Under the pieces are notes generated by a model. It saw only the letters and a program-made list of their open reading frames with translations, was not told the origin of the DNA and did no database searches. From contig CM069872.1 of assembly GCA_036172665.1 (NCBI GenBank), forward strand, positions 37,000,101 to 37,064,100: DNA of 64,000 nucleotides, written 5' to 3'. Made by a program: the position numbers and the translations under genes. This DNA comes from Prosopocoilus inquinatus. Lineage: Eukaryota; Arthropoda; Insecta; Coleoptera; Lucanidae. Shown one piece after another: positions 1 to 64,000 of this stretch. The stretch's first letter is position 1; every line of letters starts with the position of its first letter.

Positions 1-218
1 AAAATTTTGCTAATTTGTATTAATGTGTTACAACAGAAATATACAAAGCTGATAAATTGTGATGTACGAAAATTAGCGTCCGCGTTAGAAAAGTAAAATT
101 AAGCATTTAAAATTAAAAAGGACTTTTAAAATGTGTTATACGGTTGTCAATTTTACCATTTTATTTTTAATAATCTATGTAGTTATTGATATTATTTGGA
201 GTAAGAGATGGTGAATAT

Positions 219-779
219 TGTCACGATTGCGGAAAATTTGAAAATCGTATTTAATTAATTTAAAATGTATTTTTCCAATGTAATACGAGTTATTTGCTGA
301 TAAGCGGTTTGCTTGTGCAACGACTCGATGAACGATGAACTTGTAATATGAATCCGCAAAGTTGCAAAAACGCAAATAACTCGGGAATTGTAAGTGTTTT
401 AACACAATCAATTAATTCACGATTTAATAGAAATGACGATCCGAAACAACGTGAAAATCCTGACATCACCTTTTCAGCAACCGAGCAAAGTACGGGTTCA
501 ATTAGAGTTTTGCGGAATTTGGTCATGACGTCACGTACATTGGCAATATTGGCAATATAAAAGATGTGCGTAATTTGTAAAAGATATCAGTTAATCTGAT
601 TGTCGTCGTGGGATACGGTTATCTGTATTTCTGACATTTAAACAATAAAGGTAATCCTGGTTGTTTTAATGAGATAGTTTGCAGTTTCGCTGTTACTCCC
701 TTTTCACCCCCAAGCTACGCAACCCCCGCGTCTGGACGCCGACAGCTTGTCACCTGCTGGAGACGACCGACGCGTGACA
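219..779 (+). mobile_element. Solo LTR (Gypsy-like)
   Basis: The block starts TGTCACG and ends CGTGACA, an inverted terminal match, and is flanked on both sides by ATAT (215-218 and 780-783), a 4-bp target duplication. Inside, TATAAAA (556-562) lies 33 nt upstream of the A of an arthropod initiator TCAGTT (587-592), and AATAAA follows near 643. This is U3-R-U5 order on the plus strand. No internal coding region or second LTR is visible, so it is read as a solo LTR left by recombination. Assignment to Gypsy rests on the 4-bp TSD and promoter layout only. The short open frames inside it are not genes. Confidence 0.55.
556..592 (+). promoter_or_regulatory. Core promoter of the solo LTR (TATA + initiator)
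   Basis: TATAAAA at 556-562 is followed by TCAGTT at 587-592, with predicted start at A589. A spacing of 33 nt is within a nucleotide or two of the usual insect TATA-Inr distance. A polyadenylation hexamer follows about 55 nt further on, as in LTR R regions. Confidence 0.45.
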
Positions 780-796
780 ATATTATTACTATTGGT

Positions 797-1120
797 CTAT
801 TATCAAAAATATCGGGCTAGCTATCAATAAAAGACTTCTTATTTCTATGCTGAGCTTTCGGCAACCTTTATTGCCTTCATCAGAGTAAAAACTACAAAAG
901 GAAGGTAGGTTACAATGATTGAATTGTATATAATAAAATTAACTTACATTCTTTTCACATTCCTAAAATTATAAAGTACAAGATTTCAAAATATTTGTCG
1001 AAAAACGAATTTTATTTATTTTCAAAGATAGTTAAGATTTAGAAAATTGTTGCCGAAAGGTTAGCATAAAAATAAAAAAAAGTCTTTCATTGACCGCTAG
1101 CCCGATATTTTTGATAATAG
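797..1120. mobile_element. Inverted-repeat element with hammerhead-like arm
   Basis: The arms 797-about 893 and about 1046-1120 are imperfect inverted copies of each other, sharing an outer end that reads CTATTATCAAAAATATCGGG from the left. The left arm, read on the minus strand, carries a hammerhead-type core (853-890). Paired, inverted terminal copies containing hammerheads are typical of Penelope-like elements, so this is read as a head-to-head pair of truncated Penelope-type ends. No reverse transcriptase or GIY-YIG endonuclease frame lies between the arms. Confidence 0.4.
853..890 (-). ncRNA. Hammerhead ribozyme-like core (Penelope type)
   Basis: Read on the minus strand: CTGATGA, one unpaired A, a perfect 5-bp stem II (GGCAA with TTGCC, 6-nt loop), then GAAA. 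The expected short stem III and NUH cleavage site are not well kept (GCTCAGC follows), so this copy may be inactive. The spacing CUGAUGA-A-stem-GAAA is what I know from Penelope-like elements. Confidence 0.45.
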
Positions 1121-1124
1121 TTTC

Positions 1125-4100
1125 ATTCCCAACGGTCAAGAAACTCCTTCGTGCCTTATTACCCATTGGTGCTGATTTACTATTCAACACTCCCTTATTT
1201 CTTTAATAAATAAGATTTGCCTGTTCTTGTAAAATGTAATTTTAAAGAAAAAAGAAAAAAGGTGGAGCGCTTCACAATTTTGCGTCTCAATCATTTTTTC
1301 GCAGAGGCCGTACTAATCTTTTGTTCTCCTACGATGAGTCTTAAAAAGTTTTAGGGAATATATGACTGTCCACCCCTATAATAAATAAAATAAACATTGA
1401 GGATTTATACGAATATAATAATTAGGTACCTACAAAAATGTGATAACAGTTAGAATATTTTTACTACTGTCGACCAGCTTTCAACTATTAAGAAACAGTA
1501 AGTACTTATTGTAAATCTATGACGCAGTTATTGACTTTTTAATTTAAATAAAATCTAGAAATGTAGGGTTATACAGTTTTCCATTTCCAAACCATAACAT
1601 TCAACATTTCATCATATACTGAATGTATGTATAAAATAATACTAGCTAATGAAACTTCTTGATAACAAGAATGGAGTTTCAAGCCCCACATGTACCGAAG
1701 TAATAACAAGTTCTTGAGCGGCGTCGATTTACTGCACGACAGCAGTTGTAAATCTATTTAGATAGTTAGATGTTGGCACATGCTCTCTGCTGTGTTCCCT
1801 AGAATATTTAGCATTAATTTCACTATGTTCGATATATGTGTCGTCTTAAGTTTCCACTTTAATTTTAAACATTAGCCTACAAGAGTTACCCTCTGCAAAT
1901 GGGCAAGTCTCTCTAAGCACATCTAATTATAAACTAATAACATTTACTTGTACCTAATTTTGTTGGACACTCTGAACCACCTTTGGATTACTTCATGGTG
2001 AATTAACTTGGATGGTAAGTGTTTAATAAGACAAATTGGTGTATTGTGTATGAGTAGAGAATAAAGTTCTGTTTGACTTGTGGCGTTTGCGCTGGCGTAT
2101 CCTTTTGCTTGACTTTATTAGTTCGTACTTTTTAACTTTTTCAATTCCGCGGAAACGGACAAATAAACCAGTACACGACTTAATCTTATCTTATTGCTTT
2201 GCGGATACAGCTTCTCCTGTTCGAATACGAAATTTCCAACTTCATCCGAAGGAAATATGAATTCCTTTCGAGTTAATTACATGCGGAAGTTGCGCATAAC
2301 TTACCTTCAGTTTCAGATTTTGTAATTGCTTACAAATAGTCACGTTATTTTTGTATGCAAATTTTAATTCGTTGGTGTAGATCTCGAACATTTTGAATAA
2401 ATTTTCTCTGGAAGAAAATTTTTCCTGAATTAATATACAGTGTTTGTTTGTGTTGCTTATTAACCAAACGCAAGGCCCATATAAACAAATTTTCACTCCT
2501 ATAATTACTGAATTTCATAAATATTTTCAAATGAAAATTAGGGTGACTTATTGAGTCTGTGTGTGTGTGTGTGTGGGAGAGAGAAGTATCGAAAATTCAT
2601 AATAATTCTCATGGATCCTGTCAACTAAATTGCGTTTAAAGCTTTTCCCCACAAACCACATTTGCAAATCCGACCGCGCATAAATAAATTCGGACATATT
2701 AAAAAAGAATCGCACTGATGAAAACGATTTACGTTCTGCCCACTCGCGTTCGTTTCCAAATTAAAATCGAAATAAATGCTCCAATCCTGGCGATAATCGA
2801 AGCTGTGTAGACAAGCAATTCATCACCGCCGGTGAAATTTCGTCGATTGATTAATATCGGTAAGGGATGATTTTATTTTGTCCAGACAGTCCTGTCTTAC
2901 GCCCATGTACAAACCACACACGCATCCGTTCAAAGCCAAAAACGGAAACACGGTTCGTGTACCCCACAATCCCGAAAGGTATTCAATGCAATATCAAATT
3001 AGTCCGTTAATTGGTGTGGAATTAAGAGCCAGTTCTGTTCAATTAATCGACACTGATGCTCTGTAGGGTATATCCCACATGAAAGCCAGTCTGATATTAA
3101 TTAATTTCTCGGGGGGTAACATAAACACCAAAGAATACTTTACATAACAATTCTTGCAGAGAACGATGGGGGTTAGGGGGGATTTCAGCTGAAAGAAAAA
3201 GCCATCGTGTCTCTCGTATAAAACTCGTCGGCGTTGCTCAGGAAACCAGAGCACGAATCAGGTGAATTCGGCCTTAATTTAACCGAATCGCGAAACTATG
3301 TCCAAAAAGTTCGGCCGTGTGCGTTCCGAAGAGATTAAGCGCCGAATAAAGCGTTCCATTAAGATTATATCATTCCGTGTTGCTTTCGATTAAGCCGCGC
3401 CCGAGCTTTCGAAGCTTATGAATTATTATAACTCGAACACCCGGACAAATCTCCACAAATGCTAATACCCCGCGCATCTCTCGGTTTCCGGCCTTTTAAA
3501 TGAAGGCGCCAAGTGTTTCACTGAATTAGTCGAATTTAATTAATCGCCCGAAAGCTTCAGGCACTGGCGAAAATCGAATTGGCCTAATTACATCGACTAA
3601 TCATCATTCATTTCGAAAGCAGAAAAAAATAAAATTAATTTTAAACCCGAACGCCAAATGCATCAGCCTGATGGCATAAGAATCGCAGGTGTATGTCGAT
3701 ATGCATTAATGAATCAATTTTCATTAGTTGTGTTATTAAAGCCATTAATTAGGTTTCGCTGGTAATAAATACCTTCGATTGGAGCCAATTTCAGCGAAGC
3801 TATGACACCGGCTAATTTAAATTGAATCGTATATTATTCATTACTTATTTTTACGTTCGCTATATTTCGGTTAAACCGGAAAATACCTGTAATCTATTTT
3901 GAAGCTTTTAGGGAAAATTCAGTCAATCATCACATACCATCGTAATCATAAAAACCGACTACAGCGAAACAGTAACAGACGCTTCCATTTTCAAAAATGT
4001 TTGTTGTGTAATGTCATCCATTTGTCAACCCTTAAATTGTCCTAATTCTGTTTCATTCGCACGTAAAATAGTGCAGGACTAATTACTGATCCAGTTGCAA

Positions 4101-5093
4101 TACCTACAATTGCTTGAAGACTGATTCTCTTGCAATCGCGTTTGAATTATCGCCTTCTGAACTGCATTTAAGTGCGGCATTTTATTCGGTTTGTCAGAAT
4201 GACATTAACGTCAAACTGACAAAAGTTCCTTTTGAAGCACGCTTCAATCAACAATTATTTTGACTGTAGACGGTTTTTGTAATTACGATGGTAGACGTCA
4301 AAGAATGGTGTTGGGTTCGTTTGCCTTCCTGTCATTGCAGTCTCCGTTTTACACGTTTCAGAAATTTGCATTAATTAGACTACGAGAAATCATTTCTTAA
4401 AAATTGACAAAATCTTGTGTTATTAGAATATACATAGTAATAGTATTTACAAATTGTTGCAAACTTAGTTACAAGTTTGTTATGTCAATCGGTGGATAAA
4501 AGTATTGTTATATATTGTCAAATTTTGAATGACTGTTCATAGTTCTGCATAAATGTGAAGAATTCTTTTTTATAAATTGTCCCTGGAGCTTTAGACGTAA
4601 TTTTATTTTTCTCAGTGTAGGTAAGATTATTTTTTTTGAAATGTGTTTTGTTCCAAACTAAAGCAATGGGGAAGGTGAAATAAAGTACTTACGTTTACTT
4701 AATAAATAAGTAAATTTAAATTTAAACATAATGCGAAGTGTGAAATCAAGATTGTCACTTTGTACAATTAACAATCGAATTGTTTGCCGTTTCTTTATCG
4801 TTAAATATACATAGTGGCATCGCGGACAATGACGTCTGATATCTTTTGAGACGAAACGCAGGCTTGTCAGATATTAATAACAGTAGGGAATACGCTTTCA
4901 AACTGTCGCCGTAAATTTCACAATGCTTCATTCTATTTATACAAATAATTGTAATATTTAATACACCTTTGCTATGGGAAATCAATAGATCGTTTCTGTA
5001 CTATTTATGTCATTCTATTAAATTTTGACGTGAACGAAATTATAAATAAAATTTTTCGTAGGAGAATGATATCAGTTTAAGTAAACGTAGTAA
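1125..5093. other. Gene-free intergenic or intronic DNA
   Basis: No coding region can be supported in this 4-kb stretch. The part 2600-4300 has a more even composition with many AATTA/TAATTA words and no recognisable repeat, which can mark constrained non-coding DNA but proves nothing. The only clear feature is a dinucleotide repeat at 2558-2575. Confidence 0.5.
2558..2575. repeat. (TG)9 microsatellite
   Basis: Nine uninterrupted TG units are read directly from the sequence. Confidence 0.9.
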
Positions 5094-5365
5094 GGGGCCT
5101 ATTCTCTATCAAAATCATTAAATTTAAAGGGCTGTTAAATTTTGTTGCTTTCGTTACAACCAATCATAAAACTGTATTTAAAATTTTAACAGCACGTTAA
5201 TAAGTTACAGAATCTCCCTCTAATGGGCGTATTCTGTAACTTTTTAACGGGCTGTTAAAATTTAGAGATCCTTTAAAATTCAAAATACTGTTCCATGATT
5301 GGTTGTTACCGTAGCAACAAAATTTAACACCCCTTTAAATTTAGCGGTTTTGATATAGAATTTAT
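5094..5365. mobile_element. Fold-back MITE
   Basis: The left half and the reverse complement of the right half match along nearly their whole length, for example ATTCTCTATCAAAA at the left end against the mirror of TTTTGATATAGAAT at the right, and the GTTACAGAAT/ATTCTGTAAC pair at the centre. There is no coding capacity. The superfamily is not determined and no clear target duplication was found. Confidence 0.6.
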
Positions 5366-5865
5366 CTGTAAGTACCTTTAAATCATTGTGGCCATTCTTA
5401 AAGGTTGACGTTAGTGACTAATTCTTTTTATGTGGTACTGTAAATAACAGCTAGGACTTGCTAGGAGTTGTATCCATGTCCTTGATTAAGCATGTTATTT
5501 TCTTCCTTTAATTACAGGTTAACTTCAATGGATTTTCATGCAACTGCACATAAGAGATTTATATCGGCGCGGAAAAATGAAGCCTCGGAATTACCGCGCC
5601 CTGTTTACCAATTTCCAAGACGAACATTTAAGCAATTCTGGCATCACAATACGAATACATTTATTCAAATACACTTCTCCTGTTAGAGGCTGTGATAATA
5701 CATACATAACAGTGTTTTTTTTTTTTTAACCGTGGCCATGGAATTTACGTGCTAAAACTTTTGGATCATGTTAATTTATGTTCTGCTCAAAATTTTAAGC
5801 AAATTTTTGTTTCTAATAATCAATCACAGAATTTATTACAAAATAAACATTACTAGAATAAGGCC

Positions 5866-6076
5866 GGTATTCATAATCCAAACCTACGCTATGTGTCCGC
5901 TTAAAATTCGCTGTATTTCATAAACTGAGCATATTTCCCACATTTTTGATGCATAATCCGTGAGGGTTTATGAATATTTTGTGAATTACTTTCCTACAAT
6001 ATGGGAAATACGTACCGTTTATGAAATATAGCGAATTGTAAACGAACGCATAGAGTGAGTTTGGTTTATGTTAAAA
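5866..6076. mobile_element. Fold-back MITE
   Basis: The two halves are inverted copies of about 75-80 bp. The left arm contains ATTCGCTGTATTTCATAAAC and the right arm contains the mirror, GTTTATGAAATATAGCGAAT. It is distinct in sequence from the fold-back element 500 bp upstream. It is non-coding. Confidence 0.6.
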
Positions 6077-7354
6077 TAATTAATTGAAAGATGTGTGGCC
6101 CCCTTTACTCTCCTTTTTACTCTTATACGTACCTACTGAAAACCCACATTTCAGAATTGCATAAATAAATAAAATGCACTAGGCGGAAGGAGGCGGAAGG
6201 TGGAGACTACAGCAGGCTACTCACTAGGAAACATATGCAGCAGCAAGGCTCGCAGCAACATGTTCGCTTTTGTGTTGGCAGGTTGGTCAACATGTTCGTA
6301 AGTTCTAGGCTCCTGGAAAAATATTCAAAAGCCAGCCCGCAAGCCCAAACTTGCTATACGTGTATCAGGTCACTCATTACGGAAAACGTTGGGCAGTATG
6401 CTCGACAACATGTCCGTCAACATATGCCCTAGTGAGTGGCATGCTTAGTGTACAGGGTGGATTAATTTCGATGTCCCTTATGGGCATCTCCGTAACTATA
6501 AGTGATAGAAAAAAACTAGTGGCCAAGTCTCGATCTCTTTTTTGGAGATTAAGTCAATAGCGTAAGCAAAAATTGTTTTTTTTTGTTTTCAAGTTATGGG
6601 CAAAAATAGACATTTTCGACTTTTCGTTTTTCGGTCATATATCGTTTATTTCTAGAGATATTAAAAAACTGTTTGATCATTATTAGGACACTTTTTGGAA
6701 TACAATTCAGTGGTGTAGTAGTTTTTTAATATTTACTTAAATTTTCAAGTAATAACATAAAGTTATATTTTTTTAAATAGAAATCATAGTAGGCACTCAT
6801 TAAATAGAGATTTTTTTTCTGTTTTCAAAAATATATACTTTGTTGAGTTTATTTCTTATAATTAATAGGAAAAATGCCATTTTTGTTATTAGCCTTGTGT
6901 ATCCTAGTCTCAGTAGGCTGGCTTCAATGCAGTGCCGACGTTTTTTTGTTTTTATTCAATATTAACGAATTTTCAAACCTTTAGACAGTTTTGGCCGAGT
7001 AAATAATTTCATATTCACTTTATTTTACAAAATTACGTTTGAGAAATGTAGCACCCATCGCGACCGATCTGGCAAAAGCTTTATTGTTTTTATTAAATAT
7101 GAATGCACGTAAATTTAGTTTGATACATGTCCGATTTTGTTTATATTTTACTATTTGTGTGTTTGTTTTTGTTTTTCGTGTTTTTAATAAAATATAACTG
7201 AAGAGAAACAAAAAAGAAAGCTTAATTTAGTTCTAATTTAGTTATTATTACCTTTATGTTTATCCGAAAAACTTGTATTTTAGTGTAAAATCATGTTATC
7301 TTTTTGCTTCTCTTGACAACTTGTTTATTTACATTTTTTCACTCCTGACTAAAT

Positions 7355-7640
7355 TATGAAGCGATAGCTAAACGTAGAGTGTTCTTGTGATTTCAGTGTC
7401 CGTTTTAAAGTTTAAAAACTATTTTCTCTCACATATTTCATCGAACAAGAGTCGACTTCAATTATAAATTTTTTATTGAAGTCGTTTCTTGTCCGATGGA
7501 AATTGTATAAAAATTGTTTTCAATTTTAAAAAGATATTCTGAAAATTACAGGAACGTTCAACGTTTCTTCCTAACGAAGCTATAAACAGATAGTGAAACG
7601 TTGAGTATTCGTGCAATTTTGACTGTTTAAAGATTGAAAA
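7355..7640 (+). repeat. Two tandem Penelope-type hammerhead units
   Basis: Two related segments lie in direct orientation about 235 bp apart: a decayed one near 7355-7400 and a better one near 7571-7640. Both continue into similar sequence after the GAAAC-like box. Between them lies the CTTGTCCGATG block that also precedes the hammerhead core in the copies near 18.5 and 21.3 kb. Tandem hammerhead units are typical of Penelope-type terminal repeats. Confidence 0.4.
7571..7600 (+). ncRNA. Hammerhead ribozyme-like core, degenerate
   Basis: CTAACGA (one change from CUGANGA), an extra A, stem II GCTAT/ATAGT, then GAAACG. The altered G of the core should abolish cleavage, so this is a remnant. Confidence 0.35.
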
Positions 7641-8330
7641 CAATGTTTCTATAAATTGAATGATAAACTCATTTTCAATAGAAAATCAGACAGGAACTCT
7701 TATCAGAACGGTCGCTCAAAACGATAAAACGGAAATTTGTAAATTAACGCGAATACGAAATTATTTACGCAGCCAAAACTTTGAAAATATTTGAAAGCTT
7801 GTTAAAATTTAATAAAATAAAAAATCGGCTCCGTATTGAACCCAGCCTACTGAGACTAGGATATTTACGGAACGATAATAATAAAAATGACAGTTTTTCC
7901 CATTAATTATAAGAAATAAACCCAACAAATTCAAATATTTTTGAAAACAGAAAAAAAATCTCTATTTAATAAGGGCATTGCCTACTATTATTTCTATTTA
8001 AAAAATATAACTTTATGTTATAAATTGAAAATGCAAGTAAATATTAAAAAAGCAACTACACCACTGAAATGTATTCTAAAAAGTGTCCTAATAATGATCC
8101 AACAGTTTTCTAATATCTCTAAAAATAAACGAGATATGACCGAAAAACGAAAAGTTGAAAATGTCAATCTTTGCCCTTAACTTGAAAACAAAAGAAGATA
8201 GCCAATTTTTGTTTACGCTCTTGACTTAATCTCCAAAAAAGAGATCGAGACTTGGCCACTAGTTTTTTTCTATCACTTATAGTTACGGAGATGCCCATAA
8301 GAGACATCGAAATTAATCCACCCTGTACAT

Positions 8331-10204
8331 ATCGCTCGACTGACAACTAATCAATTCTCCTATCGCCAATAAAAAAATATGTTTTATAATGCAACAGTTA
8401 CGTGTCAAGCTTTGTAAATTAATCTTTACGGGCAAGCTGGAAGTTTGTGGGTCGAGCGATGCAGGAACGAGCCCCATAATCTAGTGAGCCTAGTAAAGAT
8501 TAATTGCCAAACTTCGTTATTTCTTGCTAGACGTAGTCACGGTAATGTAAACGGATAATCTGCTTTTCTATAATCCTGTAAAATTTTACAGGTCTTCTAT
8601 ACCAGCGCGTAAAATATTACAGATCTGCTTCCGCAATTGTCGTTTATCGTTTACTTGGTTACCATAAACGACAAGATTAATCTGTAAAATGTCACTTACT
8701 AAGAATATTAAAATGTATTGGAGACTGTGGTTTGTAGTACAAAGAAACTGGATTTAATCTCCTAACCAGGAGGATTTAACCTCCTAACCTCCTGGTCAGG
8801 AGGGTAAATCCAATTTCTAACCAGGAGGTTTGGAGGTTAAATCCAATTTCTACTTACTAAGAAGGTGGAAATAAAATACCATTACATATAAGTTTCAGAT
8901 TATTCATTGTAATGTAATTTTACTGTATGTAGCCTACGCAAAATAATGCTCATTCTGGTAACAAATATTGTGAAACTGATTTCATGTAAATACAATTTAT
9001 GCAAAATTATTCCCCTTGCCTTTCATATCATTGTCTGCGTTATACGAATATTTATCTGCAGAAATTACCCAAGGGACATTTTACATATTGTGATCTGGAA
9101 ATGCGGCGCGCCAATGTATTTCAATAAGAGACGACTTCCACCAATACAACCGCAGATGGCACATTGTAAAATGCAACGCAGAATTTTTAGGACAAACTAA
9201 GAAACGTTAGTTCTTTTTATTTGATTACAAGAATTTCTCGAGGAAGTTTATTTATGAAAGCTCAAATATAAATAACGAAGATGGCTTTCCGCATAATGGC
9301 AAAAGCCCGGGGCGCATCGTGAAACTACTTGAACTTCGTTCATCAGAACTCAAGATTTGCGAAGCCAGAACGTGGAAGCGAGGTCGATTTGTCAGCGCAT
9401 TATTTTGCATACGTTTCGGACAGGTACGATATCAACGTCGTGAATCGAGCAGGAGGATCATTTTTACTGACGCGAATGCGAGCAAATAAAATATGATACC
9501 TGGGCTAAGTAGTTCAAAAAAGGCTTTGCTTTTACATCCATCAGCTCGACCCTCTCGACTCTCATACGAATTAGTAACGAGGATGGTACTACCCTCTTAT
9601 TATGCATTATAAATTTTTCTTCTCTCTAATAAATAATTTATATCACGATTTATTTTTAATGGCGAAGATATTTTCTTACAAGCAGATTGCAATAGTTCTC
9701 TAATTCGAACCAATATATCTCTTGAGGGTCCAATTTATGATTGTTCTTGCCTTAATCCGGCGTTAATAATCGTGTAAATTCAGCTTAGGAGTTATAAAGT
9801 GCTAATTCTGCGTGCGTGGGTGAAGGATTTACGCCGGAATTGTAGCCCCTATCTATAAATTCGTAAGCTACTTTGTATAATCCTGTAAGCACCATTTCTG
9901 TTTCTGCCGATGCGAGGTTTCACTCCTGAAATTGCGGCGACGCTTCAAATGTAGGTTCTGCTTCTGCTTTTTTGATTAAAAATAAGTCGTGAGAAATTGC
10001 AGCGGAATATTCCGCAAAACACCGCGAAATTACGGCGCTACTTCTCAAGTTGTTACATCTGGAATGTGGGAATACGTTGAGTTGCAGATGGTGTTTAGCA
10101 AATGCGCGGATTAATCCGGGGTGTCTTGATGATGATTGTTTATTCAATGTTATCGCACATGGAAGTTTGCATTAAACAACAAAAATAACATTCTTTTGAA
10201 ATTC
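8331..10204. other. Gene-free stretch with local repeats
   Basis: No coding region is supported. Between 8744 and 8850 the words AACCAGGAGG, CCTCCTGG and TAAATCCAATTTCT recur in direct and inverted orientation. From 9100 to 9500 the composition is more even, without an identifiable exon. Confidence 0.45.
8744..8850. repeat. Clustered CCTCCTGGTTAGGAGG-type hairpins
   Basis: Short inverted words (CCTCCTGG with CCAGGAGG) and two copies of AAATCCAATTTCT are packed into about 100 bp and can pair in several alternative hairpins. Confidence 0.5.
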
Positions 10205-10206
10205 TA

Positions 10207-13200
10207 CAGTGTGTCTCCGGCCTGACTTCGCGATATGTACGATAGATCAAACATATTGTTTGAATTCAGATTTTTTGTTTTGAAGTTCAGGTGTGCTTAG
10301 CGCGAAATAAATGTGTGCCAAATTTGACGTTGAATTTCTTCAAGTAAGTGGAATTAACACAAGAAGAAACAAAATCTGCGCAGGCAAAGTTGCCTTCGTT
10401 TTGAATTTAGGGAGATATGCCGTATTCCAACATTACAGAAAGAAAAATTGAATTACGGGAAGTTACTAATATAAATAATACAGTTTCTATAAATGATTCT
10501 TGGTCCAGTCACCTTTGGAAAATATAAAAATCGACTTTTGCCGCTTATAAATGCTAGTGTCAGCTATTGCAGTAATTTAATTACACACTACAAACATTAA
10601 CTAATTAATTTCTTACTTATCTAAATTATCCTCACTGCAGGAAAATTAAAAATTTTCTGCATTCGGAGCAAAATTAGCAGCAACAAAACATGCAACGCAC
10701 CAACAAATATTTCTGACAAACTGACAAACAGCTGTCAGAAATGCAGTAATTTCACAATCAGAGAAAGGCGGAACATTCCAACGCCTCCTATGACGTTAGA
10801 ATCATTTATAGAAATCGTGTATTTCAGTGAAGTTGTAAAATATTACCGCCACGTATACGTATTTATTGACCAAAATATAAATAAAAAGAGAAAGAAATAT
10901 AAATAGTTAAAATAAAAATAACTGAGACCGGGTGAATTGATGAAAAAGGTCGGAAAATTAACAAAATGTAAATAGGACACAAAAAGAAACAAAAAAAAAT
11001 AATATTGCCAAATAAAATGAAAAAGGAACACAGAAAATTCTTTGCGCGAGCGACAAATAAAGAAGAAACAAAAACAAATTTCAGAAACAAAAGGCGATGA
11101 AGAAAATCAATCAAGTAATAGAAATCGAAGACACAATTGGAAGTACCTTGGGAAGGATTCTCTTTCGAAAATTTGAAGAAAAGGAAAGCAACAAGTTTTA
11201 AAAGCAAAGGCGATTGCTTAAACTCAACAACAAAATATTAGTCAAAATAAAGAAAAAAATCCACCCCTGAAAGAGACAAAGGTAAATTGAAAGAAACGAA
11301 AAAATTTGAAAAATAAAATAAAATAGCAAATACAAAAGATGATCCAAGGATCTTGCTAAAAAAATTTAAAAAAAAAACAAATACAGAATCTTCGCTGCGC
11401 AACCAATAAGCAAATAAAGAAAAAAATTAATAAATTTCAGAAACAAAAGACGATCACATTATTTAAAAAGGAGAAATCCCAAACCCAATGAAATTAAAAA
11501 TCGAAAACAAAAATGAAAGTATCTTAGGCGGGATTCTCTTCTTCGAAAAATTAAAAAAAAAAATTAAATTAAATTCAGAAAGAAAAATTTAAATTTAAAC
11601 CAAAAAATTATTTAAAGTAAAAGAAAAACTAATCCTGATTTGAATAAAAAAAAAGCAAACTGAGAACAAACTAGGAAGAAGCGATTTAACGTAAATTAAA
11701 TAAAAAAGAAACAAAAGACGATCGAACGATATTGTTAAAATAAATGAAAAATGAATGAATAAAAACAAATTTTAGAAACTGAAAATATCGATTTGTGACA
11801 AAAAAAAGAACGCTTAAACTCAAACCAAAAAAATCAATCAAAACAAAGAAAATCTAACACTGGATTGAATAAAGGAAAGTTAAAGAAAAAAAGTCTATCG
11901 CTTAAAAAAAACGGAAAAAAATTAAACAGAAAATTTAAGAAGATTCTTTGCGCACGCAACAAACAAATAAAAACTTAATAAGTTTCAGAAACAAAAGACG
12001 ATCGCATTAATTGAAACGCAGAAATCCCAAACCCAATGAAATCGAAGACAAAAATGAAAGTATCTTAGGCGGGATTCTCTTCTTCGAAAATTTAAAAAAA
12101 TAGAAATAAAATTCAGCAACAAAAAATTAAACTTAAACCAAAAATTACTAAAAATAAAAAAGGAACTACTCCCGATTTGAATCAAAAAGGCAAATTGAGA
12201 ACACTAGGAAAAAGTAACTAAACGTAAATTAAACAAAAAAGAAACAAAAGACGAACGAACGATATTGTTAAAGGAAATGAAAAATGAATAAATAAATAAA
12301 AAGCAAATTTTAGAAACTGAAAATATCGATTTGTGGCAAACAAAAGACGAATTCTTAAACTCAAACCAAAAAAGTCAATCAAGACAGGAAGAAAACTTAA
12401 CACTGAACTGAATGAAAGTTGAGGAAAAATAATCGATCGCTTATGAAAAGGGAAAACAGAATATTTTTTACTCCTGCAAGAAACAAAAACAACAAGAAAT
12501 CTCACAAAAAAAAACACAATCGGTCTAACTTACATCAATGGTACAAGACGTTAACAATAATACATACCATGGGATCAACGGAATTAGAGTAGGCTGTGAA
12601 ATTTCTCAAAAAGTTTGTAAGAAGCTTGCAGTTTGAAGTAAAAAAATTTGAAATGTCAAAATTTTGACATTTATTTATTTATTTTTAATGATTGATAATA
12701 AACGGAACTTCTTATGGAACTTTTCCTAACACTTTAAAAAATCAGCATCTATAAAAAATAACAAAATAAAGATTGTACAAAGCATGAGCGTAACCTCAAA
12801 TATCAACTTGGCAATTTATTATTTATTTTTTAGCGTATCCAACCATACAGCATAAAATAGCACCAATCACAGCCTCCTCTAAATTTAAAAAAAAAGCGAA
12901 GAATGAACGTATAATATAAAAAAGTGAAAAAAATTAAAACGTACGAGTACCATTTAAAATATGCAGATGAATAAAAAAATAATAAAATTTATTAAAATGA
13001 TGTAATTATGAAGTGGAAAAGAACAAATGAATGAATAGGACGTTGCAGTTTGGTGTATTTCCATATTAGTCATTTTATTTTAGTAAAATTTTCTCCTAAA
13101 TTCAAAAGGAATACCACTTTGCCTACATATATTTTATTTCTTCCTGGATTAATTCCGCCACCTTGAAGACTTTTGAGCCCAAATGTGGCACAAATTTATT

Positions 13201-13294
13201 TCGCACCAAACAGATCTGAATTGCAAACTATGAAACCTCTATTCAAGACTTTTTGGTCCTTTTCGTATCGCAAACTCAATCCGGAGACACACTG
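10207..13294. mobile_element. TA-flanked 3.1-kb TIR element, non-autonomous
   Basis: The left end is TA then CAGTGTGTCTCCGG and the right end is its mirror followed by TA (13295-13296). Inside the ends, TTCGCGATA and its counterpart TTGCGATACG extend the match. TA duplication and CAG termini fit Tc1/mariner-type transposons. The 3088-bp interior has no transposase; its centre (about 10840-12520) is a purine-rich tandem repeat. The minus-strand open frames there (Phe/Leu-rich) come from the A/G bias and are not genes. Confidence 0.5.
10840..12520. repeat. Purine-rich irregular tandem repeat
   Basis: The plus strand is strongly A/G rich. The block TTCAGAAACAAAAG recurs at 11080, 11436 and 11984, GGATTCTCTT at about 11155, 11530 and 12070, and GAACGATATTGTTAAA at about 11723 and 12258. 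The implied units are about 360-550 bp, in roughly three decayed copies. Confidence 0.6.
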
Positions 13295-13296
13295 TA

Positions 13297-15118
13297 CATA
13301 AAATATTTTCCTAAAAAACACAGAAATTTTCAATTAAAACGATTTTTATCTTTTTGGTGTTGGTAAATGAGCTGCAACCTGTCTCTTGAATTAGGACCAT
13401 ATTTTTTTTGTACAATATTCGATTCAGTTTCTTAAACATTTTAATTTAGTAGAAAGTAGAACGTGCTCTGTCTTCTGCCCAATAATTTCTAGTTTAGTTT
13501 TAATTTTTGTTGTAGGAATCAAAGCAACCCTTGTACATGAAGTAGGGTAGTTTAAAATGACCTCAAAAAAATGTCGCAAAACATGAAAGTAAATTAATTT
13601 TTCTTTAGGTAAAAGTTTTTAAATTGATTTGATTTTTGTTTCTCGCTATGGATTCGCTTAAAATTTAAATTTGAGATATCCTCACCAACTTTACTCGATT
13701 ACATTACATTAAGCCATCTCGGTGCGAAATTCTTTAATAATGGAATTTGTACGGAGAAGATCTTGGCGCATTGTTAAAACATTCGTTTCCAATTATCGAG
13801 ACGCTGTGCTCAGACGCCTTTTGTAATTAGCGTAGCTTTCCAGAGATGCTATTATTAATTAAATTAATCTGAAAATAAAGTTAAATTAGTTTCGCGAGAA
13901 GGACGACGGCATTCGGGGAAGATTTTAAAAGCACGTAGGTAGGATGCAGGTAGCACTAAATTAAAAACGAAAAAAAGAGGAGCGTAAGCTGCGCTTTAAT
14001 AAACGCTGAATTTATGACCGGGAAGGTGGATTTTAACTTGTTTGTTTGCCCGTTTCTAGATAATTTTCAATTGTATATGACTTTTAAATTAGATTTCAAG
14101 GGTAAGCCCGGGAAAATTAATCCTCTTAGTTGCAGATTGAGGGTAATGGATTTGTATTCAAGAGGGCGATTATTTATTTCTCCTTTTCTGGAGCTTTTCA
14201 TTCATTCAGTTTATTTTGTTTCGCATAAATTACGGTTTACTTAATTTTGCTGGAATTTTTAACACCGAAGGGCTAACTTTATAAAAACGAAACGAAACGA
14301 ATAATAATTTGTACTTCATTGAAAATTAATTTCCGAATTAATACAATTACAGGTTTTTTTTAATATCAATTTATTTTTTGGCATGCATTCGACAATATGA
14401 TTGTCAGCGTGTTCCTATTATTACCCACATGCTTTGTGTGTAGAGAGTGCATATGATCTGCATTCAAATTAATTTTACGTTATTTAATGTAAATTCCGCA
14501 GCTTTGAGTGCACAGCTCGCTTTCGGCTACTCCTTTGAGTTACATGTATGAGCCGCTCTACATAATTACGTTTGCAGGCGATCGATACAAATTTATTAAA
14601 TTTATTGCAAACACGAAATTCATGCGTAATAACAGATTTGGAAAGTCCAAGATTTTGCAATAATATAAACTAAAGCGACCTTAATGTAACCTCACATCCT
14701 TAAAAATATTTTATTTATTTTTTCATTAGACGATAATTTCCAGAAATGAGAAATATAACCCATGGAAATATATAAATTCTATTCCGTACTTAAATCTGCT
14801 GTGATAAGGACTTGTGACATTGATAAATGTCGGCGTCAAAACGTTCGAAAAACATTCCTATCGTTATCTTTCGAAGACGTTAACATCACGGTTCATCGCA
14901 TCTTATTCACAGAATATCATGTGCTTTGCACAAGTGATAGTATACGAATTTACGTATTCCACGAAACTTTTAATCTAATATACAGGATGCTACAGAAGTG
15001 TATGAAAGGTTTGGGCTCGTCATCTAGCGGCCGGTTTTGTTACCTAAAATGCCATTCCAGAAAAAATGGTCATTGCGACGAATTTTAATTGTCACCATTC
15101 CAAATTAGCGCCATTTAA
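13297..15118. other. Gene-free stretch
   Basis: No exon or complete repeat is supported. An isolated mariner-like end (TATACAGGATGCTACAG) lies near 14980 with no partner. Open frames at 14014-14244 and 14762-15088 have no family signal. Confidence 0.4.
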
Positions 15119-15120
15119 TT

Positions 15121-15270
15121 GAAACTAATAGCGTTTTTCGTTAGCTGCACCAGTGTGCACTGAGTGTATCTCTATCTCGTTTTATTACATAAAGCTAAAC
15201 CGAGATAGAGATACACTCAGTGCGCACTGAGAGCAAGAAAGTGCGACCAGTGGAAAACGCTATTAGTTTC
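15121..15270. mobile_element. Short fold-back MITE (150 bp)
   Basis: Outer ends are GAAACTAATAGCGTTTT and its mirror. Inner arms GAGTGTATCTCTATCTCG and the mirror CGAGATAGAGATACACTC are a perfect match around a loop of about 20 nt. It is non-coding. It sits just upstream of the viral glycoprotein-like relic. Confidence 0.7.
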
Positions 15271-15389
15271 CAAAGAGCACATTCATACTATATACTACAT
15301 ATATCGTAGATGTTTATTGAAACGAAAAACATTGAAAAATCAACTTTTACTTACTCCATTCACTTCTGATGCTGTGAGCACAATTTTCA

Positions 15390-16330
15390 AAGGGGTACCT
15401 GGTTAAGTGGGGAAGGTATTAAGAGAAGTTTTATATATCATGAAGTGTATTCCTAAATTAGTCGAAATAAGAAGGACTAACAATTGTTTTAACGAATTAC
15501 ATGTTGTTGTTAATAACGAGGCTTCTTATATGTCCTCGGTAACACACGTCATTGAGAAGCACGCAGAAGAAATTGAATGCTCAGATATCGCACTTCCATT
15601 GTATAACATCGATATGTAGGATTTGCTCCACAACCAGTTTCAAATATTGAGCCAATTATTCTAAAGGCTTCAGACGAAACTATCACCAGATTTACATCTA
15701 TTAAAAATTTAGGTTGTGGAGGCTTGTACACTGACCAAGAAATAAACAATGTTCAACATAATTTTGCTTTCAGTATACAAAGACAAACAGTTACTTACCA
15801 TAACGATAAAAATTATTGGGTATATACAGTCATAAATAATAAGTTGGGTTAGTTGCATTGTTTATATACATCCCAAAAGTGATGTTAATTTAACGTGTTT
15901 TCTGTTGACTCAACTCATTATTTTTCTTAGTGTACACTCTCAACAGAAAACACGTTAAATGAACATTACTTTTGGGATGTTAATCCAAACGAAATTAAAC
16001 ATATCGCAAGAGATACACTAAGCTACGTCTGGGGATATTTTGTTGAAATAGGAATGTGTACGTCAGGGTTTATTGGTATTTATATCACTATTAGACAAAT
16101 AAAATATATTGTTTCACTTATTATCAACGGATTATCATTGTACCAAACCATGGGTTGTGATATCTCGTTATTGGCCAGCATCTGGACCGTTTTTACTAAT
16201 CAGAAAGATACTGAACCGACTATTAGGACCGTTCTTACTACTTGGGTTTTACATTCCCAGTAGAGAAACCATAAAGACACTGAACTGACTACTAGGGACT
16301 CCACTCAACCATCCGGTGACATAGTAATAA
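15390..16330 (+). pseudogene. Glycoprotein-like endogenous viral element, broken
   Basis: Several plus-strand frames read as consecutive pieces of one membrane glycoprotein. The first piece (about 15395-15620) has Cys spacing and short motifs (KCIPKLVEIRRTN, HVIEKHAEEIEC) that I associate with the ectodomain of chuvirus-type glycoproteins found as relics in insect genomes. The second (about 15620-15850) has GCGGLYTDQEIN. The third (about 15980-16263) has a hydrophobic segment around MCTSGFIGIYITI, as at a membrane-proximal end. The pieces are separated by stop codons and frame changes and by a palindromic insertion at 15868-15980, so no intact product can be made. No polymerase or LTR adjoins it. 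Chuvirus origin is an inference from motif memory; an env of a retroelement is the alternative. Confidence 0.4.
15868..15980. repeat. 41-bp inverted duplication inside the viral relic
   Basis: The arms 15868-15908 and 15940-15980 mirror each other with only a few differences (left arm starts ACATCCCAAAAG, right arm ends CTTTTGGGATGT) around a 31-nt spacer. The right arm lies in the readable glycoprotein frame, so the left arm looks like an inverted copy of it. Confidence 0.75.
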
Positions 16331-16642
16331 ATCTATCAAAAACGGAACCACTTTTAATAGTGGGGTATCTAACAACTTATACCCAATTTGAAAATCGAGG
16401 ATGCATAATTGAACTGCAAAATTTTAATGTAAATGTAACATGACAAATGTAAACTTCCTAATTTATCTAGATGGGGTTCAGTTATAAATGAAAGTAGTTC
16501 TTAGTGTATAAAAATAAGGGTTCTAAATTCAGTTAAAATGGTTCTTAATTTAGATTTAAGAAACGGTTAAAAATATCCGCAAATATTTCCTTTGTTATTT
16601 TAAAGTTAGTTTTGGAATTATGATGTGAAGATGCATTGTGAA

Positions 16643-17135
16643 TAGGGAGTTTTAGCAACATTCAGAAATTAATACGGTAACGCTAAACAACAGATGATCA
16701 GGTTTTGCGCATGCGCGCAACGCAATTTAGAAACCGGGTTACGCTATTCAAATGTGTTTAGCGTTTGCTTTATCGTTTCAAAAATTTAGGAATATTTGTA
16801 CATTTTATGTTGGATACCACGATGAAACGCAGTTGGTAGCGCTCTGTTTGTCCACACCGTGACAACAACCCATGACTTAAATCAAAAGCGTTCAAAGAAA
16901 TGAATAGTATGAGTAAAAGTAAAACCTAAATGTTACTCTTATAAGACCGAATAAGAAATAGTATGTCAAGAAACTCAGTCATAGAAAAATAATAAGTGAG
17001 GTTAAGTAAAATAAAATGGTAAGCGGTATGGCTAACGGTCTAAATTCCTATTCCACGTTATTTTGTAAACTATATTAAATCGGGTGATTTTGACGTTTAC
17101 CGTAATTTTTACCGGAAAGTTACTAAAACTCCCTA
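16643..17135. mobile_element. TIR element of about 490 bp
   Basis: The left end TAGGGAGTTTTAGCAAC and the reverse complement of the right end, TAGGGAGTTTTAGTAAC, agree, followed by further inverted similarity (ACGGTAA). There is no coding capacity. The superfamily and target duplication are unresolved. Confidence 0.55.
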
Positions 17136-18415
17136 ATATCTGAACGCATGGTTGACTGTCTCGTATAAATTCTTTCCTTTTTTTGTTTTGCTGTTAACAA
17201 AGGCATTTTTCCTCGCTGCCCACGTAAAAGAAACGACGAATTCACACACAACTGAGAACCAATGGAAGAAGAAATTAAATCTTTGTAAAATCATATACAT
17301 ATGTTAAAGAAAAGGGTAGGTGAAGCAACAAAAGCTGAAGCTATCAAATGGCATTTCACAACTCAATGGAAATTCAAAGAATTAATTACAAATGTTTTCC
17401 TAAGTAACTGACAAAACGTCCATCATTATCTTCAGCAACCCTCTCTATTATGGTACAGTCAAAATCCAAATTTCAAACGCCAAACACTGAAGAAAAAGAA
17501 AACCATTGGGACCGCTGGAGCCGTCGTTAACGCAAACAACTGAAGAGCGGAAAAGAAAAATAGCCAAGAGGAGGGTAAATAGCCATTTCAGATATTAGTA
17601 GTCAATAACTCATATTGGAGTAAGCTTATTATAACTAGTCTTATTGATAGTCAGAAATCAATTTTCTCAACGTTAAGAAAAAGAATTTTTAGTGAAAAAT
17701 TGTTTTTTTCTTAGGACTTAATTGAACACTTAATTAAAATTAAAAGGAGAAGTGGGGAAATAGTGCGCATTTAACAATTACCAAAAGGTAACAGTTATAA
17801 ATTGGGTTCGTGTCAAGTCGCCAGGTGGGTGAGTGGCAGCAGTGCTCCATCCAAGCTGGAAAATGTAAGTATTCTCAAATTTGTTTTTCCATTGATTCAA
17901 TTTAAATTTTACTTTTTTTTGTCCATTTTGAAGAACGTTTTAATGCATGTCTTATTAAATTAATTTTAAGACTTAGATGTTGTGTCTAATATCCCACGCA
18001 AGAACCCATAACCCGGCAGCAGTTTAGGGCACGTTATTATTAGTACTCTAAGGGGTAACACAACTAACTTTTTCTAATCCTGTATATTTTTCAAAATCTA
18101 AAAATACAAGTAACATTTCCTTTGGAAGAGTATTTTCTTGTACGACTCCTGCATAGAAAATACCTTTAACAGAAAACCGAAGCAAATAGCTAAGTACACA
18201 ACAGAAACTGTTATTAAATCAGTAAGCATGAACGAAACATAATTAAAACACACTTCAGTGTCATTCATTCATTTGCTTTTTAGGTTACTGTTAAAACAGT
18301 GCTGCAAAATAAATATTTAATTACGGCGTTGCATTTGCGTCTAGATGTTTCAAGTTTATTTAATGTAAACCCCTCTATAAATCTAATTAATTACATACAT
18401 AATCAACGTTACCAA
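17136..18415. other. Gene-free stretch
   Basis: Nothing recognisable. Short frames only, with no splice-bounded coding signal that I can defend. Confidence 0.4.
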
Positions 18416-18600
18416 GGGCCAATTTCATAAGAGGACTTTAAATTTAAAATAGCAGTCGACTCTTGTCCGATGAAAATTTAAATTTTAAGTTTTTAATCTT
18501 TAACCGGACAGAATATAAATGGAAAAGCACTCAACGTTTCGCTATCGATTGATAGCTTCGTATACAACAATTTACAAGTACAACAATTTACGGGTGAGTG
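18416..18600 (-). mobile_element. MITE end plus Penelope-type hammerhead remnant
   Basis: GGGCCAATTTCATAA followed by GGACTTTAAATTTAAA (18416-18455) is the same terminus as the MITE at 49318-49615. It runs into a segment that on the minus strand reads hammerhead-like core, then GTTGAGTGCTTTTCC, then TCGGACAAGAGTCGAC, the same order of blocks seen near 7.5 and 21.3 kb. Confidence 0.4.
18537..18564 (-). ncRNA. Hammerhead ribozyme-like core, degenerate
   Basis: Minus strand: TATACGA in place of CUGANGA, an extra A, a perfect 6-bp stem II (GCTATC/GATAGC, loop AATC), then GAAACG. Stem II is kept better than the catalytic core, so it is probably inactive. Confidence 0.4.
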
Positions 18601-19071
18601 TTGCTGCCTTAGCAATATGTGGCCATATAAAATTGAAGTAATAAAATATCGTACTCTAGTTTTTAAATTGTTTGTTATATTACGTTTCCGCTGTAACTAA
18701 AAGAATTAGTGTGGTTTAAATCGTTCACTGTGAAACAAACATACATACTCAGTTTTTCTGAAATGTTTGTTCGTAATGCTATTTTCCCGAAGAGTTATGA
18801 AAGTGTGGCTCTTCATATGCTAGCGAAGTATTCTTCTTGATGGAGTGTCCAGAAAGAGGCTACAGTTTTGGACTTAAAAGGTAAGAAATCTTTACTTATT
18901 AAATGCAATTTAGAATTATTTAAATTAAAACACAAATGTCAGATAGAAAGGAAGTTATTAGTTATTAGTAGGCTTAGAATAATTATGCAAGCCATTATTT
19001 CTTTTTGCTAAGTGCAAACCGACACTTTATCGAAGCTCAAGTAATCACAAAGCGAACTCAACCCAAGTAAA

Positions 19072-19106
19072 ACCGCTTTCACACTAGTCGCTAGTGTGAA
19101 AGCGGT
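19072..19106. repeat. Perfect 16-bp palindrome
   Basis: ACCGCTTTCACACTAG (19072-19087) and its exact complement (19091-19106) are separated by TCG. The CTTTCACACTAG word looks like a transposon terminus, so this may be two ends joined after excision. It has no terminator role in this setting. Confidence 0.85.
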
Positions 19107-20421
19107 CTAATCTGAACCAAACTCTAGTCAAACATGTACAAGAAATTAAAATGCAAAAAATATACCAAAAACAAAAATCTCAAGCGAAAAAAACAAAATT
19201 CAGTTGGACAATCTGTACAATGAAATAATAAGAGGATTCCAAGGTTATGGACACAGTCTTTTCACTGGGTGTCGGCATGTTTGATGTTTGTGTGTTCAAT
19301 ACAACCACTGCGCATTCTTCCACGAGTCGATTTTTAAATGGCACGAACAATTTAAATTTAAATTTTTGCAGCACATGACTTGTCTCTGCTACGAGAAGCA
19401 AAAATATTCTCGCCGATAATAGGCGCAAATTTACTTTTGAGAATTCGTTGTTGTAGTTAAATGTAATTAAATTTATTTCTATAATGACTTAAATAATTTC
19501 GAATTAAAGAAAATTGTTTTTTTTTTATCAGAAAAGTAAATATGTGTTAATATAAAAAATACTGCTTATTCTATAAAAGTTAATTTTTAGTGCATATTTG
19601 CATGCATATTTTTTTAATGCCTAGTTATCCTAAGCTTAGTATGAAGGAGTAAACATTTTCTTCCCCTATATAAATCATAAAAATATATTTTGGAGGTATT
19701 TCCTCGGATATGCCCAAGCTGGGGAGTTGAGGTTAATAACTATGAAGGATTAAATCTACAGCACGTCCCCGGATTGAGTTTACAAGAGGGAAAAAAACTT
19801 TATTTTTAATTTTACAAAAAAGAATGACAAAGGAAAAAAAGTTTTGCTTTATTTATAACTAACATATCTGTAGATAATAAAAATGTCAATATTTCAACAG
19901 AGGGTGTTCTTAAAATCGAAAACGAAATCAATTTTTTCTTAATTATTCGATGCACATACCACAACTACCAACGTATTATTCAAGTTTACGTCGTAGCTCC
20001 TTGTAAGACTGCTCTCTTCAACGTAATAGTTCACTTTTATTTTCGGAACGACAGAGAATTTAACGCGCGTGTTTTTAGGTTTAATTGACAAAATTACCTA
20101 GTGAGCACTCACAAGTACGGTCATCGATTTAATCGCCGTGGAAATTGTTTAGCGTGATTTACCGACTTCAGCTTAGCTCGCATATCAAAGTCCTTTTCGG
20201 TCGATCAAACAAATGCACAATTAATGCGTTAACAGAGGGAATTCCATGCTGAAAAATAAACTTGCTTGTGAAATGCTGCGTAAGCGTATCATATTAGGGA
20301 GACAAAGCAATTAGCGTTGCCGCAGGTTAGCGAGACGCTTACAATTTCAGTACGTTGATGTTTGGATTCGGACTTTCAGAATAACACGCCAACAGCACTT
20401 TGAGACATTCTGCATGGGCAG

Positions 20422-20458
20422 TATAAAAATGGAAATTTGTAATTGAAGACGATCAGTT
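20422..20458 (+). promoter_or_regulatory. TATA-initiator pair
   Basis: TATAAAA at 20422-20428 and TCAGTT at 20453-20458, with the same 33-nt spacing as in the solo LTR. It lies in the centre of the TA-flanked element and is followed by AGTTAGT-rich repetitive sequence. No reading frame follows, so its use is unproven. Confidence 0.3.
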
Positions 20459-20550
20459 CAATTAGTTAGTAATTCAGTATGTTAATCAGTTCAGTTCAGT
20501 ACGTCGGATAGTTAATTAATTAGTCAGTTAGTCAGTGAGTTAGTGAATTT
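20450..20550 (+). repeat. Imperfect AGTTAGTNAGT tandem
   Basis: Words such as AGTTAGT, TCAGTTCAGT and AGTCAGTTAGTCAGTGAG follow each other for about 100 bp downstream of the TATA-initiator pair. Confidence 0.5.
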
Positions 20551-21248
20551 ACTTGTGATTGGCTTAGTCTCAGAGGTAATGCCAAGAAGATTATTTATCC
20601 TAATATGGTAACTTTAATTATTTTTTCGTTCAGATGTCATGCCCTGTTAGCTCTTCTCTTTCGTTCGTAACAATCCGATCAATTATTCCCGTATTGTTGT
20701 TGTTCGGCTAACTAAATTTGGAGGTTTGGATTGTATCTGTAGAAATGGTCCAGTATTTCAGATTTTTATTTGTTGGAGGGAGGGTAGGGAGGGCGTTGAA
20801 AGCAAATTATTTACTTTACCCTTAATAATGTGGAAATACTGAAACATCGGATAAGAAATGCTACAGCAACTGTAACAATTCATCCTTAACAGTTACAAGG
20901 AACTAGGACGACATAAACTTGAATTATGTGCTGGAAGGGAAGATGAGTTAGTCGATGAGTTAGTTCGATTTTAAGAACACACTGTATTCATGTTGAAATA
21001 CTAACTAGAGATATGTTCGCTACATATCAAGCAAAACTTCTTTTTCCTATGGCATTTTGTTGAAAAACTAAAAATAAATTTTTTTTTCCTTTTGTAAACT
21101 CAATCCGCGGACATACTGTATATTGATTTTAAATATCTGTAGATTCGAACCCAGAGAGTTTCGAATTATCAAGAAGTTAGGCAGGAACGTTATTACGGAT
21201 ACGGATTTCCCGTGTTAAGTTCGAATAACGCAAGCTTTTTGGAAAAGT

Positions 21249-21390
21249 AAAAGTTAACAGAAAACGACCACTGTTAAAATTGGAAAAGACGTTCAACGTT
21301 TCACTATCGCTTAATAGCTTCATCAGGAATTCTTTTTTTTACAATTTTCATAGGACAAGAGTCGATTACAATTATGTTCAATATTGATTT
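21249..21390 (-). mobile_element. Penelope-type terminal fragment
   Basis: On the minus strand the order is CGACTCTTGTCC, ATGAAAATTGTAAAA, hammerhead core, then ACGTTGAACGTCTTTTCC. The same blocks in the same order occur near 7.4-7.6 kb and 18.5 kb. No coding part accompanies it. Confidence 0.45.
21299..21326 (-). ncRNA. Hammerhead ribozyme-like core, best Penelope-type copy
   Basis: Minus strand: intact CTGATGA, one extra A, stem II GCTAT/ATAGT with a 6-nt loop, intact GAAA, then CGTT, which gives a 2-bp A-C/G-U stem III and a GUU cleavage triplet. All catalytic-core positions are present. Such minimal forms are known to be weak as monomers and to act better as dimers. Confidence 0.5.
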
Positions 21391-23670
21391 TAAATATAAA
21401 AGCCTAACAACAGTTGCATATAAAATAATAATTAATTAAGCCATAAATTTTTATTATTAATGTTGTAGGAAAATAATAATAATTTATTATTATTTTCAAT
21501 TAACTCATTAAATCATATTGAATTTTGTACCCTTGTTTGTGAATGTTATGGATCAGAATAGTTTCAATATTTTATGTGTAGATGAAGCGGATCATACATG
21601 AATTAAGTAACATCAGCTGCCATTAATTAAAAGTAAAACACTCAGGTACTAAACACCTGAAATTATTTGAAAGTATTTCATTTAAAGCGATATTAATAAA
21701 AATGATCAGGAATCAAAGTGTCCAAAATTGTGGCAAATTGAAATGTTTACGAAAGTTATTGCTGACGGATTCCAACTCATCAAAACTTCTTGAACTGTAC
21801 TTTTTGTGTTTACGTTAAATTTTATTAAAAACATTTTTATGAGGCCCAAAATTTATAACATTGCAGGTAATAAAAATCACGAGAATTTTTCAGGAAATAC
21901 GACGAGATTCAGAAGATGAAGCAAAAGGTCAAAAATAATAAAAGTTTCAAGCATATATTAAATAACATTTTCCCTAAAACTGGGGGGAATTTTAAACTAA
22001 GACGGATAAGGGGCTTATCCCTGGTGTTTTAATATTGCAGCGTTTGATTTCTGTAACGCAACATGTTACATAATTGCTTGTACATTATGCAACTACTGGA
22101 ATGTACGCATAAGTTATTTAGCAGGCGATAGGACATTTCAACTTCCAATAATAAATTATTTCAGAAATTCATTAATTTATGATAGCTCGGGTAAGTGCAT
22201 TTTTACGTGACGAGTTGGATATTTGATGATATACTCGAACTCAGGCCCTGTTTATTATTATTAACGTGTAATGTATAATTAATTTCTTTGCACTAAAAGT
22301 TGATTTAATGCACTGAGTGCCTTCTGTCAACAAAACTCGTAGTAACGAAATTTTCGTTCACGTAATTACGGTCCGGAAAACCTAATTTATGATTCCAGTC
22401 CGGCAATACTGGAATTTCGTTTCGCCTCTGAAAATATGAAACGTATCTCGACGTTTCGATCTGGCAAATATGAACGCGTTCGATTTTATTTTGACGAACG
22501 CGGCCGCACGCATGTTTTGCCAAAACAAAACCGATTTGCGTTTATTTTAACGTCCGTCATTACAACGTTTATCGGACTGGGATCGTGCAATGGGACAATA
22601 AAAATTTAGGCGTTATTAGATTTTGCGGGCAACAGCGAGTTATGCAAATAAGCGCGATTGTAAAATTTTACTACCTGTTGATGCGATGCGGACGATTCGT
22701 TTCATGAACGAACGTCTACTTTAGATTGCACGAAGCAAATACATATTACAAATAGGTTTATTTAAATCTATTTTTATTGTTTCCAATTTAATTTTCTCAG
22801 TGGTTTGAAAACTTTATAAACTAACGCAACAATTAATTATATATATATTTTTTTAAGGAGTAACTATGTTAATTTTTCTCTTTTTTTTCTAGAAACTTAC
22901 CTGCATTGACATCCAAGAAAGCGCCGACATGTGGAAACAATGCCGTTGCGAAAACAAGGATAATGCTCCGCACTCGTTTACCGGTCATATCGTCCTTCGG
23001 CGTCAGCGTGTTGCATGCCTACTGACGTTAGCGTCGCGACGTCGTGGCCGCTTTCGACGAGTGCGCGCACGCGTCTCTTTCCATGACCCGCACAATAACA
23101 AACGCAATAACATGATAAATATGACGCTATTGTAGATAATGATGGACGCACAAAAGCAAAGTTTCTTTGGCGGTTTCAAGAAGGAAGAAGAAATTTACGC
23201 TTGTATTGCTTATTGCTGCTTTGTTGTTGTTGTTGTTGTTGTTGTGTGCAGGTGAAGGTCTTGCACGAGCTTTCATACTTTCGCGCGAGCGAAATTTGTT
23301 TTCGTTGTCGTGGGAACTGAAAGCATTTGCTTTGATTGCTCCCCCAAATAATGAATGGAACGCAACGGCGAAGTGTGAATCAATCGGTGAGTGTAATCTG
23401 CTGTAATTCGTAGAAAAACAAAGTGTGAAAAAGCAATCAAAATTTTAACTCCGGTGTTTGCTCACGAAATACTGAAAATTTCCGGTTAGGTTTCATTCTA
23501 GCGAAGAGATAAAAAAAAAACGTTATTAATTACATATTTGTAAAACGGAAAAGTGAAAATTCCTTTTTGTAATTAAATTATCTTGTGAAAGTTACGATCG
23601 GTGAATCTAAAATCAACCAGGTGTGATATAAATGTTTAATTTATTTTTAGGTTAATATTGTTCTTTACTA
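21391..23670. other. Gene-free stretch with a GC-richer segment
   Basis: 22900-23400 is clearly richer in G+C and begins just after a polypyrimidine-AG (TTTTTTTTCTAG near 22892), as an exon might, but no frame shows a protein family. A (TTG)n run lies at about 23219-23243. The hydrophobic Leu-run frame there is the product of that trinucleotide repeat. Confidence 0.4.
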
Positions 23671-23672
23671 TA

Positions 23673-24605
23673 CAGGATGATTCAGAAGAAGTGCCCGACC
23701 CTTTGGGAGCGTATTTATTAAGCCGGCAATACATGTTCCAATAATTTCACGTAAAAATTCATGTAAACATGTGTGTATAAATTCATGAATTGTAATTCGC
23801 AATACATATTTCAATTATATTAATAAAAAGATGTTGCACTAAATAGTAATTTAGAATGTTAACGTTGGTGAAAATGGTAACTCATTAATGCTTCTAACTT
23901 CAAGTTATTTTCTTTGAATAGCTGGGAATATTGGATTATGTTATCAAAGGTATAATCCAAACAGAAAGCACTTGGTTAACTTGGTCAACAGCAACAATCA
24001 GTCACTAGAATTTACTAAAATTTCACGTCAAAAACCTTGAGAAATAGAACTTGCTCTTTGTTGTCAATTTTACATGTATAAATTCATGTAATTCTTTTTG
24101 CTCGCTATACACGTTGAATAATAGGTTTTGACGTAGATTACATGTAAATTTCATGCAATTTATGATCGTCTATTGCGGGCTTTAGAGTCATTCAAATACG
24201 AATTTGCAAGAAATAAATTTATCAAAGGCATTCCAAAAATCAACCTCCTTCGATCCAAAATGGCAATTATGAGTCATTTCTTGTGCATGCCTACACAAGT
24301 TCGATGTCCGAAAGAGTGAATTGCGTGTTATAACTTTTTTCCGCAGAAAGCCACACACAAAAAAAGTTTTAAAGTTTTGCTTCAAGGTAAACGCTAGTAT
24401 TTCTTTCTACTCCGCCAGGATTCATTGTTCTTGTGACGCAGTACAACTGGACCAGTGCTCATCAACCAATTTGTATCGAAATATTCAATGCCTTCTATCT
24501 TAAAAACTATGCGTACTAGATCCTTTATGCATAGAGACTTTTTGTGTTGGTTTTTCGTGTACTCTGTGTAGTTAACGGGTCGGACACTTATTTTGAATCA
24601 CCCTG
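23673..24605. mobile_element. Mariner-type MITE (933 bp)
   Basis: The left end is TA-CAGGATGATTCAGAAGAAGT and the right end is its imperfect mirror (ACTTATTTTGAATCACCCTG-TA). GTGCCCGACCC/GGGTCGGACAC continues the inverted match to about 32 bp. No transposase is present. Confidence 0.65.
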
Positions 24606-25188
24606 TATATTTAGTAGACGGATCTGTAGTCAATTGTTTTGCAGAATTCATCTTTCTTTTTTGTTTGATTTTGTTTGTTTGATATTTCTTATATTCCTTA
24701 ATTTTCAGTATATCGAAATTGTTAAATTAGTCTATCAGGGACTAGTTTTCTTCATTTATCCAGTAAACTATCCTAATACTTTCAATTGAAAATCTTTCTT
24801 ATTCATCTTTGCCAAACTAAACCTGTATCAGAAGGCGACCGTGAGGAAATATGTCATTGATCTTTCTTTAACTAATTTCGTCTAAAACCTTGTACCAGGT
24901 AAGCCCGATAATTTTCATAATTGCATTTTATTTTGTAAATAGGACTTCAGAATTAGTAAATAATACTCGTTGACTATTTTCAAACTCAAACACACACGTT
25001 TACCCCTAGAATACACTAATATTATTAGTTAGTATTATTATTATTAATAAGTTAAAAGACAAAATAAACGAAGACTTGCTTTTAATAGAAAACTGGTTTG
25101 ATGCAAACGGCTTAATATTAAATTTAAATAAAACTGAATATCTCTTATTTGAAAATATCAGTGACACTGTAAACATTAAAATTGACGA

Positions 25189-25273
25189 ATAGATAAAACA
25201 GTGACATCTTACGATCGCTTTTTGACCTGACATTGCAGTAGGATAAAATTGAAGAGGAATTGCTACAAAATTT
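25189..25273 (-). mobile_element. 85-bp retrozyme fragment nested in the LINE
   Basis: The insert contains GACATCTTACGATCGCTTTTTGACC-like sequence (a stretch of about 60 bp) matching the 312-bp repeat of the array at 61.2-62.9 kb at roughly 85%. It starts at the same unit boundary as that array. It is flanked by perfect 14-bp direct repeats, ATTAAAATTGACGA (25175-25188 and 25274-25287), that belong to the LINE sequence. On the minus strand this is the 3' end of the unit, so it looks like a 5'-truncated retroinsertion. It lacks the ribozyme. Confidence 0.65.
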
Positions 25274-26027
25274 ATTAAAATTGACGATACAATCTTAAGT
25301 AGAGCTACAGACATTAAATTTTTAGGTTTACATTTGGACGAAAATTTGACATGGACAAGACAAATTCAAGACATTGCAACAAGTCTTTCTATTGCTTGTT
25401 TCACAGTGCGTACTATTCGACTTAAAGCAGGTCCAGAAGCCGCTAGAACAATATATTTTGCATTATTGGAATCTCGACTGAGGTACTGCATTGTTTTTTG
25501 AGGTTTTACTACAATGGATAATCTTGAGCTAATTTTCAAAATTCAGAAACGAGCTATTAGATACTTATCAGGACAAAGTCCACGAGCTCACTGTCGTTGT
25601 CGATTCATTCAATATAAAATTTTAACAGCATACTCGTTGTTTCTTATAGAAGTATTAACATTCAACTTTAAAAACAAGCGCAATCTGAAGGAAAGGCAAG
25701 ATTTTCACACGCATAACACCTGCAGTAAAAAGGATCTCCATTTGCCTAGGCCAGAAACAGCATTAATTAAAAATTCATTGTACTATAATGGAAATTTTCT
25801 ATATAATTGACTTCCTAAAGAATTTAAAAATATACACGACGCAAAGCTCTTTAAAAGAAAACTAAAAGGGTTGTACTTATCAAAAGCATTCTACAGCTTA
25901 GATGAGTTCCTAACAAGTGACTTCAGTGTTTAATGTTCTGTTTGTGTTTTTATTGATTGTAGTACTTCTAGATTTTAGATATATATCTGCATGTAAAGAC
26001 CAACTGTCATGAGATGGGTAAATAAAT

Positions 26028-26051
26028 TATTATTATTATTATTATTATTAT
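26028..26051 (+). repeat. (ATT)n LINE tail
   Basis: An uninterrupted trinucleotide run that ends the degenerate LINE. Confidence 0.8.
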
Positions 26052-26950
26052 ATTTTTGTACTTACCAGTCTTAGACTGAACTTTTTTTTTCCAGTAGCGA
26101 TTTCTCTTGCTTTAACACAGACCATTATGGGTTGTAGATATAAAAAGTTTAATTATTGGAGAACTTTTCCTAATTTTGTAATATTTAGATAAAACTAAAT
26201 TGTAGCATCTTCCAGGCTCTGAAGAACGTTTAGAATAAAGCCGGAACTTGTTAGCTGAATGACGTCATAAACCCGATCAAACTTATCTTTTTGAAAAGTT
26301 CATACTCAAGACGTCGTTTCATTTATTACCAATATTAATTTACTCTTAATAAATAGCACTTCTATTATGTTGCCGTTTGTAGCTCCGTGATACAATATAT
26401 ATTCTTCGCTTCTAAATAAGAACCGTCCGATATTTGTTCTTATAGTGGATGCACTCGCTTCCAGATATTCGCGGAAAAGTCAGAGGTCTTCGCATACGCA
26501 CGAGAATGCTCCACAGCTTTCCTGAAACTACTTATGATATTATTCGCGAGCGCTCCCGGTCACCCTTCTCACAAATGCCAACGAAGTAACTGGGCGCCCT
26601 CAGCTCAACGTTGTAACAATACAAATAACCAGTGTACAATTTGAAATTTCATGAATTGACTTTTGAATTTTTGATAATATTGTGAAGCAGGTCGTAAATT
26701 AAAAGAATGTAAAATTTTATGAAATGCAGCCTCGTTTTTCAGAAATGGGGAGCTTAAATTCTCCTTTAAGTACTTATTTATTTTCTCTTGAGGTTTGTTG
26801 GATTTTGGGCTTTTCAAAATTGTTTTTTACGTTTGACTTATTCAAAAACAATGTGTAATTATGGTCGTTTCTGTCAAATAAAGTACTGCAATTTATTTAT
26901 AAGTGAAACAGACCTACAATTCCGTCGAATCTTTTTTAAACTGCATGTAA
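26052..26950. other. Gene-free stretch
   Basis: No coding or repeat feature was recognised. Confidence 0.4.
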
Positions 26951-26952
26951 TA

Positions 26953-27834
26953 CAGTGTATTCCCTCTTAACGGGCACCCTCCATAAGTGGGCACCTCTTA
27001 AACGGACAGTTTGTTGAGTACCGAAAAAAAATCATACAATTTAAACAATAAAGTTTTCTCCTTTAAGCGGACTCCCTATTAACCGGACACGGACACATAA
27101 ATGCGATGACCTACGTAGTTTTTTTCTCTCTATTAAGCGGACGGTATGTTCCTAAAATAACGGGACTTTCCCAAAAGCGCATGTGTTCATAATCAATAAT
27201 AATAAAAATAATGTTACAGAAGTATACAATAAAGAAAAACCGAGTTACTATGGTTTAACAACAAAATTTAAAATTGTTCTTACAAGAAAAAGAAATTGAA
27301 AAAACGAAAAATACTACTTTTTCTTGATAACACAGCATCTATTCCGCGGGACTCAAAATTTAAAAATATTAGTATTATTTCTCTTCCTCTAAATACTACT
27401 GCAGTTTGCCAAACTACCAAAAAAAATGTGGACACTTTGTTTAAGGTAAAGTTAACAGTACTGAAAATTTTTCTGCGCGTTTGTAATTATCAACTATCTG
27501 CTACAATCAATCGGTCTCGATTAACTTGATCGTGACCATACATGCAATAATGAGGATTCAGAAGGTTTTGAATTGACATCTAATTTATAACAACGTTTTC
27601 GAATTACATTATTAGCTTTTTCATCTTTGTTCTGTTTTTGTGAAAATGTATATATTTGAAATTTTATTAAGAACTCGTATATCAAGTAAATATGAATGTT
27701 TCACCGTTTAACTTCACATGCTGTATTACCTTCATATATGCATACTCCAATGCATTTGTCTCATTAGCGTGCACCTGTATTAAGCGGATACATTTTGGGC
27801 GACCAGAGGTGTCCGCTTAAGAGAGAATACACTG
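26953..27834 (+). mobile_element. Pogo/Tigger-type element, internally deleted
   Basis: The ends read TA-CAGTGTATTCCCTCTTAA and, mirrored, CAGTGTATTCTCTCTTAAGC, with TA on both sides and repeated AAGCGGAC-type sub-terminal words. This end structure is typical of pogo/Tigger elements. The 882-bp body holds only a fragment of the DDE transposase (27296-27529), so it cannot move by itself. Confidence 0.7.
27296..27529 (+). pseudogene. Pogo/Tigger DDE transposase fragment
   Basis: The frame begins KKRKILLFLDNTASIPRDS and continues with SLPLNTTAVCQ. This is the second-Asp block of DDE_1/CENP-B-type transposases (consensus shape: hydrophobic run, DN, Ser/His region, then LPxNTTxxxQ). The usual Pro-Ser-His after DN is degraded, and the N-terminal helix-turn-helix DNA-binding domain and the other catalytic residues are missing. 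It reads only about 77 codons against about 450-500 in a full transposase. It lies between matching pogo-type ends, which supports the assignment. Confidence 0.65.
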
Positions 27835-27836
27835 TA

Positions 27837-30111
27837 TATACCAAAATCTGGAAATTCCTGGAAACTCTCTCATAGAATTTTGTACAGAATGAACCGAAAC
27901 ACAAGTTTAGTAATGCGCGTTCATAAAAAACAGGGTCAAGAGGGCTGTGGTTTATTCTTACGGTTCTCTCGTAGAGTTTTTCGTGTAAATCAGTTCATAC
28001 AATTTTATGCAATTTGACGTAATAAAAGAATGTTAAGTAATAATGTTATATTACATTAATATTAATTATTTTACCCTGCCTTTTTATGAACGCTCGTTAC
28101 CATTTCGATTAAAAGTATATTCCATAGTGAAAGCCATTACGAAACGTTAACCTGAAAATAAACATCAACAACCACAATCTGTCAGACTTCAATCAGTTTA
28201 TGAAGTTATTTCTTTTTCGCTTCATCTTTTTTCATCAAAAAATCTAAATTTGCTTGAGGAACTCCTCAGTTATACACTCGTTACAATACGAATGAAAAAT
28301 TAAAATCGTACTGACAAAATTAATGACGTTTCCTGATACCGCAGTACTAAATAAGTATGTCAGGAATGTGTAGTCATATCAGAGGTGTAATCCTTTTATT
28401 TCAAGAAATTTAAAGAATTATTTCGTGGTAATATTTTTGATGTATGAGTTCAAGGCTTTTTAATGTAGTTTCTTTCACTCGTGTATTTAAAACGGCTTAT
28501 TGATTTAGCATCAAGGAAACTTGGTGCCACTTCAATCAGAGTTTAGATGATTGATATAGACCAGTAGGAAAATGTGATCAAATGATCAAAGGTGACATCT
28601 GGTATGTCGCATTGGCAGTTCACTTCTGTTAAATTGACTTGGCATATCTTATTATCAATTTCATTTTAAAACTATTTTAGATATTGCTTTTTTTTTCATT
28701 TAAGAAGAAACTGAGTATTTTTTTTTCTAAACAGTTACTTTAACGCATACTACTACTAATTATCGGAAATATCGTTTCATAAGTGACCCATTAGACTTGA
28801 TCATGCTTGGGAAAGATTTTCGTACTTGTTTATTTGTTTATATATGATTACTAATAGTAATTTGTTTATATTTTTAATCAATTTTATTAACTAATAGCCT
28901 TATGCAAAGATACTTACGTAATTCAGTGGACTTAAGTTCTTAAATTTCGCCATTCTGAAAGCGTAATATTGGTAGTTGCACACGTCCAGCCCACTAATTT
29001 AATTTTCATGACAGAAATTAATTACTATGTTATATTCTCTTGATTTATCTGGACGATTAGTTATTTTACGTATGCCAGTTTCATTATGTTATTTTTAAAT
29101 TGTTTTAGTACTTTTATTTCCATTTCATTTCATGTATGTACTATAAAATTTTGTTTAATATTCTCCCAAATTGTCCGAAATACCAAATTTAGGTTTCATC
29201 GGTTTAGCAAAACAGCGATTTCATTCGCATTCAGGCGTGAGCATCACTAATTGCGTCCAAATTATTTTAAATCGTTAATTAAAATAATAGCGGCATACCG
29301 AGACCGGAAGCCTCCAATTACCACCATATTCGAATGTAAATGCTTGTTTACAGGGTGGGTCGGTCACGTTAAGGTTGTGTTATAATACCCCATTTCTCAT
29401 ATGTAAAAGTTAATACTGTTAATAGTTAATAATATCAAAAACTAAATTGAATTACGACTAAAAATTATTTAAACAAATTAACGTTAATGTTTTACCTGCA
29501 GCCTAAAGATTTTTTTTATTCAAATAGTAGTAGAACTGAATTTTGTACAATAAACAGGGCAGTCCTTAATGACCTGTAGAAAATTTCTCAGAGCGAAAAT
29601 GAAGTTGCCAGAATCGCGAAACTGAATTTCTTATTAAATGCTGGAAAGTAGATTTCTTTTTCTGCCGAATGGCGAACATAAATCTAACTGGGTGCCCTGT
29701 TCTATAAAACGCATAATCCACCTGCATGCTGCGATAAGGGTTGAAATGTGAATGTAATTTTAATTTGAAATTTAATAGAAACCTCTATTCTGTCTAAAGC
29801 TCCGCGTTAGCTCAGAATATTACTTAGGAAATTACGCGATTGTAAAATCCTCATTTGTTCTATTCTACATTCAGAAGAAAAATTGAATCAATAGGCTGAT
29901 GCTTTCTGTATCTTTTAGTCAGGAACGATGTTAATTGCTCTATAGGCTTATCAAATGTATACATTTCAGCTAACCAAACAGATTGTTAATCGATGGTCGA
30001 GGCAAGTGAATATACAGCGTTTTAACAGTTGTACTGGGCGAATTTATTACATGCCATCCGGTAAATAGGACGTGTACGCAAACACCAGAAAGAAAACAAA
30101 CACGATTCACA
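27837..30111. other. Gene-free stretch
   Basis: No exon was recognised. A lone mariner-like terminus (TTACAGGGTGGGTCGG) lies near 29350 without a mirror end. Confidence 0.4.
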
Positions 30112-30222
30112 ATGTCGGACACAAAGCTAATATTGACTCACGAATCACATGCACGTTTTCAAATATTAATGCATCGACGCGCGGTGAAACGATTCGGGCC
30201 ATCAAAGTACACAAATACACAC
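30112..30222 (+). CDS. Candidate first coding exon, unknown gene
   Basis: An ATG in a good insect context (CACAATG) opens a 37-codon frame, starting MSDTKLILTHESHAR and rich in basic residues further on (MHRRAVKRFG). The frame runs into ACACGTGAGTGA, a strong splice donor (GT at 30223). Composition in this stretch is less AT-rich than around it. I see no domain, and the partner exons are not identifiable in the window. It may be the 5' exon of a gene with long introns, or a chance combination; the latter cannot be excluded without transcripts. Confidence 0.25.
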
Positions 30223-30666
30223 GTGAGTGAAGAAACGGTTTACACGAAATTATTATTATTAATATTTTATTTAATTGATAATTCTGGATTTCTGTAAGTC
30301 GTGAAAAAAATCTTTTCTTTGCATTTTTTTATAGAAATTTAGTTACAACGTTACTTTTGAATGCTGTTCTAGATTGATGGCTTTCCTCCTTCGTACCTTT
30401 TTATCAGTTCGTTCACTGCTCAGAGATCATCTGCCTTCAATAATATTTGTATGATAATTCTGTTATTCTTGTGGAACTTCCGTCTCCAAGTTTCACCTCT
30501 GACACTGCGCAAACACCGGCAATGCAAAATGAATTCAGTCCTCGGCTGCTAGAGCGGCAAAACAGAGGCTGCCCTTAATTTATTTAACGAATCAGCAGAC
30601 AAACGACACAGTGGTTCCCAAACTATATTATAGTACATTTGGGCTTCGTTAGGTATTAATGTTTAA

Positions 30667-30699
30667 CTGACGTAGACATGTATAACGTCGAAACGTCGA
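30667..30699 (+). ncRNA. Hammerhead ribozyme-like remnant (Penelope type)
   Basis: CTGACGT (last core base changed from A), an extra A, stem GAC/GTC with an irregular inner part, then GAAACGTCG, which carries the short stem III and a GUC triplet. GAAACGTCG is the hallmark tail of Penelope-type hammerheads. The core change should inactivate it. Confidence 0.4.
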
Positions 30700-30848
30700 T
30701 AACGATTAAACTTTATCAGTTTGAATGTGTGCATTTTTGTGACTTGGAGTGGCAAACTTTTGCTTTCTGTAGTAGAATTAATTAATTTCTGCTTTCGTTG
30801 TAGAATTAAGGATTATTCAACAATTTATAAGGGATGTTTCACATCGGA

Positions 30849-30923
30849 GTCACATTAGTTTAGTGGTAAGACATTCGGCATGTAACCGAAGTGCCCCGAG
30901 TTCAATTCCCCGACAGAATATTT
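30849..30923 (+). tRNA. tRNA-like pseudogene or SINE head
   Basis: Box A (TTAGTTTAGTGGTAAGACA), a 5-bp anticodon-arm hairpin (TTCGG/CCGAA with loop CATGTAA) and a box B-like GAGTTCAATTC are in tRNA order. Position 33 of the loop is A rather than U, the T stem has two mismatches and the 3' acceptor strand does not pair, so it is not a functional tRNA. Confidence 0.45.
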
Positions 30924-31051
30924 CTGTGCTGTTCATGTTTCTTACCTTAATTAACTTATTAATTACACTAACAATACACTACCAATTAGTTTATTAGATT
31001 TATACTTGCCAAGTTCGGAAAACCGCCTAATTAAAACGTTCCAACTTCGGA

Positions 31052-31110
31052 GTCACATTAGTTTAATGGTATGTGACCGAAGTGCCCCGGGTTCGATGCC
31101 CAGATGTGAC
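31052..31110 (+). tRNA. tRNA-like pseudogene lacking the anticodon arm
   Basis: This is a second copy about 200 bp downstream. It keeps a perfect 7-bp acceptor stem (GTCACAT with ATGTGAC), box A (TAGTTTAATGGTA) and a canonical box B (GGGTTCGATGC), but the anticodon hairpin is mostly deleted, leaving 59 nt. Confidence 0.5.
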
Positions 31111-31178
31111 AACTAGTGCACACAGCACCATATAGTGAATGTTTTAAAATAATTACATCTCAGTATTTTTTATCCTTT

Positions 31179-31419
31179 GATTTTATCTTTGTCTGTACTG
31201 CCTTGTATCTTATTTGGTTCCGCATTAACAAGGGGGAGGTACTGTAAGACTAACTGTACAAGAAGAATCTCTACAAATCTGCACAACTGCAAATCCTAAT
31301 GTTGTGCTACATTCATTGTTTGAATTTATACACATTATTCTTGTACAGTATTTTAAAGTCTCTTCTCCAATGTTAATTTGGAACCAAATAAGGTACAAAG
31401 TGCAGATAAAGATAAAATC
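31179..31419. mobile_element. MITE, copy 1 of a pair
   Basis: TIRs of about 50 bp: the left begins GATTTTATCTTTGTCTG and contains TTATTTGGTTCC, and the right is the mirror (GGAACCAAATAAGG, CAGATAAAGATAAAATC). The interior shares GTAAGACTAACTGTA and AAATCCTAAT with the copy 1 kb downstream. The open frame inside is chance. Confidence 0.65.
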
Positions 31420-32180
31420 ATGGTACATACATCCGCTATATGGCGTGATGCGCGCTATGAAATTTAAAATGACAGGATGATTTGACTGGCTTATTTTAAA
31501 GGAACACTAGTTCTGCATATACCGGTTTGTTTTTAAAAGTCTTTTCATTTATTTTTAACTTTAATTAACTTGAAAATAATAAACAGGAAAAAGAATTCAG
31601 CCCACTTAGTGTTGGACACTTTTTATACCGAATTACATAAATACTTACTCCTTCCTTACTTCCTTCCAGTTCGTAGAAGTTACTTTACGTGGGAACTAAT
31701 ACAGCCCGAATACTAAATATTCGTAGTGCTCGCGGGAAAAGTGGGCCGATTTCTTATCCCTGATAATAAATAATAATTGACGAATCTACTAATAAGACTT
31801 GTATTATGTGTGAGTGCATTTAGCAATAATTCCAATACTGAGTTCACTACACTTTCATTTTTGAGTTTTTGGAAAAAGTCATTCTTTATAAAAGATTTTG
31901 ATACAACATACATTTTCAACATTCTCTATAATACCTACCTTGTTTGACCAACATTATTACACACCGACCACTTAAAATTTGTAAAATTACGTAAAAGCAC
32001 AGACAAGAAAATAAACTTCAAGAAATCACAGTCAAATTAGGTGCATCGAGCCAGAACAATGCAGATAAATTTACAATCATTCTCGAAGTAAATCTTATTA
32101 TTTAGGGACCCCGATATTAGCGTAGGATTCTAAGGGTTGCTCAATAATAATGCACCGCAGTTAGCAGCGATACTAACCTG

Positions 32181-32442
32181 GGCTTATTTCGGTCGGCGAG
32201 TGTATCTTGTATCTGATTTGGTTCTATATTAACATTGGGAAAGGGACTGTAAGACTAACTGTATAAGAAGAATCTGTTCAAAGTGAAGCAAATGAAATTT
32301 CTAAATCCTAATATTGTGTTATATTCATTGTTTGATTTTATCCAAAGTCTTCTTACACAGTATTAAACTAAAGTTTCTTCCCCGCCGCTTGTGTTTTTGG
32401 AACCAAATTAGATAAGGCACAAGCAAAGGCAAAACAAAGGTA
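32181..32442. mobile_element. MITE, copy 2 of a pair
   Basis: It is collinear with the copy at 31179-31419: TTGGTTC near the left end, GGACTGTAAGACTAACTGTA, CTAAATCCTAAT, TTCATTGTTTGA, and GGAACCAAATTAGATAAGG at the right. It is more diverged at its outer ends. Confidence 0.6.
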
Positions 32443-33049
32443 CTACTTGAGTTGTAATTGAAGAGTTTGGAGTAAGAACTGGTAAGTCCAGTTTTGTAAG
32501 TTTCCAGGAAATTGAATTAAATTAAATGTCTTATAAACGGTAAAATAAAATAAATTTAGTTTTAATGCATGATAAGAATTAATAATGTTACAAATTCGGA
32601 ATTTCCAAAATAATAACCATTACTAAGATTTCAAAACTTTAATATTTCACTGTAAGTACAGGAGTACAGGGTGAGCCTTAGTGTGTATAGTGTGTATTCG
32701 GTAGTTAGCGCATTAATGCAGATTTTTAAAATATGTTTTCGCTATTACCTATGGCATACATACATGATTTAATATTAGTTACAATTATACAAAGTGTTCC
32801 GTGTGGCTGTGCCAGAGCAAAGTTATGTTTTTTTAAATGGAACATACTGTATATTATGGTTCACTTCGATTCATCTTTAAGAGTAAGTAAATTTATTATA
32901 AGGATATTATGTACCTGAACCTAATAGTATTTGAGATATTGACATTTCAATGTAAAAAAAATGGTATTACTTGATGTTTTACAGATTAGATGTTTATTAA
33001 AACTCGGTATTTAAATTTTACAGTAACATTGCATGGAACAGAAAACAAT

Positions 33050-34376
33050 TTCCATCTCGAACATATTCCTATTATTTTATACAGGGTAATTCATAACTCC
33101 GGTGTATATTTTATTCGGTTAGTTTAAATGGAACAGCCTATATTTTATAACTGAATTTAATAGGTCTTTGATTAAGCTTTACAATGATATAAGGTTCAGT
33201 ATTTTTTACATAACAAGCCTACACACAGTAAGATGTCAAATTTGTAAATTCATAAAACAGTATTAGAAAATCTGTATCGACTCTGTTTCTAGTTTCTAGT
33301 CCGTTAGACATAACACTCATTTGATTTATGACATTACAGACAATAAGCATACTTAATTTTTATTTTACCAACATTGCCTGATTATTTTAAGTAAGATTAA
33401 GTAGCGCTAAGGAATGCAACGAACGACAATAATAATACCAATGAAAATAACTGTAAAATTATAACCATAATAATAATAATAATAACTGAGTTAACATTAA
33501 TAACAACATAAAAAAAATTCAAAATGATAACCGTGGTGCTCTTCACATCGTTTTCTGTGACAAGGAGATTGATTCATGTTTAAATCAACTGTTACAGTTA
33601 TTTTTATTATTACTGTTATTTTTATTGGTATCTTTTTTGATACCTTTAATGGTATTGTTATTGTTGTTGGGTGTTACCTTATTTAAAATAATCAGATAGT
33701 GTCGATAAAATTAAAGTTAAAATTTTAGGAGTTAAGCATTAGTTTCGCAGGTAACGGAACTGACATTTGGAGGAGGGGGGGCATCTTCAAGCCTGGATTC
33801 GATCACCATTGCCAGTGCATGTTCTATGTGAGAGATGGTATTTCCATCTGTCGGTTATTGTTCGGTTGAATTTGCTTCGAACTGGTGTTCTTGCATTTCC
33901 CTGGTGTGTAAGGCAAAGACGGTAAACATGTAGTAAGTTGGTCGTAGTCACAGTTAATGATCCTAATTACCCACCATTACAACTCTGCGACAAACCACAA
34001 AGCTTGGAGCTAGGGTGGTATTAAATAAAAGTATGCATGGGGTTTTTTTATGTTACAGATCAAATAAATGTAAATTCTGAACAGACTAAAAGGTACAAAC
34101 AGTCTCTATACAGAATTTCTAAATAAAATCAACGATATTATAGACAAAATATTCCACTGGAAGATAGAATAAATGCTGATTAATGAATCTACGATTTTGA
34201 CATCTTACTGTGTGTAGGCTTGTTACGTAACACATATTGAATCCTATATCATTGTAAAGCATAATCAAAGACCTTCTAAAATCAGTCAAAAATATATGGT
34301 GTTCCATTTAAACTAACCGAGTAAAACAAACATCGGAATTATGCTGTGTAAAATAATAGGAATATATTCGAGATGG
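33050..34376. repeat. Long inverted repeat, about 200-bp arms
   Basis: The arms 33050-about 33255 and about 34170-34376 mirror each other at roughly 80-85%, with conserved blocks TCGGTTAGTTTAAATGGAAC, GCTTTACAATGATATAGG-like sequence and AACAAGCCTACACACAGTAA. The left arm contains TACAGGGTAATTCATA, similar to mariner-type ends, but the inverted match runs past it. The loop of about 0.9 kb holds AAT-type microsatellite tracts and no gene. It may be a transposon with its flank inverted. Confidence 0.6.
33432..33500. repeat. AAT-rich microsatellite tract
   Basis: Interrupted AAT/ATA runs, including a pure stretch of about seven units around 33470-33490. Confidence 0.7.
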
Positions 34377-35266
34377 AACCAACTCGAAGTCTCTCGAATA
34401 TTCCAGAGAGCCGGTGGCGTGCCCTCCGGAAAACGCGTATGACTCCATTAAGTCACGAAAAGTGTCGGTTGACTAATCATAATAATAATGGCGCCTCTTA
34501 TCCGAATAATAAATTTATTAACTTCTGGCTGTAACATAACAACGTAAAATATTAGTTCTACAGAGCCGACTTTTTAAAAAATAAATTTGAAAATTTGGAT
34601 TTAACTGGTTTTTGCCCCAAAGTCGTTGTAAAAGACATTATTTATTAAATAAATTGCCAGTTCTACATATTTTATGCGGTAATATAGAATTTTTTAACCC
34701 TTAACGAAAACAAAATTTCTTAAGTACTAGGCTACATTCAGATTTGTACAAACTTTTTTTGCCGCACATTCATACAGTGTGGATAAAAAGTCTGGAACAA
34801 GTATTTACTAAATTACGTTCTTCTTGCTAAAACGCCCGGCCTTGTCGGTTATTAATATAAAGCTGACATATTTTGGAATGTTCGTTTATGTCATATTTTT
34901 GTCATAAAAGTTATTCTAGACTTATCTGATACTTGCAACCAACGAATTATCACTTAAGTCCCCACTACAAAAAGTTGTTTCTATACCTCGGACATATATA
35001 ATTTTTGTACCAAACGATGCACGACATTAAAAACATCTGAAAAGTATCCAAAAGTAAATTTTGATAAAACATGACTTACCCGGTTTTTGCACCAAAGTCT
35101 TCAATGTTTTGTTGTGCGCGCTATGATTTTCAAAATTTAAAATGGTAGGATAACTTGAGTGTCATATTTTAAAGAAATATTAATTCTACGTCTAACTGCT
35201 TGTCTGTCTTTAATAGTCTTCGTTTATTTTTTAGATAATAATCAGTTTTCACTTTCTACAATTTGT
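34377..35266. other. Repeat-derived, gene-free
   Basis: GGTTTTTGCNCCAAAGTC occurs near 34605 and 35082. GTGCGCGCTATGA with downstream TTTAAAATG, GGAT and TATTTTAAAG occurs near 35115 and also near 31447. A mariner-like end (CATACAGTGTGGATAAAAAG) lies near 34772. These are pieces of repeats whose full units I could not close. Confidence 0.4.
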
Positions 35267-36290
35267 TTTAATAATAATAATAATAATACACATTGTCTTT
35301 TCAAATCCACAAAGTAGTTATAAGACTGGACATGTTACAATCGTAGTGATAAATATAAATTGTTAAAGTAGTTAAAGATAACATTTAGTCAAGTACTACA
35401 CACTGAAATAATTGGTTACAAACCACTTTTCCATCAATATAATACAGGAGAGCATAGACAAAATAGACAAAACAGTAAAAGGATCCATTTTAAAAATTCA
35501 AGCGGCCGTGGACAGTTATTTATATTTACATATTTACTTATTTATTGTCGTCTAAGCTATATCGTCACATATCTATCAGAATTGACTTGACACGGTTTTC
35601 AAAAAATATTACAGATTTGATATTTTATTTATATCTTCTGGTAAGGAGTTATATATCCTCAAACCCTGGACCTTAATACAGTTATTAAAACAGGCAGATT
35701 TGTGCATTGGGTTCTAGAAGTCTTCCTTATGACTGGTGTTATAAGTACGAAATTCGCCATCTTTAATAAACTTATTTTGGTTCACAAAAATATACTCCAG
35801 AAGTTTGAAGGTATACAATCCGTACAAAGTTAATATTCTGTACTGTTCGAAATAGACTCTGCATGATGTTCTGTTATTCACACGAGCGATCACTCTAATT
35901 GCTCTTTTTTTAACAATAAATACATTTTTTAAATCGAGATGAAGAGCTCTAGAAACAAATTCCTTATGCTCTTGATTTGAGTGTAATAAAACATCAATAT
36001 GTAACACTAATTTTATAATTCTATTATATTTTTTTATTTACTTTTTGATGAAAATGTATATAATCAGTTTTAGTGGCGTTCAGATAGGGTCTATTTTGAA
36101 CAGACCATTGTTGAAGTTTTTTTAACACATCAACGTCTTCACTATTAATAAGTACAGAGGTATAGTCCGTGTGTATTATTGAGAAATGCCCGCTCAAATA
36201 AGTTGGGAGGTTGTTTACGTAAAGAAGAAACAGCGTAGGGCTTAATACGGAGCCCTGCGATACACCAAGATCAGTATCCGATTTTGTTAT
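35267..36290 (-). mobile_element. LINE 3' part, degenerate
   Basis: On the minus strand, the segment from about 36270 reads LGVSQGSVLSPTLFLLYVNN, an RT motif, then HTDYTSVLINSEDV where a functional element has the YADD box, and ends with KRAIRVIARVNNRTSCR and LLEYIFVNQNKF (35714-36007). There is a stop between the pieces. The catalytic Asp pair is lost. An (ATT)n tail on the minus strand (35268-35288) closes the 3' end. The tail and C-terminal sequence resemble the LINE at 25-26 kb. It is 5'-truncated and dead. Confidence 0.65.
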
Positions 36291-36570
36291 GTATGAGACA
36301 ATGTGCTAGAAGAATAAAATGAAGTAAATGCCTTTACTCCAAGTATTAATTTTTTAAAGCTAAATTACTTGAAAAATTCCATATCCTCTTATAAAAATTT
36401 TTACTATACTATTTAGGAACAAAATTAAATTCAAATTTTCATCGCACATTTGATACTTTAAAAAAAATTGAAATAAAAACATTTATTTAGTTTTATTCAT
36501 CTCATCCTGTATCTCTAAAATTTATTAATGTTCGGCTAAATCAAAGAAAGGTTCAATATATGTATAATGA

Positions 36571-36776
36571 CATCAAAAATTATTTTGGTCAGGGGTGTGG
36601 AACTTAAAATTATTGTCGGAGCTAGTTCTTGTATTCTGTCAATATTTTTTTGATTTTGAAAATTTGTCAATCAGTTCTGAGAAAGTTTACTTGCTTTTGT
36701 TTATTTAGTTTCTCGGTTTTAGTTCCTGTTAATACTTCCATTTAATGACCACTCTTGACCAAAATAATTTTTGATG
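36571..36776. mobile_element. Small MITE (206 bp) with perfect 21-bp TIRs
   Basis: CATCAAAAATTATTTTGGTCA (36571-36591) and its exact mirror (36756-36776) bound a non-coding interior. Family not identified. Confidence 0.7.
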
Positions 36777-36986
36777 TGTCTATATTATTTTTCACCTCTA
36801 TTTTTATCAGTTGTTTAGGTTTAGATCAGGACTAATTAAGCAAATTTGTTTGTTAATGAAGGCTTCAATTTGAATATTTTTATTTTAATTTGGTAACCAA
36901 CTAAGTTGTGTCGTGAAACTGAGTTGAGTTTAATCTTCTTCATCCCTATTAACTTGGGAACCCCCCACCGTTTTACTGTTTCGTAG

Positions 36987-37159
36987 TTATCATCGCGGCT
37001 AGCGAAGTGCGAAATCAAATTAACGTTTTAACACAAAGCGAAGCAGTGAGAATCGAAAGTATATCATCGGAGGATGCAGATTACGGGCCCGAAACGACGC
37101 TCTCTTCGTCGGGGTGCTCGTCTACAGGTCTGAACGACGCCGTAAATCAGCGTCCGTAA
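36987..37159 (+). CDS. Candidate terminal coding exon, unknown gene
   Basis: A frame open from 36953 to the TAA at 37157-37159 has protein-like composition in an otherwise AT-rich setting: RIESISSEDADYGPETT, then LSSSGCSSTGLNDAVNQ. A polypyrimidine-AG acceptor (TTTTACTGTTTCGTAG, ending 36986) could begin it; another AG lies at 37002. The acidic/Ser-rich tail resembles the cytoplasmic or disordered C-terminus of signalling proteins in general terms only. No upstream exon was located in the window. I do not recognise the family. Confidence 0.3.
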
Positions 37160-38443
37160 ACAGAGCGTCGTCGCGTTTGGAAAAGCGCGCGGTGCTTTCT
37201 CGCTTTTGTTCCATCGAGCGCGAACCTCATAACAGCTATTAGATTATCGTCGTGACTTATAACCCGCGCCAAATCGAACCGGGGGCCACCTGCGACTTCA
37301 TTTCAATAAAATACGATGACCGACTTCCTGAAACTGAATTCAATTACTAGAAAGAAATACTACCGCCACTCGAACCGTCTAAATAATTTCGAGTTATGAA
37401 GTGTTTTATCTTGCTTAATGGCGTAATGGACCATAAATGAAAGAATTTATGTATCTCCCACGTCGTTCGTATCAAATTTATTTCTCTATTGATTCTATCT
37501 CGCTTTCGAAACTTCTATATTAATAACCGAAATGATTTTCAAAAATTGACTCACTAAAACATTACAGGAAAAAAAGGCAATTTCCAAGCCATCCGATTTA
37601 TTCGTGACTTTCTGCCAAGTCGCCGTCTTTCGTGAAAGAAAAGATGTTGACGAAGGACTTGGCCTCACAATAAAACAGAATTAATTCTTACGACAAAGGA
37701 TGCCGCGGAAACGTCGCGTCGCGTTGGCCGAAGTGAAGTATAATCTTTCAACGCGAGCACAAGTCATGAAAGGGGATCAATAAGCATTTAAGAGTTCGAT
37801 TCCATTTCCAATTTTCAATTAAGTCCGAATAAATAAAATCAAATGTGGCGAAATTGAATGAGAGCGCACCGCGCCGTTTTAAGTCTCTATTTGAATAGAC
37901 TTTCGCCACCAGACAATAACAAAAAGAGTCGATTGTTTGCTTTTCACTCGATGGAAATCGTCTTTGTGGCTTAACTGAGTTTTAATCAACGGCCATCAAA
38001 GAAATGTCTATACCATCCAAATCACAAACAGAACAAAATATTAAAAAATGGAAGTGAACGTGTTTATGCAGGAACGAGAAATTCCCTTGTCGCCGAGCTG
38101 GTGTGCGGAAAGCCGAATTTACTTCGAAATGGTTAGAAAATATTGAGCAGTTATTTTTACTTCCAGCCCGAGCACATTATTCTCACGGGTAAACCTGATC
38201 AACCGCTCTACTTGTCTCTTTCCCGGAGATCTATGAACCCGGTTGACTCGACCGGCACTTTGTTACGACTCCTCTTCGGAAGCGATTTTCCTTGTCCAAG
38301 TCTATTATATTTAATTGCATTGTTGCAAAGGTGTACGTGTTTACTGCCGAAATTAAAAGTCAACGAGAATATTAAATCTACACGAGCACTCTAAAAGTTC
38401 AAATCGAATTGAAAAAGAATTCTTTTGTAACGACCGGGGATTA
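37160..38443. other. Gene-free, GC-richer, repeat-free stretch
   Basis: CpG-containing, less AT-rich DNA with no transposon signature and no defensible exon. It could be a constrained flank or 3' UTR of the candidate exon ending at 37159. The frame at 38143-38394 shows no family. Confidence 0.35.
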
Positions 38444-38665
38444 TTAATCTAACAATTTAGTCTCCCTAGGTACTGACTCTAAATATACAATTCTTTCTAC
38501 TTTGTCTGACAACAAAACCGCCTCTAGCTTAGTGATGACCCAATCTACTGTTTTTAACCAACGAGCCACTCTTGGAAGAATTTTTTCTTCTTTGGTGCCT
38601 GGTTTGAGGATTAAAACCACAAATGTATTCCCAGATGTTTTCGCACGAAGGGCAGAATAGTATAT
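38444..38665 (-). CDS. Candidate C-terminal coding exon, unknown gene
   Basis: A minus-strand frame of about 73 codons without an internal Met start ends at TAA (38446-38444). Its composition is convincingly protein-like: TFVVLILKPGTKEEKI, then RVARWLKTVDWVITKLEA and SDKVERIVYLESVPRETK. An in-frame TAA just upstream means that, if real, it begins at a splice acceptor, for example after CTCAAACCAG near 38601, or continues from a frame shift. I do not recognise the protein. A host-gene 3' exon and a gag-like piece of a retroelement are both possible. No neighbouring exon was found on this strand. Confidence 0.4.
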   Translation of the reverse strand: MYYSALRAKTSGNTFVVLILKPGTKEEKILPRVARWLKTVDWVITKLEAVLLSDKVERIVYLESVPRETKLLD

Positions 38666-40030
38666 TTATAGCCTAAGGATTGTTAAGTTCTTCCCACTTG
38701 TTAACTTATTGTATAGTTGATATAGTAAACAAAAGAAAGTGGTTAATTTAACAAACTCATCGATAAAGAACGTTGAACAAAGGGAAATCACTCTGATGGT
38801 AATTTTGCAAAATTTAACACTACTATTACAAAAGCTTTAACACAAAGAAAAATAATAATGTAAGTCGAGAATCAAGGACGGATTTTACTTTCAGTACAAA
38901 AAAATGTGGGCTGTTCTTAGATTTCAATCCTTATTAACACAGTTAATAAAGACTGTTAGTTAATTACTTCTTCCCGTGTCTCATTTATGGAAACTTGTAA
39001 TTATTACTGATTTTAATTAAACTGAAATCAAGACTCGATTTCAAGAAAGAATGACCCGATATTGAGATATGACACGTGCTTAAAATTAAGCTAAAAAAAC
39101 ACGAAGGAACTGAGGAGCTTATCAAATGTCGATTGAACTCCGGTAATATGTCAATTCTCATCGCGTTTTCTTCCGTTGCCTTTTCACTACAATAAACTTA
39201 AATTCACATTGTTTTTGATGGAAAATTCCATCCGTCCATCTGTCCATCTGTTGAATAAGCAGTTTTAGTTTCTTAAGGGAAAGTGCAGCGTGCAGAAAGT
39301 TGTATCGTTATCTTAACTGGTGCGACAGGAAACTCTGCAGCTCATATATCATTTAGTTACACGACATCTAACAAAGGTGTTGTTGTGTTACGATGAAGTA
39401 TTGTTTATATGTATAAGCAGGCTTCGTAAGTCTCAATGAAAGCTTTACCTCGAACTGGAATATTATATAATTGTTTTTTTGTGTGTACCGATAGGAAATT
39501 TAAATCTTTATACTTTAACACAAATCACACGATGGCATAGATAAAAATACTATCAATCAAAAGGATCAATCAATTACGTGAAATGCAATTGTATAAAGGA
39601 AACAATAGGTTTCTGTCATAATATGATATACTAGTTGTTTCAGACCATCTGCTCCACCTTTTTTTCTTGAAAATATGAAGCCTAGGGAAAAACAATTGGT
39701 AACAGAAGGCATTGAATGGTCATATAATTATCTTTCAAGACCAACCGGAAGTAGGTGTTACAAAGACTAATTTTGAAATTTTAATGTCTAGTTGAGTATT
39801 ATTGAATAGGATTTTTAAAAAGAAACATGAACAAATTTGTAATATCTTTTCTTGTTTTCGAGAAAAAAATAAATTGTGCTAAAAACGTGACAATCCGTAA
39901 TCTTAATTGTACATTATTTTAGCAGGTTTGAAATATTTACAATGTTTGATAGAGATTAGAGATGAACATGTTTGATGTTTTTAAAACACAGAAGTTCTTC
40001 CGTCTTCATAAATGATCATGTTTCACCTCT
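38666..40030. other. Gene-free stretch
   Basis: AT-rich; no exon, TIR or tandem repeat was recognised. Confidence 0.4.
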
Positions 40031-40034
40031 TCAA

Positions 40035-40800
40035 TTTATCTGTCGATCAGGGTATCTTTCGCGATGGATTAGAAATGTCAATCATGCTACCACTCTTCAA
40101 GAAAGGTTATGAAAAACTATACTAGTGATTAATTACCGTCGGATTTCAATTATATGCGAATTTTCTAAAATATTCGAGATCATCCAAAATAGGCTATACA
40201 GTTATTTAAATTCAAATAATCTCTTGATCGATGGTCAGTATGGTTTTCGTAGCGGCAAATCTACGGTAATGGCATGCGCTGACTTTCTTGATTATGTCTA
40301 TGAGTCACTGGATCGAAATGGATATGTCACGGCTATATGTTTTTATCTAAGCCGTGCTTTTGACACTATTCAGCTTTTCTGATGACCATACTTTACAAGT
40401 TAGGTATCAGAGGAAATTTGCACACACGGATAAAATCGTATCTTAACAACAGGTGGTCAGGAGTCAACCAACATTCAAAGCCAGTTTTCAGATAAGATGA
40501 GCATCGACCTCGGCGTCCCGGAGGGATCCATCCTTGGTCCATTATTATTCTTAATATTTATCAAAGATCTACCGGATCATGTAAAGTGTCTGAATGCATC
40601 TAGTTTACAAGCCAAACTTAACGAAATTACCTACGCTTTTTATTATTGGAGCGAGAGAAACAATTTAATTTTATATAAGTTTTCATCAACGTCGGGTTCC
40701 GCCAGAAATAGTAGTGTCTTAAATTGGTTAGCTCATATTGACAACATATTTAGATATAGACTGTTTAATACAAACCTATTATGGACTGGTGCATATTAGT
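40035..40800 (+). pseudogene. LINE reverse transcriptase pieces
   Basis: Frames from about 40045 read the palm/fingers of a non-LTR reverse transcriptase: MLPLFKKG, then NYRRISIICEFSKIFE, DGQYGFRSGKST and SRAFDTI (40125-40382). After a frame change comes LGVPEGSILGPLLFLIFIKD (40497-40560). The segment with the YADD box is missing: the frame jumps from KCLNASSLQ directly to a thumb-like YYWSERNNL. It contains frameshifts, a deletion of the catalytic site and no endonuclease, so it is dead. No 3' tail could be fixed. Confidence 0.7.
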
Positions 40801-43800
40801 TTAGCCTAGTGTTGTGAATTATAGGGAAATGCGGGAGATGCTTAATATTCGTTGTTTAAAAACGTGTAATTAGATTAATTTTTAATGTCAGACCAGACAA
40901 ACTTGCAGAAATGTTTTTAACAGAACAACATCTTAACATTCGCTTCTATTTATATTTATAGATGTACATATTTTATGTGTCTTAAACATAAAAAAATCTT
41001 TCAAAACAAATGTTCATAGTTTAACAACAAGAAATAGAGATACAGAGTACCAAAACATAGAACTACATTGTTTGAAAAATCAGCATATTATATAGTATAT
41101 ATAAAAATTGTACAATAAAAAACTATCCGCTGATATTCGCGATATTACAGAATACACATATTTAAAAAAAAAAACATTTCAAGCGTTTCTTACAACGTCA
41201 CGCTTTTTACAATATTCATTAATATCTGAGCATTTCTGATTCATATTCTCAAACCATTTCCTACTATTAATTTACATTTTATTGTAATTTTTGTAAAAAG
41301 AAAATTTTAGTGTGATTTGTTGACCTAATGTTTTGTAATTTTTTTTAGTTATAATTTTTTAGTTATAATCGTAGTTGCATTATTTGCAAATTTTTGACGT
41401 ATCACATCTAACTGTAATTGTTGGCTACGTGAATAAAGACGATTGATTGATTGTCTGTCACCATGATTACTATATTTTTGTATTCGACTTTTCATGCAAT
41501 CAGAGAGAGGTTCATAAAAATTATGTTCATTTACAAAATATAAAAGAAAGTTATAAAACTGAAAAAGAACTATAACAAACAAATTTAGTTGAAAACAGTA
41601 ACGCAGTGGAACACTTGAAACATTAAAAAACAAATTCAATTTAATTTTAAAGAAAACCTCTCTCAACGTGCAACGATCAAAATCAATCTCTAAATCAGAT
41701 CAATTTGAACCACCTGTCACTTATTACAAAGTAGCAGAGCTGCTAACAGAGCAGGCCTTTTGAACATTTAAGAAAATACAAAAATTTGGGAGATTTAAAA
41801 AATGACAAACCGTCAATCTCTGTTGTTTATCGAAAATTTCGAAGTTGATCTTTATTGTTTATACTTCTGTTATTAATTCATTTTTCGCAACTTCCTATGA
41901 CTTCTAATTTTCGTGGAAAGGGGGTGGGACGGATGGTCTAATACAGCCGGTATGTACTGTTTTATTCACAACCGGGAGTAGAAGAATCACAATAATGCAA
42001 ACTTATAGGAATAAAAAATTCTAGCTAATATATTCGAGTCTCGCTTCTGAAAATACAATTCATTTGGTTGGACAACACAAACTTAGGTTTAAAACGAATT
42101 TAAGTTTACTATTTGAAAGAAAAATAGTAGCAAAAAATGCTGAAACCAGGGTGTGAATAAGTAGAATAAGTATAAAATTTGCTACATTCAAAATCAAGAA
42201 AAGTCTATACATGAGTGTGAAAATGTTGAAAACTTTTTACTCCAAAGGGAGAAAAAGATTTGTCACGATCGTGGATAAACTTTCTTCATCCTGAGTTATT
42301 ACAATGAATGTTTTAAAAGTATTTATGTTTTAAATGGACCTTAAGCAAATTGAAGTTTTATTAATTTTTGTGTGTTGTAAATTTCTAGAAAATTGCTGAA
42401 AATTCTTGATATGTGTTATGCAGGTTTGTGCACTGCAATTGGAAGTTAGGTACACGTGTTCAATATACGCTTTGCGGTCACATTTATAATGCACCGCGTG
42501 TTATCTCATTTCTTATATTTCAGGCATTCGTGGTCTCGACATTAAATCGCCCAATAAATCCTTGTCCCAAATATGAGTTCTCAAATATTAATTTGCAGCA
42601 CGCGTACAACCTTTCCGCATTAAAATTCAAAATCTTGATAGATGCCGGCGTCGGCTGAGGCGGCAAACAAAGTGACTCTTGAAGCGTCCTTTCACGGGGG
42701 AGATTTAACGCAATCAAATGAAACGAAATAAAGGCATTAATTCCGGAAAAGTTTCGGCGGCGACGGCGGCCGCAGCGCCGCGGCGGATTCACTTCTCATT
42801 AATAACAACTTTTAATATTCATTTTACGGCCGCGGCGGCTCCTTAAAAGCTCCCCGTCTAAGCCGACTTCGGTAAATTTAAATTCTGCTACATTTGAATG
42901 ATAATGGGACGACGGATGCGTCATTCCGCAAATGTCTCGAAAGCTGTGAATGCCTTGATAAGCCCGCTAAGCCAGTCTGTCGAGGTCCTTCGCGAACGTA
43001 TAATGGCGGATTCTAGGACAAGTTCCACACAATAGAAATCAACCTTCGCCGAGTAATCCCATTGTGTCATGAATACAATACATTAAAAACTTGTATTCCC
43101 AGCAAATACGTGCATACTCCCAACAAATTGAAGGGGGAAAAGCTAAGGGCGATGTTGCGACAAGGAAAAAGACATTTCTTTTCTTTCTTGTGGGCAGGCA
43201 AAGCTTAATTAAAAAAGCAATATTTTTTTATCATTTTTTTTATCAGAACATAAATCAATCGTATTTTACAAAGAAACTCATGCAAACGGTGACTTCGAGC
43301 AATTGATTAAACATTTTGTTAATACAGAAACAAGGAACTCTACCAGTACACACTTGTTTGAAAAATATTGTTCAATTCTAAAATAGTTTAGTTTACGCCG
43401 AATACAAAACTGAATACAGAATAACAATCAGAAAGTAAATAGCAACGACAAAGCGAGCGAGACTTCAAAGGAACTAAAAAGATATAATATTGAAAAATAA
43501 TAATAATAATAATAATAATACTAAAACAGTTTTCTAAGTTGAATCGTTTCACTTACTTTAAAGTATTAGAGTCTATTTAACATTTTGATAAAAATCGAAT
43601 ATCTTCTTCAAGATAATTCACTTTTCTTTCGTCGGCTTTGAACGTCGTATTTTTTTGGACGTTTGCATTATTTATGTGCCGACAAAGAATTTCCTGTTTC
43701 ATCTTACCCGTCGTGCGGCGACGGCGTCGGCGTCCCGCGCAACGTTTATTCGGCGCCTCGTGGAAGCTGCGCTAGATGGCGGACGCGTTAAATTGGAAAC

Positions 43801-44276
43801 ATAGAAACAAACGTTTGGTAGCGATTGTTTCGAAATAAAGACTTGTTGAACCTTTTACGTAATCTAGTTTGCGGCTTAATCGGATTCCTTCCTTTAGTTG
43901 CCAAACAAATTGGTGGACGTGGCAGTGAACAAAGCACCTTTTTGGCTGGTATCGATAATGAAAACCTGAAGAATCCTTTGTAGTGTCCTGCGTTATTATT
44001 TCGGTACCTGTTGTATTTGTAACCCTTGTAACAATTATTAATTATAGCCTACTTTTTCTTAACTTACTAAAGCATAACCTTACATACTACGTAAGTAACT
44101 GAAGTAAAACCTAAACACTCTTTTTATTTATCTAACAATTTCGTCTTAATAAATGGGCAGACATTTTTTAAATCCCTCTGCAGTCGATACTTCTTTAAAA
44201 AAAATGCTACGTGAACAGTTGATGTTGACTGCAACATGTTTTAATACTAAATTAAAATTTACAATCAACCTGCATG
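40801..44276. other. Gene-free stretch with CpG-rich patches
   Basis: Mostly AT-rich. 42640-42850 and 43690-43800 are abrupt GC/CpG-rich patches (GGCGGC-type runs near 42755-42840). An (AAT)n microsatellite lies at 43496-43520. The minus frame at 41349-41666 has no family signal. Confidence 0.4.
43496..43520. repeat. (AAT)n microsatellite
   Basis: About eight uninterrupted AAT units. Confidence 0.85.
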
Positions 44277-44282
44277 TTTATT
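44277..44282 (-). promoter_or_regulatory. Polyadenylation signal of the MORN gene
   Basis: AATAAA on the minus strand about 26 nt past the stop codon. Another AATAAA overlaps the TAA stop itself (GAAAAATAAATG), so the 3' UTR may be very short. Confidence 0.5.
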
Positions 44283-44307
44283 TGAAAATAATAGCTGTAT
44301 AACACAT

Positions 44308-46980
44308 TTATTTTTCCTTCTTCTTTTTTTCCTTTGCACTGCCTTTCTTTGTTACCTTACTTGCTTTAGACGTCACAGTTTTCGCTTGATTTTCTTCGGC
44401 GTTTTGTCTCTTCCTTTCTTCCCTCTCTTTTATTTTTATCTCACGCATTCTTATATCGTTAATTATGGTGTACGCGTTGAGATACAGTATGTTCAAAAAT
44501 TCCAAAAACGAAAGTTTATAATCAAGATTTACCACAACATCATCTTCCATGACTGCCGGACAAATTTTTGCGATACAGGTCACGAGCTTCTTCGGTTTCA
44601 TCCTCAAGAACGCATGCAAGTTCTTCCGGGCGATGTCGTCTTCGATCGGGTAGAGCGGTTTTGCTTCTGGTTTTTCCCCGAAGATAAGTTCATCTGATAG
44701 GAAAATAACATTTTCACTAACAGCTGTTACATTTTTCCCAGAAAGAAGGTGTGCCACATTTTTGTCATCTTCAAATAATTCCTCGTAGCATCTACATCGC
44801 AGTCCATACTTCAAACAAAAGGTAAGAAAGATCCTAACAGAATGGGGTTCCCCGATACTGGTATATAGGGCATACGCACTTTGAATGGGAAGTGCGTCTT
44901 TGTACTCGTATAATGCGAATCCTTTCAACTTTCCTGCGTTTGGTAAGATATCATTATGCAATAGCTTCTCGAAAGCAGTAGCTAAAACGCCTTGTTCCCT
45001 ACTGCACAGGGATTCCTCCCCATAAATCGCCCAAGCAGTTCCCAATAGAGAGAGTAAAAATTGCCAAAAGTAGATCTGCTCGAATGGATGGTGCTCGGTT
45101 TCCACACCACTGCAAGGATTGGCGTTCAAACTTTCGTCTGTATCTATAATACTGTAGCCCTTCGAAGTTATCCCCGAATCATAGTACATTTGCCAGAGGA
45201 AAAGACGGACTATTACACATTTAAAAACAATTTTCTCCGACGTTGCTATGGTAGCATACTGATGATAAAGATGATGCAGAGGCAGATAATTACGGTTCAA
45301 AGCTATCCGTGTTTTATTCTCTTCCAAATATACACTCGCTTGCGAGTTCAAATCAGAATCTTCTTGGAAATCTTCTGGTGGACTTGAACACTTGTACGCA
45401 ACAATCAGTTTCTCCAGAAAATAGCTTAGATCAACTTGCTCCGGTTCAAAATGTATCGGTATAGAAACGGGACTTAAGAGCGCGGATAATTTCTTAGGAA
45501 AATCTGATAATTCTATGAACTTGTGAATTCCTGGGGTCATATCAAAGTCTGGTTCACTTAGCTGAGAAATCCCCGCTATGCTAACTCGATGAGGCGTTGA
45601 TGATGTCGCAGAACGGCTCTTTCTTCTATAGTCTTTGAAAGACGCGCTGTGCAGAGAACCCCATGGGTTGACGATGGCTGGCTTGTCAAATGAAAACAGC
45701 GGCTTCTTTTGCACGACTGTACCATTTCCGCAGATTATTATTCCAGGGCCGTGCTTCATATTGTTCACCCAGAAACCGGCCATTCTCGCACCTCCGCGGA
45801 ACCCAAAATACATAAGGCCTCGTCCATTTCTCATGCCGCGAAGCCAGAAACCCTGATAATTATTGGTGATCGGAAACGTGAAGGTAGTATTAAAAAATGC
45901 TTTCCACACGTATTTCCCATAACCGCTCATAACGCCGCTCAACCATTCCCCCTTGTAATAGTCTGAGTTACCCCATACCATCGTTCCTTTTCCATCCCTT
46001 TTCCCTTCATGCCAGTTGCCCTGGTAGCAACAATGTTTGACGTACTGGCGAATGCCGTTGCCTTGACGTAAATCATCGCGCCATTCCCCATCGTACCAAT
46101 TATTATTAAATCCGTATAGCAACCATCCCTTACCATTCTTTTTTCCTCCTTTCCACTCGCCACTGTACAACATAGAAGTTGAACACACATACATACAGCC
46201 TTCACCGTGAAGTAAGCCGTTGCAGAAATCTCCGATGTAGTAGCTATTATCAGTATATGCTAGTCTACCTCTACCAGTAAGACACCCATTTTTAAATTCA
46301 CCCTCGTATACTGTTCCATCAGACCACGTAAATATACCACGTCCATGAAACCGTTTTTTCCAGACAGACCCTTTGTAAGAATTTCCATTTTTGAAATTAA
46401 TGGTTACTTCTTCTTTGCTATCGTTTACAAACCAGCTTTCGACTACTTTTATGCAACCAGTACCTTCTAAATTAGTACCCGTATCTTCTACAATAGTACT
46501 AATAATGCTAGGCAAAGTAAGTGGGCGTCTCTCAATTTTAGACGCACTTAGGGGCTTCAAACTGAGATCTGTTTTGGTTAGCGAGGCCAACGAACGTTTT
46601 CCCTTATCCTGACTTTGCCCAGATTTCAACTTCTGCTTTATAGAATTCCTCGACCCAAAACTCTTCTTCGATCTCTGAGACAAGGACACTTTAGTTCCGG
46701 AAACGTTCGATATCTGCGAGTTTTGCAGATCTTGTCGCGAGAGCTCTCTGAAATCTTTTACTTCGGTTAATGTAGCTTCCTCCTCCTTAGGACTCTCTGG
46801 TTCTGCATTTACTATACACTCGTCGACCACATACTTGAAAAGAGAATCAAAAAAGAGTGATATTATTTCTTCTCGGTAATTGATCTTCTGAGGTTGTATT
46901 GAATTAATGTTCGAGACATCGTCGGTAACCACTGAGGAAGTCTTTTTGCTAATATTTTCTGTTGCAGATATTATTGACAT
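44308..46980 (-). CDS. RSPH10B: MORN-repeat protein, radial spoke head 10B-like
   Basis: This is an 890-codon intronless frame. In the counting used here the first Met is at 46980; the frame continues nine codons upstream without an ATG. Residues about 202-420 hold nine MORN repeats (YEGEFKNG, YSGEWKGGKKNGKG, YQGNWHEGKRDGKG, YKGEWLSG and others). The N-terminal 180 residues are Ser/Lys-rich and probably disordered; a long helical C-terminal part follows, ending in a Lys-rich tail (KEKKKKEK). Length and order match RSPH10B, about 870 residues in mammals, a subunit of the radial spoke head that links the central pair to dynein control in motile axonemes. In insects, sperm flagella and mechanosensory cilia are the likely sites. 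Single-exon structure and isolation among transposons could mean a retrocopy that stayed intact. MORN-repeat proteins are easily confused, so the ortholog name is less certain than the family. Confidence 0.8.
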   Translation of the reverse strand: MSIISATENISKKTSSVVTDDVSNINSIQPQKINYREEIISLFFDSLFKYVVDECIVNAEPESPKEEEATLTEVKDFRELSRQDLQNSQISNVSGTKVSLSQRSKKSFGSRNSIKQKLKSGQSQDKGKRSLASLTKTDLSLKPLSASKIERRPLTLPSIISTIVEDTGTNLEGTGCIKVVESWFVNDSKEEVTINFKNGNSYKGSVWKKRFHGRGIFTWSDGTVYEGEFKNGCLTGRGRLAYTDNSYYIGDFCNGLLHGEGCMYVCSTSMLYSGEWKGGKKNGKGWLLYGFNNNWYDGEWRDDLRQGNGIRQYVKHCCYQGNWHEGKRDGKGTMVWGNSDYYKGEWLSGVMSGYGKYVWKAFFNTTFTFPITNNYQGFWLRGMRNGRGLMYFGFRGGARMAGFWVNNMKHGPGIIICGNGTVVQKKPLFSFDKPAIVNPWGSLHSASFKDYRRKSRSATSSTPHRVSIAGISQLSEPDFDMTPGIHKFIELSDFPKKLSALLSPVSIPIHFEPEQVDLSYFLEKLIVAYKCSSPPEDFQEDSDLNSQASVYLEENKTRIALNRNYLPLHHLYHQYATIATSEKIVFKCVIVRLFLWQMYYDSGITSKGYSIIDTDESLNANPCSGVETEHHPFEQIYFWQFLLSLLGTAWAIYGEESLCSREQGVLATAFEKLLHNDILPNAGKLKGFALYEYKDALPIQSAYALYTSIGEPHSVRIFLTFCLKYGLRCRCYEELFEDDKNVAHLLSGKNVTAVSENVIFLSDELIFGEKPEAKPLYPIEDDIARKNLHAFLRMKPKKLVTCIAKICPAVMEDDVVVNLDYKLSFLEFLNILYLNAYTIINDIRMREIKIKEREERKRQNAEENQAKTVTSKASKVTKKGSAKEKKKKEK

Positions 46981-47003
46981 TGGCGTTCGATTGAATGTTC
47001 CTG

Positions 47004-47024
47004 TCAATAGACTTGCCTACTCAT
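47004..47024 (-). promoter_or_regulatory. Upstream open frame of the MORN gene
   Basis: A six-codon frame (MSRQVY then TGA) begins at an ATG 44 nt upstream of the main start and ends 24 nt before it. If the transcript starts further upstream it would temper translation. It is also a reason to check for a 5' intron. Confidence 0.35.
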
Positions 47025-47029
47025 TTTAT

Positions 47030-49317
47030 TATTTATTTCAGCTAGTTAAGTAAAGTCGCACTTTTCTCTCCTGTAATAAGAACTGCAGAGACGGGTTAGA
47101 ATGTTTCGACTCTATATGCAGGGTACCTTTAAAATTAAATTAGGTTTAAATAAGTAATCTGGAGAAAGCTGTGCAGCAGAGTGTATAGGGGAATGAGTAT
47201 TAAAAAATTAATTTTTAATTCAGTATCATAAATTCTGAATCTGTGATAATTTCAGTAATGTGTAAAAATTGATTCTGGCGCCGTTAAACATTAAACTGAA
47301 TAACTCTTTTTTATTTCTTTTATATTTTTGAATCCTTGTTAATTACTTTAGAGAAGTTCAAGCTTCAATAAATAAAATGAACTGTGCCGAATAAAAAAGG
47401 AAAGAAAAAAGGAATAAGTTCGGCATAAATCCAGCATCAGGAAGACAATTAAATAAAAGTCTTTAATCCCGACGGGATGATCCGGATTAATGCTAAAAGG
47501 AAAGTTGATCCGCTCGAAAACTGACTGACTTCGTAAGAATTTAATTACGTAATGCACTGAATCAATATTCGGTTTTACTCGGCGCTTAATAACAATTTCA
47601 TTCGGACTTTATGCAAATAGTTTCTATTTTAAGAGCCTTATGATATTTTTTTTGTCATCACGCCATCGCCTGCGGTTGTAATTTGCTAAGGCGTGGGTTG
47701 CTATATACAGTTAACTTGGAAAAAGTTTTTCTTTTTTGCTTTTTATTTATAAACGTAAGTGGGCGGAATTTTAATTGAAATAAATAAAACAAAGTTCGCG
47801 ATTTTCTTCTCTCGAGTGTTAAGCCGGGTTTTTCCCCGGGAAGAAGCCATTATTATATTTTTCAGTTTGGTTGGTTGCAATTTTCTCTGCAGAATCTCTC
47901 GCTGGAGCAAGACTTTAGCGGGAAATCGCTGTCGTGGTTACGTACGTTGCCGGTAAGGAGCTTTTAGTTTAATTAAGATGTTGTCAGTCTTGACTGTTCA
48001 ATTAATTATTTTCGCGTATTGTGCACGACATCTGCAATGTGGCTTGTGCATGCACAACGCGACAAATATCAGGTAAAGCGCCCTCAATTTATCTAAAGCA
48101 CTTGACTTTATCATTTCGTTCCATTTGTCAGCTATGAATTGCGAGATGCTCATTCAATTAAAAGCGCCTCGCCTTAAAAAGAAAAAAAAATCGAAAACCT
48201 GCAACAAATACAGAACCGAAATAGAAACTTTCTGCACAATAAACCAAGTCGAACCTAAACTTAGCATTTGAATGCGCCGAACTATCGCGTCGCATCCGTC
48301 TCGGTTGTCGCAGAAAGTGTCCGAATGATTTAGCGTGATCCTGAATAATTAAATCGAGGACAATGGAGCACCGTCTGAGAGGTGCTCGCCGGAACAAATA
48401 TCTGCAAACAATGACATAAGATGATAGAAGCCGGGCATTATTCACAGACTCCGCAGGGAAAATGCCACCGCACAATACCTGTCGCTCGCTTATATTCCAC
48501 CTGTATCAGTAGAAGTTATTGCAAATTCCGCCTTTGATGTCGCATTTGTTTTATGAAACAATAGCTTCAGGACTTGTCAGATAGAGAAAAAAACATGGAA
48601 TACGCGAAGTTAATTTGAACAAGTTTTTATCTTTTTTTCGTGAAAAAGTTAAAAAATTTGTATTAGGTATTACTGACCTGAACATCATTAACACAAAATT
48701 AGCCCGTGATTAATTCATAGAAATACAACGCAAAATAGAATCGGAGCAGTTCAAGTTCGATCAGTACCTACTAGAAAGACAGGCCAGATTTGTAAAAGGG
48801 AGGACAGCTCAATGTTGTCTTTAGTAGACTCTGGTGGCTTGATTTCACAACCCGACTCGGAAATCCGATTTTGACTATAATTTTTAATGTTGTTTTTTTT
48901 TTCTCGGAAAACGACGTGATTTTAATTCAGAATTAACAACACCGTATTTGATTGTTATTTAAAAATTCAATTCTCCATTTCAGAAGATGTTTTTCTAATA
49001 CGTTTTCTCTTTTCATTTGTTTGCATTTTATGAAATTTTTGGAGTTAAACCGGTTAAATTCTTTCCGCCTCAAAAACCCCCACTGGCTTGTAATTCCCTC
49101 CTCGTCGTTAAGGATGTACATGAAAAGATCCGTAGTTTTTTCATCTCGGTTCAATTTTGTAATGAAAAAATTCAGTTTTTTTTTTTTGAAAATTATTTGA
49201 TCTCATTTTGCTGTTCAGTTCAAAACTTCGTTTCAAACACCATTAAATCTGATTAACTAAGGCTTAGCAATAAGTCATCCTAGAATGGTTAGACATTAAT
49301 AAAATTTTACCAACTTA
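47030..49317. other. Gene-free stretch upstream of the MORN gene
   Basis: 47340-48500 is less AT-rich and free of transposon signatures, perhaps conserved non-coding DNA or an unseen promoter. No exon can be defended, and the frames listed by length here have no family signal. Confidence 0.4.
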
Positions 49318-49615
49318 GGGCCAATTTCATAACAGGACTTTAAATTTAAAGTTACTTTAACCTAAAAAAATACAGTTTAAACAGTGAGACCCTACGTTCA
49401 CTTTTAGACCTAGCATTGCATTAGGAACTCCCGAGCTACGCTTTTGCTGAAAACGCCCCAAATAGGTCTGAAACAGCTGTATAGAGACTGCTCGAGAGTT
49501 TCACTGCAATCAAAAACGATTTTTGACAAAATTTCCTAAAAAAAAACATTTGTTTCCCTATTCTTAAAGTGACTTTAAATTAAAGCTTTCTTAAGGTCTG
49601 CCTATGAAAATGGCC
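49318..49615. mobile_element. MITE carrying a decayed hammerhead
   Basis: The outer ends are inverted copies: GGGCCAATTTCATAACAGG with ACTTTAAATTTAAAGT inside it at the left, and the mirror of TTTCATAGGCAGACCTTAAG and GGCCATTTTCATAG at the right. The interior (about 49384-49550) is similar to the 312-bp retrozyme unit, including a mutated hammerhead. The left end is shared with 18416-18455. Target duplication not resolved. Confidence 0.55.
49432..49494 (+). ncRNA. Decayed hammerhead ribozyme, retrozyme type
   Basis: Aligned to the intact ribozymes at 61-63 kb: outer stem I CGAGC/GCTCG kept, core CTGAAAA instead of CTGAAGA, stem II reduced to a weak CGCCCC/GGTCT pairing, GAAACAGCTGT kept, cleavage triplet GTA, inner stem I eroded. 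The lost core G predicts no cleavage. Confidence 0.55.
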
Positions 49616-50350
49616 ATTAGTCTTGAATTTAAATTTCTAATCACTTTCTATGTTATTTAATCTTACAGAACCGCAGTATAAAACCATTATAGTGTACTTT
49701 AGTGTATCAGAAAGGAACCAGAAGTGAAACAAATTTTAGAAGAAATTACATGGCTGGCAACCTGTGTAATATTTCGTATCCAAACTTTAGAAAATAATTC
49801 ATAAATAAAAAGCAACAAATGTTTAGGACTTATTTTATGAACTTAACATTTTATGAATTTTAATTTAACTTTCCTAAAGTTTAGTTTCATTTTCTTCTAA
49901 ATGAAAAATTCAGCTTCTTGCTCACCTAATCGTTCCAGTTCAACCCCAAACATTAATAATATCAAATTTTATGCAAAAATAATACATAATGAAAAGAAAA
50001 TCATCAAAGAAGTATTATTTTGAAAATAATTATGTTAGTGCTAGGTTTGCAGCATGTCAAGGAAGTAGAAAATAAATCCCTTCAATTATTTGAATTATTT
50101 TTTTTTTGTGGCACCAAATATTCAAAACTTCACTAATCAGAGTGCAATGACTGCTACATCGAACGTTAGGCGCATGCGCGACAACTAACTTCATACAGGA
50201 TTCAAATAACAATTATAGCTGAGGCTAACCAATCTTATTACTCCCAAAGTTACTGAATAGCAATCATAATGAATATTGTCCAGATTATTGTTACCAGATA
50301 TTCACTTCACAATATTGTTATCTAACAATTTCTGTAGCAGAATCGGACTG
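49616..50350. other. Gene-free stretch
   Basis: AT-rich; nothing recognised before the left LTR. Confidence 0.4.
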
Positions 50351-51183
50351 TGTTTAAGCGGCGCGTTGGGGAGTCCAGGAACTCGTTGATCCGGAAGACG
50401 ATCCACCACGTGCACTTATTGTTTATTTGAAAGAAACACTGACACGCTATTTACAATATTTATTTACAAAAGCTTTTCCTAACACAAACTACAAACAATT
50501 ATAAAAACATTTAATCGCGGTTTTAACACTTAGCTGATATGAAAATTTGACGCATTGATTTCGCGACCTGAAAACCCCTTGTTTTCGAATGCCCCTTTTT
50601 TCCTTGTGTTGAGCAATTTAAAACTTTTGATTCAGGAATTACAATGTGGGGGAACGATGAAACTATTGGTCGTTGCTAACGAATAAACCGGTGATTGGTT
50701 GGGCTTGATAATTTAGAGAGTGAACTAAAGAAATATTACTAATATATTTTCCTAGAATGCTGAAGCCGGGAAAAACCGTGTCTTAGGGTTGCGAATAAGG
50801 TAAGGGCGCCTAATGCTAGCTTAAACAGCAAGGGGTCGGCGAGTCCTTAAGGCGGAATGCAAACGATGACAATGGACGGAATTAGAAATTGATGCGTTTC
50901 GATGTAAAATGCTCATTTAGTAGGTCTGAGCGCAAACATTGAAATAAACCTTACAGTGAACTGAATGGGGCATACACAGCGGGTGATGGAATTTTACTTT
51001 AATAGTTCGGTATGAGAATAATTCGAAAGATTTGGAAATGCCAGATTACTGACTACGCGGAATATCTTCGAGTAATGAAAATGAATAACGTACATGCCAA
51101 TATGATTAAAATTAAATTATAAAAATAAAGAAAATTAGAATGTATAGTTTTAACCTTAATCTAAAATAGCATAATGCTTAACA
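50351..51183 (-). repeat. Bel/Pao 3' LTR
   Basis: 833 bp, starting TGTTAAGCATTATG and ending CTTAAACA on the minus strand; 831 of 833 positions match the other LTR. Confidence 0.93.
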
Positions 51184-51185
51184 TA

Positions 51186-51196
51186 CTCCCCGCCTT
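51186..51196 (-). other. Polypurine tract
   Basis: AAGGCGGGGAG on the minus strand, two bases before the 3' LTR, in the position of the plus-strand primer. Confidence 0.75.
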
Positions 51197-51257
51197 GAAA
51201 GATTCATCTTTCAAAAAATAAAAATAAAAAAATAAAAATAAAGATAAATTAAAACTC

Positions 51258-54200
51258 TTAATCCAAGGGGAAAGGGCATAAACGTGTGGCGGCCCGCTTG
51301 AAAATACCAGATGAGGTCCGAACGACGCCGTCATCGCCGGGGAACACTTCTGTGATACGTCCAGAGGGCCAATGTAGCGGATGAAGGTTCTCCTCTCGTA
51401 GGAGCACCAGGGAGCCGGGGACCAGCTGAGTTCCCTTGTTGGGTTTCCATCTTGTCCTAGACTGCAACGTGTGTAGGTATTCTCTTGACCAGCGACTCCA
51501 GAATTGTTGACGAGTTTTCTGTATATACTGCCATCTAGACAACTGATTGGTCTTAAGATGCATTAAACTGGGTTCTGGGCTGGATAAAAGTGAGCCTCCA
51601 ATTAGGAAGTCTGAGGGACTGAGAAAGGTGAAGTCGTTTGGATCATTAGATATGGGAGTAATTGGTCGTGAATTTAGAATTGCTTCTATCTGAATTAATA
51701 GGGTATACATTTCCTCAAAATTTAACGATGTGGTGCCTAGCATTTTTGACAAATGAAATTTTGCTGACTTTACGGCTGCCTCCCAGATTCCTCCGAAGTG
51801 TGGTGATCTTGGTGGAATGAAGTGCCATTCTATTCCGTCGTTCGCCATTTCAGTGTGGAGCCTATCTTTTTCTTTTTCAGACTGAAAGAACTCTCTTAAT
51901 TTCGCGAGTTCTCTGTTAGCACCAACGAACTGCGTCCCGTTGTCAGAATAAATATTAATCGGTTTCCCTCGGCGTCCCATAAACCTCCTCAATGCTGCTA
52001 AGAATGCTTCAGAGGTGAGACTTCCAACTAACTCTAGATGGATTGCCTTTGTGGCGAAGCAAATAAATACCGCTCCATAACCCTTCACTGTTGTACTCCC
52101 TCGTCTTCGCCCTTCCCGTAAATGAAGAGGTCCGAAATAGTCAACTCCTACGTTTTCAAAAGGTTTAGACGGATTAACTCTCTTAGAAGGAAGATTGTCC
52201 ATTAAAAGTTCTATTCCTTTGGGATTAGCTTTGAAGCATGTCACGCATTTATGAATGATTTTCTTTACCGTATTTTTTCCCGAAATAGGCCAATATTTTT
52301 CACAAACAGCTGCCAAAGTTGATTGGACTCCGGAGTGTAAAGATCGTGTATGCTCATGGATTATTATTAGCTTCGTTAGTAGGTGATCTTGAGGGAGCAA
52401 ACTCTGGTGCCTCTGCGCATCTGGTACGTTTGCATGTTTCAATCTACCTCCAACCCTAAGTACTCCATTTTCATCAATAAAAGGGTTCAAGCTTAATATT
52501 TTGCTTGACGAAGATAGCTGTTTTCCGTTTCGCAATTGATCCCATTCACCTTTGAATGCTTGGTTTTGAGCAACTTTGACTAGTACCATCATTGCTTCAT
52601 TTAATTCCGATGATTTAAGAGAACCGCTATTGCATTCATCCGAGCCCGCCTTTCGAGCGCGTGCGTTATTTTTGAAACGTAGACAATAAGCGACTATCCT
52701 CTTAAGACGAGTCAGTGACGAATACCTGCTGAACCAGTCAAATTCTTCGTTGTTCACAATGGTGTGAACTACTTGTCGCTTCTCAGGAATTTCTTCAACG
52801 TTGATGTCACTTCCGCAGAGTGGTGCCTCTTCACTCGTAGCTGTCAACCATTCAGGGCCCTTCCACCAAATTTGAGAATCTAATAATCGCTGCGGCGTTG
52901 ATCCTCTCGTTATTAGATCCGCGGGGTTATCATTCGTGCCCACGTGATGCCAGTCATACACGTCCGTTAGATCCTGAATTTCGCTTACTCTGTTTGCAAC
53001 AAATGTTTTCCAAGTTTTTGATGAGGATTTTAACCAATTTAACACAATTTTAGAATCAGTCCAATAACAAGTTTTATTGAACTGCATGTTTAGAGCTTGT
53101 CTTATTTTGTTTACTAGTTGAGCTAATATCAAAGCTCCGCAAAGCTCTAATCTTGGTAAAGAAATTACTTTCAAAGGCGCCACTCTTGACTTGGAACCTA
53201 ATAAATTTGAGGAACTTTCTCCCTTTTCGTTTACTGCCCTTATGTATAAGCATGCACCGTATCCTTTCTCGCTTGCATCGCAGAAACCATGTAGTTCGAA
53301 CAAAGTTGGATTGTGAATTTCAATAACATTCCGTGGTACTTTGATTTCATTTATAAATTGAATATTCTGCGCGTATTCAAACCATGTGTGTTGCAGATTA
53401 ATGGGGATACTTTCATCCCAATCCAATTTTAGTTCCCATAATTTTTGAATTAAAATCTTTGCTACCATTACAAGAGGACCAATTAATCCTAATGGATCGA
53501 AGATTTTTGCCACTGACGATAGAATGTAACGTTTGGTAATTTTGCTAGGATGTTTCAGTACTTGAATCGAATATTGCAGGATATCTGAACTTGAATCCCA
53601 CTGTAATCCTAGCGTATTTACTTCTTTGCTCTTGTCCATGTCCAGAATAGTATTTTCAGTTTGTGAATCGGACCTATCTTTCAGCAAATGCCTTGTATTC
53701 GAGTTCCATTTTCTGAGGTTGAACCCACCTTTTGATAAAATCATAATAACTTCCTCTCTGATTTTCTTGGCTTCTGATAAGTTGTTGCATCCTGTCAGAA
53801 GGTCGTCAACATAGAAGTCTCGTAGTACTACTTCAGAGCCAGCTGGATAATTGTGACTCTCTTGTGCAGCTAACTCTTGCAAAGCTCTAATTGCTAAAAA
53901 TGAAGCTGGGGCTGTCCCATATGTAACTGTAGTTAGTTCGAACGTTTTTATGGCTTCCTGCTTATTGTCGCGCCACAAAATATGCTGAAAAGGCGTGCAA
54001 TCATCATGCATAATAACCTGGCGATACATTTTTTCTACGTCGGCAGTCATTACGTACTTAAACGTCCGGAATCGAGCTATGATGTCAAACAAGTCTTGCT
54101 GTAATTTAGCACCTACGAGCAATGCGTTGTTTAAAGATATGCCAGATGATGTTCTGGCTGAACCATCGAAAACTACTCTCAGCTTGGTGGTGATGCTTTT

Positions 54201-55058
54201 TTCTTTTACAATCGCGTGGTGAGGTAAGTAAAAGTGAGGTATGTCGTCATTTGCGTGCGGTAATTCCTTCATGTGGCTTAAATTCAAGTATTCATGAATG
54301 AATGCTGCATATTCAGTTTTCAATTGGGGGTCTTTGTCCAATTTCCTCTCTAAAGAATAAAATCTTTTTAAGGCTTGATCGCGAGATTTACCTAATTCAG
54401 GTGAATCTTCTCTGAAAGGGAGCGAAACGATGAACCGTCCCTCGTCGTTTCTTTCAACGGTTTTTATGAAATATTGTTCGCAAAGTTTTTCATCCGGTGT
54501 TAGTTTGGCGTGCTGGGTGTAAGATTCTAATTCCCAAAATTTGCTTAGTAAGTCATCTAACTCCGTCGTTGAAATATTGCAAATCGCTTGAGTGAACGGC
54601 TTTTCTTGCCTTGAAACTACTTTTCCCGATATTACCCATCCTAGTAATGTTTTCTGCAAACACGGTAGATTTCTCCCTAGGCTGATTTGTCCAATGCATA
54701 ATAATTTAAAGAATAATTCAGCACCTATTAATAAGTCAATATTTTTAGGCTGATAGAACTCTGGATCCGCGAGTTTTATGTTTTCCGGAATTTGAATGGT
54801 GTCTTTCGATATTGGAGTAAGCGGTATTTGATTTGATATCTTGTCTAATATCAAACAGTTTAACAGCGCTTGAAATTTGCTGTTTTTCGATTGTATTTGC
54901 ACGTCAACGTTATGCGTTACTCTCGTGCTGCTTTGAGTTACGCCTGACACTGTTACTTGCGCTCTTCTTTGTGGTAAGCCAAGACGCTTCGCTAAATCTT
55001 TTGATATTAAATTAGATTGCGATCCTGAATCTAGAAGTGCGCGTTTGACCATTGACAT
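51258..55058 (-). CDS. pol: Bel/Pao Pol polyprotein
   Basis: 1266 codons from the ATG at 55058. Protease: DSG at residues 10-12 near the very start. Reverse transcriptase: LRVVFDGSA near 293-301, the first Asp in TADVEKMYRQV (D340), and catalytic YVDD at 416-419. RNase H: D594 in GFCDAS, E638 in LPRLELCGA, D668 in YWTDSK. Integrase: zinc site H903-x4-H908 and C938-x2-C941, then D973 (GVDYFGPL), D1039 (YSDNGTQF) and E1093 (GIWEAAVKS). The C-terminal domain of Bel/Pao integrases (LVLLREENLHPLHW) closes the protein. All catalytic residues are present and no stop interrupts. The ATG start overlaps the end of gag by 47 bases in another frame and falls within the protease, so this ATG is probably not the true start of translation; Pol would normally be made as a Gag fusion. 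Confidence 0.95.
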   Translation of the reverse strand: MSMVKRALLDSGSQSNLISKDLAKRLGLPQRRAQVTVSGVTQSSTRVTHNVDVQIQSKNSKFQALLNCLILDKISNQIPLTPISKDTIQIPENIKLADPEFYQPKNIDLLIGAELFFKLLCIGQISLGRNLPCLQKTLLGWVISGKVVSRQEKPFTQAICNISTTELDDLLSKFWELESYTQHAKLTPDEKLCEQYFIKTVERNDEGRFIVSLPFREDSPELGKSRDQALKRFYSLERKLDKDPQLKTEYAAFIHEYLNLSHMKELPHANDDIPHFYLPHHAIVKEKSITTKLRVVFDGSARTSSGISLNNALLVGAKLQQDLFDIIARFRTFKYVMTADVEKMYRQVIMHDDCTPFQHILWRDNKQEAIKTFELTTVTYGTAPASFLAIRALQELAAQESHNYPAGSEVVLRDFYVDDLLTGCNNLSEAKKIREEVIMILSKGGFNLRKWNSNTRHLLKDRSDSQTENTILDMDKSKEVNTLGLQWDSSSDILQYSIQVLKHPSKITKRYILSSVAKIFDPLGLIGPLVMVAKILIQKLWELKLDWDESIPINLQHTWFEYAQNIQFINEIKVPRNVIEIHNPTLFELHGFCDASEKGYGACLYIRAVNEKGESSSNLLGSKSRVAPLKVISLPRLELCGALILAQLVNKIRQALNMQFNKTCYWTDSKIVLNWLKSSSKTWKTFVANRVSEIQDLTDVYDWHHVGTNDNPADLITRGSTPQRLLDSQIWWKGPEWLTATSEEAPLCGSDINVEEIPEKRQVVHTIVNNEEFDWFSRYSSLTRLKRIVAYCLRFKNNARARKAGSDECNSGSLKSSELNEAMMVLVKVAQNQAFKGEWDQLRNGKQLSSSSKILSLNPFIDENGVLRVGGRLKHANVPDAQRHQSLLPQDHLLTKLIIIHEHTRSLHSGVQSTLAAVCEKYWPISGKNTVKKIIHKCVTCFKANPKGIELLMDNLPSKRVNPSKPFENVGVDYFGPLHLREGRRRGSTTVKGYGAVFICFATKAIHLELVGSLTSEAFLAALRRFMGRRGKPINIYSDNGTQFVGANRELAKLREFFQSEKEKDRLHTEMANDGIEWHFIPPRSPHFGGIWEAAVKSAKFHLSKMLGTTSLNFEEMYTLLIQIEAILNSRPITPISNDPNDFTFLSPSDFLIGGSLLSSPEPSLMHLKTNQLSRWQYIQKTRQQFWSRWSREYLHTLQSRTRWKPNKGTQLVPGSLVLLREENLHPLHWPSGRITEVFPGDDGVVRTSSGIFKRAATRLCPFPLD
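55012..55058 (-). other. Gag-pol overlap and frame change
   Basis: Pol codons are displaced by +1 relative to gag codons. The shared window is 47 nt and falls where family members read continuously into the protease DSG motif. The sequence CAAACGCGC lies at the likely change point. Confidence 0.7.
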
Positions 55059-56376
55059 CTAATATATCGATGATGGCGGTTGACAGCAATACTTGACTTG
55101 TTAATTGAAGAACAGCGCTGTGATTTGAAATTGTAGTTGCTACCTGCTGTTCAGACTTTGCTGGAACTGATTCTACTTCAAAAGATTTGTGTAATAAAGT
55201 GTTATGCTTCTTGTGACATGTCTTACAGGAGCTTGAAGTACATTGTGCTGCTACATGATTTGACTTTAAGCAATTTGTGCATAATTTTTTCGATTTAACT
55301 TCTTTCCAGCGGCGATCCACTGACATCGTAACTAACACCTTACATTGATAAATCGGGTGATTTTCTTCGCAAATCGGACATTTTGTGTTGTGTGTGATGA
55401 TATGTGTAGTTGTCTTGAATTTTGGTTGAAACTTTTGTGAAGTACTTGGTCGCGTGGTATCACTGATTTTTGGAACCTTAATTAATGCCTCGAGCGTTTG
55501 ACATTTCTTTGCTAAGAACTCAGTCATTTCTTTAAAAGTTGGCATGGTAGTTGTAGTCAAGGTTGATTCCCACTCCTTCCCGGTTAATGAATCCAATTTT
55601 GATGAGATAACATAAACCAGTAGATCATCCCAATAATCAGTCGGACATTTTAACGATTTTAAGGCGCGCATGTGCTTGAGAGCCCCGTCTAGAATATGAC
55701 GCAATTCCTTGAAACTTTCTTTTAGGGCGCACGGTAACTCTAAAATGGCCTTGATGTGCTTCTGAACGATTAATCTTTTATTGTCATAGCGTTCTCTCAA
55801 AATCTGCCACGCGTCAATGTAATTATCGGATGTTATTTCTATTGATTCTAAACACGATGCTGCTTCTCCTTTCACGGAGGACTTTAGGTAATGAAATTTT
55901 TGAATGTTTGATAGGGTTGAATTTGCGTTAATTAACGATTCAAAGGTGTCATGAAATGGATACCAGTCCTCATAGTTTCCGTAGAAAACCGGCAAATCAA
56001 TTCGCGGCAAACGAATTTGCGTGTTGAGTTGTGACTCCGTGTTTGTAAGTCGATGGTCGTAGATATTGTTATCTTTCGTAATGAAGGCACGTGTATCGTA
56101 TTTTGATAATAATTGCTCCGCGAGACCCAATGCATTGTAGAAATTTAATTCAAATTCTTCCCGTTCTTGATCATCTACTTCTAACTCTTCTAATATTTCT
56201 ATTTCCGATTGTATGCTATCAAAATCCGACAAAAGTAACTTTATATTTTCCTTGCGCTCTTTTATGTGAAATACATCTGTGTCTGCGTTACTGGATTTCA
56301 TGAACGTGACGAATCTTGTTATCATTGCCTTTAATTGTCCGCGTTTGTGTTTGAGAGACTTGAGTGCGTCAGCCAT
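55012..56376 (-). CDS. gag: Bel/Pao Gag
   Basis: 454 codons from the ATG at 56376. The N-terminal 110 residues are helical and charged. A capsid-like region of the DUF1759 type follows (LPVFYGNYEDWYPFHDTF, residues about 128-146, to about 290). Two zinc motifs follow: C333-x2-C336 with H340 and C345, and a knuckle C366-x2-C369-x4-H374-x4-C379. Gag forms the particle and packages the RNA. The frame ends at 55012 just inside the protease-coding region. The last residues (TSRFRIAI) read the wrong frame relative to the conserved protease start, so the frame passes to pol by one base (+1). Either a programmed +1 shift, a recent 1-bp deletion or a sequencing error would explain it. Confidence 0.9.
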   Translation of the reverse strand: MADALKSLKHKRGQLKAMITRFVTFMKSSNADTDVFHIKERKENIKLLLSDFDSIQSEIEILEELEVDDQEREEFELNFYNALGLAEQLLSKYDTRAFITKDNNIYDHRLTNTESQLNTQIRLPRIDLPVFYGNYEDWYPFHDTFESLINANSTLSNIQKFHYLKSSVKGEAASCLESIEITSDNYIDAWQILRERYDNKRLIVQKHIKAILELPCALKESFKELRHILDGALKHMRALKSLKCPTDYWDDLLVYVISSKLDSLTGKEWESTLTTTTMPTFKEMTEFLAKKCQTLEALIKVPKISDTTRPSTSQKFQPKFKTTTHIITHNTKCPICEENHPIYQCKVLVTMSVDRRWKEVKSKKLCTNCLKSNHVAAQCTSSSCKTCHKKHNTLLHKSFEVESVPAKSEQQVATTISNHSAVLQLTSQVLLSTAIIDILDVNGQTRTSRFRIAI

Positions 56377-56585
56377 GTTAATAGACGATTATTTTTAACG
56401 GAAAGTATTTGTAAGGAAAAGCGATTCGGGATTGACAATATGTTTTAGGAAACCAATTGGAGACTCACCCGGTGGATTGTTGCCTCTGCCCTTGAATTAT
56501 CCTGTCTTGATCCTTTTTCTATGCAACTTCTGCGACCACAGTGTTTCCTCTTCAGTTGTTGTTGCTGCGTAATCGGAGACTGAGA

Positions 56586-56602
56586 TCCGGCTCGAAGGAC
56601 CA
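56586..56602 (-). other. Primer binding site for tRNA-Tyr
   Basis: 17 nt, one base inside the 5' LTR, read on the plus strand as TCCGGCTCGAAGGACCA, which equals the 3' end of insect tRNA-Tyr with CCA. The match to tRNA-Tyr is from knowledge of its acceptor sequence (CCTTCGA at the 5' end). Confidence 0.8.
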
Positions 56603-56603
56603 A

Positions 56604-57436
56604 TGTTTAAGCGGCGCGTTGGGGAGTCCAGGAACTCGTTGATCCGGAAGACGATCCACCACGTGCACTTATTGTTTATTTGAAAGAAACACTGACAGGC
56701 TATTTACAATATTTATTTACAAAAGCTTTTCCTAACACAAACTACAAACAATTATAAAAACATTTAATCGCGGTTTTAACACTTAGCTGATATGAAAATT
56801 TGACGCATTGATTTCGCGACCTGAAAACCCCTTGTTTTCGAATGCCCCTTTTTTCCTTGTGTTGAGCAATTTAAAACTTTTGATTCAGGAATTACAATGT
56901 GGGGGAACGATGAAACTATTGGTCGTTGCTAACGAATAAACCGGTGATTGGTTGGGCTTGATAATTTAGAGAGTGAACTAAAGAAATATTACTAATATAT
57001 TTTCCTAGAATGCTGAAGCCGGGAAAAACCGTGTCTTAGGGTTGCGAATAAGGTAAGGGCGCCTAATGCTAGCTTAAACAGCAAGGGGTCGGCGAGTCCT
57101 TAAGGCGGAATGCAAACGATGGCAATGGACGGAATTAGAAATTGATGCGTTTCGATGTAAAATGCTCATTTAGTAGGTCTGAGCGCAAACATTGAAATAA
57201 ACCTTACAGTGAACTGAATGGGGCATACACAGCGGGTGATGGAATTTTACTTTAATAGTTCGGTATGAGAATAATTCGAAAGATTTGGAAATGCCAGATT
57301 ACTGACTACGCGGAATATCTTCGAGTAATGAAAATGAATAACGTACATGCCAATATGATTAAAATTAAATTATAAAAATAAAGAAAATTAGAATGTATAG
57401 TTTTAACCTTAATCTAAAATAGCATAATGCTTAACA
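56604..57436 (-). repeat. Bel/Pao 5' LTR
   Basis: 833 bp; it carries the promoter for the minus-strand element. Differs from the 3' LTR at two positions. Confidence 0.93.
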
Positions 57437-57764
57437 TACTGTTTAAATAATTTTTTCTATTTTGGCACTTTAATAGCTTATATTATGAAACTCAAATGGG
57501 TCATTTGGATTTCATAAAGTAGAGCATTAAAAAATTTATTTTGTCAGGTTGGTAGCAACATACTTAGCTACATTTGTTCAAATCTCAAATTACAAATGAT
57601 AACCTACTTCAAAATTATGGATGTTTGAAATTATCTTTATTTGTTGACACCGCAAATCATAAACATAACTAAAACAATTTCTAAACTTGCAAAATATTTA
57701 ATAACAAGCATAAACTTCAAACTGATATTTGTTTGAAATTATTTTAAACGTTAGCCGATGTCAC

Positions 57765-57880
57765 CATCCGCCATTAACAAAGCACAAGTTCCACAAGGAT
57801 CAATTCTGGGCCCTCTGTTATATGTGATATTTGTCAAAGATATAAGCGCCTCCTTTCGAACAAAAACTTGGCTTTTCCTG
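57765..57880 (+). pseudogene. LINE RT scrap
   Basis: The frame reads NKAQVPQGSILGPLLYVIFV then KDISASF, the conserved PQGSILGPLL block of non-LTR reverse transcriptases. Only about 35 codons survive and the MITE at 57927 follows. Confidence 0.7.
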
Positions 57881-57926
57881 TTCATTGTCTGTCACTATTT
57901 GAAAACTACAACTGCATAAAGATATA

Positions 57927-58529
57927 CTGGGTGTCTCACAACGTACGGAGGAGATTGAAAGGGCAGCTGTAGGACATCAAAATAAAGCTTTATTCTTAAT
58001 TCGCGTTTGACCGAAACCGAATAAGAAGAAAGTTACAGCAGTTTCACTTTCTTAATTTCTTCTTTAATTTACATCAGTAGCTTCTTAATTAATCAAAATT
58101 ATTTCACAAAATGCAACTTTATTATTAAATAAACTCTAAATTTATCAAAACCATCATTCATAAATTGTCCATGTTAATCTGCTTCCTAGTTTTGTTTTTA
58201 ATCAATAGGCGGCGCATAACGAGATGGAAACCTGTTTTTGGGCATTAAAAGAAAAAATGAAATAGCCGTTACTATAACGTGACTATATTTTTTAAAATAG
58301 TTGTTTATTGTAATACAGTGTTCAATTAAATCATAAATGCCTCAAATTTGAATCTAAAACATAAAATATTACAACAGGGAGTAACTGTTGCTTGTTAATT
58401 AATTTCACTTTAAACTCTTGTAACTTTTTAGTTATTGCTTTTTTACCAAATACATATTAAGAAAAAATCTTTAATTTGATCTTCCCTAGCTACCCTTTTA
58501 ATCTCCTCCGTAGGTTATGAGACACCCAG
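57927..58529. mobile_element. Mariner-type MITE (603 bp)
   Basis: Ends TA-CTGGGTGTCTCA and mirror TGAGACACCCAG-TA. The TIR continues through ACGGAGGAGATT and its mirror AATCTCCTCCGT for about 40 bp. Non-coding interior. Confidence 0.75.
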
Positions 58530-61144
58530 TATAATCATTTGCCATTTTTCTAAAGAGAAACTCCTAAACTATTAATAATTCAAAATAAACTGAAATTTTT
58601 TGATACACAAATTTTTTTACTCATTGGCGGATTACCTTAATGAGAGCCAAAATTAACTAGATACAGAGTACCTCGTTTTAATTTTTTTTTTATGAAATCT
58701 TGTCTTCTTTTTCTGCTGTTCAGTGTCTAATCTGCTACTGTTTTAATTTAATCAAGGTACGTTGAACTAATAAGTTAATCATTATTAAACAAAATTTTCC
58801 TATATTAACTTAAAAAATAAGATAGAGTTTTAAGCTTTTTTTCATATCTAAGGACCAAAATAGAAAAGAAATACTATAAAATACGCGTTTCATAAGGCAT
58901 TTTGGCGCACTTATCCATTTAGAAAACTCGAGCTCGAAAACTTTTCTGAATTCGGACGCGTGCGCTAAAATCACGTCTTATGAAACTTGTTTTTTAATAT
59001 ACTATTAACTTCTACTTGCCTTAAGGGTTAACTTAAGTTGGATTAGAGTAAAGTTAGATAAGAGCCTTTAATAGCTTTATTATATTCGTTAATTTTTTTT
59101 AAACTTCGACTGTTGCGCTTTTCTATTGTAAATTTTTTACCATTAAATACGATTTTGCCAATTTGAAATTTTCTTTCGTTAAGGAGTGCGCAAAAACCGT
59201 TCTTCCTTAAATTCATTTGCTCTCAAAAGAATGTCTGCGAAATTGTTTTCGAAAATAAAGCAATTTATAAGATTCTCGGCGATCCGACTTTGTTGTGCCT
59301 CCTTTTGACGAGGAGCGGTTACGGTAATTTAACAAAACTGAAATATTCCTCCTGCAAAATTAATCCAAGGCAGTTTCGTCTGTGCCAGGCGAATTTCTCA
59401 GATCACGTCTCGAAATTATTATTTTACATTATAACCCCCTGCATTTTCGGTTTTCAGGCGCGTCATAGTTTACCGTTTTTATTTTTTTATTCAAAAAAAT
59501 ATTTGCATTTTATTTTTTTCGATAAGCCGAATCGAATTTAATGAATACCTAATGTCTTTATGAGTTTCTGTTTGAAATTAAATAAACATCCGCGTCCGCA
59601 AATTTGCCCTTTTTTTATCCGTGCGGCGAGATTTAAAAACACCACATTTGCATACTTTCATTTTCGTCACAATAAGCCCACAGTAACGCTAATTTAAGCT
59701 AATCCCGACGAGACGCTTCGAAACGTAATCCTCTCGGCGCGGCGGGAGCTTTATTATTTGCAGCATGCAGCTTTTAAGCCAATTTTGGTTTGAATAGACG
59801 AAACTATCAGTAGGTACGTCGATTGACATATCACAAGAGAGAAAAAAGGTGTAATTAAGTGAAGACTTTATTAACTCGACTTTTTGATTAAGTTCGGTTT
59901 GTAATTATCAACGCGCCCTTAATTAAAGCCTGGAATATTTTTCTTTTTTGATATTGGAAGATTAGAATAAAAATACTAAAACATGATGAAGGACTTGTCC
60001 GCTAAATGAGAGGGTAAAAAAAAAATTAATTAAGCACCGGTGCGGAGGAGTTCGACGGCAAATAAACGGGGTAGAGTTTTTGACTTAATGAACGTGCCGT
60101 TAACAAGTCCGGGGATTGTGCGGCGGATTTCTTTGCAGCGTAAACTTTTATTGGTAGCGGAATCGATATCGAAGCCCTTCGGAAGCACGAAAGCGAAAAT
60201 GCTTTGAGATTCGGCGCGGAAATTTATCATAATAAAATTTATAAGTTGGAGATTCGATTTCTATTGCGGCAAATTTGACGCCCACGCAAATTCCGTACAA
60301 CAACAAAGCGAATGGGTTTTTTTGGCTTTCGCCGCCGAACGAACTTGTCCTCGTCACACATTTTCCACGGAAAATTATTCTCCAACTTTGGAATAGTATG
60401 TTTGGATGCAATTACGGCTTAGGTTGGAAGCGATTTTAATTATGTTTACCTTCGCAGAAGGAAATCCTTTACGCAAGGGCTCTTCCAGAGATGATGACGC
60501 GAAATTAGGCATTAACTTGAGGTTCCTGCAGATTAACTCCGAAATTGTTGTGCGCGTGAGCTGCACTTTGCGGAAGCGTTTACAGATGGCGCAACTGTGA
60601 GTTTGCGCGCTCATTTTGCTCCTGCAAAACCGCCAAATTGCAGGATATAACCGCCAATGTTCTTAATTAAAACCATATGGCGAACCACGTTTGAAACTTT
60701 TATCATGAAATAAACTGCCATTTTTTCTGAAGAAATTAAATACAATGTTGCAGCATACTTTTGGAAATACTGAAAACTGCAATGAAATAAACCACAAAAT
60801 TCCGTTTGCAGCTGAAATTACGAAAACTTAAATATCTCGAAACAGGGGAATTTTTTCGAATATATGCAATTACTTTACGAACTTCTAGAATACTTATAGA
60901 AGTTGCATTTGTTTAATGAGAATGTTCAAGTAAGCAAATAATTTTGAGTTGTTTGAAGGTACGCCAGGACACAATTCTTTTAATTTTTGAGCACTTTTAG
61001 TCGATTTAATAAGAACGCTTGTAAACTTTTTGGTAAAAGAATACAGTGAGAGATCGAAATCTGTATTATTTAATCAATTTAAATGAATCATTTGTTTTTA
61101 ATTGTAGATACAATTACTTATAGGTCCTGCATTAAAATTTGTTG
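58530..61144. other. Gene-free stretch
   Basis: No exon defended. 59150-60650 is less AT-rich, with CpG-containing patches and no transposon signature; the overlapping frames on both strands there have no family match. Confidence 0.4.
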
Positions 61145-61156
61145 AATAATTACTTA
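61145..61156. repeat. Target-site duplication, left copy
   Basis: AATAATTACTTA, identical to 62921-62932 at the other end of the array. Confidence 0.8.
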
Positions 61157-61342
61157 TGAACATATAAAATAGCGACATCTTACTATCGCTTTTTGACCTA
61201 ACATTGCAGTAGGATAGACAAATTGAAGCGGGATTTGCTCCTAATGAGTCCCCCATGCAAGGCGGCCATGCTTGCTGTCAAAGCATAATGAAAGATTTTA
61301 GAAAAATTTTGTGCAAATCGTTTTTGATTGCAGCGAGAACCT

Positions 61343-61405
61343 CGAGCAGCTTCTGGACAGCTGTTTCAGCCCTGCTTGGGGCTTCTTCAGCAGAAACGTA
61401 GCTCG
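61343..61405 (-). ncRNA. Type I hammerhead ribozyme, unit 1
   Basis: Same sequence as the plus-strand copy at 62813-62875, where the fold is described. Predicted cleavage between 61356 and 61355. Cleavage at successive units would release 312-nt monomers. Confidence 0.75.
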
Positions 61406-61654
61406 ACATTCCCGCTGCAGACCAAAAACGACTTGCCCAATTTATTCGCAATTGCGATGTAAGAATGATGAACATATAAAATAGCGACATCTTACTATCG
61501 CTTTTTGACCTAACATTGCAGTAGGATAGACAAATTGAAGCGGGATTTGCTCCTAATGAGTCCCCCATGCAAGGCGGCCATGCTTGCTGTCAAAGCATAA
61601 TGAAAGATTTTAGAAAAATTTTGTGCAAATCGTTTTTGATTGCAGCGAGAACCT

Positions 61655-61717
61655 CGAGCAGCTTCTGGACAGCTGTTTCAGCCCTGCTTGGGGCTTCTTC
61701 AGCAGAAACGTAGCTCG
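61655..61717 (-). ncRNA. Type I hammerhead ribozyme, unit 2
   Basis: Exact repeat of unit 1 at +312 bp; predicted cleavage between 61668 and 61667. Confidence 0.75.
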
Positions 61718-61966
61718 ACATTCCCGCTGCAGACCAAAAACGACTTGCCCAATTTATTCGCAATTGCGATGTAAGAATGATGAACATATAAAATAGCGAC
61801 ATCTTACTATCGCTTTTTGACCTAACATTGCAGTAGGATAGACAAATTGAAGCGGGATTTGCTCCTAATGAGTCCCCCATGCAAGGCGGCCATGCTTGCT
61901 GTCAAAGCATAATGAAAGATTTTAGAAAAATTTTGTGCAAATCGTTTTTGATTGCAGCGAGAACCT

Positions 61967-62029
61967 CGAGCAGCTTCTGGACAGCTGTTTCAGCCCTGCT
62001 TGGGGCTTCTTCAGCAGAAACGTAGCTCG
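61967..62029 (-). ncRNA. Type I hammerhead ribozyme, unit 3
   Basis: Exact repeat at +624 bp; predicted cleavage between 61980 and 61979. Confidence 0.75.
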
Positions 62030-62278
62030 ACATTCCCGCTGCAGACCAAAAACGACTTGCCCAATTTATTCGCAATTGCGATGTAAGAATGATGAACATA
62101 TAAAATAGCGACATCTTACTATCGCTTTTTGACCTAACATTGCAGTAGGATAGACAAATTGAAGCGGGATTTGCTCCTAATGAGTCCCCCATGCAAGGCG
62201 GCCATGCTTGCTGTCAAAGCATAATGAAAGATTTTAGAAAAATTTTGTGCAAATCGTTTTTGATTGCAGCGAGAACCT

Positions 62279-62341
62279 CGAGCAGCTTCTGGACAGCTGT
62301 TTCAGCCCTGCTTGGGGCTTCTTCAGCAGAAACGTAGCTCG
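62279..62341 (-). ncRNA. Type I hammerhead ribozyme, unit 4
   Basis: Exact repeat at +936 bp; predicted cleavage between 62292 and 62291. The fifth unit is cut off at the inversion junction before its ribozyme. Confidence 0.75.
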
Positions 62342-62812
62342 ACATTCCCGCTGCAGACCAAAAACGACTTGCCCAATTTATTCGCAATTGCGATGTAAGA
62401 ATGATGAACATATAAAATAGCGACATCTTACTATCGCTTTTTGACCTAACATTGCAGTAGGATAGACAAATTGAAGCGGGATTTGCTCCTAATGAGTCCC
62501 CCATGCAAGGCGGCCATGCTTGCTGTCAAAGCATAATGAAAGATTTTAGAAAAATTTTGTGCAAATCGTTTTTGATTGCAGCGAGAACCTCGCACAAAAT
62601 TTTTCTAAAATCTTTCATTATGCTTTGACAGCAAGCATGGCCGCCTTGCATGGGGGACTCATTAGGAGCAAATCCCGCTTCAATTTGTCTATCCTACTGC
62701 AATGTTAGGTCAAAAAGCGATAGTAAGATGTCGCTATTTTATATGTTCATCATTCTTACATCGCAATTGCGAATAAATTGGGCAAGTCGTTTTTGGTCTG
62801 CAGCGGGAATGT

Positions 62813-62875
62813 CGAGCTACGTTTCTGCTGAAGAAGCCCCAAGCAGGGCTGAAACAGCTGTCCAGAAGCTGCTCG
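62813..62875 (+). ncRNA. Type I hammerhead ribozyme in the inverted unit
   Basis: Order on the plus strand: outer stem I CGAGC (62813-62817), bulge TAC, inner stem I GTTTCTG (62821-62827), core CTGAAGA (62828-62834), stem II AGCCC/GGGCT (62835-62839 with 62846-62850, loop CAAGCA), GAAA with A62854 opening stem III, stem III ACA/TGT around GC (62854-62861), C62862 as the cleavage base of GUC, then inner stem I CAGAAGC (62863-62869), a single T, and outer stem I GCTCG (62871-62875). Every core position fits the hammerhead consensus, and stem I has the internal loop that natural type I forms use to contact loop II. Confidence 0.8.
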
Positions 62876-62920
62876 AGGTTCTCGCTGCAATCAAAAACGA
62901 TTTGCACAAAATTTTTCTAA

Positions 62921-62932
62921 AATAATTACTTA
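62921..62932. repeat. Target-site duplication, right copy
   Basis: AATAATTACTTA, the partner of 61145-61156. The bases outside and inside differ on the two sides, so the match is exactly 12 bp. Confidence 0.8.
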
Positions 62933-63430
62933 GTAATAAATAAACCTTATTCAAATTTACATCTGTATTTAGGCCCGTATGACATGGTAATATTCCTTGT
63001 ATGAAATTTGCGAAAAACTGACAGCTACAGGGTATTAGATGCTGCTGACGGAAATACGCATATAGCAATACGTGCTATAACAACTACGTTAATTAGTTTT
63101 AAATTAAGCAGAAAATTTATTTACATTTTTGATTTTATAAAGTTTTTCGTAATTATATGCTAACTATCAACAACCTATGACGACTGCGTTGTTTGAAATC
63201 CTTGTGACGTTTCTTGGCACCGACTGCCTGTGCGGGAAGCTCTGCTTGCGGTTGACTTGTCTTCAGAAATCTTAATTAAAAGATGTTTGTAGTGTATTGT
63301 CTAATGTAGTACAGGTCGTCTCTGTAGTCTTGGAGAAGTCGTAGCATAAGTTATAGCGGTTTGTGATCCGTATTCCTTCCTTCAATCGCATGCTTAAAGA
63401 ATTTTACAGCAGATAGCAAATTAAATGGCT
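62933..63430. other. Gene-free stretch
   Basis: Contains the first copy of a roughly 100-bp direct repeat (63056-63163); otherwise nothing recognised. Confidence 0.4.
63056..63163 (+). repeat. Direct repeat, copy 1
   Basis: Shares TTTAAATTAAGCAGAAAATT and TTTTTCGTAATTATATG with 63902-64000 at about 85-90% over 100 bp, 845 bp apart in the same orientation. Confidence 0.65.
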
Positions 63431-63434
63431 GGTA

Positions 63435-63700
63435 GTTATAGTCGTGAACTCTGTTGCCGTTGTTGTAGCTTCTAGCGGTTGCCGAACTTGTAGCGGTTGC
63501 CGGGATTGTCCCTGTTGACGTACCTTGCTGCTGCTGCTGTAACTGCTAGCGGTTGCTGACTTTGCCAAGCTTGCCGCTGTTGATTTAGCTTGTGACTGTT
63601 ACGGTAGCTTGTAGCGGTTGCTATAGCTTGTAGCTGTTGTTGCAGCTTGTAGTTATTGCCACAGCTTGTAGCTGTTGCAGTAGCCGTTGATGTCGCTGGT
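63435..63700. repeat. Degenerate GTAGCNGTTGC minisatellite
   Basis: Units of about 18 bp built on AGCTTGTAGC and GGTTGC recur about a dozen times between 63460 and 63690, with a GCTGCTGCTGCTG run near 63527. The Ala/Thr/Gln-rich minus-strand frame is a by-product of this repeat. Confidence 0.7.
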
Positions 63701-63901
63701 GCTTCTAATTTGATTCGGATACTTTTCTTTAGAAAAAAAAAACAGTAGTTATCTCTTTCCATTGTTGATGTGTTCTGAAACTGCACCTACAGCAGTGTCC
63801 AAGACGTTTGTTGTGGAGTAAAGATCATCACCTGTACTTGTACTCTTTTCAGTCACATATCACGTCGGTTCCATCGAATCACGCCGGTAGTCACCAATTT
63901 G

Positions 63902-64000
63902 CAGCGATACGTGCCATAATAATTCCGTTAATTAGCTTTAAATTAAGCAGAAAATTTATTTACATTTTTTATTGTATAAATTTTTCGTAATTATATGGTA
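63902..64000 (+). repeat. Direct repeat, copy 2 (runs to the window edge)
   Basis: Partner of 63056-63163. The pair brackets the minisatellite, as a tandem unit of about 845 bp or a pair of terminal repeats would. The window end prevents a decision. Confidence 0.6.

Follow-up and report, generated by a model that had tools for sequence, protein, structure and literature searches.

How an array of ribozyme-bearing repeats came to lie near one end of the 64,000-nucleotide stretch of the Prosopocoilus inquinatus genome analysed here (hereafter, the window), and which enzyme copied it there, are the questions raised by this locus. Both the enzyme that mobilises animal retrozymes and the role of the RNA circle as its template were left open by Cervera and de la Pena (2020; PMC7229834). 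An insertion whose anatomy is preserved at both ends hints at how such elements move and makes the question of the helper testable. We consider it likely that the locus is a young retrozyme insertion that was reverse-transcribed into its target from both ends; we are less sure of either a circular template or a helper derived from a Penelope-like element (PLE).

Tandem-repeat computation indicated that the 312-bp period was exact over the array (4.6 copies, 100% matches), with 0 mismatches between the four full units, bearing out the identical units described in an earlier note made from the sequence letters alone. That note had placed tandem units throughout 61157-62920. The description held for the array, and failed for the last unit, which follows the array directly, is inverted and carries the sole plus-strand hammerhead. 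The extent was corrected to 61156/61157-62923, a compound insertion of ~1.77 kb flanked by AATAATTACTTA. Unit numbering begins, with position 1, at the first base 3' of the predicted hammerhead cut. The RNA sense of the array is that of the minus strand, with its outer end at unit position 200 (window 61156), or at 199 if the A at 61156 is counted as target, and its inner start at position 12 (62592). The inverted copy spans unit position 43, across the cleavage junction, to position 61 at its outer end. A spacer of 31 bp (62562-62592) separates it from its exact reverse complement, and the array and inverted copy form a perfect 331-bp fold-back. Matches to microRNA-precursor models at 62490-62664 (77 bits, below the gathering score of 130) were rejected as this fold-back hairpin itself.

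The 12-bp target-site duplication encloses the whole compound (Table 1). One A at the left and AAT at the right are common to unit and target, and the outer ends are therefore given as 199-200 and 58-61. A 12-bp match was found at 0 of 200,000 random junction pairs. With a looser control from which the array was excluded, there were 182, 43 and 17 matches of 10, 12 and 14 bp, respectively, per 1,000,000 junctions; the counts of an earlier control that included the array were inflated (99, 66 and 66 of 300,000). The unit has a G+C content of 0.436, and 61156-62923 contains no open reading frame of at least 120 aa, stop to stop. Just past the insertion there is a direct repeat (63064-63159 and 63903-63997; 91% identity over 96 bp, ~840 bp apart), between the copies of which lies a diverged 19-bp minisatellite (63568-63684).

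Table 1. Coordinates in the window of the insertion, its hammerheads and the related copies.
Feature	Position	Strand	Remarks
Left target-site duplication	61145..61156		AATAATTACTTA; exact 12-bp match; last A may be unit
Tandem array, 4.6 identical 312-bp units	61156..62592	-	Exact period
Hammerhead 1	61350..61396	-	Predicted cleavage 61356/61355; Rfam Hammerhead_1, 30.6 bits; descriptor
Hammerhead 2	61662..61708	-	Predicted cleavage 61668/61667; covariance scan and descriptor
Hammerhead 3	61974..62020	-	Predicted cleavage 61980/61979; covariance scan and descriptor
Hammerhead 4	62286..62332	-	Predicted cleavage 62292/62291; Hammerhead_HH9 only (62272-62342, 17.9 bits); descriptor
Inverted copy, 331 bp	62593..62923	+	Exact reverse complement of 62231-62561
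Hammerhead 5	62822..62868	+	Predicted cleavage 62862/62863; Hammerhead_HH9 only (62812-62882, 17.9 bits); descriptor
Right target-site duplication	62921..62932		AATAATTACTTA; first AAT common to unit
Old fold-back relative	49371..49541		Antisense then sense piece; decayed hammerhead
Old partial relative without hammerhead	25189..25273	-	82% identity, E 4e-19; unit 196 downward

The four complete array copies and the inverted copy all contain CTGAAGA, a 5-bp stem II (AGCCC/GGGCT), GAAA, stem III (ACA-GC-TGT) and GTC, as expected from the claim that every unit holds the complete parts of a hammerhead, and the two junctions that had been named, 61355/61356 and 62862/62863, agree with predicted cleavage sites. 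In the predicted fold, stem I has 7 bp, an internal loop and then at least 5 bp that run on into a long rod. The core nucleotides are complete (CUGAAGA, GAA, stem III A-C-A/U-G-U, and C17). A strict hammerhead descriptor matched at exactly five places on the two strands of the window, all type I, four on the minus strand in the array and one on the plus strand in the inverted copy; it matched 0 of 20,000 dinucleotide-shuffled units. By the covariance-model check that had been proposed, the claim formally fails at Rfam's own threshold: the match to Rfam Hammerhead_1, obtained in short scans only, scored 30.6 bits, below the gathering score of 34. In a 2-kb scan this family was given for three of the five identical copies (E 4.6e-5) and the other two appeared only as Hammerhead_HH9 (17.9 bits, E 0.44), while whole-window Rfam scans listed no hammerhead. 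Despite the score being below gathering, a 30.6-bit match in which every core nucleotide is present speaks for a real motif. In stem II, the pair adjoining the core (the first) is A-U; the Rfam consensus at this place is G-C, and the A-U pair may lower activity.

Folding of the 116-nt hammerhead region gave -57.9 kcal/mol for the free fold, in which GCUG of the core pairs with CAGC, and -51.9 kcal/mol for the hammerhead fold, or -53.0 kcal/mol with stem III open. The non-catalytic, unconstrained fold was thus favoured by 4.9-6.0 kcal/mol in a program that does not consider tertiary contacts and, because it does not allow a loop of 2 nt, drops the third pair of stem III. Stem III and its loop form an 8-nt palindrome (ACAGCUGU; duplex -11.1 kcal/mol). 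Several hammerheads are reported to have palindromic stem III regions able to pair in a dimer (PMC3088659, figure S8 legend), which makes a dimeric cut in the tandem transcript plausible. The monomer circle, in turn, may be self-protecting. Folded as a circle, the unit reached -114.0 kcal/mol versus a mean of -75.4 kcal/mol (sd 5.2) for shuffles, 0 of 100 of which were as low.

Three features missed in the earlier note are the most telling on movement: the inverted copy, the duplicated target site and the relatives of the unit. Two decayed relatives of the unit lie within the window (best E 5e-23 and 4e-19). The old fold-back relative comprises an antisense piece (about 49371-49430; unit ~197 down to 138; 75% identity, E 2e-5; nhmmer E 0.00044) followed by a sense piece (about 49431-49541; unit ~261 across the cleavage site to 60; 79% identity, E 5e-23), and so repeats the order of the young copy, from which it is 20-25% diverged. 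It is flanked by the 10-bp, A-rich repeat CCTAAAAAAA (49361-49370 and 49535-49544), whose right-hand copy overlaps the unit; a hammerhead scan gave no match in this relative. By eye, this copy seems to be nested in a short element at 49320-49620 with imperfect terminal inverted repeats (GGCCAATTTCATA... / ...TATGAAAATGGCC). The old partial relative is bounded by a 14-bp duplication, ATTAAAATTGACGA (25175-25188 and 25274-25287). A LINE-like reading frame is open across its joined flanks and interrupted by the insert, with a further stop downstream; Pfam named no family for the LINE-like stretch tested there.

Comparison of the three insertions revealed that their cDNA start positions were similar. 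The first cDNA starts at 199-200 in the young copy, at 196-197 in the old fold-back relative and at 196 in the partial relative (3/3 insertions within 196-200); the chance that three random unit positions span 4 or less is 0.00064. The second cDNA starts at 58-61 in the young copy and at 53-60 in the old one (2/2 fold-back insertions), and two random second starts fall within 8 or less with a chance of 0.055. These positions were taken from alignments, and the clustering is post hoc, drawn from n=3 insertions in one 64-kb window and blurred by the bases common to unit and duplications. About 138 nt lie between the two start sites, each of which is tied to one strand. In the predicted circle, the 17-nt windows centred on the starts (190-206 and 50-66) had mean unpaired probabilities of 0.73 and 0.79; ranked among the 312 possible windows of this length, they fall in the top 3.5% and 1.9%, respectively; both regions are AU-rich and were picked after the starts were known.

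On the left side of the insertion the plus strand passes from target into antisense unit, and on the right side the minus strand does so. An antisense unit that reads inward on each arm's own strand is what would be predicted if target 3' ends were primed on hammerhead-sense RNA. In addition, the copied sequence is unbroken through the predicted cleavage junction at 5/5 places. The uninterrupted junction in both cDNAs indicates that the template was not a cleaved linear monomer and was either a circle or an uncut multimer, and the identity of the units favours a single small template copied over and over.

Based on these observations, we propose that the hammerhead strand of tandem copies was transcribed, that the hammerheads presumably cut this RNA at GUC into 312-nt pieces, and that a host ligase would have circularised these pieces. 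The AT-rich target would then have been cut on both strands by a reverse transcriptase, most likely from a PLE, and both free target 3' ends would have been extended on joined RNA, circular or, less likely, multimeric. Synthesis from the plus-strand end would have started near unit 199 and gone 4.6 times round, and that from the minus-strand end near unit 58-61 and gone ~1.06 times round. Head-to-head joining of the two cDNAs, with gap filling, could have produced the 12-bp duplication. The insertion is probably young.

As to the enzyme, PLEs were put forward as a strong candidate helper by Cervera and de la Pena (PMC7229834), as a proposal only. In vitro, the PLE protein of Anolis, which prefers AT-rich DNA, cuts both target strands and extends each of them, with internal initiation at two adjacent sites without homology to the target (Frangieh et al. 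2024; PMC11167929). Other points in that study speak against a need for the hammerhead and do not fit the strand-specific starts found here. By analogy, we tentatively suggest, as one possible reading, that a PLE-type reverse transcriptase used both target strands, once cut, to begin copying a retrozyme circle at two internal sites that are fixed and single-stranded, the young copy representing more than one round from each site; the link between a PLE enzyme and the retrozyme is one that we infer. If true, this reading would supply insertion-level evidence for both the retrozyme helper and the circle template. Where both cDNA ends survive, an insertion yields start positions to set against those of a PLE across the genome.

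Several other explanations of the locus were weighed. An uncut linear multimer from another array could have served as template with the other steps as proposed, and would also account for cDNA that runs through the cleavage junction; unprocessed RNA was, moreover, the main insertion substrate in vitro (PMC11167929). We regard this variant as somewhat unlikely, as it requires hammerheads that remain uncut and, if one molecule served both cDNAs, an RNA of up to ~5.7 perfectly identical units. Classic twin priming by a LINE helper, as in the 5' inversions of LINE-1, acting on circular or multimeric retrozyme RNA in place of a PLE, likewise yields a head-to-head inversion with a duplication, and the window contains LINE-like coding remnants (identified by eye, in two stretches without a Pfam family). 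In twin priming, however, the first cDNA begins at the RNA 3' end, usually in poly(A), whereas the antisense pieces here begin without an A-tail and their starts are internal and similar across the three insertions, which makes a LINE helper rather improbable to us. Snap-back copying of the first cDNA was also considered as a way of producing the inverted copy; it would be possible for the young locus alone, and is disfavoured because in the old copy the sense arm stops near the same unit position, which snap-back does not predict (chance 0.055, n=2).

Explanations that dispense with reverse transcription, or with the structure itself, fared worse. Unequal exchange can expand tandem units, and with an inversion it might generate a fold-back or satellite array by DNA recombination, the hammerhead being a passenger; satellite DNA that carries hammerheads occurs in salamanders, schistosomes and cave crickets (PMC6309819). 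That a short duplication encloses the whole compound, that the old copies carry their own, different flanking repeats, and that the diverged fold-back copy repeats the order of the pieces with similar end points together make this origin very unlikely. Sequencing or assembly artefacts such as fold-back long reads make structures with perfect arms, and the 331-bp arms and 31-bp spacer match such products. The presence of the target duplication at both outer ends and of an independently diverged fold-back copy in the window, however, leaves an artefactual palindrome scarcely believable.

The anatomy of the locus also suggests what RNA could be made from it. A minus-strand transcript would contain the antisense arm first, which would fold perfectly onto the neighbouring sense unit; the fold-back hairpin, computed for the plus strand, has a folding energy of -647.8 kcal/mol. 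As the perfect fold-back arm covers hammerhead 4, this hammerhead would probably be blocked in a transcript of the locus, while hammerheads 1-3 stay free in this model and could yield two full 312-nt monomers. The fold-back could, in addition, supply double-stranded RNA against the retrozyme family.

Pfam searches of five stretches of the window identified families in three and none in two. The gene at 44308-47016 (minus strand) encodes a MORN-repeat protein. Its top four relatives, at 39-44% identity, come from scarab beetles, and two of these four carry the name radial spoke head 10 homologue; the next two come from weevils. On this one gene, a beetle host is likely. A BEL/Pao-type retrotransposon at 50351-57440 has Pao peptidase, reverse transcriptase and integrase families and direct terminal repeats of 837 bp (50351-51187 and 56604-57440), the 99.8% identity of which indicates a young insertion. 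A weak U6 snRNA-like match at 1256-1324 (28.5 bits, gathering 44; E 0.0048) is possibly a U6 pseudogene. Short imperfect inverted repeats at 15149-15230 and 15868-15980, with arms 85% and 79% identical, match microRNA-precursor models below gathering and are probably MITE-like.

We class the element as a non-autonomous, non-LTR metazoan retrozyme, a type already known, and its assignment to the retrozymes in the earlier note was correct. Metazoan retrozymes have 150-450-bp units and target duplications of more than 4 bp (PMC7229834). The element resembles those described there in its 312-bp unit present 4.6 times in tandem, in the type I hammerhead of each unit, in its G+C content below 50%, in having no long open reading frame, in its 12-bp duplication (14 and ~10 bp in the relatives), in its decayed relatives nearby (two in 64 kb) and in its highly self-paired predicted circle. 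It differs in its own sequence and its own host and, whereas most metazoan circles are described as leaving the hammerhead core free (PMC7229834), the predicted monomer fold here pairs part of the core. The main text of that article contains no mention of beetle, coleoptera or inverted, and among the matches listed in literature searches no title or abstract opening reported a retrozyme from a beetle or a retrozyme insertion with an inversion, which is no proof of absence. In searches for viral or prokaryote copies, the hammerhead core had 0 exact matches in viral contigs and a looser hammerhead pattern had 0 matches in genome contigs. A 19-base conserved stretch had one viral-contig match, which was taken as chance, as it comprised those 19 bases and a weak 24-base match (E 1.3) only.

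Plant LTR retrozymes, with a type III hammerhead, an LTR pair and a 4-bp duplication, were rejected as a class for this element, given its type I hammerhead, multimeric array and 12-bp duplication. The hammerhead satellites of cave crickets (pDo500), salamanders and schistosomes likewise consist of tandem units with a type I hammerhead, but this locus is a short insertion with a target duplication and two related insertions nearby rather than a long satellite block. PLEs with minimal hammerheads in their pseudo-LTRs share the type I hammerhead and the tandem arrangement. PLE hammerheads, however, are usually without helix III (PMC7761336), which is present here, and the reverse transcriptase and GIY-YIG coding region that defines a PLE has no counterpart in the compound insertion, where open reading frames of at least 120 aa are lacking. 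With the Anolis PLE (PMC11167929) the locus has in common an AT-rich target and reverse transcription that apparently begins internally from either strand of the target, although the Anolis start sites are adjacent and the same for both strands, whereas those found here are separated and each belongs to one strand.
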